Below are positions 1-35,786 of a stretch of DNA of 35,786 nucleotides, one piece after another. A program made the translations under genes and the position numbers. The notes below the pieces were generated by a model that saw only the letters and a list, made by a program, of their open reading frames with translations, made no database searches and was not told the origin of the DNA. Source of the DNA: a virus; IMG/VR virus record IMGVR_UViG_3300009339_000005, positions 1 to 35,786 of that record; one strand, 5' to 3'. The first letter of the stretch is position 1, and every line of letters begins with the position of its first letter.

Positions 1-6
1 AATAGT

Positions 7-150
7 ATGAACGTAGACCCTGACGACCTGACCCTCGAACCTAACGACGACGACGTGTGCGACGACTACTGGGCGTGCGATGAAGACGTACCAACCAACG
101 ACACCGAAGACTTCGAAATACCTGACGACTTGGAGACTCATCAACTATGA
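7..150 (+). CDS. Very acidic small early protein, 47 aa, possibly 5'-truncated by the window edge
   Basis: The frame is open from the left edge, and the first ATG gives 47 residues. Nineteen residues are Asp or Glu, there is no Lys or Arg and only one His. The stop overlaps the start of the dNMP kinase gene as ATGA, which suggests translational coupling and supports it being real. I do not recognise a family. Small, strongly acidic early proteins in T7-like phages can mimic DNA (T7 Ocr inhibits restriction enzymes), but Ocr is much longer and no homology is visible. It could also be the acidic tail of a longer protein starting outside the window. Confidence 0.55.
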   Translation: MNVDPDDLTLEPNDDDVCDDYWACDEDVPTNDTEDFEIPDDLETHQL

Positions 151-635
151 CATTACAACCTAAACTAATCGGCTTGTGCGGGAGCAAGGGCGTAGGCAAA
201 TCGACTTACGCCTCGTTTCTAGCGGGTCAGAACGGACACGTGTACTCGTTTGCCACGCCGTTAAAGACCATGCTCATGAGCGTATTCCCGACTGAGTACA
301 TACTTACGCAAAAGGAAGTACCGATCCCTAACTATCCCGAACACGTGACTGGGCGTTATCTTTTACAGACGCTTGGTACGGACTGGGCGAGAAAGCTCGT
401 GACCGAGGATATATGGATGCTCATGTTACGTGAACGCCTAGTCAAGGACATGGAAAAGCGAGGTAGTCCTATGGTGATTGACGACCTGCGTTTCCCGAAC
501 GAAGCGAATATGGTACGTGACCTTGGGGGGGAAGTGTGGCAGGTACATCGACGAGGTTTCGAGCCTAGTAACGACAACCACGTGAGCGAAGCGGGCATAT
601 CCGACGACCTAATAAACAAGAAGGTGACGCTGTGA
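147..635 (+). CDS. Deoxynucleoside monophosphate kinase (T4 gp1-like)
   Basis: This 162-residue P-loop kinase would phosphorylate dNMPs to dNDPs in the cytoplasm and so feed phage DNA synthesis. Residues 12-20 form a Walker A motif, GSKGVGKST, with Lys18 as the phosphate-binding lysine. A DDLRFPNE segment at 112-119 matches the conserved Arg-Phe-x-Asn-Glu region of phage dNMP kinases, and length and order fit that family. The start overlaps the preceding stop by ATGA, and its own stop overlaps a GTG start downstream, so it sits in a coupled early operon. It is the only nucleotide-metabolism gene seen here. The P-loop kinase call is firm; the exact substrates are inferred from the family. Confidence 0.85.
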   Translation: MTLQPKLIGLCGSKGVGKSTYASFLAGQNGHVYSFATPLKTMLMSVFPTEYILTQKEVPIPNYPEHVTGRYLLQTLGTDWARKLVTEDIWMLMLRERLVKDMEKRGSPMVIDDLRFPNEANMVRDLGGEVWQVHRRGFEPSNDNHVSEAGISDDLINKKVTL

Positions 636-862
636 TCGGGGAATCAGAAGAACAGGGCGACTGGAATCAATGCTTCTTCGGGTCAATCAAGGCGGAGGAC
701 GTTGAAGAAGCGTGTCGCAGGTTTTGGGCGAAGAAGGAAGTTGACTTCTTTGAACGCGACGAGGACGGCAAGATCATTGAGATTGTCCGAACCGACGTTG
801 ACCGTGTACGCCCGACCCTGTTGTACTTTGACTTCTCGAAACCTGCTGACACTAACACGTAA
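632..862 (+). CDS. Hypothetical early protein, 76 aa
   Basis: This gene starts with GTG inside the stop of the dNMP kinase (GTGA overlap), so translation is probably coupled. The product is small and rich in acidic residues and aromatics (FFERDEDGKIIEIV, TLLYFDFS), with no membrane segment, no cysteine pattern and no motif I recognise. The central part looks like a beta-hairpin-rich soluble fold. A short spacer of about 48 bases separates it from the regulator gene at 911. Position and coupling support a real gene; function is unknown. Confidence 0.6.
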   Translation: MIGESEEQGDWNQCFFGSIKAEDVEEACRRFWAKKEVDFFERDEDGKIIEIVRTDVDRVRPTLLYFDFSKPADTNT

Positions 863-910
863 ACTTTACGGTTGTTCATCGTACGACGCTTTATTAAAAC
901 CCTGCCCGCC

Positions 911-1243
911 ATGCTCACAAAAGATCAAATATTACCCTTCCTTGACACAGTCATACGTAGTTATAGCTCGCCCACCAAGTACGCTAGTATCTCAACTTGT
1001 CATCGACTGATCGCACTTACTTTGTTGCGCGTCCACTACCGAAAGGACGCACCGCAGAGCATACGCCATACCTTCGAGGGCTTTCCGTTCTCGCCTGAGA
1101 CTATCCGACGAGCGGTCAAGGACGGTTTTGACATGGGCGTCATCGAGCGTGCCGAAGGCGGTGATCGCCGACAGAAGCGTGTACAAGCATCGCAATTACT
1201 GGTTGATAACTTCGAGGAAAGGCACGTAGAATCAACCGACTAA
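911..1243 (+). CDS. Winged-helix (MarR-like) transcriptional regulator candidate
   Basis: The 110-residue product has a C-terminal half built like a winged helix. SPETIRRAVKDGFDMG at residues 61-76 resembles a recognition helix. It is followed by GVIERAEGGDRRQKRVQAS (76-94), a basic beta-wing with the GDRR pattern seen in MarR-type proteins. The first 45 residues form helices that could dimerise. A TTG start at 872 would add 13 residues, but ATG 911 gives a more natural N-terminus; neither has a good ribosome site. It lies 28 bases before the integrase gene, and MarR-like genes in this position are known in cyanopodoviruses. A role in the lysogeny decision or in integrase control is an inference. 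Confidence 0.6.
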   Translation: MLTKDQILPFLDTVIRSYSSPTKYASISTCHRLIALTLLRVHYRKDAPQSIRHTFEGFPFSPETIRRAVKDGFDMGVIERAEGGDRRQKRVQASQLLVDNFEERHVESTD

Positions 1244-1271
1244 TACCAACAACAAAACGAAAGGAAGAACT

Positions 1272-2309
1272 ATGGGTACGATTAACCCGCGGGGCAAGAG
1301 GTTTCAAGTGAACTTCACGCCTCCCAACGGACTGAGGATCAGACCTTCGTTCGAGACGTACGAGCAAGCCGACGAGTGGCTTCGCTTGATGAAAGAAAAG
1401 GTACGCACAGGTCAGGACATCAGTCTTGACGTCGCTCAAAGCAGTAAGGCAATCGTCATGAACCTGCGTGAGCTTGCCGAGGAAGTGTTGAACCGTCATT
1501 GGCGTGGATGCAAGAGCGAGTTGAGCTTATGGCGTAACGCAAAGGACGTGTACTTGAGACTGGGTGCTAGTCGTTCGGTCAAGGAAGTCGATGAGCGTTT
1601 GCTTGACGACCTTGTGTACCAACTCGAACGCGACGGCAAGAGTAACGCAACGATTAACCGACGCTTGGCTGCGGTCAGCAAGATGCTCAAGCACGCATAC
1701 CGTCGGGGGTACATCAGCCGTATGCCAATCATCGAACGCAAGCGTGAACCCGAAGGTCGTATGCGGTGGATCAACGAGCAGGAGGAAGCCAAGATGCTCG
1801 ACAAGTTTCGTGAGATCGGACGCGATGAGATTGCCGACTTCTGCGAGGTCTTGGTAGACACTGGACTACGGACGGGCGAACTGTTCAAGCTGTGCGGTCG
1901 TGACGTGAACGCCGAAGAACGGGTCATCTATCTATGGGACACCAAGAACGGACGCTCCCGATCCGTGCCGTTGACGAACCGTGCGATGCACGCCTTGCAA
2001 CGTAATCATAAAACGGATACGAACGCTCCGTTGTTTACGTTCACGCAAGACTCGTTCTCACACGCTTGGAAAACCATGAAGCACATGATCGGACTGGGTA
2101 CGGACAAGGAGTTCATACCGCATTGTTTGCGTCACACGTGTGCGTCCCGATTGGTACAGCGTGGAGTTGATTTGCGGATTGTTCAAGAGTTTCTCGGACA
2201 CCGTTCGATCAGCACGACGATTAGGTACGCCAAGGTAGCTCCGAAGAACCTGGAGAACGCAAGGGACGTGCTTGAAACTTGTGCCAAACCTGTGCCAAAC
2301 TTGGCATAA
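1272..2309 (+). CDS. int: Tyrosine recombinase integrase
   Basis: This 345-residue integrase would recombine the phage attP with a bacterial tRNA-Leu gene. The N-terminus (about 1-55) resembles an arm-binding domain, 60-160 is the SAM-like core-binding domain, and 165-330 is the catalytic domain. Visible catalytic residues are Arg200 (TGLRTGEL), Lys225 (TKNGRSR), His284 and Arg287 (HCLRHTC), His310 (LGHRSISTT) and the nucleophile Tyr319 (RYAK). The set is complete, so the enzyme should be active. The start follows an AAAGGAAG ribosome site. The last codons contain tandem TGTGCCAAAC repeats that may be DNA-binding sites, and the first tRNA-like core begins 75 bases after the stop. No excisionase is recognisable nearby. 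Confidence 0.95.
   Translation: MGTINPRGKRFQVNFTPPNGLRIRPSFETYEQADEWLRLMKEKVRTGQDISLDVAQSSKAIVMNLRELAEEVLNRHWRGCKSELSLWRNAKDVYLRLGASRSVKEVDERLLDDLVYQLERDGKSNATINRRLAAVSKMLKHAYRRGYISRMPIIERKREPEGRMRWINEQEEAKMLDKFREIGRDEIADFCEVLVDTGLRTGELFKLCGRDVNAEERVIYLWDTKNGRSRSVPLTNRAMHALQRNHKTDTNAPLFTFTQDSFSHAWKTMKHMIGLGTDKEFIPHCLRHTCASRLVQRGVDLRIVQEFLGHRSISTTIRYAKVAPKNLENARDVLETCAKPVPNLA
2280..2306 (+). repeat. Tandem TGTGCCAAAC repeats over the integrase 3' end
   Basis: TGTGCCAAAC occurs at 2280-2289 and 2291-2300, an 11-base period or about one helical turn, followed by the inverted TTGGCA at 2301-2306. The repeats lie inside the last int codons. The same 11-base tandem, read on the other strand as TTTGGCACAG, recurs at 35382-35402, and looser GTGGCACAA copies flank the second core. 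Integrase arm sites or regulator operators are the natural explanations. Confidence 0.5.
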
Positions 2310-2314
2310 AACAC

Positions 2315-2327
2315 GTGACTCGCGTGA
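2315..2327. promoter_or_regulatory. Putative integrase arm site (GTGACTCGCGTGA), left of core 1
   Basis: GTGACTCGCGTGA at 2315-2327 is the exact reverse complement of TCACGCGAGTCAC at 3334-3346 and nearly that of TCACGCGGGTTAC at 2445-2457. The latter two lie exactly 22 bases past their att cores. Inverted sites flanking a core are what phage integrase arm sites look like. Confidence 0.45.
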
Positions 2328-2338
2328 CACAGCCCATT

Positions 2339-2572
2339 ATGTACGTATTTGTTAAGTCATTGTATTTATTCATTAAAAGCTCTAGCGGGCGTGGTGAAAT
2401 TGGTAAACACAAGGGACTTAAAACTGCTACTGTAACTGGATTAGTCACGCGGGTTACCTCCACCTTACTGAATTACAACAATAACTTAGAAGATAAAATA
2501 TCTGTTGCGTTAGGTAACAGGTCGGATGACCTGTGCCTTGGGCGTGACACAACAAAGCTTAAAAGAAGATGA
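2339..2572 (+). CDS. Open frame running through att core 1, 77 aa (doubtful)
   Basis: An ATG at 2339 opens a frame that reads through the 39-bp tRNA-like core and ends at 2572, just inside the start of the next gene. Over 29 codons after the core it aligns without gaps to the frame crossing the second core (3186-3458), with shared residues TGL.TRVT and ISVA. Base differences fall mostly in third codon positions. That hints at coding constraint, but the same bases also carry the arm-type repeats. I would not treat it as a proven gene. Confidence 0.25.
   Translation: MYVFVKSLYLFIKSSSGRGEIGKHKGLKTATVTGLVTRVTSTLLNYNNNLEDKISVALGNRSDDLCLGRDTTKLKRR
2385..2423 (+). other. attP: att core copy 1: 5' half of tRNA-Leu(UAA)
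   Basis: Thirty-nine bases begin GCGGGCGTGGTG and end GGGACTTAAAA. This is the 5' half of a bacterial tRNA-Leu: acceptor strand, D arm with GGTAAACAC, anticodon-stem strand AGGGA and anticodon loop CTTAAAA with UAA anticodon. The match stops exactly at the end of the anticodon loop; no TCCCT strand, variable arm, T arm or acceptor partner follows, so this is not a tRNA gene. Cyanophage P-SSP7 and pelagiphages carry comparable tRNA-Leu matches beside int, which supports calling it the attP core. Confidence 0.85.
2445..2457. promoter_or_regulatory. Putative integrase arm site right of core 1
   Basis: TCACGCGGGTTAC starts 22 bases after the end of core 1. It matches TCACGCGAGTCAC, at the same distance from core 2, with two differences, and is inverted relative to GTGACTCGCGTGA at 2315-2327. 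Confidence 0.45.
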
Positions 2573-2967
2573 ATAACCGAATACCGATCACGTCCGAACC
2601 TTCTCATTTTTTGTACGTCGTACAAGAACTCAACAAAGGCGCTGACAGTTGGCAAAACACACAACGCGGGAGCAGTGACCGAGGAGAAGCTTACGAAGAA
2701 ATGTATGCTTTGGCGTCCGAACACAAGAAGGCAGGGAACTTTAAACTCATGCGAGTAGCAAGAACCTTACTGAAAACGACTACTAAAAAGGAAATGCGCG
2801 ACGTAATCGTTTTGTTTCCTGACGATACCGAACCCACGGTCGTGGAGCGAGTCGAGGTCGAGCTTCATTGGAACTTCGTGTTCGACGATTGGTGTCTTAC
2901 GGAAGCGTCCAATCGTCAGCTTGAACAAATTAGAGTTAAGGCACTAACGAATGAAAGACAGTTATGA
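2569..2967 (+). CDS. Hypothetical protein, 132 aa, carried between the att cores
   Basis: This gene lies wholly between the two tRNA-derived cores. The product is soluble, starts MNNRIPITSEPSH, has a basic helical middle (about residues 50-75, EHKKAGNFKLMRVARTLLKTTTKKEM) and a more acidic C-terminal part with VVERVEVELHWNFVFDDW. No known motif, membrane segment or signal peptide is visible. It overlaps the next small gene by ATGA, so the two are probably translated together. Its place inside the attachment region suggests cargo such as an accessory, defence, anti-defence or lysogeny gene, but the sequence itself does not say which. Confidence 0.65.
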   Translation: MNNRIPITSEPSHFLYVVQELNKGADSWQNTQRGSSDRGEAYEEMYALASEHKKAGNFKLMRVARTLLKTTTKKEMRDVIVLFPDDTEPTVVERVEVELHWNFVFDDWCLTEASNRQLEQIRVKALTNERQL

Positions 2968-3137
2968 ATATCGAGGAAAGAATAATGCACTACATCAACA
3001 GCCATCCAACTAAGGAAGACCCCAACATAAAATGGGAGTTCATCTTTAACGGAAAACGTGCATGGGAAAACGTCTGTTATATGCGGTGCCAAAATACAGG
3101 ACTAGTTCTGTTCATCCCGTCCGTGATTTTTGCATGA
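2964..3137 (+). CDS. Hypothetical protein, 57 aa, coupled to the preceding cargo gene
   Basis: The ATG at 2964 overlaps the preceding stop as ATGA, and the frame ends with TGA at 3135-3137. The product begins MNIEERIMHYINSHPTKED and continues with KWEFIFNGKRAWENVCYMRC and a hydrophobic C-terminus, LVLFIPSVIFA. It contains two cysteines three residues apart (VCYMRC), too few for a classic zinc finger. The coupling, and the natural protein-like composition, argue for a real gene. No family is recognised. It completes a two-gene unit enclosed by the duplicated att cores. Confidence 0.55.
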   Translation: MNIEERIMHYINSHPTKEDPNIKWEFIFNGKRAWENVCYMRCQNTGLVLFIPSVIFA

Positions 3138-3176
3138 AAACCGTCCGATCAGATGTCTTTAAAACTAACTTGAAAG

Positions 3177-3215
3177 GTGGCACAAATGGCTTTATGTGAC
3201 ACAACTGTGGCACAA
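3177..3215. repeat. GTGGCACAA / GTGACACAAC repeats left of core 2
   Basis: GTGGCACAA occurs at 3177-3185 and 3207-3215, 30 bases apart, with GTGACACAAC between them at about 3196. Relatives lie at about 2325 (GTGACACAGC) and about 2537 (GTGACACAAC), and at the int 3' end on the other strand. They are probably protein-binding sites belonging to the left arm of the second attachment site. Confidence 0.4.
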
Positions 3216-3458
3216 GGGGGTAAATACACAGATTCCCCGAAAAAAGAATCGTTATATTACAAGGGTTTAGTACGCGGGCGTGGTGAAATTGGTAAACACA
3301 AGGGACTTAAAAGCTCGAACATTACAGGACTAATCACGCGAGTCACCCCTAACTTATTCAATCAATTCAATTATTTAGTTGACATTATATCCGTTGCTTC
3401 GTTGAGTAAAGGCGTAGCACGGTGTCGAACCTGTGTCGCAACCAACCTAACAATTTAA
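3186..3458 (+). CDS. Open frame running through att core 2, 90 aa (doubtful)
   Basis: ATG 3186 (or GTG 3177) opens a frame across the second tRNA-like core, ending eight bases before the RNA polymerase gene. Its core-encoded GRGEIGKHKGLK and following TGLITRVT and ISVA match the frame through core 1. The upstream sequences of the two frames are unrelated. The third-position bias of the differences is suggestive, but overlap with att sites makes a protein-coding role uncertain. Confidence 0.25.
   Translation: MALCDTTVAQGGKYTDSPKKESLYYKGLVRGRGEIGKHKGLKSSNITGLITRVTPNLFNQFNYLVDIISVASLSKGVARCRTCVATNLTI
3274..3312 (+). other. attP: att core copy 2: identical 5' half of tRNA-Leu(UAA)
   Basis: All 39 bases are identical to 2385-2423 and in the same orientation, again ending at the last base of the anticodon loop. 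The sequence just upstream is different and contains TATATT at 3253-3258. The sequence downstream is clearly related to that after core 1 but much diverged. Perfect identity of the cores against diverged flanks implies selection or recombination keeping them the same. Confidence 0.8.
3334..3346. promoter_or_regulatory. Putative integrase arm site right of core 2
   Basis: TCACGCGAGTCAC starts 22 bases after the core end, the same spacing as at core 1. It is the exact reverse complement of the site at 2315-2327. Confidence 0.45.
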
Positions 3459-3465
3459 CAAACGA

Positions 3466-5880
3466 ATGGATCAGCTAGAGCTTAACCTAGAGATGACCGA
3501 GTCGGGTATTGCCCGTTATCGGAAGAAGGTAAAGTCTGCCCAAGAACGTGGCAAGGAGTCCGAGTCTGCTTATGGTCAGCGTCTCATGCGTGGAGGTTTG
3601 CCCAAACTTATCGACGAAGTAACCAAGCGCATCGAGTATCATCGAAAGAACCCGCACGCCGTGCCTGTTTGGATGCCGTTGGTATGGGACACCGAACCGC
3701 AGACTATTGGGATGCTCGCTCTTAAATGTACGCTCGACAGCATATGTAACAGGCGACCACTCGTATCCACGGCTATTCGCATAGCGTCGTTTATCGAAGA
3801 CGAACTTCATTACCGCTGGCTCAAGGCTGAACATCCGACTGTCTTTCATTACGCTGCGAAGGACGTCGAGAAGATGAGCAAGCGCAGTTACCGACGCAAG
3901 GTCGATGCTTTCATGCGTCACGAACGGGGCGAAGGGAAGAAAGGCAACCTCGAACGTTGGCAATCTTGGACGAGACGCGACAAGGTAGCAATGGGTACTT
4001 GGTTGTTGGAGATCATCCGCACGACTACTCATTACATAGCTTTCAAGACGATAGGCGAGCGCCAAAAGACTGTTTTGTACGTGACTGCAACCGACGATTT
4101 GTTTGCGTGGATACAAAGATATAACTCTGACCAAGAATTGTTACGCCCATTGTGGTTGCCTATGGTGGAAGCTCCACGTCCTTGGGTATCGGCATGGCAT
4201 GGAGGATACGCTCCAGACGCTGGACTGCCCATGCCTACTTTGATCAAGACTTACGACATGGATTACCTGCGTAGTTTGGAAGCTGAAGACATGAAACCCG
4301 TGGTTGATGCGGTCAATCACGTTCAGTCGACAGCGTGGATGGTGAACGACAAAGTTTTGGAGGTAGCTCGTTGGGCATGGGATAATGATCGGGAGATTGG
4401 GGAGATGTGCAGACGATCAGACTACGAGCTACCTCCTTTCCCTCCTCAAGCTGTGGACGACAAGGAACTGAAGAAGGAGTACAGCAGAAAGTGCGGTTCG
4501 ATTCACCATCTCAACCTGTCCATGCGCAGTCAACGATTGCATCTCATCAAGACGTTGTGGTTGGCTGAGAAGTACGCAGGTAAACGCTTTTACTACCCGC
4601 ACCAGCTCGACTTTCGTGGACGGATGTATCCGATTCCATACTTCTTGTCGCCACAGGGAACGGACTTGGCGAAGTCTTTGCTTCAATTCAGCGAGTCTCA
4701 AACGATATGGAAGCCCGACACGGAAGCCCGTTGGCTTGCCATACACGGAGCCAATCAATTCGGGAAAGACAAGATAACCTTTGACGAACGAGTCGCTTGG
4801 ATACACGAGAAGAAGAACGAGATCTTCGAAGTCTGCAAAGACCCAATCGCCAACGACTGGTGGACGGAAGCGGATGAGCCTTGGCAGTTCCTAGCGTTCT
4901 GTTTCGAGTGGGGCGCGATGTTGGAATGCGGGGGAAGGGGATTCAAGACGCGATTGCCAGTCGCAATGGATGCGTCAAACAACGGTATTCAAATACTTTC
5001 TTTGTTGGGAAGGGATGAGGTCGGCGGTGCTGCTACGAACGTTACGCAAACGGACGAGCCCGCCGACCTCTATTCCTTTGTATCCGACAGGGTCAACGAA
5101 CTGTTGCTGATTGCTGCGAAGAAGGGCGATCACATTGCAACAGCTTGGTTGAAGTTCGGGGTGGACAGGAAGACGACCAAGCGTCCAGTCATGGTCAAGC
5201 CCTATGGGGGTACGAGATACAGTTGCAGGGAATACGTGTCCGAATGGTATGGCGAGAAGTGCTTGAAGAACAATACCGACCCGTTCGGTAACGAAGCCAT
5301 GGTCGCCATTGGTCAACTGTCCAAGCTCGTTTGGAAAGCAATGGACGAATGTTTAGACCGCCCGAACGCAGTGATGAAATGGTTACAAGACATCGCCCGT
5401 GTTCTTGGACACGAAGGCAAGGCGGTCGAATGGACTAGCCCTCTTGGTTTCAAAGTCAAACAACGGTACGCAAACACCAAGGCTACACGTATACGCACGC
5501 TATTGGGAGAGAAGGTTTCGTTTGTCAAGTGGAAGGAACCTTTGTCCGATCTCGACAAGATACGCCAAGCGAACGGGATCAGTCCCAACTTCGTTCATAG
5601 CCTTGATGCGAGCGTCGCTCAATCTACTGCCAACTACGCCAATGAACACGATATCAATTCGTTGGCTATGGTACATGACTCGTTTGCCACGCACTGTAAC
5701 AAGTGCGACCTGCTTGGTGTCATGATCCGCAAGTCGGCATCCGAAATATTTTCAACCGATCTACTCGCGCAGTTTCGTGATGAGATCAAACAACAAACCG
5801 AGAAGGAATTACCAGACCTACCCCCTTATGGATCGCTCGATCCGCTTGAGGTGTTGGGTTCTGATTATTTCTTCGCATAA
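3466..5880 (+). CDS. T7-like single-subunit DNA-directed RNA polymerase
   Basis: This 804-residue polymerase would transcribe the phage middle and late genes from phage-specific promoters. It is shorter than T7 gp1 (883 aa) but has all catalytic landmarks: DFRGR at 382-386, metal-binding Asp502 in MDASNNGIQ, Lys572 and Tyr580 in TKRPVMVKPYGG (the T7 Lys631/Tyr639 region), His711 in NFVHSLDAS and second metal-binding Asp738 in MVHDSF. It ends SDYFFA, resembling the FAFA foot of T7. It lies immediately after the second att core, so an element inserted there would separate int from the polymerase. Host RNA polymerase must transcribe it first; I see no clear promoter directly in front. Confidence 0.97.
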   Translation: MDQLELNLEMTESGIARYRKKVKSAQERGKESESAYGQRLMRGGLPKLIDEVTKRIEYHRKNPHAVPVWMPLVWDTEPQTIGMLALKCTLDSICNRRPLVSTAIRIASFIEDELHYRWLKAEHPTVFHYAAKDVEKMSKRSYRRKVDAFMRHERGEGKKGNLERWQSWTRRDKVAMGTWLLEIIRTTTHYIAFKTIGERQKTVLYVTATDDLFAWIQRYNSDQELLRPLWLPMVEAPRPWVSAWHGGYAPDAGLPMPTLIKTYDMDYLRSLEAEDMKPVVDAVNHVQSTAWMVNDKVLEVARWAWDNDREIGEMCRRSDYELPPFPPQAVDDKELKKEYSRKCGSIHHLNLSMRSQRLHLIKTLWLAEKYAGKRFYYPHQLDFRGRMYPIPYFLSPQGTDLAKSLLQFSESQTIWKPDTEARWLAIHGANQFGKDKITFDERVAWIHEKKNEIFEVCKDPIANDWWTEADEPWQFLAFCFEWGAMLECGGRGFKTRLPVAMDASNNGIQILSLLGRDEVGGAATNVTQTDEPADLYSFVSDRVNELLLIAAKKGDHIATAWLKFGVDRKTTKRPVMVKPYGGTRYSCREYVSEWYGEKCLKNNTDPFGNEAMVAIGQLSKLVWKAMDECLDRPNAVMKWLQDIARVLGHEGKAVEWTSPLGFKVKQRYANTKATRIRTLLGEKVSFVKWKEPLSDLDKIRQANGISPNFVHSLDASVAQSTANYANEHDINSLAMVHDSFATHCNKCDLLGVMIRKSASEIFSTDLLAQFRDEIKQQTEKELPDLPPYGSLDPLEVLGSDYFFA

Positions 5881-5904
5881 CACTACGCTTACAAGGAGCG
5901 ATTA

Positions 5905-6558
5905 ATGTCAATACAACGACCAATGAAAACAATAACTACACCAACTGGAACAGCACGTTACTGCTGGCTTAACAACCCCGACACGCGTTTCGACGAAGGA
6001 GGCTTCGGCGCTTATCGATGTGAGTTGATTCTCGAAGAAGACGATTGGAACAAGCTCAAGAAGGAGATCACTCCGCTGTACGACGCTGCTTACAAAGACG
6101 AGATGATGAGGCAAGGCAAGAAGAAGCTCAAGCAAGCAAACAGCCCGTTCGCAATCGACGACGAGAACAACCACGTCATCAAGACCAAGCTGAAAGGCGG
6201 AGGTAAACGCAAGGACGGTACCGAATACAAGATGTCAGTCGCTCGCTTCGACAGTCAAGGTCAGCCCATCAAGGACGACGCTTTAATCGGAGCGGGGAGT
6301 AGGCTCAAGCTCGGACTGAAGGTACGCTTCTGGTTTGTAGCAGCTCACGGATTCGGCATGACCCTTGAACCGCACGGCGTACAGGTCATCGAGCTAGCAG
6401 CCGTAGGTACGAGCGAGAACGCGTCTGCATTCGGATTCTCCGCAGAAGAGGGAGGGTATCAACACGGAGGAGAAACGTTCGAGCAAACGCTTGACCAACC
6501 AGAACCTGCGAATGACGAGACGGAAAAGGAAGAAGCGCCCAGCGCAGCGAACTTCTAA
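5905..6558 (+). CDS. Single-stranded DNA-binding protein (T7 gp2.5-like)
   Basis: This 217-residue protein is placed between RNA polymerase and endonuclease I, as gene 2.5 is in T7. Residues 1-150 carry the predicted OB-fold body (RYCWLNNPDTRF..., KLGLKVRFWFVAAHGFGMTLEPHGVQVI). From about 195 the tail is acidic (EPANDETEKEEAPSAANF) and ends in Phe; in gp2.5 the acidic tail with terminal Phe contacts the polymerase and helicase. AAGGAG at 5893-5898, six bases before the ATG, is one of the best ribosome sites in the window and fits a protein needed in quantity. The 3' end overlaps the endonuclease gene. Confidence 0.85.
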   Translation: MSIQRPMKTITTPTGTARYCWLNNPDTRFDEGGFGAYRCELILEEDDWNKLKKEITPLYDAAYKDEMMRQGKKKLKQANSPFAIDDENNHVIKTKLKGGGKRKDGTEYKMSVARFDSQGQPIKDDALIGAGSRLKLGLKVRFWFVAAHGFGMTLEPHGVQVIELAAVGTSENASAFGFSAEEGGYQHGGETFEQTLDQPEPANDETEKEEAPSAANF

Positions 6559-6964
6559 GTACCGATCTGGATTCGAAGCAAAGACCGCACATTATCTAAC
6601 GCGGTTGGGCGTCGAGTTCGAGTACGAAAGTACGAAGATTGAGTACATGAAGATGGCAACGTACACGCCTGACTTCATACTTCCTAATGGAATCATCGTT
6701 GAAACCAAGGGACTATGGCTGCCAGAAGACAGGACTAAACATTTGCTTATTCGTGAACAACATCCCGAACTCGACGTCCGTCTTTGCTTTCAAAACGCAT
6801 CGACCAAGATACGCAAGGGGTCGAAGACTTCTTACGGAATGTGGTGCGACAAGAAAGGAATAAAATATTGTGACAAAACGATACCAAAATCATGGCTGAA
6901 TACGAGCAAGTCCACACGTCGTGTCCATCCTGCGGTTCAAGCGATGCCCGATCAACGTACGTAG
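6512..6964 (+). CDS. Endonuclease I, Holliday-junction resolving enzyme (T7 gp3-like)
   Basis: This protein would cut branched DNA and help degrade host DNA. From the ATG at 6512 it has 150 residues (T7: 149). It shows near-family-identical stretches YTPDF, LPNGIIVETKGLW and HLLIREQHPELDVR. Predicted catalytic residues are Glu22 (YRSGFE), Asp54 (TPDF), Glu64 and Lys66 (VETKG). A TTG at 6491 would add seven residues; I prefer the ATG. The first 47 bases overlap the SSB gene in another frame, and this stretch encodes a strongly basic N-terminus (MTRRKRKKRPAQR) against the acidic SSB tail. The 3' end overlaps the primase-helicase start by 73 bases. Confidence 0.93.
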   Translation: MTRRKRKKRPAQRTSKYRSGFEAKTAHYLTRLGVEFEYESTKIEYMKMATYTPDFILPNGIIVETKGLWLPEDRTKHLLIREQHPELDVRLCFQNASTKIRKGSKTSYGMWCDKKGIKYCDKTIPKSWLNTSKSTRRVHPAVQAMPDQRT

Positions 6965-8523
6965 ACGGGTCGAGTAATTGCTTTAGCTGCGGAAAGAACA
7001 CCCAACCCAACAAGAAAGAACGAATGATACCAACAACGAATGAAACGAAACCCAAGAACACCCGTCCCTTCATAACGAACGGTTCCCCTACCGCCATTGC
7101 GCGTCGTAACCTGACGCAAGAAACCTGCAAGAAGTGGGGATACCATTCTGCTATGGTCGATGACGAACAGGCGCAGGTCGCCAACTACCGCAGTCGAGAC
7201 GGTAAGCTAGTCGGTCAGAAGATCAGATACGCAGACAAACGATTCGAGGTGCGGGGAGAATTAATAGGACTGTACGGTCAACATCTATGGCGTGACGGAG
7301 GTCGGCGAGTGATCGTGACCGAAGGCGAGGTCGATGCGTTGTCCGTATCTCAGGCGTTCAATAACAAGTGGGCAACGGTTTCCGTACCGCACGGTGCGGG
7401 TAGTGCAAAGAACCACGTGGCTCAAGCTCTTGACTGGCTCGAAAGGTACGAGGAAGTCGTGTTCATGTTCGACATGGACGACAGCGGGAGGAAGGGTGCA
7501 ACCGAATGTGCCGCTCTACTGACTCCAGGCAAGGCGAAGATTGCAGAGCTTCCACTCAAAGACCCGAACGATATGCTTGTCGCCAATCGAGCCAAAGAGA
7601 TTTGCCAAGCCACGTTCGAGGCTAGAGATTACCGACCCGACGGGATCGTGGGGAGCGAGGAACTATGGGACAAGATAACGGAAGTTAATAACGTCGAGTC
7701 CCAACCGTACCCATACGAATCGTTGAACGAGATGACGCACGGTTTACGGCGAGGGGAACTCGTTACTGTCTGCGCTGGAAGTGGAATAGGGAAGTCCTTG
7801 TTCTGTCGTGAAGCTGCTTACTCGTTATTAAAAGCGGGAGAAACCGTAGGTTACATAGCTTTGGAAGAGAGTGTAAGACGTACGGCTCTGGGTATCATGG
7901 GCTTACACGAGAACAAACCTTTGCATCTCGAAAAGAATATTCATCACGAATCGTTACGACCCTCGTTTGAAGAGACGGTAGGGAACGGAAACTTCTTTAC
8001 TTACGATCACTTCGGCAGTTGTGACTCCGATAACTTGCTCAATCGAATTCGATATATGTGCAAAGGATTGGGGTGCAAGTGGTTGTTCCTTGATCACCTG
8101 TCCATCGTGGTCAGCGGTTTTGACGGGGACGACGAACGCAGGATGATTGACAACACGATGACCAGACTACGCTCGCTTGTCGAAGAGACGCAATGCGGGA
8201 TGGTGTTGGTCAGTCATCTTAAACGACCGCATGGTAACGGACACGAGGAAGGAGCGGCTACAAGTCTTGCCCATCTTCGAGGTTCACACGCCATACCTCA
8301 ACTTTCGGACATGGTCATCGGACTGGAACGCAACCAACAGTCGGAGTCCGAAGCCAACCAAACTCGGATAAGAGTATTGAAGAACAGATTCAGCGGAGAA
8401 ACTGGACTGGCAAGTACGCTCTTCTTCGACCAGAAAACAGGAAGATTAAATGAAACTGATATACAGATGTATCCAACTGGCGACGATAACAATCAAACGA
8501 TGGAAGCGAATACTCCTTTCTAA
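6892..8523 (+). CDS. DNA primase-helicase (T7 gp4-like)
   Basis: This 543-residue bifunctional protein would make RNA primers and unwind the fork. The N-terminal zinc-binding domain has Cys11, Cys14, Cys30 and Cys33. The TOPRIM primase core has TEGE at 143-146 and DMDDSG at 194-199. The RecA-like helicase has Walker A GSGIGKS (296-302), Walker B WLFLDHLSI (397-405), LRGS (462-465) and RVLKNRFSGETG (494-505). The acidic C-terminus ends in Phe, as in T7 gp4. Met45 (ATG at 7024) follows CAAGAAAGAACGA, similar to the AACGAAAGAA stretch before other starts here. A shorter form lacking the zinc finger, like T7 gp4B, is therefore possible. It is followed six bases later by DNA polymerase. Confidence 0.96.
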   Translation: MAEYEQVHTSCPSCGSSDARSTYVDGSSNCFSCGKNTQPNKKERMIPTTNETKPKNTRPFITNGSPTAIARRNLTQETCKKWGYHSAMVDDEQAQVANYRSRDGKLVGQKIRYADKRFEVRGELIGLYGQHLWRDGGRRVIVTEGEVDALSVSQAFNNKWATVSVPHGAGSAKNHVAQALDWLERYEEVVFMFDMDDSGRKGATECAALLTPGKAKIAELPLKDPNDMLVANRAKEICQATFEARDYRPDGIVGSEELWDKITEVNNVESQPYPYESLNEMTHGLRRGELVTVCAGSGIGKSLFCREAAYSLLKAGETVGYIALEESVRRTALGIMGLHENKPLHLEKNIHHESLRPSFEETVGNGNFFTYDHFGSCDSDNLLNRIRYMCKGLGCKWLFLDHLSIVVSGFDGDDERRMIDNTMTRLRSLVEETQCGMVLVSHLKRPHGNGHEEGAATSLAHLRGSHAIPQLSDMVIGLERNQQSESEANQTRIRVLKNRFSGETGLASTLFFDQKTGRLNETDIQMYPTGDDNNQTMEANTPF

Positions 8524-8529
8524 ACAATC

Positions 8530-10404
8530 ATGAATAACAAACCATTCCAAACGCTTTACTTCGACATTGAGACTAACGGGCTTGAAGACTTCACGCTACT
8601 CGAAGACCTAGAGACAGTTCACTGCATGAGTATCTTCAACCCAGTCAAAGATCAGATGATTACCTTTCATGGGGACGGTATCCCGCAGGGTCTTGTCATG
8701 CTCAACCAAGCCGACACCATAGTCGGACACAACGTATTGGGCTTCGACATTCCAGCCCTTCAGAAGCTGTACAACTGGACGCCCAACTGTCGGATACTTG
8801 ACACGCTGGTAACTTGTCGAGCCGTTCATTCGGACGTTCGTGCAGCCGACATGAAGCGAAGCAAGTTCCCGAAAGAACTATGGGGATCGCATAGTTTGAA
8901 AGCATGGGGCGAACGACTGGGCGGTATGTTCAAGATGGACTTCGGTCAGCAGGAAGGAGCGTTTGACGAGTACACCGAAGAGATGAAGAAGTACTGCGAA
9001 CGGGACGTTCTCGTCACAGCTGCCGTAGGCTCATACCTGAGAAAGCGTAACCCCGATACTCGTATGCTTAACATCGAACACGCTTTTGCCCGTATCATGC
9101 GGGCTCAAGAGATGGTAGGCTTTGCGTTTGATTCAAAGAAAGCAGACGACTTGATTGCCGAGTTGACTACCAAGCGGGCTGAGTTGTTGGATGAGCTTCA
9201 ACGTATCTTTCCACCGAACGTCGAAGAAATGAAGACGCCTACGGGATGGGCTGTCGAAGTCGAGGGCGTGACCCATACTGCTAAGACCAAGACCGACCTG
9301 AAGAAACTGTTGAAGTCGCTCGGACTCGTTCAAGCTCTGGCAAACAAAGCGACCAAGCTCGAAAACAAGACGAAGACCCTGCCGTTCAACCCAAGCAGCG
9401 GCGACCAGATAGCAGACAGGTTGAAGGCTTTGGGTTGGGAGCCGTCGCACTTCACCCCGAACGGTAAGCCCAAGATTGACGAAGCTGTTTTGAAGTCCGT
9501 CAAACACCCTTCGGCTCAACTGCTCTTGCATTATCTCATGGTATCAAAACGGTTGGGCATGCTTGCAGAAGGAGACAACGCTTGGATCAAGTGTGTACGC
9601 AACGGTCGGATACACGGACGGGTCAATACTAACGGAGCTGTTACGGGCAGGTGTACTCACTCGTCTCCCAATCTTGCTCAAGTCCCCGCCACTCGTTCGC
9701 CTTACGGCGTTCAATGCAGGGAATTGTTTAAGGCAGGTACGGGGTACGATCTAGTCGGATGCGACGCAAGCGGTTTGGAACTTCGTATGCTTGCTCATTA
9801 TCTTGCTGGGTTTGATTACGGAAAATACGTGACGGACGTCATCGAAGGGGACATCCATTCAGTCAATCAAAAGGCGGCTGGATTGGAAACGAGAGATCAA
9901 GCAAAGACTTTTATCTACGCATTCTTATATGGCGCGGGCGATGGAAAGATTGGGGAAATCGTGGGAGGTACGGCAAGAGAGGGAAAGATGTTAAAGGCAC
10001 GCTTCCTTGCCGCCCTTCCTGCGTTGAACAAACTGAAGATGGCTGTCGAAGAAAAGGTACGAAGAAACGGATACCTGACAGGCTTGGACGGCAGAAGGCT
10101 ACCGATACGTTCTGACCACGCAGCTCTTAACACGTTGTTACAATCGGCAGGTGCCGTAGTAATGAAGGAAGCTGTCATCCAACTGCACGGCGAGTTAACG
10201 AAGCAGGGATGGGCAATGGGCAGGGAATACGCTTTCGTAGCTAACGTTCATGACGAGTTCCAAGCGGAGGTAGTTCCTAAGTACGCAGACACTTACGGTT
10301 CTCTCGCAGTCAAAGCGATCCGACAAGCTGGCAAGACGCTGAAGATGCGTTGTCCGTTAGACGGGGAATACAAGGTAGGGAAGACTTGGGCAGACACCCA
10401 TTGA
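8530..10404 (+). CDS. Family A DNA polymerase with 3'-5' exonuclease (T7 gp5-like)
   Basis: This 624-residue replicative polymerase has an N-terminal proofreading domain with Asp12 and Glu14 (FDIETNG), GHNVLGFD (66-73) and YCERDV (155-160). The polymerase domain has motif A CDASGLELRM (Asp412), O-helix motif B RDQAKTFIYAFLYGAG with Arg455, Lys459, Tyr463 and Tyr467, and motif C VHDEF (Asp575). The tyrosine at 463 matches Tyr526 of T7. It is shorter than T7 gp5 (704 aa). The thumb region that binds thioredoxin in T7 (here roughly 230-330) is present but divergent, and no thioredoxin gene is seen. The ATG lies six bases past the helicase stop. Confidence 0.97.
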   Translation: MNNKPFQTLYFDIETNGLEDFTLLEDLETVHCMSIFNPVKDQMITFHGDGIPQGLVMLNQADTIVGHNVLGFDIPALQKLYNWTPNCRILDTLVTCRAVHSDVRAADMKRSKFPKELWGSHSLKAWGERLGGMFKMDFGQQEGAFDEYTEEMKKYCERDVLVTAAVGSYLRKRNPDTRMLNIEHAFARIMRAQEMVGFAFDSKKADDLIAELTTKRAELLDELQRIFPPNVEEMKTPTGWAVEVEGVTHTAKTKTDLKKLLKSLGLVQALANKATKLENKTKTLPFNPSSGDQIADRLKALGWEPSHFTPNGKPKIDEAVLKSVKHPSAQLLLHYLMVSKRLGMLAEGDNAWIKCVRNGRIHGRVNTNGAVTGRCTHSSPNLAQVPATRSPYGVQCRELFKAGTGYDLVGCDASGLELRMLAHYLAGFDYGKYVTDVIEGDIHSVNQKAAGLETRDQAKTFIYAFLYGAGDGKIGEIVGGTAREGKMLKARFLAALPALNKLKMAVEEKVRRNGYLTGLDGRRLPIRSDHAALNTLLQSAGAVVMKEAVIQLHGELTKQGWAMGREYAFVANVHDEFQAEVVPKYADTYGSLAVKAIRQAGKTLKMRCPLDGEYKVGKTWADTH

Positions 10405-10407
10405 CAC

Positions 10408-10818
10408 GTGGTTTCGGCAAACACACTGAACGGAGCCGTATACGAAACGGAGTTCCAAGCTGAAGCTCTTCGCCGTAGTTTCGTTCCTCACACGCCTTGT
10501 ATTCCAATGCCTTGGGACTTCGTAGTCACGTGTCCCAACGGCGTAGTAAAGGTACAGGTAAAAGGAACGTGTCAAGCTGCGTATGACGACACGTCAACCT
10601 ATAAAGTGATGACCAGCCACGGGCGTAAAACAAAAGAATCCACCTTCAAAGACGTTGACGTCATTGCTTGTTGGGTTGATCCGTTACGCATTTGGTATCT
10701 CATTCCTGCGACAACGAAATTACCCAAGTGCATACGCTTATACGCCGAGGCAAAGCGTTCGTCCAGTCGGTTTCAAAAGTACCGAGAAAACTGGTCGCCT
10801 TTTTACAACCACGAATAA
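10408..10818 (+). CDS. PD-(D/E)XK-like nuclease candidate, 136 aa
   Basis: A GTG start lies three bases after the DNA polymerase stop. Early in the protein, Glu13, Glu15 and Glu19 lie in a helix (YETEFQAEALRR). Then comes PMPWDFVVTCPNGVVKVQVKGT with Asp37, Gln50 and Lys52, the D-x(n)-(E/Q)xK layout of the PD-(D/E)XK nuclease fold, Gln replacing the usual Glu. The rest is mixed alpha/beta with a basic C-terminal part (AEAKRSSSRFQKYREN). T7 has its own gene series here, so this is lineage-specific. A DNA-repair or host-DNA-cutting role is an inference. An in-frame start of the next gene before 10833 would overlap this one and is unlikely. Confidence 0.6.
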   Translation: MVSANTLNGAVYETEFQAEALRRSFVPHTPCIPMPWDFVVTCPNGVVKVQVKGTCQAAYDDTSTYKVMTSHGRKTKESTFKDVDVIACWVDPLRIWYLIPATTKLPKCIRLYAEAKRSSSRFQKYRENWSPFYNHE

Positions 10819-10832
10819 AACGAAAGAACATA

Positions 10833-11675
10833 ATGAACAACAGAACAATAATGTTAATAGACGCTGACGTGCTGGCATATCAATCAGCCTTCACTGCTCA
10901 AGCCAATATCCAATGGGACGAAGATCTATGGACGGTACATACCGACTTAGCCATAGCGAAGACGTGGATCGTGGATCGTTTGGACACGTTCAAGAAGCAT
11001 CTTAAAGCTGACGACTTCATACTCGCCATATCCGACAAGAACAACTTCAGACGCAAGCTCTTTCCAGATTACAAGGCGAACAGGCGTTCGAAGTTTGCTC
11101 CGATAGGACTCGACCCGATACGGGAATGGATGGCTGAAGAGTACGGTACTGTAATCTACCCTAACCTTGAAGCTGACGACGTGATTGCCATTCTTGCTAC
11201 CGAACGCCCCAACCGTCTTGACAAGCGCGTCATCGTATCAATCGACAAGGACTTCAAGGGCGTGCCGTGTACGTTCTACGACTTCAACCGTGGAGAGATG
11301 CACGAGATTACCGAGGAGGAAGCAGACGCTTATCACCTTATGCAAACAATAGCGGGTGATGCTGTGGACGGATTTAAGGGCGTTACTGGGATCGGTCCCG
11401 TCAAAGCCAAGAAACTACTAGACACCCACGGAGCGACTTGGGACACGGTCTTGAAGGCTTATAGTGACGCTGGCATGACGGAGGAAGAAGCTCTGACGAA
11501 CGCCTGGATGGCGTACCTAATCCGTAAAGACGAGTACAACCACAAGCATAGGAAGTTGAAGTATTTATGGATGCCGAAAGGATTTACCACAGCACAAAAA
11601 CGTAAATATTCTCATATAATTCATAAGGTTACGGGTGAGCTTACCGAAAATTTATCTCGCCCAGACCCGTTTTAA
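10833..11675 (+). CDS. 5'-3' exonuclease, FEN/RNase H-like (T7 gp6-like)
   Basis: This 280-residue exonuclease would remove RNA primers and degrade host DNA. The N-terminus MLIDADVLAYQ gives metal-binding Asp10 and Asp12. NFRRKLFPDYKANR is the family's arch region, LEADDVIA and VSIDKDF carry further acidic metal ligands, and VTGIGPVKAKKLL is the helix-3-turn-helix DNA-binding element. Length is close to T7 gp6 (300 aa). The frame is open further upstream inside the preceding gene, but ATG 10833 follows ACGAAAGAACATA, the same kind of leader seen before int and the gene at 11901, and places the first Asp at the expected distance. Confidence 0.92.
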   Translation: MNNRTIMLIDADVLAYQSAFTAQANIQWDEDLWTVHTDLAIAKTWIVDRLDTFKKHLKADDFILAISDKNNFRRKLFPDYKANRRSKFAPIGLDPIREWMAEEYGTVIYPNLEADDVIAILATERPNRLDKRVIVSIDKDFKGVPCTFYDFNRGEMHEITEEEADAYHLMQTIAGDAVDGFKGVTGIGPVKAKKLLDTHGATWDTVLKAYSDAGMTEEEALTNAWMAYLIRKDEYNHKHRKLKYLWMPKGFTTAQKRKYSHIIHKVTGELTENLSRPDPF

Positions 11676-11694
11676 CTGTTAGGTATAAGGTAAA

Positions 11695-11898
11695 GTGCGT
11701 TACACTGTTGAAAGAAAGCTACCTGACTTGAGCAAAGATTTAATCGATGCTTTGGACGTACGCTTTCCCGTACGCATGGCTGATCCGAAGGATAGCGAAC
11801 GGGATATATGGATCAAAGTCGGGCAACGCTTTGTCGTGGACTTCTTAAAAGACGTTTACGAAGAACAAAATACAACACTAATTTCAACGAAAGAATAA
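11695..11898 (+). CDS. Hypothetical protein, 67 aa
   Basis: A GTG start follows a 19-base gap containing GGTATAAGGTAAA. The product is soluble and helical (LSKDLIDALDVRFP, DIWIKVGQRFVVDFLKDVYEEQNT). It has no recognised motif and is the size of the small uncharacterised proteins that end the replication block in related phages. Its stop lies two bases before the next ATG. A longer start is not available because upstream codons are closed by a stop. Confidence 0.6.
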   Translation: MRYTVERKLPDLSKDLIDALDVRFPVRMADPKDSERDIWIKVGQRFVVDFLKDVYEEQNTTLISTKE

Positions 11899-11900
11899 CC

Positions 11901-12113
11901 ATGTGCATCGGCGGTTCACCTAAAATGCCTCCACCACCTCCTCCTCCACCTCCGCCTCCGCCTCCTACCAAGGTTGCTTCAACAGCGATTAGTACGAAGA
12001 AGGCTAGGCAGAAGAAGAGCGGGGGCAAAACTCGACGAGGCACTTTGTCTCTCACACGTAGCCCCAAGATGGGAGATTCTTACGTAGGTACAGGAATTAA
12101 CTTAAACACATAA
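11901..12113 (+). CDS. Polyproline small protein (MC.GG type), 70 aa
   Basis: The product begins MCIGGSPKM, then has 13 prolines in a row, then a Lys/Arg-rich stretch (TKKARQKKSGGKTRRG). The MC-x-GG plus proline run recurs in many marine T7-like podoviruses beside the head genes, as I recall the family; its role is not established. Mixed CCT, CCA and CCG codons show the run is kept as protein rather than as a simple DNA repeat. Thirteen prolines should stall ribosomes without EF-P. A promoter-like sequence overlaps its 3' end (12107-12124), so it may mark the boundary of the late block. The ATG follows AACGAAAGAATAACC. Confidence 0.65.
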   Translation: MCIGGSPKMPPPPPPPPPPPPPTKVASTAISTKKARQKKSGGKTRRGTLSLTRSPKMGDSYVGTGINLNT

Positions 12114-12124
12114 TACAGAAAGAC
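12107..12124 (+). promoter_or_regulatory. Possible phage RNA polymerase promoter before the late block
   Basis: CATAATACAGAAAGAC (within 12107-12124) resembles CTATAGAAAGAC at 30349-30360, which itself has a strong T7-type core. Aligned right to left, about 14 of 20 bases agree. Location ahead of the late gene run fits. The evidence is similarity between two sites only. Confidence 0.3.
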
Positions 12125-12132
12125 TAATAACA

Positions 12133-12450
12133 ATGTTAAAATCACTCCAGAAGATCACTCTCCTTAACGGCGTAAGCGCTGCGGGAGCGGGCTCGTCCTT
12201 CAGCGTTGAACGTTCGAAAGGCTGGACATTCGCCATTGCATCCAGTTCGGTAACGACTGGAGCGACTGTGGATGTTGAAGCGTATATCGGATCAGCTTGG
12301 CGAGTCATACACAGCGAAGCTGTAACAGCCAACGGCAACGTTCTAATACGCGATGACCACGGGCATTACGAAAAGATACGGGGCAACGTATCGGCTAGAA
12401 CAGACGGCACTTACTCCGTGTTTGCCGACGGCTCAACTGATTCCTTGTAA
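12133..12450 (+). CDS. Hypothetical virion-associated protein, 105 aa
   Basis: The product has no signal peptide or membrane segment. It is rich in Ser, Gly, Ala and Val and predicted mostly beta (WTFAIASSSVTTGATVDVEAYIGSAWRVIHSEAVTANG, VSARTDGTYSVFADG). The sequence is like small beta-sandwich head or tail accessory proteins. Its stop and the ATG of the LamG gene overlap as TAATG, so the two are translationally coupled and probably act together on the particle. I do not recognise a specific family. Confidence 0.6.
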   Translation: MLKSLQKITLLNGVSAAGAGSSFSVERSKGWTFAIASSSVTTGATVDVEAYIGSAWRVIHSEAVTANGNVLIRDDHGHYEKIRGNVSARTDGTYSVFADGSTDSL

Positions 12451-13973
12451 TGTCCTTAACGTTCCCGACCACGGCTCTGAAGAAGCCTAGCGGTTTAACG
12501 GCGATTCCTTCGGGTTTCAAACGCCCAGCATTCGGTTCGCTTTATGGGTTTGACGCTCAAGGTGATGCAAGCGGAGGCGGAGGCTCATATGAAAATTTGC
12601 TAGCAGGAAGCTTCGACGGGACGGAGGACTACTTGGACCTTCCTGACAGCACAGCTTTAGAAACCACCGCGTTCACATGGAGTGCGTGGTTCTATTGTAC
12701 CGCCATCGACAGACATAATCCTGTCGTGGATGCGTCAAGACATACGGGTGTTTTTCAAAGCTACCATATACGAGTCAATTCGGATAACAAGATAAGGTTC
12801 GCTTCCTACCACGCCAACGATACACTCAACTCCACGACCGTAGTTTCAGCCGATACATGGTATCACGTCGTCGCTACTCACGAATCAGGAAGCGACAAAC
12901 TTTACGTTAACGGTTCTCTTGAGGCGAGTGGGTCTGCTTCTAATTTCAGCACAACTGATGCGGCTGATTTAAGAATCGGTTCAAGCTCACTTTTCAGTAT
13001 GTATCACCAAGGTTTAATCGATGAAGTGTCGTTTTTTAACTCTGCTTTATCAGCCTCGGATGTCACCTCGATTTACAATAGCGGAGTCCCTGCCGATCTT
13101 GAAGATTTTGAACCCGTAGGATGGTGGCGCATGGGCGATGGTACGGGTGATACGGACTCAGGAGGTGGAACGCCTGCGAGTGGTGATACTGTTGGAACGG
13201 TAGTCGATCAAGGGTCTGGTGGTAATGATGCGACAGGGACGAACGGCCCGACTTATTCTAACGACCGCCCTTACGCTTTACCCTCGATAACGAACGGCTA
13301 CTCTTCGAGCTTTGACGGCACGAATGAACACGTGAGCATAGCATCCTCATCCGACTTTGAATTCGGAACGGGGGATTTTACAATGAGCGTTTGGTTTAAT
13401 GCCTCCACGATTGACTCGAACCCAGGTACAGATTACTATTCGATAATAGATCTTCGGGGAAGTAGTAGCGACATAGCGCCAACTTTGTATGTATCCCAAC
13501 AATCGGGTTACCGACTTTATGTGTACAACGGGTCTACGGTAGTCAATTACAATACCACGCCAACTACAGGTCAATGGTATCACGTTGCATATACCCGAAG
13601 CGGAACGACAGGGACTATTTACTTAAACGGCACAAGCGTGGCAAGCGGGACGGACAGCGCGAACTACAACATGACTACCCCCGCGCCCACAATAGGCAAG
13701 GTAGCAACGTCTGCCACGGGTCAATATTTTGATGGGAAGATTGACGAGTTTAGCCTTTTCGACTCAGCGCTGTCGGCTTCCCATATTTCAGCCATGCACT
13801 ACGGCGGGACCCCTAACGACATCTCTTCACTCGATCCCGTAGGATGGTGGAGAATGGGCGATGACGCTACATGGGGAGGCACTAATTGGGCGATCCCCGA
13901 CGCTTCGGGAAATGGCAATGCAGGAACAACGCAAAACATGGCGGAAGCTAGTCGAGTAACCGACACACCTTAA
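12450..13973 (+). CDS. Double LamG / concanavalin A-like lectin protein, 507 aa
   Basis: Two jelly-roll modules are visible. The first runs from about residue 52 (SFDGTEDYLDLPDS) to 220, the second from about 285 (SFDGTNEHVSIASSS) to 465. Each has the LamG core: xFSxSxW(F) strand, WYHVV/WYHVA, LYVNG/IYLNG, IDE(V/F)SxF and S-A-L-S-A. Each is followed by a copy of PVGWWRMGD. These modules bind glycans or peptides and in phages sit on fibres or capsid decorations. The gene's position ahead of the portal, not next to the fibre gene, favours a head decoration or adhesin, but this is inference. No signal peptide is present, as expected for a virion part. Confidence 0.75.
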   Translation: MSLTFPTTALKKPSGLTAIPSGFKRPAFGSLYGFDAQGDASGGGGSYENLLAGSFDGTEDYLDLPDSTALETTAFTWSAWFYCTAIDRHNPVVDASRHTGVFQSYHIRVNSDNKIRFASYHANDTLNSTTVVSADTWYHVVATHESGSDKLYVNGSLEASGSASNFSTTDAADLRIGSSSLFSMYHQGLIDEVSFFNSALSASDVTSIYNSGVPADLEDFEPVGWWRMGDGTGDTDSGGGTPASGDTVGTVVDQGSGGNDATGTNGPTYSNDRPYALPSITNGYSSSFDGTNEHVSIASSSDFEFGTGDFTMSVWFNASTIDSNPGTDYYSIIDLRGSSSDIAPTLYVSQQSGYRLYVYNGSTVVNYNTTPTTGQWYHVAYTRSGTTGTIYLNGTSVASGTDSANYNMTTPAPTIGKVATSATGQYFDGKIDEFSLFDSALSASHISAMHYGGTPNDISSLDPVGWWRMGDDATWGGTNWAIPDASGNGNAGTTQNMAEASRVTDTP

Positions 13974-13986
13974 CCTATAAAATACC
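13971..13986 (+). promoter_or_regulatory. Weak promoter-like site TAACCTATAAAATACC
   Basis: It shares CTATA and a following A-rich stretch with the T7-like site at 30339-30359, and lies directly before the small gene and portal pair. Support is slight. Confidence 0.2.
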
Positions 13987-14220
13987 ATGAGTAGAAAATA
14001 CGTAATCATATCCGCATCCGACGTTGCAAGCGTGGACTTCGACCAAGTCATGGAGACGTCTGCCGACACGCTGAGGTACTCACTGGACGGTTCACAGACT
14101 TTTATCAAATACGAAGGAAACCGCCCTAGCTTTCTTGACGAAGACGACGTTGAATTAACTCACGCGGAGATTCTAGACGTGCTTAGTCACGAAGACTGGA
14201 CTTCTCCAGTACCATTCTAA
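13987..14220 (+). CDS. Hypothetical protein, 77 aa, before portal
   Basis: The product starts MSRKYVIISASDVASVDFDQVMETS. It is acidic overall, with a conserved-looking beta-alpha-beta start and an acidic helix (DEDDVELTHAEILDVLSHEDW). It contains no membrane segment or known motif. It lies immediately before the portal gene with a six-base gap. Small proteins of this type directly before the portal occur in related marine podoviruses, but I know of no assigned function. Confidence 0.6.
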   Translation: MSRKYVIISASDVASVDFDQVMETSADTLRYSLDGSQTFIKYEGNRPSFLDEDDVELTHAEILDVLSHEDWTSPVPF

Positions 14221-14226
14221 CTTCAT

Positions 14227-15783
14227 ATGCAATACGAAACGGCTCAAAGCCTATACACTCAGCTCGAAGGGCAGCGGTGGTCGTTCCTCGACCGTGGCCG
14301 CTCTTCATCGGAGTTGACCATACCTTACGTTCTTCCGCCAGAAGGTCACGGACCTCATACGAAGTACTATACGCCCTACCAAGGGATCGGAGCGCGTGGA
14401 GTAAACAACCTTGCTTCCAAGTTATTGCTTGCGTTATTGCCTCCGAACGCTCCTTTCTTCCGTTTGACAGTTGACCGTTATGAGCTTGAAAAAGCCAAAG
14501 CTGAGATGGGCGAAGAAGGAGGCGAGCAACTCCGTACCGACCTTGAGAAAGCATTAAGCGACGTTGAACGGGCAGTCAGTCAAGAAGTCGAGGTCGAAGC
14601 TTTCCGAGTAGGCGTATTCGAAGCATTGAAGAATTTGTTGATCACAGGAAACGCGTTGCTCTATCTCCCCGACGACGGCGGTATGAGAGTGTTCCGTCCA
14701 GACCGTTACGTTGTCAAGCGTGACGCCATGGGGAACGTTACGCATATCGCCGTCAAGGAGACTGTTGCCCCGTTCATGCTTCCCGAAGAAGTCCGACAAG
14801 AAGTTTACAAGGAATCCAAAGACAACAACTGCGACCTGTATACCTCGATTGTACGGGACGGTGACAAGTTTGTCGTTCAACAGGACGTCAAGGGCATCGT
14901 CATAGAAGGGTCGATTGGGGAGTATTCTATCGACAAGTCCCCATGGTTACCTTTACGCTATACACGTATCGACGGAGAAGACTACGGTCGTGGCTTTGTC
15001 GAAGAATACATCGGCGACTTGAAGAGCTTGGAATCGTTGACCAAGGCTATCGTGGAAGGTTCCGCAGCAGCAGCCAAGGTCTTGTTCATGGTCAATCCGA
15101 ACGGTACTACTCGCGCTCGTACCCTTGCAGAAGCTCCTAACGGTGCTATTGTACAGGGCTCCGACGGAGACGTCTCGGTACTTCAGCTCAATAAATTCAA
15201 CGACTTTCGCGTAGCTCAAACGGTCATGGCGCAGATTCAAGATCGTCTCAGTCACGCATTCCTTTTGAACAGCTCCGTCGTCAGAGACGCAGAACGAGTC
15301 ACCGCAGAGGAAATTCGAATGTTATCACAAGAACTCGAATCTGCTCTGGGAGGTCTGTACTCGATATTGTCTCAGGAGTTTCAACTCCCGCTTGTTACCC
15401 GTCTTATGGATAGGATGAGCAAGAAGGACAGGTTACCGAAACTTCCGAAAGACATCGTCAAGCCTACCATCGTGACGGGCGTTGAGGCTCTAGGGCGTGG
15501 AAACGATCTTAACCGTCTCGATATGTTCCTTGCAGGAGCCAATCAAGTAGTCGGTCCCGAAGCTGTCGCTCAGTACGTAAACGTAGGCGACTACTTCAAA
15601 CGACGTGCAACCGCACTTGGGATCGAAACCGATGGACTTATCAAGTCAGACGAAGAGATTCAGATGGCTATGCAACAAGCGCAACAACAGGAAATGATGA
15701 TGAAGCTTGGAGCGCCCGCCGTAGCGCCGACTATTAACGCTATAGCACAACAGCAGCAGGGTGAAGAGCCTGTTGAACAATAA
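14227..15783 (+). CDS. Head-tail connector / portal protein (T7 gp8-like)
   Basis: This 518-residue protein (T7 gp8: 536) would form the dodecameric ring through which DNA is packaged. The start region QTARSLY-like AQSLYTQLEGQRWSFLDRGR, the early YTPYQGIGARGVNNLASKLLLALLPPN stretch and the later SAAAAKVLFMVNPNG and DAERVTAEEIRMLSQELESALGG segments are characteristic of T7-type portals. The C-terminus is Gln-rich (MQQAQQQEMMMK, AQQQQGEEPVEQ). It is followed after 30 bases by the scaffold gene, the standard order. No anomalies. Confidence 0.94.
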   Translation: MQYETAQSLYTQLEGQRWSFLDRGRSSSELTIPYVLPPEGHGPHTKYYTPYQGIGARGVNNLASKLLLALLPPNAPFFRLTVDRYELEKAKAEMGEEGGEQLRTDLEKALSDVERAVSQEVEVEAFRVGVFEALKNLLITGNALLYLPDDGGMRVFRPDRYVVKRDAMGNVTHIAVKETVAPFMLPEEVRQEVYKESKDNNCDLYTSIVRDGDKFVVQQDVKGIVIEGSIGEYSIDKSPWLPLRYTRIDGEDYGRGFVEEYIGDLKSLESLTKAIVEGSAAAAKVLFMVNPNGTTRARTLAEAPNGAIVQGSDGDVSVLQLNKFNDFRVAQTVMAQIQDRLSHAFLLNSSVVRDAERVTAEEIRMLSQELESALGGLYSILSQEFQLPLVTRLMDRMSKKDRLPKLPKDIVKPTIVTGVEALGRGNDLNRLDMFLAGANQVVGPEAVAQYVNVGDYFKRRATALGIETDGLIKSDEEIQMAMQQAQQQEMMMKLGAPAVAPTINAIAQQQQGEEPVEQ

Positions 15784-15812
15784 CAACCAACCAGTAAAAA
15801 CGGACAAACGTC

Positions 15813-16562
15813 ATGACCGACTATCAAAAAGTAGAAATAAACGAACCAGCGCCTAACGAGGTGGAACCAGAAGAAGCAACCGAAGCTGTACAGGATAACG
15901 TACAGGAAGAAGAACGCCCCGAATGGCTCCCCGAAAAGTTCAAGTCTCCCGAAGACATGGCAAAAGCCTACGGCGAACTCGAATCGAAGTTAGGAGCCGA
16001 CAAGGAAGAAGTTACGGAAGAAGCAGTTGAGAACGAAACCGAACCCACTACCGAACCCAACCAAGCTCAGACTTTAATCACGGATGCGTCCAAGGAGTTC
16101 TTTGAGAACGATGGCAAATTGTCCGAAGAAACTTACGAGCTACTTGCTCAAGCTGGTCTTAGCCGTGAATTGGTTGACGGCTATGCACGTGGTCAAGCTG
16201 CTCTTCAAGAGAACGAGGCTACGCAGATCAAATCAGCAGCCAACGGCGAATACGATGCGTTATCGGAATGGGCGGAAAAGACGCTGACTGATGACGAGAT
16301 GAACACTTTTAACGAAACGGTAAACAATGGTTCCGTAGATCAAGCCAAACTCGTAGTAAGCGGGTTATACGCTCGTTACAAAGCGGAAGTAGGCGGAAGC
16401 CAGCCCAAGCTTGTCACGGGTAACACGACTGGATCTTCGACCCTGCCTTTTGAATCGATGCAGGAAGTCAGTCGGGCTATGCGTGATCCTCGCTACAAGA
16501 GTGGAGACACGGCTTATCATAACGAACTTGAACGCCGCTTGGCTGTGTCTTCCAAAATTTAA
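15813..16562 (+). CDS. Capsid assembly scaffolding protein (T7 gp9-like)
   Basis: This 249-residue, very acidic protein has long runs of Glu in residues 1-80 (EPAPNEVEPEEATEAVQD and following). WLPEKFKSPEDMAKAYGELESKLG at about 40-62 is a hallmark of T7-like scaffolds. The C-terminus has a basic/aromatic segment with EVSRAMRDPRYKSGDTAYHNELERRL, the part expected to bind capsid protein. It lies between portal and capsid, interrupted only by the membrane-protein gene at 16565. Confidence 0.92.
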   Translation: MTDYQKVEINEPAPNEVEPEEATEAVQDNVQEEERPEWLPEKFKSPEDMAKAYGELESKLGADKEEVTEEAVENETEPTTEPNQAQTLITDASKEFFENDGKLSEETYELLAQAGLSRELVDGYARGQAALQENEATQIKSAANGEYDALSEWAEKTLTDDEMNTFNETVNNGSVDQAKLVVSGLYARYKAEVGGSQPKLVTGNTTGSSTLPFESMQEVSRAMRDPRYKSGDTAYHNELERRLAVSSKI

Positions 16563-16564
16563 CT

Positions 16565-17029
16565 ATGCTTGAACTGTTGACGTTGTTCCTGACGGGCGGA
16601 GGCTCCGCTGCGATGGGATCAATCTTAAAAGGCGTGTTCGGCGCTATGGTCGATGCCCGCCAACAGAAGTACGAGCTGGAAATGATGCGCGAGGCGCGAA
16701 ACAATGATTATGCACTTAAATTTCAAGAAACACTTAACGGGGGAGACGGCGGCGCTTTTGTTCGCGGCACTAGGCGTATGCTTGCTGTTATCGGGATGTG
16801 CACGCTCTCGACAATTACCCTCCTCACCACCGTCTATCCAAGCGTTCCAATCCTCACAACAACAAATCTTGACGGAGAAGGTCGAAACTCATTCCTATGG
16901 GGACTCATCGATCTTCAAGCGTCACAAGCCCATATGGCAATTACAAGCGGGCATATTTCCCTCTTCGCCGTAACTTGCATCTATCCGCTTATCGTCGGCT
17001 TTTACTTCACCCCAGGCGGTAGACGCTAA
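16565..17029 (+). CDS. Membrane protein between scaffold and capsid, holin candidate, 154 aa
   Basis: The product has an amphipathic Gly-rich N-terminus (residues 1-28), a charged helix (30-58, ARQQKYELEMMREARNN) and two hydrophobic segments at about 72-93 and 129-148. The C-terminus is basic (TPGGRR). The layout recalls phage holins with a long soluble helix before the membrane segments, but I cannot assign a family with certainty. T7 has no gene here. Being inside the head operon it would be expressed late, as lysis proteins are. Another frame inside it (16704-16973) encodes a lipoprotein-like sequence. Confidence 0.6.
   Translation: MLELLTLFLTGGGSAAMGSILKGVFGAMVDARQQKYELEMMREARNNDYALKFQETLNGGDGGAFVRGTRRMLAVIGMCTLSTITLLTTVYPSVPILTTTNLDGEGRNSFLWGLIDLQASQAHMAITSGHISLFAVTCIYPLIVGFYFTPGGRR
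16704..16973 (+). CDS. Nested lipoprotein-like frame, 89 aa (possible Rz1-type, doubtful)
   Basis: Within the membrane-protein gene, in another frame, an ATG opens 89 codons. They begin with a basic n-region (NFKKHLTG), a hydrophobic stretch (AALLFAALGVCLLL) and a lipobox LSGC with Cys32, followed by Ala, compatible with outer-membrane sorting. SSPP follows soon after. Nested lipoprotein genes are typical of Rz/Rz1 spanin pairs, but in those the host gene encodes an N-terminally anchored coiled-coil protein, which is not the case here. There is no ribosome site in front. It may be chance. Confidence 0.22.
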   Translation: MIMHLNFKKHLTGETAALLFAALGVCLLLSGCARSRQLPSSPPSIQAFQSSQQQILTEKVETHSYGDSSIFKRHKPIWQLQAGIFPSSP

Positions 17030-17056
17030 ACAATCACTTTCAATCGACAGAAGCAA

Positions 17057-17084
17057 CGACCTAAGTCGCTGCCCCGTGCGCGGG
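17057..17084 (+). promoter_or_regulatory. Two adjacent small hairpins upstream of the capsid gene
   Basis: CGAC-CTAA-GTCG (17057-17068) is followed at once by CCCG-TGCG-CGGG (17073-17084) in the 129-base spacer before the capsid gene. No T run follows, so this is not a classic terminator. It may be an RNA processing or stabilising element for the abundant capsid transcript. Confidence 0.3.
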
Positions 17085-17142
17085 ATAACTTCGAATCTTA
17101 TCGACGCTGAAGTCACATTCACTAAACATTAATTCTCAAATT

Positions 17143-17148
17143 AAGGAG
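17143..17148 (+). promoter_or_regulatory. Strong ribosome binding site of the capsid gene
   Basis: AAGGAG lies ten bases before ATG 17159. Most genes here have weak sites, so this strong one fits the high output needed for capsid protein and fixes the start. Confidence 0.7.
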
Positions 17149-17158
17149 ACAATAAATC

Positions 17159-18220
17159 ATGGCTAATGGAGACACCACTCCCTCACGCGTCGGTCAGGTT
17201 AATTCAGCAGGAGACGTAGACGCTCTCTTTCTGAAGAAGTTTGCTGGCGAAATATTAACGACATTCGAAGAAAACAACGTTTTCAAGAGTTTGCACACGA
17301 TGCGCACCATCGAGAATGGCAAGAGCGCGCAGTTCCCCGTAACGGGCATTGCTTCCGCTTCTTACTACACTCCAGGGCAGAACATCGCAGACAGCGGTAA
17401 CAGCTATCTGAGCGACATCAAGAAGAACGAAGTAGTCATCACTATCGACGACGTCCTTCTCGCTTCCACGTTCCTCAGTTCTATCGACGACGTAAAGAAC
17501 CACTACGACATCCGCAGCGTTTACGCTAACGAGTTGGGTAAGGCTCTTGCCGTCCGTTTCGATACTGCTATCGCCAAGGTATTCATCGCAGCAGCTCGTT
17601 CCGCAGCTACCATAACTGGTGGTAAGGACGGCGGAGTACTCGACGTATCCGCTAACGCTATGGGAACCATCGCTGACGGTTCAGACGATGCAGACAACAC
17701 CGATCCTACAGGTGCCGAACTTGTTGCCGCTCTCTTCACCGCTGCTCAAGCGCTTGACGAGAACGACGTTCCTGCCGACGGGCGCTTCTGCGTTCTTCGT
17801 CCACAGGAGTACTACAAGCTCATCACTGGCGGCAGTGGATCACTCGTCATCTCGACTTCCGCTTCGAACAAGGACGTAGGAGGCTCTGGCTCCCTCGCTT
17901 CTGGTTCGATTGCTCAAGTTGCTGGTATCGATATCTACAAGTCAACTCACCTTCCTTCCACCGATCTGTCTTCGACCGCTACTGGCGACGGAGCTGCGTC
18001 CAACGACGTATTCGGAGGCAGCGGAAGCGGGTACAACGGTAACTTCACCAACTCGATTGGTATCGTTGCCCACCCAAGCGCCGTTGGAACCGTGAAGTTG
18101 CTCGATCTCGCTACCGAGTCCGAGTATCAGATTTCGCGTCAAGGCACGCTTTTCATTGCGAAGTACGCTATGGGTCACGGAGTTCTCCGTCCCGAAGCTG
18201 CTATCGAATTGCAGAAGTAG
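17159..18220 (+). CDS. Major capsid protein (T7 gp10-like)
   Basis: This 353-residue protein (T7 gp10A: 345) starts MANGDTTPSRVGQVNSAGDVDALFLKKFAGEILTTF-like, with the FxGEVLTAF hallmark of T7-type capsids as FAGEILTTFEEN at about 29-40. The N-arm, the E-loop region (SAQFPVTGIASASYYTPGQNI) and the P-domain helix with YANELGKALAVRFDTAIAKV follow in order. The C-terminus GHGVLRPEAAIELQ is also typical. A strong ribosome site precedes it and a stem-loop terminator follows. No frameshift minor form is obvious. Confidence 0.95.
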   Translation: MANGDTTPSRVGQVNSAGDVDALFLKKFAGEILTTFEENNVFKSLHTMRTIENGKSAQFPVTGIASASYYTPGQNIADSGNSYLSDIKKNEVVITIDDVLLASTFLSSIDDVKNHYDIRSVYANELGKALAVRFDTAIAKVFIAAARSAATITGGKDGGVLDVSANAMGTIADGSDDADNTDPTGAELVAALFTAAQALDENDVPADGRFCVLRPQEYYKLITGGSGSLVISTSASNKDVGGSGSLASGSIAQVAGIDIYKSTHLPSTDLSSTATGDGAASNDVFGGSGSGYNGNFTNSIGIVAHPSAVGTVKLLDLATESEYQISRQGTLFIAKYAMGHGVLRPEAAIELQK

Positions 18221-18238
18221 GCTTTTCTTGGTTGTGTT

Positions 18239-18278
18239 GGAGGAGCGGGGTTTTCATTCGTTTTGTCCTCGCTCCTCC
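18239..18278 (+). terminator. Stem-loop terminator after the capsid gene (T7 T-phi position)
   Basis: GGAGGAGCGGGG (18239-18250) pairs with CCTCGCTCCTCC (18267-18278) over 12 pairs with one G-T wobble, around a 16-base T-rich loop. No long T run follows, so it would be leaky. T7 has its main late terminator in exactly this place, just after gene 10, so capsid transcription is kept high over downstream genes. Confidence 0.7.
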
Positions 18279-18308
18279 TCACTTCCATAATTATAACCAA
18301 TACTAGAC

Positions 18309-18884
18309 ATGGCACTAACTACAAAGCTTGAAGCGGTAAACACAATGCTCGGCGTAATCGGCGAGTCACCCGTAAACACGATCAGTGGAAGCAGTCTTCC
18401 CGTATCCGTCGTAACGGCTTTGAACGTGCTTGATGAAGTCAGTCGCGAGGTGCAATCCGAAGGCTGGCATTTCAATACCGAGTTCGAATACCCAATGGCA
18501 AGGAACTCATCCAATCAATTTCCTCTTCCTACCAACACGCTTAAAATCGACGTTCCAATCGACAAGTACACGGACGTGGACATCGTACAGCGTGGTACTA
18601 CTTTGTATGACAGGAAGAACCATACCGACGTCTTTGACGAAGACATGGACGTCACCATTACTTTTGAACTTACGTTCGAAGAATTGCCTCAACAGTTCCG
18701 TACGTACGTTAACATCAAAGCCGCTCGCAAGTTTGCAAACCGTTTTCTTGGTTCGCCTGAGATCGAAGCATTCACTTTGAGAGACGAGATAAATGCCAAA
18801 GCTACGGCAGTAGACAGCGATTCCGAGAACGCAGACCGTACCATCTTTGACAATTACGACGTCTTGCGTGTGATAGATCGATGA
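18309..18884 (+). CDS. Tail tubular protein A (T7 gp11-like)
   Basis: This 191-residue protein (T7 gp11: 196) would bind under the portal as the adaptor ring. The N-terminus MALTTKLEAVNTMLGVIGESPVNTI and the following VLDEVSREVQSEGWHFN are typical of this family, as is QFRTYVNIKAARKFANRFLGSPEIEAFT near residue 140. It stands directly before tail tubular protein B with a 13-base gap. The spacer upstream contains the terminator and CATAATTATAACC, which might serve as a promoter. Confidence 0.93.
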   Translation: MALTTKLEAVNTMLGVIGESPVNTISGSSLPVSVVTALNVLDEVSREVQSEGWHFNTEFEYPMARNSSNQFPLPTNTLKIDVPIDKYTDVDIVQRGTTLYDRKNHTDVFDEDMDVTITFELTFEELPQQFRTYVNIKAARKFANRFLGSPEIEAFTLRDEINAKATAVDSDSENADRTIFDNYDVLRVIDR

Positions 18885-18897
18885 TCAATAGAAACAA

Positions 18898-21825
18898 ATG
18901 CCTTTAATCACCACGTCCGTTCCTAACCTCGTTCAAGGGGTTTCGCAACAGCCTGACAATTTAAGGCACGCAGGACAAGCTGAGTCTCAAACAAACGCTT
19001 TAAGCTCTGTCGTGGAAGGGCTTACGAAGCGTCCTAACACAGACTTCGTCAAGGCAATTGGTACTTCTGGGTTGGCTGTAAAGACTCATTTGTTCAAGCG
19101 GGACGCCGATAACAAGCACGCTTTCTTGTTCAGTCATAACACTTCCGCAGCATCACTCGACGTTCAAGACTTGGCAAACGGTAACGACATAACCGTTTCG
19201 ATCAGCAGTTCGGCTCAAACGTACTTGAACACGGCTACGGCGCCCATGTCTCAGTTAAGGGCGTTGACTGTTGCCGACTATACCTTCGTGGCTAGCGACC
19301 AAGTAACGGTCAAAAGCGGTACTACCATGTCGGACGCCCTTGAAAAAGAAGCTTTGGTATTCGTCAAACAGGGCGCCACTTCTACGGACTACAACATCAA
19401 GGTGGATAATATAACTTCTAGTTTCACGTCCTCGTCGAACGCTTCCACGGACATCGCTGCTGGTTTGAAAACTGCGCTGGATACTGCCTTTCCCACGTCG
19501 GGTAAATACGTAACTGGCGTGACCATTTCCAATCCAACCGTTAACGGCGTGTACAAGATGCCTACGGGGGTAAATCCTCGCTGGACTACCGACTACAAGG
19601 TAGAAGTGACGATGGAACAAACGGGCAAGGGGACTGGAGCAAAGGGCGAAGCCGTAATAGAGAACGGAAAGATAACAGGCGTTACGGTTACCCATCCAGG
19701 CAGCGGTTATGACTCTGACGTGGCAACTTATCCAATAACGGTAGCGTTTACGGAGTTGATTTACAGTGCCTATTTCAACGATTGGACAGACGTGGCGGGG
19801 TGGTCAGGTCTTACGTCCAAAGTCACCACGGCAGCTGTCGGTACGGTAAGCTCTGGACAGATTTCAGCAGCTGGTGCCACGATTACAACAGAGCAACAAG
19901 GTAATGTCTTGAAACTCAAGCACAGCGCCGACAAAGACTTTACGATTACTACTTCCGACGATCTGTCCGATACTGGACTAGGCGTTGTTTACAAAGAAGT
20001 CGGATACATTACCGACCTACCAGCCAAATGCTTCGACAAGTTCCGAGTGAAGATACGAGGAGACGCCGAACTCGATCAAGACGACTACTACGTCAAGTTC
20101 GAGACTAAAGACAACGAAAACTTCGGTGAAGGTTCATGGATTGAAACGAATGGTTGGGAGAGCGACGGTACGGCGACTGGACAGTCAGCTGGTATACCGT
20201 TGGACTTTGACGGCTCCACGCTCCCTATCGAGATCATTCCCCGCTTTACCTCCATCGTCAAACACAACGGTAAGTATTACAAGAGCTTACAAGCACATAC
20301 TTCTTCCACGTCTAACGAACCTGCCACGACTGGAGGAGCGTCTTACTGGGAAGTTGAAACGGGCATTAGATACGCCAGCGACTGGTCTGCTTCAAGCGTC
20401 TCTTACGTCGGACCCAGTACTACGGTTTTGGCGTACGTTGCGCAAGAATCCCTATGGACGGCTAGAAGCGCTGGAGACGCCAAGACTAACCCAAGTCCTT
20501 CTTTCGTAGGGACTACCATCAAAGACCTTTTCTTTTACAAAAACCGTTTCGGCATACTGACGGAGTCAGCCGTAGTCTTTAGCGAAGCTGACGAATACTT
20601 TAACTTTTGGCGTACTACCACTCAATCGCTTTTGGACTCTGCTCCTATCGACGTCGGACTGAGTCATACCAAGGTATCCAAGCTCAAGTACGCAGTTCCT
20701 TTTCAAGAGAAGCTCGTTCTATTCAGTGACGATTCTCAGTTCGTGTTGAGAGGTAACGAGTTGTTGACGCCTAAGACCGTTAACATCTCCCCAGTTACCG
20801 AATACAACATGAAGACGGTCGGCAATCGACCTATTGCGTTGTCCAACTTCTTGTACTTCCCTTATGAGCGTGGAGCGTTCACTGGACTGTACGAGTACTA
20901 CGTGGACAAGGACTCGGAAACATACGACGCAGCCGATTTAACAGCTCAAGTACCAGCTTACGTTCCGTCTACCATTTACTACTTGGCGGGGAGTTCCAAC
21001 GAGAACACAATCGTAGCTTACCCGTCGTCAGGGAATGACTTGTACGTTTACCGTTACTTCTGGCAGGGCAAGGACAAGATTCAATCGTCTTGGTCGAAGT
21101 TTACGTTTTCCAAGCAGTTCTTGGGAATGGACATAGTTGACTCGACCCTTTACTTGTTCACGCACGACGGCACGAATCGATGCCTTGAAACGCTCGACTT
21201 GTCACCCGCTCAAACGGATAGTGGAAAGACTTATAAGATACTGTTGGACAGGCGTGTAGCACACTCGACATTGGGGCGCTCATACGACAGCGCTACCAAG
21301 CTTACCACAGTCAGTTCAATGCCTTACGACCCGTCTGGAGCCGTGCTTTACACAGCAAACGGTAGTCGTTATTCGATTACTAGGACTTCAGCTACTGCGT
21401 TTACTGTGAACGGCGATCTTTCGAGTACCGACTTTTACGTAGGTCTTGAATATGAGACTGAATACGAGATGTCCACTCAAACGCTCAAGCAGCCTACGGA
21501 ACGGGGCGGGAGGTCTACCAGTAACTTTACCAAGCAGATCTTACGGAACGGTGCGTTCGAATACAGCGACACTGGACACTTCACTGTTGAGGTTACTCCC
21601 CAGTATCGGGATACTTATTCCTATCCGTTCAATCCGACTAGTTTGGGAGCCGACGCCGTAATCGGGTCGCTTGTCTTGGACGACGGCTCGTTTCGCTTTC
21701 CCATTCACAGCAAGCACGACGACGTGACGATCAAGCTCAAGTCCAGTTCTGCGTTGCCTATGAAGATTTTATCGGCTGAGTTCGAGACTTTCGTACATTC
21801 AAGGTCTAGACGATATGGAGCCTGA
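18898..21825 (+). CDS. Tail tubular protein B (T7 gp12-like) with extra inserted modules
   Basis: This is the nozzle protein of the tail, 975 residues against about 794 in T7. The N-terminus (ITTSVPNLVQGVSQQPDNLRHAGQAESQ.. and EGLTKRPNT) is diagnostic. Extra material is visible. Residues about 205-285 carry a KGEAVIENGKITGVTVTHPG-type beta repeat ending in GSGYDSDVATYPI. Residues about 449-487 carry VKHNGKYYKSLQAHTSS and EPATTGGASYWEV, resembling small CBM5/12-type carbohydrate-binding modules. Conserved family parts resume with TIKDLFFYKNRFGILTESAVVFSEADEYFNFW. The stop lies ten bases inside the next gene. The modules may add glycan binding to the tail; this is inferred. Confidence 0.92.
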   Translation: MPLITTSVPNLVQGVSQQPDNLRHAGQAESQTNALSSVVEGLTKRPNTDFVKAIGTSGLAVKTHLFKRDADNKHAFLFSHNTSAASLDVQDLANGNDITVSISSSAQTYLNTATAPMSQLRALTVADYTFVASDQVTVKSGTTMSDALEKEALVFVKQGATSTDYNIKVDNITSSFTSSSNASTDIAAGLKTALDTAFPTSGKYVTGVTISNPTVNGVYKMPTGVNPRWTTDYKVEVTMEQTGKGTGAKGEAVIENGKITGVTVTHPGSGYDSDVATYPITVAFTELIYSAYFNDWTDVAGWSGLTSKVTTAAVGTVSSGQISAAGATITTEQQGNVLKLKHSADKDFTITTSDDLSDTGLGVVYKEVGYITDLPAKCFDKFRVKIRGDAELDQDDYYVKFETKDNENFGEGSWIETNGWESDGTATGQSAGIPLDFDGSTLPIEIIPRFTSIVKHNGKYYKSLQAHTSSTSNEPATTGGASYWEVETGIRYASDWSASSVSYVGPSTTVLAYVAQESLWTARSAGDAKTNPSPSFVGTTIKDLFFYKNRFGILTESAVVFSEADEYFNFWRTTTQSLLDSAPIDVGLSHTKVSKLKYAVPFQEKLVLFSDDSQFVLRGNELLTPKTVNISPVTEYNMKTVGNRPIALSNFLYFPYERGAFTGLYEYYVDKDSETYDAADLTAQVPAYVPSTIYYLAGSSNENTIVAYPSSGNDLYVYRYFWQGKDKIQSSWSKFTFSKQFLGMDIVDSTLYLFTHDGTNRCLETLDLSPAQTDSGKTYKILLDRRVAHSTLGRSYDSATKLTTVSSMPYDPSGAVLYTANGSRYSITRTSATAFTVNGDLSSTDFYVGLEYETEYEMSTQTLKQPTERGGRSTSNFTKQILRNGAFEYSDTGHFTVEVTPQYRDTYSYPFNPTSLGADAVIGSLVLDDGSFRFPIHSKHDDVTIKLKSSSALPMKILSAEFETFVHSRSRRYGA

Positions 21826-22330
21826 CGAATACGTCTATAGCGACTGCATAATCGCACCTGCTAACGGCGAGTTCGACGCTCCTCAAATATACGAAGACAT
21901 GAGAATGGCTGATATGTTGGAATGTATCGGACTGGGTGAACATCCTCGACTTGCGTTGGAACAATCATATGAAGCGTCCGAACAGGCTTGGACAATAACT
22001 TCTTCGGACAGTCGAACGGTAGCGAGCTTTGGAGTCACTCAATCTTCGAAAGGAAAAGACGTGGGAATAGTTTGGTTACTAGGTACTTACCGCATTCACA
22101 GCATCAAACGAACCTTTGTCAAACACTCGAAAGAATGGCTGGATCGTCTTATGGGCGACTACAAGGTTTTAACTAACATAGTATGCGAGAACAACGAGTT
22201 ATCAGTTCGCTGGTTGACTTGGCTTGGCGCTACTTGGTCGGACGTCGGAATCGAGAACTACAAACAATTTACAATCTACAAGTCGGGAAGAACATCCAGT
22301 TCGCCCGACTCACTCAAACAACTTAATTAA
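21815..22330 (+). CDS. Internal virion protein A (T7 gp13-like)
   Basis: This 171-residue protein stands in the gp13 place between tail tubular B and gp14, and its ATG overlaps the preceding gene by 11 bases. Sequence features fit the GNAT-like fold of this family: MRMADMLECIGL, SSKGKDVGIVWLLGTY, then a late NELSVRWLTWLGATWSDVG segment. Acetyltransferase activity is not implied, since the phage members lack a clear acetyl-CoA loop. T7 gp13 is a virion or assembly factor needed for proper particles. Confidence 0.75.
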   Translation: MEPDEYVYSDCIIAPANGEFDAPQIYEDMRMADMLECIGLGEHPRLALEQSYEASEQAWTITSSDSRTVASFGVTQSSKGKDVGIVWLLGTYRIHSIKRTFVKHSKEWLDRLMGDYKVLTNIVCENNELSVRWLTWLGATWSDVGIENYKQFTIYKSGRTSSSPDSLKQLN

Positions 22331-22333
22331 ATT

Positions 22334-22879
22334 ATGTGTCATCCAGTAGCTTTAGCCGTTTTAGGAGGCGTTCAGTCAGGTCTTCAATTCGCAGGACAAC
22401 ACCGTCAGGCGAAGCAACAAGCTCAATTCCAACAAAGAGCAGCGGAAGCGGAACGTCAGAGGTCGTTGATGGAACAGCGTTCGGCTCGTATGCGTCAAGC
22501 GCAGGAGCAGGAAGCTACAGCACGCGAGATAGGCGAAGTATCCAAGAAAGCCCGTGAAGCGATGGCTACGGCGTCCGTAAGCGCTGGTGAATCTGGTGTA
22601 GCAGGTTTATCGGTAGACGCGTTACTGGACGACTACGTACGTCAGGAAGCTGATTACCGTATGGGCGTTACCCGCCAGCAGGAAATGAAAAACTTACAAA
22701 CGGAACTTGCTCTTACCGACGCTGGGTTACGTTCACAGAACAGACTTATCGACATTAACAGACCTATCAACAGACCTAGCTTCCTGACGGGAGCTATGAA
22801 CGTGGCAAGCAGCGCTATAAGCGGAGGTCGCACGGGTCTTGAGTTAAAACGTTTAATGGACAAACCTAAAATATCCTAA
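22334..22879 (+). CDS. Internal virion protein B (T7 gp14-like)
   Basis: The product of 181 residues starts MCHPVALAVLGGVQSGLQFAG, like the MC-x(n)-A-G-x-Q start of gp14 proteins. It continues as a long Gln/Arg/Glu-rich helix (about 25-85) and then a SAGESGVAGLSVDALLDDYVRQEADY stretch typical of this family. In T7, gp14 is ejected first and forms the outer-membrane part of the DNA channel. Its final base is the first base of the next ATG (TAATG), so translation is coupled. Confidence 0.85.
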   Translation: MCHPVALAVLGGVQSGLQFAGQHRQAKQQAQFQQRAAEAERQRSLMEQRSARMRQAQEQEATAREIGEVSKKAREAMATASVSAGESGVAGLSVDALLDDYVRQEADYRMGVTRQQEMKNLQTELALTDAGLRSQNRLIDINRPINRPSFLTGAMNVASSAISGGRTGLELKRLMDKPKIS

Positions 22880-25128
22880 TGGCTAGAGTACAAGTACGAG
22901 ATCTTCCAGACGCACCGCAACTTCAAGCGACCGTTCAGAGCGGCGGGAATTACGGAGTAGCCGTTCAACAAGCGGGGCGTAACAAGTTGATGGATCTGGC
23001 TGACACGCTTTCTGGCTTTAACACGGCGTTGAAAGAGTACGGGGCTTTAGGTCAAGTACAAGGACAGATAGGTGCCCAAGAAGCTCTTACGGTCAGCGAC
23101 GCAGACGTGCTTGAAGAGATACGCAAGACCGAACCCGACACCTTTCTGAGCATTCAACGCAACAAGGCGTACCGAAATACGCTTCTTAAACGAGCTGTGA
23201 GCAACAACTTGTTACCTTCCATGCAGTCTTCGGCTGACGAGTTACTGGACTTGGAGAAATATAAGAACCAAGGAGATTTCCTCGAAGCCGTTGACGAGTT
23301 TATGAAAGGTCAATGGGAAGCGTTCAGCGAAGAAGTAGGTCAGGACGCAGCCAACAGCGACGGAGGTAAAGTACTTTGGAACGCCGTAACAGGTCCGTTC
23401 AAGGCTGATATGTTGAAAGCTTACGACAAGAAGATGGACGACTTTATCGTAGACGGTCAGTCGGAAGAACTAGGTCTGGAACTGGACGTTATGACTAGGC
23501 GTCGGGTAGACCCGAACACGGGGGAACCTATCGGACTCGACACGGCTGGTTTGCAACTGACCGCTCAGAACCGTGAGAAACTTTTAAAAGAAGCAGGAGT
23601 AAACGACCCGAAGCTCCGTAGTAAAATCATCGTTAATGCTTACGCTAAACAGGTGGACGCATTGTTGGCTAACGGTAGGTATGCAGACGCCGAGCGTATG
23701 CTTGCAGCCATGAACGTCATACAAGTAAACAAGAAACCTATCTTCAGAACCACGGACGCAAAAACGTTACTGAACCCGTTGAATCGCAGTCTTGCCAGTT
23801 CGTTACGTACGTCTAGTACCGACACGTTGGCTAGACAAGGTCGTAGGTTTGCCAATCGAGCAGTTAGCGTGATGGGTTCTCTCCGAACAGGTTTGGTCAA
23901 CAACTCGACTACCAAGGAAATGATCGACACGTATAGAGCGTTGGGAGCGGGAGAAGACAAGATACAAGAACTTATCGAGAGCGTGAAAGAATCTGAAGCG
24001 CCTTTGAACGTGTTCTTCGAGTCTTTGAGAGTTCTGGCTAATCGAGACAACATAAGCGACGAAGCGTACAATCTTTACTACGATAACATAGGAAAAATAA
24101 ACGACGGTTTCGAGGCAGCCCAGATTAGCCCGCTTCCTCCTTCGGCGTTAAATCCAGAAACAAGAGAGAAAGAAGTATCGGAATTTAGAGCTTGGAAACA
24201 ACTACCTGAGAACATCGGTAAGGACGCGGGAGATTTCGTTAAAGAGGAAAACAAACAGTACGGTGTAACGGGTTTTACCGAACTTATTGAAGCTGACAAA
24301 GAAGAAACCAAAGGCGATTACATCGTTGAGTTGGACGTCTACAAGACTGCCAAGCTCGCTTTGGGTAATCAACTTAAAATGTTGACGTCGGACGTAGGTG
24401 ACATAGACCCAGACGACCTACCAGACGGCTTTGACGACGCTTTTGTTTTAAGAGCCTTGCCTTTTATTAATGAACGATTGATTGAAAAGGCGAAGGAAGT
24501 TGCAGATTTACCGCCAGACCAAAGGGAAAAGGCTTTACGTGACGAGCGTACTCAAGCGATTGCAGACGAAAAGAAGAGGTTTGAACGTGAAGCTGAAGCA
24601 CTCGTCTCATTGGTTGCAGTAGGTTCACGAGAAGAAGATCCCAAAGAAATTAAAGAACAAGGGAAAGCTGTAATCGACAAGTCTGGTTGGTTAGAGTTTG
24701 GAGACTTTGAATACGAGACTTTGAAGGTATTAGACAACGTCAACACGACTCGCAAGATGGCTTTGGCAGGGAAACTTATAACCGAACAAGAGATTCAAAG
24801 CGACCGAGCCGAAATGAAGAAGAACGATCATTCGAAATCGTACAGACGTTCTCTTTATAACTTCGGATACCCAACTTTTACCCCCGAAATAGCAGACGAG
24901 TTAGAGACGTACAAGATGGACGCCGACGACGTTAAGCTTTTTAAGAACCAGTTAGAGCTAGAAACGGTATTAGCAGAATGGGCAAGAGTATCAATAAAAG
25001 ACGACGCTCGTGAAAAACTGACGCCCGAAGAAGAAAAGACGAGAGAGTTATATCAGAAGTTTGGAATTTATAATGCAGAGTCTTTTGGAGCGTTTCAGAA
25101 AGCACAAGAAAACCTTTTATCTAATTAA
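22879..25128 (+). CDS. Internal virion protein C (T7 gp15-like)
   Basis: At 749 residues it matches T7 gp15 (747) closely in length, and it lies in the expected place. It is largely alpha-helical with repeated Leu/Asp/Lys-rich helices. The start has QVRDLPDAPQLQATVQSGGNYGVAV, like the Pro-rich opening of gp15 proteins. In T7 this protein forms the periplasmic tunnel through which DNA enters. It is coupled to gp14 by TAATG. I call it by position, length and helical character, since little of the sequence is individually diagnostic. Confidence 0.83.
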   Translation: MARVQVRDLPDAPQLQATVQSGGNYGVAVQQAGRNKLMDLADTLSGFNTALKEYGALGQVQGQIGAQEALTVSDADVLEEIRKTEPDTFLSIQRNKAYRNTLLKRAVSNNLLPSMQSSADELLDLEKYKNQGDFLEAVDEFMKGQWEAFSEEVGQDAANSDGGKVLWNAVTGPFKADMLKAYDKKMDDFIVDGQSEELGLELDVMTRRRVDPNTGEPIGLDTAGLQLTAQNREKLLKEAGVNDPKLRSKIIVNAYAKQVDALLANGRYADAERMLAAMNVIQVNKKPIFRTTDAKTLLNPLNRSLASSLRTSSTDTLARQGRRFANRAVSVMGSLRTGLVNNSTTKEMIDTYRALGAGEDKIQELIESVKESEAPLNVFFESLRVLANRDNISDEAYNLYYDNIGKINDGFEAAQISPLPPSALNPETREKEVSEFRAWKQLPENIGKDAGDFVKEENKQYGVTGFTELIEADKEETKGDYIVELDVYKTAKLALGNQLKMLTSDVGDIDPDDLPDGFDDAFVLRALPFINERLIEKAKEVADLPPDQREKALRDERTQAIADEKKRFEREAEALVSLVAVGSREEDPKEIKEQGKAVIDKSGWLEFGDFEYETLKVLDNVNTTRKMALAGKLITEQEIQSDRAEMKKNDHSKSYRRSLYNFGYPTFTPEIADELETYKMDADDVKLFKNQLELETVLAEWARVSIKDDAREKLTPEEEKTRELYQKFGIYNAESFGAFQKAQENLLSN

Positions 25129-25130
25129 GA

Positions 25131-28100
25131 ATGGAAGACCCTAGAGAAGCTCTACTTAAATCGGCAGACGAAGGAACTTTAGGAGTTAGACCCGACACTC
25201 CCCAAGCGGAAGAAGATGCAGCGCCTATGCCGACCGTGGATCAAAGCGTTCTTGAAGCGATGTCTCAGGTCAATTCGGAGATTGAAACGGGGAAGTACAT
25301 CGAAGGCACTGCTGCGTCCATAGGCACTGAGTTAACCATGGGCATAGGTATGCAGTACCTACTCAACAAGTACCGTCCAGCAATGAGGTTTTTACGGGGA
25401 GCCAGTCACGTAAGTAAAGTTGGCATCGTAGCGCCCGAAGGAGGTTCCACCGTGGCTGGTTTAGTAGGGCTGGCTGGAACCGAAGCGTTGATATGGGGAG
25501 GTTCCAACATACTCGGTCAGTACGTTAGAAAGTCTTACGGGATTCAAGAAGAGTTCTCTGCGGGAGAAGCCATAGCAGCCAGTGTGTTTGGCACTACTTT
25601 TATATTCGACAAGGTAAACAAGGGAGTATTTGCATTAGGTCGTCCTGCAATTGGCAAAGAGACGTGGAAAGGTCGAACCCTCGTAGTAAACGGGACGAAG
25701 ACGTTTGTAAGCGGAGCAGCGTTAGGTATCGCCGAATCTACTTTAAGACAGTCAACTCAAATGCTTTTAAACGAACGGGAAAACTTCGACGAGTATGACT
25801 TACTTTTAAGCGGAGGAATAGGCGGAGCCATGAACACGGGCATGAATACGTTGTTTACCGCTTGGTCAAAGACTGGGTCGTGGGGACGTGGACAGGCTAA
25901 ACAAGCCGTTCAAAACGCCAAGGACATCTTAGGAAAGAAAAAGGCTGAACTTCAAGAAACGATTGAGAAGTCGAAACAACCCCTGCCTGACAACCTTAAG
26001 TACAGTTGGGGAGGGAACTACATACAGACAGGTAAAGACGTAGGTCTTGACGTCGCCAAAAAACAGTTAAGGGACATCGAACACGCTGAAGAAATAATAG
26101 ACGACGCTTTGAACGGTATTGTAAAAGCAAGTGAATCAATAAGCGCTCGTGAAAAGAACCCCGTACCGTTAAAGAAAGACGTAGTGGACGACGCTCCAAC
26201 GCCCCCTAAAACGGACGAAGATATAGTTGAAGTAAACGATCCTGTTAAACAGCACCCACAACAAAAGAAAATATCTAAACCAAATTCTAAAGCTTATGTA
26301 CGTTACGAGCCCAGAGAAGACGGAGTTGCAATAACTTTTATAGAAGGTGACGGAACAGTTAAAGGTTCTGCCCAGGAAATCTTAAAGGACTTATTAGCTA
26401 AACATCCAAACGTCTACACCGACACCGTTTCTAAAGGTGGAATGAGCGTCCCTTTTCTTCAAATGCTTCAAAAAATGGAAGCCCGTGGAGAAATTAAATT
26501 ACAAAAAATGGACGGTTCTGACGGTTCTGTGAGAATGCCCTCAAAGGTGAATCGAGCTTTTGACGTAAAAAACCCAGACGGGACAGTTCTTAAAGTACAA
26601 GACATAACGCTTAGTGACGGTACAAAAATGCAAGCAAAGTTTGCATATAAAATTAGCAAGGTTAATAAAACTGCCGACGCTCCAACGCCCCCTAAAACGC
26701 CGACCAAGGAAACCCCAAGCGATCCAGACGACGACGAACTGAACGCCCTTATAAAGCGTTGGGAAAGCATAGACAGTGAAACTGTTTCGGCACTGGGTCC
26801 AAAGGTACACCGAGACGCTGAACGTTTTAACGAACGTGTACATAGGCGTCTGGGGGAAAACCTAGTTGCGTTGTCGAAGAATGCTGACAATACGGAAGCC
26901 GTTAGTAGCGCTCTAGATGCCGTCGTAACCTTACGAAAATTAAACAGTAAGCTTTTGGATTTATCCAAGACAGCAGGTGGACGGCTCGTACAGGGATCTC
27001 GTAAGGATTCCAATAAATACAGTTGGGAAGCCAAATTCAGTCATCGCGCGCTTAAAGAAGACGAGGCTTTAAATAAACTGGAAAACAGCTTGAGGGAACG
27101 ACTGGACGGCGGTGAAGAAACTGACCTATCCAAACTGATGAAGGACTATTTGGGTGTTAAGCCCGAAGTTAAAAAGTCTGGTAAGACGCTCGGTAAGAAG
27201 AAACCAGCAAAAGAACTGACGCCCGAACAAGTTGCAAAGAAAGAAGCGAAAGAAAAGGACGTCCTTAAAAAGAAGTTGGAAAAACTTCAAAAGCGTTTTG
27301 GAGACGATGCAAAGCTTAAACCTAAAGACGCTCCTAAAAAGAAAGAAGCCGACGCTGAGATTGAAGATTTAAAGGCGCGTATAAAATTTCACGAAGCAAA
27401 CGAACGGGACGCTATCCGACTTGGAGAACGACTGAAAGAACGCGAACGTTTACTTGCCGTTGAGACTGGACCGTTAGGCGCTCAACGCGCTGAAGTCTCT
27501 AAGAAACCTACGGGACCGAAGAAAGCGTCTGGCAGGTTGGAACAAGTAGAAGCTGACATTGCGTTCCTTAAAAAGAACATGAGAAACCGTGTTCAAGAAA
27601 TCGATAAGGCTGCGAAGGAAATGTCGCCTGAGTTTCAAGCGGAGAAGATACGCAAAGCCCATGAAACAAAAGTAGCGCGTCTTGAAAAGGAATTAAACCA
27701 ACGCCGTGAACGCTTTGGCGACCTAGAACAAGCCAGAGCAAAAGCTGGTATGCCTAAACTTCCAGAAGACCCGAAGATAAAAGACTTGGAAGACCGCATT
27801 GAATTTTACAGGGACGCAGAAGCAGAAGCTTTAAAGGTCGTTGAGCTCGAAAAGGAATTGGCTAGGGTCGCTGAAGTCGAAGGGCGTGGAGTCATGGGTG
27901 ACATGAGAGCCGAAACTACACCCAAACCAAAAGGACCGACCAAACCTTCCCGTTCTGCCGAGTTAAGAGAAAAGATACAACAGTCCAAAGCCCGTATGAA
28001 AAAGCGGGTTGCAGACATTGACAAGGCTCAAGCAGATATAAACGCCGCTCAACAACGTATGGAAATCTACGGTAACTACCGCGACCATTTCGACGCTGCC

Positions 28101-30320
28101 TTGAACAAAGACGGGATCAGTCTCTTCACGAAAGGTATAAACGCCGTTCAACTAGCCCGTCAACTTGCTCTTATCAATCAACTACCTTCGGTGTTTGCTG
28201 GCGTAGGGACAAACGTGTTGGCTGCGTTCAAACAATTCTTCAGACCCGTAGGCGGTTTTCTTGCCAACGTCACCTTGAATCAAACGGGTATGACCAAAGC
28301 AATAAGGTACGCTCAAGCGGATTTATTCGGAGCAATAAAGATGCTTACCGATTTAAAAGGTTTGCCAACAGCTGTAAAACGCACGTTTCAACAGAACTTG
28401 GGAGCTACCACCAGAACCGTCGGTAAGTTTTCTGATGAAGTTTCGCAAACGACGTTACCAAGAGGTGAAGACGCTTTGATTGCGAAAGCATGGAACGATG
28501 CCAAACGACAAGCGGAAGCTGTTGAAAACGTAGGAAACGTGTTTGGAAGGTGGATTAATTCCCGTAACTTCTGGCATATCATGTCTTTAGGGGTTCGAGG
28601 CATTCAGTCAGTAGACGAAGTATTCAAGCGTCAGATCATCAAAGGAAGGATGTGGTCGGAAGCCACGAAGAACGGAATAAGAAAGTTTCCGAACGATCCA
28701 GCTAAAGCAGAAAAATACGCAAAGGAACTGTACGAGTCTGCTTGGAGAGATAACGACGGTCTTGCCGTTCTTGACGACGTATCCAACTTTTACGACGAAA
28801 TCAATCAAGTGAATGAAGAGTTATTGTTTGCTTCCAATGTGGACAGAGTAGACGACGTTCACGAACCTTTTTCGGAAGCTATTATACGAACTCTTAACAA
28901 ACTGTCTGACAGTAAAAGCGCAGAAACTTCTCAATTACTTGGAAATTTAATACGCGCTTTCATGCCGTACATAGGCGTTCCAATCAGAGGAGCTTACAGA
29001 CTGGGTCATTATTCCCTGCCTTTTCTCGGTGTATTGAAAGCTACCGTAGCTAACCCGTACTCAAGTAAGATCAAACGCTTTTCAAACCAACTGAAAGCCG
29101 CTCAAGACAGTTTACGAAAGGAAACTAATCCAGATCGAATAAAAGGACTTGAAGACGTTATAAAAGAACTTACGGAAAAGGTTGAAACGGCAACCGCCAG
29201 ACGTTCCAAGTATAACTCCGAAGCGTTGACTGATTTGCTTGTCGGTACTGGTTTGTTTGCAACTGGTTACCTTATGGCGTCGGAAGGCGGGTTAACGGGC
29301 GGGCTGTCTTGGATGACGGACGATCAAAAGAAAAAGAACAAGCTCAAACCTTACGATGCTTTAGGCGTTAATTACGTTGCCAATATGCCTTGGAGTGGAC
29401 CGTTAGCAATTGGAGCGGATATGGCTGTTTGGGACGAGATGAAAAAGTCAGAAGACGACTCTGGTTTGCCTCTTCTACAAAAAGATCAAGATCGCATAAC
29501 CGTGATGAGGTCTTCCATTACTTCGCTTCTTGCCGAACAACCTCTTACTGCTGGTTATAAAACAGGTAAAGAGTTGGCGACTGGGACGGATGAAATGGTA
29601 AAGAACGCTACCGCCAAGTTACTTTCTAGTTACATACCTCTTCCCGCCCAAGTCCGTAAGATTACTCAAACGGTTACATCCGATGGAACAGTTGATGATT
29701 TACGCGGCGCTACGTTTTGGGAACGTGTCGGGTATCACACGCTTGGAACGGGACCAGCCAATAAGAAAACCGACGTGCTTGGCGAGGCTCTGGAAAGTCC
29801 AAGGACGTTTCTTACCCAGAACGTGACTCGATTGGCTCCGCAGAAAGAAGCGGTCAGGACGAAACTTGACGAAGTGTTGGCGACCGATAATTACCAACAA
29901 GTGTCAGGTAAACCTACTACGCTTGCTCCTGGGATCAAGATGACTGAATGGCGTAACGAAGACGGGCTGACACTTGAATACGCTTTCTCTTTAAAACTAC
30001 GAGAAATACGTATTGGTAAGAAAACAATAAGCGAAGCAGTAGACAGTTTGTTAGCAAGCAAGCGTTTTAAAAAGCTGTATGAAAAACCACCTACGCAAAC
30101 GCTTGACGGTAAGTTCCAGAACGAAGGCTTGAAAATGCTTAATGACGAATTAAGGAGCTACTACAACCGCACAAAGAAGGAAGTCCTTAAAGACAAACGT
30201 TTTATGTCTAGCTTCGTGGATAAAAACGACAGGAACCTGCTCGAACTTTACGAACAAACTGGCGTTAAACTAGACGTTGGAGGCAAACCTAAATCCGTAT
30301 TTGAACTTTTAAACGACTAA
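25131..30320 (+). CDS. Internal virion protein D (T7 gp16-like), 1729 aa, enlarged
   Basis: This is the largest gene here; T7 gp16 has 1318 residues. The N-terminus lacks any lytic transglycosylase motif; instead residues about 60-240 are Gly/Ala-rich and membrane-like. Residues about 353-523 form an insertion bordered by two DAPTPPKT linkers encoded by an exact 25-bp direct repeat. Residues about 713-845 and 848-975 are a diverged tandem duplication of a coiled-coil unit (LEKLQKRFGD and LEKELNQRRERFGD). From about 1010 the sequence becomes the conserved helical core with hydrophobic stretches (QLARQLALINQLPSVFAGVG, LLVGTGLFATGYLMA). It should form the inner-membrane part of the ejection channel. 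Codons in the insertion look more A/T-rich than the neighbouring genes. Confidence 0.85.
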   Translation: MEDPREALLKSADEGTLGVRPDTPQAEEDAAPMPTVDQSVLEAMSQVNSEIETGKYIEGTAASIGTELTMGIGMQYLLNKYRPAMRFLRGASHVSKVGIVAPEGGSTVAGLVGLAGTEALIWGGSNILGQYVRKSYGIQEEFSAGEAIAASVFGTTFIFDKVNKGVFALGRPAIGKETWKGRTLVVNGTKTFVSGAALGIAESTLRQSTQMLLNERENFDEYDLLLSGGIGGAMNTGMNTLFTAWSKTGSWGRGQAKQAVQNAKDILGKKKAELQETIEKSKQPLPDNLKYSWGGNYIQTGKDVGLDVAKKQLRDIEHAEEIIDDALNGIVKASESISAREKNPVPLKKDVVDDAPTPPKTDEDIVEVNDPVKQHPQQKKISKPNSKAYVRYEPREDGVAITFIEGDGTVKGSAQEILKDLLAKHPNVYTDTVSKGGMSVPFLQMLQKMEARGEIKLQKMDGSDGSVRMPSKVNRAFDVKNPDGTVLKVQDITLSDGTKMQAKFAYKISKVNKTADAPTPPKTPTKETPSDPDDDELNALIKRWESIDSETVSALGPKVHRDAERFNERVHRRLGENLVALSKNADNTEAVSSALDAVVTLRKLNSKLLDLSKTAGGRLVQGSRKDSNKYSWEAKFSHRALKEDEALNKLENSLRERLDGGEETDLSKLMKDYLGVKPEVKKSGKTLGKKKPAKELTPEQVAKKEAKEKDVLKKKLEKLQKRFGDDAKLKPKDAPKKKEADAEIEDLKARIKFHEANERDAIRLGERLKERERLLAVETGPLGAQRAEVSKKPTGPKKASGRLEQVEADIAFLKKNMRNRVQEIDKAAKEMSPEFQAEKIRKAHETKVARLEKELNQRRERFGDLEQARAKAGMPKLPEDPKIKDLEDRIEFYRDAEAEALKVVELEKELARVAEVEGRGVMGDMRAETTPKPKGPTKPSRSAELREKIQQSKARMKKRVADIDKAQADINAAQQRMEIYGNYRDHFDAALNKDGISLFTKGINAVQLARQLALINQLPSVFAGVGTNVLAAFKQFFRPVGGFLANVTLNQTGMTKAIRYAQADLFGAIKMLTDLKGLPTAVKRTFQQNLGATTRTVGKFSDEVSQTTLPRGEDALIAKAWNDAKRQAEAVENVGNVFGRWINSRNFWHIMSLGVRGIQSVDEVFKRQIIKGRMWSEATKNGIRKFPNDPAKAEKYAKELYESAWRDNDGLAVLDDVSNFYDEINQVNEELLFASNVDRVDDVHEPFSEAIIRTLNKLSDSKSAETSQLLGNLIRAFMPYIGVPIRGAYRLGHYSLPFLGVLKATVANPYSSKIKRFSNQLKAAQDSLRKETNPDRIKGLEDVIKELTEKVETATARRSKYNSEALTDLLVGTGLFATGYLMASEGGLTGGLSWMTDDQKKKNKLKPYDALGVNYVANMPWSGPLAIGADMAVWDEMKKSEDDSGLPLLQKDQDRITVMRSSITSLLAEQPLTAGYKTGKELATGTDEMVKNATAKLLSSYIPLPAQVRKITQTVTSDGTVDDLRGATFWERVGYHTLGTGPANKKTDVLGEALESPRTFLTQNVTRLAPQKEAVRTKLDEVLATDNYQQVSGKPTTLAPGIKMTEWRNEDGLTLEYAFSLKLREIRIGKKTISEAVDSLLASKRFKKLYEKPPTQTLDGKFQNEGLKMLNDELRSYYNRTKKEVLKDKRFMSSFVDKNDRNLLELYEQTGVKLDVGGKPKSVFELLND
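26189..26699 (+). repeat. Exact 25-bp direct repeat bordering a 162-codon insertion in the gp16-like gene
   Basis: CGACGCTCCAACGCCCCCTA plus AAACG occurs at 26189-26213 and 26675-26699. The spacing is 486 bases, exactly 162 codons, so both copies encode the linker DAPTPPKT in the same frame. Recombination between them would remove the enclosed domain without breaking the gene. Confidence 0.9.
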
Positions 30321-30338
30321 ATAAACATCGCTTTTAAC

Positions 30339-30359
30339 TAATAACTAACTATAGAAAGA
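30339..30359 (+). promoter_or_regulatory. T7-like phage promoter before the tail fibre gene
   Basis: ACTAACTATAG at 30344-30354 matches the T7 promoter core ACTCACTATAG at 10 of 11 bases and is followed by AAAGA where T7 has GGAGA. It sits in the 43-base gap before the fibre gene. The upstream specificity part (TAATA in T7) is only loosely kept. The start of transcription would be about 30354. Confidence 0.45.
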
Positions 30360-30363
30360 CATC

Positions 30364-31779
30364 ATGGCTAATACCTTTGAAGACTACACCGTCTCTACTT
30401 CGACGACTGATTTCAATATAACGTTTGAATACCTCGAAGATTCACACGTCGTCGTCGAAATTGACGGCGTCCTTCAAGCGACATCCGCTTACTCGATTGT
30501 TGCAGGATCTCCAAACTTGGTCAGGTTGAACACGCCTGTCACGTCTGGTGTCGTTCGTATTCGACGAGATTCCAACGCCGATTCCGACAGTCCGTTCGTT
30601 GACTTCGTAAACGGGTCGGTCTTGACTGAGTCAGAACTCGACAAGTCATACCGACACAACCTCTACTTGAACGAGGAAATAGGCAACTTGAACGAGCAGT
30701 CCTTGCAGAAACAAGCTGGAGGCGACAACTGGGACGCCAAGACAAACAAGATCATAAACGTTGGAGATCCCACGCTTGTACAGGACGCTACGACGAAGAC
30801 CTACGTTGACACTCAAATATCCAACACCGTAAGCGGTTCATCGACTGAGTCAGTTAAAACGACCTTTACTGGCGACGGCAGCACTGCGTTTACCTTCGCG
30901 TCTGGTATCTCGCTTGACGGGGACACGATGTACGAAGTTGCCATTGACGGAGTCCTGCAAGAGCCTACTGTCGCTTACGCGATTGACGCTGACGCCAACA
31001 CCATAACCTTTACAAGTGCTCCTCCAACGAGTTCTAACATCGTAGTCGTTCAGCGGGGTTATTCTATTCCAGTGACCACTGGTACGGTAAGTACTTCTCA
31101 GATTGTCAACGGATCCGTTACAGCCGATAAACTGGACAGTACGGCAAAAGCTCGTTCCATACACACGGGTACGCAAACTGCATCGACCATATCGGACTTT
31201 GACACGGAAGTCGCAAACAACTCGGCAGTAACAGCTAACACGGCAAAGGTAACGAATGCTACCCATACTGGAGACGTTACTGGCTCAACTGCTTTGACCA
31301 TCGCCGATAACGCCGTCACGGCTGACAAACTCGCCGACACAGCAGTTACCCCAGCAAGCTACACGAACACTAACCTGACGGTTGACGCTCAAGGTCGCAT
31401 CACTGCTGCGTCCAGCGGGTCTGGTGGTTCAATGACTTATTCTGGAGCTGGAAGCTGGATTAGCCCTACCACGTCGTATGCTGACTTGGATTTAAGCGCT
31501 ACGGTAGGGAGCAACAGGGCGTTCGTAATGATAATGTTTACAGGTGGAAGTGCCGATACCCAGCTTTTCGTAAAACCAAAAGGCGAAACACTAGACCCAT
31601 ATATACCGTCGAGCGATTCGGGGGCTCTGGGAGCTTCTGGCGTTTATTTGACAAACGACGCTAGCAAAGGAGGTATCGTGACCACGATAACGGACGCTTC
31701 TGGAGTAATCCAACACAAAGGCAACGTGAGTTCGCTCGTCGTAAACTATAAAATCTTGTGTTATCAAGTCTTGTCTTGA
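30364..31779 (+). CDS. Tail fibre protein with T7 gp17-like N-terminal attachment domain
   Basis: Residues 1-135 match the T7 fibre shaft-attachment domain: the early FNITFEYLEDSHVVVEIDGVLQ, then VLTESELDKSYRHNLYLNEE and NWDAKTNKIINVGDP. A second beta module at about 160-240 repeats its pattern (FTGDGSTAFTF, VAIDGVLQEPTVAYAID). Then come fibre repeats with VTADKLDSTA, THTGDVTGSTALTIADNAVTADKLADTAVTPASYTNTNLT-type collagen-like/triple-beta segments and a beta C-terminal tip of about 120 residues that probably binds the receptor. At 471 residues it is shorter than T7 gp17 (553). A T7-like promoter precedes it. Confidence 0.92.
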   Translation: MANTFEDYTVSTSTTDFNITFEYLEDSHVVVEIDGVLQATSAYSIVAGSPNLVRLNTPVTSGVVRIRRDSNADSDSPFVDFVNGSVLTESELDKSYRHNLYLNEEIGNLNEQSLQKQAGGDNWDAKTNKIINVGDPTLVQDATTKTYVDTQISNTVSGSSTESVKTTFTGDGSTAFTFASGISLDGDTMYEVAIDGVLQEPTVAYAIDADANTITFTSAPPTSSNIVVVQRGYSIPVTTGTVSTSQIVNGSVTADKLDSTAKARSIHTGTQTASTISDFDTEVANNSAVTANTAKVTNATHTGDVTGSTALTIADNAVTADKLADTAVTPASYTNTNLTVDAQGRITAASSGSGGSMTYSGAGSWISPTTSYADLDLSATVGSNRAFVMIMFTGGSADTQLFVKPKGETLDPYIPSSDSGALGASGVYLTNDASKGGIVTTITDASGVIQHKGNVSSLVVNYKILCYQVLS

Positions 31780-31810
31780 TCCCGACCGACAACTTTAATC
31801 CTTCCAACCA

Positions 31811-31820
31811 CCACTATATA
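31811..31820 (+). promoter_or_regulatory. Possible phage promoter CCACTATATA before the second fibre gene
   Basis: CACTATA (31812-31818) is identical to the T7 promoter melting region, but the next base is T rather than G and it ends at the start codon. A leader this short would be unusual, so confidence is low. Confidence 0.2.
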
Positions 31821-32461
31821 TGGCAATTACACAGACACACTCACGAATGGTATCAGACGTAGACGCAGGTTCTACATACGCAACGACAGCTTCACAAGGC
31901 ACGGCAGCGGCTTTAGACGTAGGTACCTCCGCTTCAAACGTCGTTCAACTCAACGGGTCGTCTCAGCTACCTGCCGTTGACGGATCGTTGTTGACGAACG
32001 TAGGCGGTGGAAAGATCGTAAGCCGATATTACGCTGAAAACGCTACATATGGTTCGACTGCTACCGCTGTACCAGGAGATGACACGAAGCCGCAAATTAC
32101 CGAAGGCGTTGAAATACTGACACTTACTACAGGAACCTTGAGCGCATCTACCAACCGTTTGCGGATAACCTATGGAGGTTGCTTTACAAGTAACACCGTA
32201 GGCGCTTTATGTTCTGCTTCAGTTTTTGACGGAGGAACCGACGCTTTGCATACCACTGCTTTTCAGCCTAATTCAAACAGTTACGAGTTCTCTTTAAGCG
32301 GTGTCTATGAGTACGCTCCTGGGGCTACTACCGCTAAGACCATCTCCATACGATACGGTTCAGACAGCACTTACACCATGTACGTTAACGGGAAATCTTC
32401 TGGTAGAATTTACGGAGGCTCTTCCGCATGGACGTTAGTGGTAGAAGAAATAGAAGTCTAA
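31820..32461 (+). CDS. Second tail fibre or fibre-tip protein, 213 aa
   Basis: The N-terminal half has the fibre-like sequence ASQGTAAALDVGTSASNVVQLNGSSQLPAVDGSLLTNVGGG, common where phage fibres join their tips. The C-terminal half (about 70-213) is an all-beta, jelly-roll-like tip with many aromatic and Gly residues and two Cys (GGCFTSNTVGALCSA). It follows the main fibre by 40 bases. It probably assembles on the distal end of the first fibre or forms a separate receptor-binding tip. No chaperone gene follows. Confidence 0.75.
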   Translation: MAITQTHSRMVSDVDAGSTYATTASQGTAAALDVGTSASNVVQLNGSSQLPAVDGSLLTNVGGGKIVSRYYAENATYGSTATAVPGDDTKPQITEGVEILTLTTGTLSASTNRLRITYGGCFTSNTVGALCSASVFDGGTDALHTTAFQPNSNSYEFSLSGVYEYAPGATTAKTISIRYGSDSTYTMYVNGKSSGRIYGGSSAWTLVVEEIEV

Positions 32462-32466
32462 ACAAC

Positions 32467-32718
32467 ATGACCGAAGAAATCTCCCACTTTCTCGACACTG
32501 CTTTGGCGGTTGTACTCGGCGTATTCGGATGGATCGGAAAGAAATTCTCCGACCGCTTGGACACCGACGAACAACGCCTGACTAAGATAGAAGTCGAACT
32601 GGCTACTCAACGTGAACGCGATACAGCCGTGGAAAACCGCATGAGCGGGTTGGAAACATCCGTCAAGGAGATTAACAGCAAGCTGGATCGCATGATGGAA
32701 ATACTAATGCGCAGGTAA
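32467..32718 (+). CDS. Small membrane protein with coiled coil, class II holin or i-spanin candidate
   Basis: The 83-residue product has one hydrophobic segment at about 11-27 (TALAVVLGVFGWIGKKF) followed by a long charged helix with heptad pattern (about 34-80). It lies between the fibre gene and the small terminase gene, the place of the T7 holin gp17.5. N-terminal anchor plus coiled coil is also the layout of Rz-type inner-membrane spanins, but no Rz1 partner overlaps it. Both roles are lysis roles. An alternative start at 32428 would overlap the fibre tip and is less likely. Confidence 0.65.
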   Translation: MTEEISHFLDTALAVVLGVFGWIGKKFSDRLDTDEQRLTKIEVELATQRERDTAVENRMSGLETSVKEINSKLDRMMEILMRR

Positions 32719-32724
32719 CAACTT

Positions 32725-32973
32725 ATGAAAAAACGCGAACAACTCGAACAACTACAAGTACTCCTTGCAGACACCTACAAGCAATCAATACAAGAAATGA
32801 AGGACGGCGAAGTCGAAGTAAACGCTGCCATCCTTAACGGAGCTAGGCAACTGCTCAAGGACAACGACGTGATCAGTCTGAGCGAGCAAGGGTCGCCTCT
32901 TGGTAACCTCGCTCAAGTCCTCCCGTTCGACGATAGCGACGAGGACAAGGAAGCAATACGTCAACAAAAGTGA
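32725..32973 (+). CDS. Terminase small subunit (T7 gp18-like)
   Basis: The 82-residue product (T7 gp18: 89) lies directly before the large subunit, with stop and start overlapping as GTGA. It starts with a Lys/Glu/Gln-rich helix (KKREQLEQLQVLLADTYKQSIQEM), then EVNAAILNGARQLLKDNDV, which is the family hallmark, and ends in an acidic tail (DDSDEDKEAIRQ). It should recognise the concatemer and load the motor. Confidence 0.85.
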   Translation: MKKREQLEQLQVLLADTYKQSIQEMKDGEVEVNAAILNGARQLLKDNDVISLSEQGSPLGNLAQVLPFDDSDEDKEAIRQQK

Positions 32974-34646
32974 GCGACATACCTCCCGAACTACGGGACT
33001 TTCGTAACTTCTTGTTCGTCGTCTGGAAGCATTTGGGTCTACCCGATCCAACGGATCTTCAATACGACATTGCAAACTATATACAAGACGGTCCCAAGCG
33101 TTCAGTCATCATGGCTTTTCGTGGAGTAGGCAAGTCTTGGATTTGTAGTGCATACGTCGTACACCAGCTACTGCTCGACCCGTCCAAGAACATCCTCGTG
33201 GTATCAGCGTCCAAGTCCAGATCGGACGACTTCTCGACCTTTACCTTGAAAATCATACACGACATTCCAGTTCTTCAAGGACTAAAGCCAAGGGACGGTC
33301 AACGATTCAGTAAGATCAGCTTTGACGTAGGCATGGCTCCAGCGTCACACGCTCCGTCGGTCAAGTCCTTGGGCATAACGTCCCAGCTAACGGGGTCACG
33401 GGCAGACATAATCGTTGCCGACGACATCGAAGTACCCAACAACTCGGCTACTCAAGGAATGCGGGACAAGCTCGACGAACAAGTCAAAGAGTTCGAAGCT
33501 ATCGTCAAACCACTCGACAGTTCACGCATTATCTTCCTTGGAACTCCCCAGTGCGAAGACTCAATTTACAATAAGCTTCGAGACAGGGGCTATAACGCCC
33601 GTATATGGACGAGTGAGTACATAGGTGCCGACACCAACCAAAAGGTCTATGACGGGGCTGTATCGCCCTTTATCGCCGATTCTACCGTAGACGTAGGCAA
33701 GACCACGGAACCGCTTCGCTTTACCGACGTTGACCTCGAAGAAAGAAAGCTATCGTACGGTAGAAGCGGGTATGCACTGCAGTTCATGCTCAATCCAAGA
33801 CTGAGCGATGCAAACAGATATCCTCTCAAGATCAACGATCTGATCGTTCACGACCTAGATAACGAAGTTGCAAACGAGAAGTACGTATGGGCAAGCGGTC
33901 CAGACCAGACTTGGTCAGGTGACGAACTGCCTAACGTCGGATTCAACGGGGACAGATTCTTCCGTCCATTCGAGACACTAGGCGATCTAGTACCGTACAC
34001 AGGGTCGGTCATGTCAATTGACCCAGCAGGACGAGGTAAGGACGAGACGGCTTATGCAGTCGTAAAGATGCTTAACGGTCACCTGTTCGTTCATGCTTGC
34101 AACGGTATAAAAGGAGGGTACGGAGAAAACGTCTTGAAAGAATTGGCTAACGTGGCAAAACGCTACAAGGTCAACGAAATCATTGTCGAATCCAATATGG
34201 GCGACGGTATGTTTACCGAGCTTTTTAAGCCAGTTATCAACAACCTGTATCCAGTCTCTATCAACGAAGTAAGACACCATATACAAAAGGAAAAACGAAT
34301 AGTAGACACGATGGAACCAGTTCTTAACGCTCATAAACTAATCGTGGATCCAGCAGTCATAAGACAAGATTACCAATCAGCCTTGACCTACCCTATTGAG
34401 CAACAGTCACGTTATATGCTTTTGTACCAACTAAGCAGACTGACTAGGGACAAAGGAGCGCTCATTCAAGACGACCGTTTAGACGCGCTTGCAATCGCAA
34501 TAGGATATTGGGTCGAGCAAATGGCGGTAAACGCCGACCTTAAGATCAACGAAAGAAAGAACGAACTGATGGAAATCGAACTAGAACGGTTTAAAGAAGC
34601 AGCCTATGGAAGCTCACTTACTACACCTGCCGTTCCAACTTGGTAA
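32970..34646 (+). CDS. Terminase large subunit (T7 gp19-like)
   Basis: This 558-residue packaging motor (T7 gp19: 586) has the ATPase Walker A RGVGKS at 51-56, Walker B IIVADDIE at 147-154, and a coupling motif near FLGTP. The C-terminal nuclease has Asp351 in SIDPAGRGKDETAYAVV, VESNMGDGMF and DDRLDALAIAIGYW. It starts with GTG in the stop of the small subunit. The T7-type terminase cuts concatemers and makes terminal repeats, so the genome probably has direct terminal repeats, although none spans both window ends. Its last 41 bases overlap a 52-codon membrane-protein frame. Confidence 0.96.
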   Translation: MSDIPPELRDFRNFLFVVWKHLGLPDPTDLQYDIANYIQDGPKRSVIMAFRGVGKSWICSAYVVHQLLLDPSKNILVVSASKSRSDDFSTFTLKIIHDIPVLQGLKPRDGQRFSKISFDVGMAPASHAPSVKSLGITSQLTGSRADIIVADDIEVPNNSATQGMRDKLDEQVKEFEAIVKPLDSSRIIFLGTPQCEDSIYNKLRDRGYNARIWTSEYIGADTNQKVYDGAVSPFIADSTVDVGKTTEPLRFTDVDLEERKLSYGRSGYALQFMLNPRLSDANRYPLKINDLIVHDLDNEVANEKYVWASGPDQTWSGDELPNVGFNGDRFFRPFETLGDLVPYTGSVMSIDPAGRGKDETAYAVVKMLNGHLFVHACNGIKGGYGENVLKELANVAKRYKVNEIIVESNMGDGMFTELFKPVINNLYPVSINEVRHHIQKEKRIVDTMEPVLNAHKLIVDPAVIRQDYQSALTYPIEQQSRYMLLYQLSRLTRDKGALIQDDRLDALAIAIGYWVEQMAVNADLKINERKNELMEIELERFKEAAYGSSLTTPAVPTW

Positions 34647-34764
34647 CCATAACGTAGTTTACTACTTAATACTCGTGATCTTAGTCATGTTGTTGATCAA
34701 AAGTTCCCTAGTTATAACTACGTTGTGTTGCGATTCATCATCGAACCGTAGGTTGAAGGTTTGA
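34606..34764 (+). CDS. Small single-span membrane protein, 52 aa, overlapping the terminase end
   Basis: ATG 34606 lies inside the terminase gene in another frame, and the frame runs to TGA at 34762-34764. The product starts MEAHLLHLPFQLGNHNVV, then has a strongly hydrophobic span (about 17-32, VVYYLILVILVMLLIK), then SSLVITTLCC and a basic C-terminus (NRRLKV). A clean membrane span continuing past the terminase stop into otherwise empty DNA argues for a real gene. A lysis-related function (holin or pinholin size) is plausible by location, since T7 keeps lysis genes around its terminase genes. No ribosome site better than AAGAAG is present. Confidence 0.5.
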   Translation: MEAHLLHLPFQLGNHNVVYYLILVILVMLLIKSSLVITTLCCDSSSNRRLKV

Positions 34765-34780
34765 AAAACCACGTAAAAAC

Positions 34781-34837
34781 ATGAAGAGTCGCTTAACGAT
34801 GTCTTTAACTAACAAGATTAAAGGGTTTCTTAAATGA
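34781..34837 (+). CDS. Possible 18-aa basic peptide
   Basis: The frame encodes MKSRLTMSLTNKIKGFLK and stops within ATGA, which starts the next tiny frame. It is basic and amphipathic, but with 18 codons it could be chance. The ATGA overlap and the neighbouring basic frames are the only support. Confidence 0.25.
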   Translation: MKSRLTMSLTNKIKGFLK

Positions 34838-34878
34838 CCCGTTCGGTCACGAAACGTTTTAAACGTCGTTTTAACTAA
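34834..34878 (+). CDS. Possible 14-aa basic peptide
   Basis: The frame encodes MTRSVTKRFKRRFN, six of 14 residues being Lys or Arg, and begins inside the stop of the preceding frame (ATGA). It is very short, so only coupling and composition speak for it. Confidence 0.22.
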   Translation: MTRSVTKRFKRRFN

Positions 34879-34952
34879 ACGTTCTTCATTGTAACTATTT
34901 CCAGCCGAAGGAGACCTGTCAATACTAAACTTTACCACTACTACTTAACCTT

Positions 34953-35141
34953 ATGGACATCAACGAACAAACAGACGCACTTTTATTCGAACTTCAAAAC
35001 ACAGTTAACAGGTTCCATACCGAATTCGACATCAATCACGCTACCATCGTAGGTTGTCTGGAACTGGCTAAAATCGATTACCTGACCGAACCGTCAGAGG
35101 ACGTTGAGTTCGAAGCAGAGGATGAAGAAGATGCTTTCTAA
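34953..35141 (+). CDS. Hypothetical acidic protein, 62 aa
   Basis: The product is soluble and helical, MDINEQTDALLFELQNTVNRFH to CLELAKIDYLTEPSED, and ends with an acidic tail (EFEAEDEEDAF). This pattern, a short helix pair with acidic tail, is found in many small proteins near the right end of marine podoviruses. The 75 bases in front hold GAAGGAGAC at about 34906, too far from the ATG to act as its ribosome site. Its end overlaps the cationic gene at 35131. Confidence 0.65.
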   Translation: MDINEQTDALLFELQNTVNRFHTEFDINHATIVGCLELAKIDYLTEPSEDVEFEAEDEEDAF

Positions 35142-35235
35142 AGGCTGGGTGCTCGTTCGATTACTAGTCAAGTCAGGACGTTATTTGGTACGTAGTTTGG
35201 GTCAGAAGGTTAAAGCTGCGTTAAGATGGCGTTAA
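35131..35235 (+). CDS. Cationic amphipathic peptide, 34 aa (37 from ATG 35122)
   Basis: GAGGA at 35118-35122 lies eight bases before ATG 35131, a good ribosome site; an in-frame ATG at 35122 would add three residues. The product starts MLSKGWVLVRLLVKSGRYLV and continues RSLGQKVKAALRWR. It has nine Lys/Arg and no acidic residues in 34, and basic residues alternate with hydrophobic ones as in amphipathic antimicrobial helices. It overlaps the acidic 62-aa gene and is the last gene before the terminator. Phage phiKT encodes a cationic 56-aa peptide (disruptin) that breaks the outer membrane in lysis; a similar role here is inference. Its last codons run into the 11-bp repeats. Confidence 0.5.
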   Translation: MLSKGWVLVRLLVKSGRYLVRSLGQKVKAALRWR

Positions 35236-35250
35236 GATGGCGTTAAGATG
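35218..35250 (+). repeat. Three tandem 11-bp repeats GCGTTAAGATG
   Basis: Units lie at 35218-35228, 35229-35239 and 35240-35250, followed by a partial copy GCGTTTAAGG. T7-like genomes carry short tandem repeats beside their terminal repeats, so this may mark the approach to the genome end. The first unit also encodes the end of the cationic peptide. Confidence 0.85.
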
Positions 35251-35305
35251 GCGTTTAAGGTCGGAATAGTTTCGTTGTAAAAATCTGAAGTCCCTAACGC
35301 TATAT

Positions 35306-35344
35306 ACGCGCGCGTTAGTTACCCCCGCATGGGCGCGCGTTTTT
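35306..35344 (+). terminator. Rho-independent terminator at the end of late genes
   Basis: ACGCGCGC (35306-35313) pairs perfectly with GCGCGCGT (35333-35340) over a 19-base loop, followed by TTTT. It lies 70 bases after the last small gene. An alternative hairpin, CTAACGC (35294-35300) with GCGTTAG (35312-35318), competes for the left strand. Confidence 0.75.
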
Positions 35345-35381
35345 CTGACACGGGTCAGTAAAGCGCGAGGCTTGGATCGAT

Positions 35382-35402
35382 GCTTTGGCACAGCTTTGGC
35401 AC
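35382..35402. repeat. Tandem GCTTTGGCAC repeats matching the integrase-end repeats
   Basis: GCTTTGGCAC occurs at 35382-35391 and 35393-35402, an 11-base period. On the opposite strand it agrees with the tandem at 2280-2300 at all but a few bases. The pair of sites, one at each end of the window, looks like a shared protein-binding site. Confidence 0.5.
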
Positions 35403-35786
35403 GACTGTCATCTAAAGCCCGCAAAACTACGCCGATCACAAGTGATAAAAGATCCGATTGGCTGTAGATGGAGACGGCGTTGACAGACTGCACGGCGACA
35501 GGCTCAAAACGGCGTTGAAAACCTTTGCTCGTCTTTGTCCGTGTGCTTGGTTCATGATGGTGTTTTGTTGGATTTAATAAGATGGTTGCCGAGTCTGCAA
35601 AAAACCGAAAAGGTGTCAAACATCAAAAAACGAAAAACGGCTGAAGCCCGCTTGTTTACTAGCGAAGATTTTTTTCGATAAGTTGAAAGTTTTGATGCGT
35701 TAAAGCGAATTAAAGCGAAAAAGACTGCGTTTGAGACGGTAGACAAGACGGCGTTCCGAGCGGTAGATCCAACGGCGTTTAAGACG

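Follow-up and report, generated by a model that had tools for sequence, protein, structure and literature searches.

The window, by which we mean the whole 35,786-nt stretch analysed (positions 1 to 35,786 of IMG/VR record IMGVR_UViG_3300009339_000005), contains most of the genome of a T7-like phage, an autographivirus. Pfam cut-offs are met for RNA_pol (6e-93), Helic-prim_T7_N (2e-18), DNA_pol_A (5e-48), Head-tail_con (2.5e-89), Gp10A-like (1.6e-67) and Terminase-T7 (2.4e-40), and the gene criteria of the Autographiviridae (RNA polymerase, primase-helicase, family A DNA polymerase, connector, capsid and terminase) are satisfied. So is the layout of Autographiviridae with an integrase: int, then an attP consisting of a tRNA half, then the RNA polymerase gene. 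Between int and the RNA polymerase gene, the window has a first tRNA-half core, an ORF of 132 aa, an ORF of 57 aa and a second core, in that order (Table 1). The presumed catalytic residues of the integrase, R200, H284, R287, H310 and Y319, are invariant in nine relatives. A scan for promoters and terminators gave signal no better than chance, and no group I intron or other Rfam RNA was detected in the window.

Table 1 Features of the int-RNA polymerase region of the window.
Feature	Position	Strand	Basis and remarks
Tyrosine integrase, 345 aa	1272..2309	+	Pfam Phage_integrase 8.8e-29, PHROG integrase 5.6e-57; conserved in relatives
Resident left arm (P), CGTGAC-type repeats	2310..2384	+	73/78 to L004; GTGNC 48/kb in 2280-2384
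Core 1, tRNA-Leu(UAA) 5′ half	2385..2423	+	Repeat finder, ARAGORN, host-genome matches
Cassette right arm (P′), of foreign type and lacking TTGACA	2424..2560	+	62/100 to native; own clade; 92% to right arm of second L033 cassette
Cargo gene, 132 aa	2569..2967	+	ORF; no significant family
Cargo gene, 57 aa	2964..3137	+	ORF; overlaps 132-aa gene by ATGA; no family
Cassette left arm (P), GTGRCACAA repeats	3140..3273	+	14/78 to native; GTGNC 45/kb, no random window as dense
Core 2, tRNA-Leu(UAA) 5′ half	3274..3312	+	Repeat finder; L033 has a further 1,050-bp cassette at core 2
Hypervariable spacer right of terminal core	3313..3323	+	8/11 mismatches to L033; 622 nt to the next one
Resident right arm (P′)	3324..3465	+	Core-2 right flank 142/153 to L004
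T7-type RNA polymerase, 804 aa	3466..5880	+	Pfam RNA_pol 6.3e-93

The two cores are identical over 39 nt (GCGGGCGTGGTGAAATTGGTAAACACAAGGGACTTAAAA), start 889 bp apart and are embedded in a weaker 124-nt repeat (76%); an exact repeat of this length in the window is not attributable to chance. Each core corresponds to the 5′ half of a tRNA-Leu gene with anticodon UAA and ends with the anticodon loop. ARAGORN called tRNA-Leu(taa) in three phage contigs that carry the same half, and no complete tRNA was found in the window. All cores are in direct orientation, and both are perfect in every multi-core phage. Three phage contigs with the core, L027, L029 and L039, carry a whole tRNA-Leu gene and were rejected as unrelated to the array.

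Within the 889-bp segment, hereafter the cassette, the stop codon of the 132-aa ORF overlaps the start codon of the 57-aa ORF. Searches of Pfam, PHROGs and PADLOC returned nothing significant for either protein, tblastn with the 132-aa protein against isolates found no match, and only one phage in the viral collection searched encodes that protein. Single-sequence structure models of the 57-aa and 132-aa proteins, with mean pLDDT of 68 and 37 respectively, were too poor for use. None of the cassettes, that of the window included, was found to contain a recombinase or mobilisation gene.

Three relatives, L002, L003 and L004, have integrases 95-96% identical to that of the window, a single core, no cargo, and 271 bp separating int from the RNA polymerase gene. 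The flanks of the window's cores that face outwards match L004 (73 of 78 positions left of core 1 and 142 of 153 right of core 2), whereas those that face inwards do not (14 of 78 for the left arm, 62 of 100 for the right). Because of this difference, we assign the outer arms to the resident attP and conclude that the DNA between the cores arrived as a unit. The resident left arm probably extends into the 3′ end of int as well. No repeated site was found between int and the RNA polymerase gene in isolates LUZ100, BB8, HTVC109P, CRP-804, CRP-361, HTVC019P, ProddE and YIMV22061.

A tree of right arms bears out the foreign character of the inner ones: The inner arms of the window and of a second record, L033, cluster together with L013 and L094 (support 0.993), those of L031, L036, L037 and L038 form another cluster (support 0.986), and the outer arms join single-core relatives, so that inner arms are not sister to the outer arm of their own phage. 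The motif TTGACA lies at a fixed place in native right arms and is absent from cassette arms. The cassette-type right-arm DNA pattern was found only in L033, and the left-arm pattern CCTTRSTSAGYAAGGGATGCGG was confined to five contigs, which all belong to this phage group. A near-palindrome, CCTTRSTSAGYAAGG, abuts the core in the left arms of the L031, L036, L037 and L038 cassettes and of the second L033 cassette; it is absent from native left arms and from the window's cassette.

The arms are also rich in repeated motifs. GTGNC occurs at 5.6/kb genome-wide versus 48, 29, 45 and 20/kb in the four arms of the window. Within each lineage, cassettes included, left arms match the inverted right arms (for example GTGACYCGCGTGAC and CGGAACYGTGACGCG; the matching sequences are GTGACTCGCGTGA in the outer arm of the window, GTAACCCGCGTGAC in its inner arm and CGGAACYGTGACGCG in L037), and across lineages this match is weaker or absent. 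For the window's inner arm, the complementarity is only modest: 14 of 500 shuffles reach its score. Since the arm motifs fit the lineage, the cassettes seem adapted to the integrase of the resident phage; binding of Int to these motifs is inferred from sequence alone, without binding data.

L033 (IMGVR 3300009132_000273) has one mismatch to the window in the 2,614 nt up to core 2. The 889-bp cassette is identical in both, with no mismatch over 1,190 nt spanning it. L033 has three cores: In addition to the window's cassette, it contains a core-bounded insertion of 1,050 bp exactly at core 2, made up of a cassette-type right arm, a gene for a 263-aa N4/N6 DNA methyltransferase (Pfam 5.1e-33) and a left arm. 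Beyond the third core, L033 is again collinear with the window, with 8 differences in the first 11 nt and 7 in the next 4,989. The right arms of the two L033 cassettes are 92% identical and their cargo is unrelated. The methyltransferase is a member of a family that is very common in phages (closest match 73%), and a search with it yielded no further cassette.

The 11 nt that differ so strongly adjoin the anticodon loop; their counterpart in L033 is at 3704-3714 (reverse complement), and the spacer of 11 nt beside the terminal core also varies within the close pairs L009/L010 and L012/L015. Tyrosine recombinases commonly exchange strands at the anticodon loop of tRNA genes, and the hypervariable 11 nt may belong to the exchanged stretch. 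The pattern remains unexplained, because the spacers of L033 are not what one crossover between a cassette and a window-like phage would produce.

The arrangement recurs in a second lineage, whose integrase is 61% identical to that of the window and whose two-core members have other cargo. L031 and L038 each contain a 523-bp cassette with one small ORF, which is thus known from two separate metagenomes (3300032011 and 3300037674), and L037 contains a 1,130-bp cassette with four small ORFs; the contig L036 begins inside a cassette that likewise has other cargo. About 4 of the 50 contigs that include both the end of int and the start of the RNA polymerase gene carry more than one core, so the multi-core state, though uncommon, has arisen more than once in the sample. 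Every multi-core sequence comes from a metagenome contig. The second L033 cassette and L036 have left arms that are identical at 128 of 132 positions, compared with ~65-67% for other aligned blocks of these genomes; of all observations, this common arm points most strongly to movement between lineages, which is itself an inference.

Genes have been gained at this place without a second core too. L006, L023, L095, L114 and L118 have morons between int and the RNA polymerase gene, which shows that other routes of gene arrival exist, and L013 combines a cytosine methyltransferase gene with a cassette-type arm yet lacks a second core. The int-RNA polymerase interval is a hotspot for accessory genes. 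Separately, we observed a C5 cytosine methyltransferase gene at this intergenic place, without a second core, in L006, L023, L034, L095 and L013, and, by eye, PAPS-reductase-like or HNH-like ORFs in L094, L114 and L118.

A first-pass annotation, made from the window's letters without database searches, had described much of this structure. Its identical 39-bp tRNA-Leu(UAA) halves, in direct orientation and 889 bp apart, held exactly; its two coupled genes without a recombinase between the cores held in the ORF list and profile searches; and its reading of the remaining inner sequence as one right and one left arm held in the flank test and the arm tree, both arms being foreign. Its statement that relatives have a single tRNA match beside int is correct for most of them. 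Variants lacking the gene pair, set beforehand as a test, were found (the one-core L002-L004), as were the predicted alternative numbers of cores and cargo (three cores in L033, other cargo in further phages). The proposed comparison of relatives from int to the RNA polymerase gene thus returned one, two and three cores with differing cargo, in support of the idea that the attachment site is a landing pad.

We searched 84,980 species genomes for the exact 39-bp core and found it in 31 stretches, 27 of which continue into the tRNA-Leu 3′ half. All 31 are labelled Proteobacteria, nearly all of them Alphaproteobacteria or Rhodospirillales, and the host is likely to be a marine alphaproteobacterium. 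No close prophage was found in the core-bearing host genomes, no cassette was found at tRNA-Leu in the 31 stretches with the exact core, and no parent ICE or IME or chromosomal copy of a cassette was found in the species genomes with the core. The missing chromosomal cassette is weak evidence, because the genomes are one per species and mostly fragmented.

Integrated elements do occupy this tRNA-Leu in alphaproteobacterial genomes. Three host MAGs (L063:2545-3091 (-), L064:37-598 (+) and L075:424-925 (-)) have the tRNA-Leu 5′ half and, ~200-270 bp on, a second tRNA-Leu(UAA) in which a group I intron (Rfam RF00028, 51-68 bits) splits the anticodon loop; in L063 and L064 an integrase-like ORF adjoins the split gene. 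Judging from sequence alone, these elements seem to supply a replacement tRNA in which the intron hides the attachment site.

The explanation we consider likely is accretion: Recombinase-less cassettes that have their own attP arms are added by integrase-mediated site-specific recombination. The phage attP would act as a docking site for such small gene cassettes, each bringing a full phage-type site of left arm, 39-bp tRNA-Leu core and right arm, and the phage's own tyrosine integrase would recombine this site with the phage attP. The predicted product is P(phage)-core-P′(cassette)-cargo-P(cassette)-core-P′(phage). The attP on the RNA polymerase side could then accept the next cassette, giving a growing array, of which states with 0, 1 or 2 cassettes are observed, and cassettes might exit again by the same reaction. 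The comparisons establish that cassettes are present or absent exactly at the core, that the outer flanks are conserved and the inner arms foreign, that cargo differs and that the arm motifs fit the integrase; site-specific recombination accounts for the topology, the exact borders and the growth of the array. Mobility is inferred, without recombination data, as are Int as the agent, a circle or a tandemly integrated element as the partner, and the possibility of cassette exit.

The route was given in the first-pass annotation as recombination of a small circle with its own attP into the phage attP. This is not shown: tandem integration followed by joint excision fits equally well, a free circle and a chromosomal cassette cannot be told apart by sequence because both yield the same product, and no circle or stand-alone cassette was found in the collections searched. 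The accompanying phrase “one-slot integron” failed, because arrays grow and cassettes stack, and the alternative of a satellite reduced to cargo has no positive support.

A variant of accretion starts in the host: Recombinase-less islands would reside at the host tRNA-Leu, the phage would integrate alongside, and joint excision via the outer sites would capture the cassette. This is compatible with our preferred explanation, and we lean slightly against it. In its favour, the end structure is identical and a free cassette circle becomes unnecessary; among conjugative elements, tandem CIME-ICE composites are documented to move together (PMC5704250), transient integration at tRNA-Leu is known from T7-like marine phages (PMC8776855), and integrated elements exist at this tRNA-Leu in alphaproteobacterial genomes. 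Against it stands the absence of a cassette from the 31 exact-core stretches, which weighs little given the sampling described above. A fixed passenger is unlikely. Here, a single past site-specific entry would have left what is now an ordinary accessory pair, with no present use for the second core, as might be suggested by the identity of the window's cassette in the sole other carrier found, by the restriction of the 132-aa protein to one phage in the viral collection, and by L013, which resembles a cassette that lost a core. However, the second core is intact, L033 gained a cassette exactly there in a near-identical background, and one cassette arm is common to distant lineages.

Two further explanations fare worse. 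In the first, which gives the integrase no part, attP was duplicated in tandem or phages recombined homologously at the tRNA half, after which unrelated genes were inserted between the copies and one core decayed. This could draw on the 39-bp identity and the partly similar arms, which could support exchange, and on the genes gained without a second core in L006, L023 and L095. It is nevertheless very unlikely: the inner arms fall in separate clades and are not copies of the adjoining outer arm, the borders lie exactly at the core, every multi-core phage keeps perfect cores, and the same arrangement is seen again with other cargo and with one to three cores. An assembly artefact, in which reads of a one-core phage were joined to other elements at the tRNA-half repeat, has to be considered since a 39-bp repeat can mislead short-read assemblers and the multi-core sequences are all metagenomic. 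It is all but excluded by the presence of the 889-bp cassette in two records, the window and L033, without a mismatch over 1,190 nt, by the 523-bp cassette in contigs of two metagenomes (3300032011 and 3300037674), and by the lineage-fitting motifs of the cassette arms.

Integrase-mediated accretion at attP has its closest known likenesses in CIME accretion and in pdif modules. CIMEs are elements that have lost their integration and transfer genes while retaining att sites, and accretion both stacks and moves them (PMC5704250). As in accretion of the ICESt1/ICESt3 type (PMC5704250), att-bounded segments without a recombinase would be stacked by the site-specific integrase of a neighbour and could travel in cis, and two of the CIME criteria are satisfied by the cassettes: they are bounded by att sites of one integrase family, with identical cores and arm motifs, and no integrase or transfer genes were found in them. 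CIMEs have been described in chromosomes, for conjugative elements, whereas the window's array is in the attP of a virus, and the phage units are 0.5-1.1 kb long with one to four small genes and show no decay series from a full element. In the case of pdif modules, XerCD moves plasmid segments that have no recombinase (PMC13141974). In Acinetobacter plasmids these pdif (dif) modules (PMC13141974, PMC6449649) likewise consist of small, site-bounded cargo without a recombinase that varies between otherwise equal replicons, but they depend on host XerC/XerD acting on dif-like sites. The phage cassettes would use the phage integrase and have a 39-bp tRNA-Leu half with long arms, all direct, as their boundary, so that the pdif criterion of dif-like XerC/XerD boundary sites is not satisfied.

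Integron cassettes also form an array of small cargo units at a single site adjoining an integrase gene. Their attC criterion is not satisfied, the site here being a tRNA half with arm sites and no attC hairpin, and the window integrase matches only general phage integrase models (an IntI-specific domain was not screened separately). Phage satellites such as PICIs and PICMIs (PMC10803314) resemble the cassettes in being passenger DNA that exploits phage functions; here, in contrast, the passenger is inside the phage genome, without an integrase or a recognisable regulator or packaging gene, and does not satisfy the satellite criterion of an own integrase or regulators and a genome apart from the helper. 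The T7-like marine phages P-SSP7 and S-TIP37 and pelagiphages (PMC8776855, PMC3861242) share int, an attP that is a tRNA-Leu fragment, and a nearby RNA polymerase gene, but the relevant sections of these reports describe a single attP and no cassettes. The literature searched, which largely leaves out preprints and subscription journals, contained no description of cassettes stacking at the attP of a phage.

It is an open question what makes mostly lytic T7-like marine phages retain an integrase and a tRNA attachment site. In T7-like cyanophages, integration at tRNA-Leu was found to be transient, without stable lysogeny, and the benefit has been called uncertain (PMC8776855). Cassette stacking at attP would offer a testable benefit, namely modular capture of accessory genes by site-specific recombination; captured methyltransferases may counter restriction. 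If this is true, att-bounded recombinase-less modules extend from chromosomes and plasmids to virus genomes. A bolder reading, for which we see as much reason to doubt as to believe, is that these phages retain integrase and attP to serve as a gene-capture port, instead of or besides lysogeny: A pool of non-autonomous cassettes with attP arms of their own would circulate between lineages, with Int inserting and removing them and arrays of accessory genes, DNA methyltransferases among them, growing before the RNA polymerase gene in an integron-like viral system.

Two kinds of smaller repeat were also seen. The second-lineage cassettes (L037:5364-6530 (-), L036 and L038) contain small ORFs beginning MKDKN...MWPTP, and these are repeated inside one cassette of L037, as if sub-units had multiplied within it. 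Near the end of the contig, at window positions 35209-35252, there is a short tandem repeat of ~four copies of an 11-bp unit, GTTAAGATGGC.
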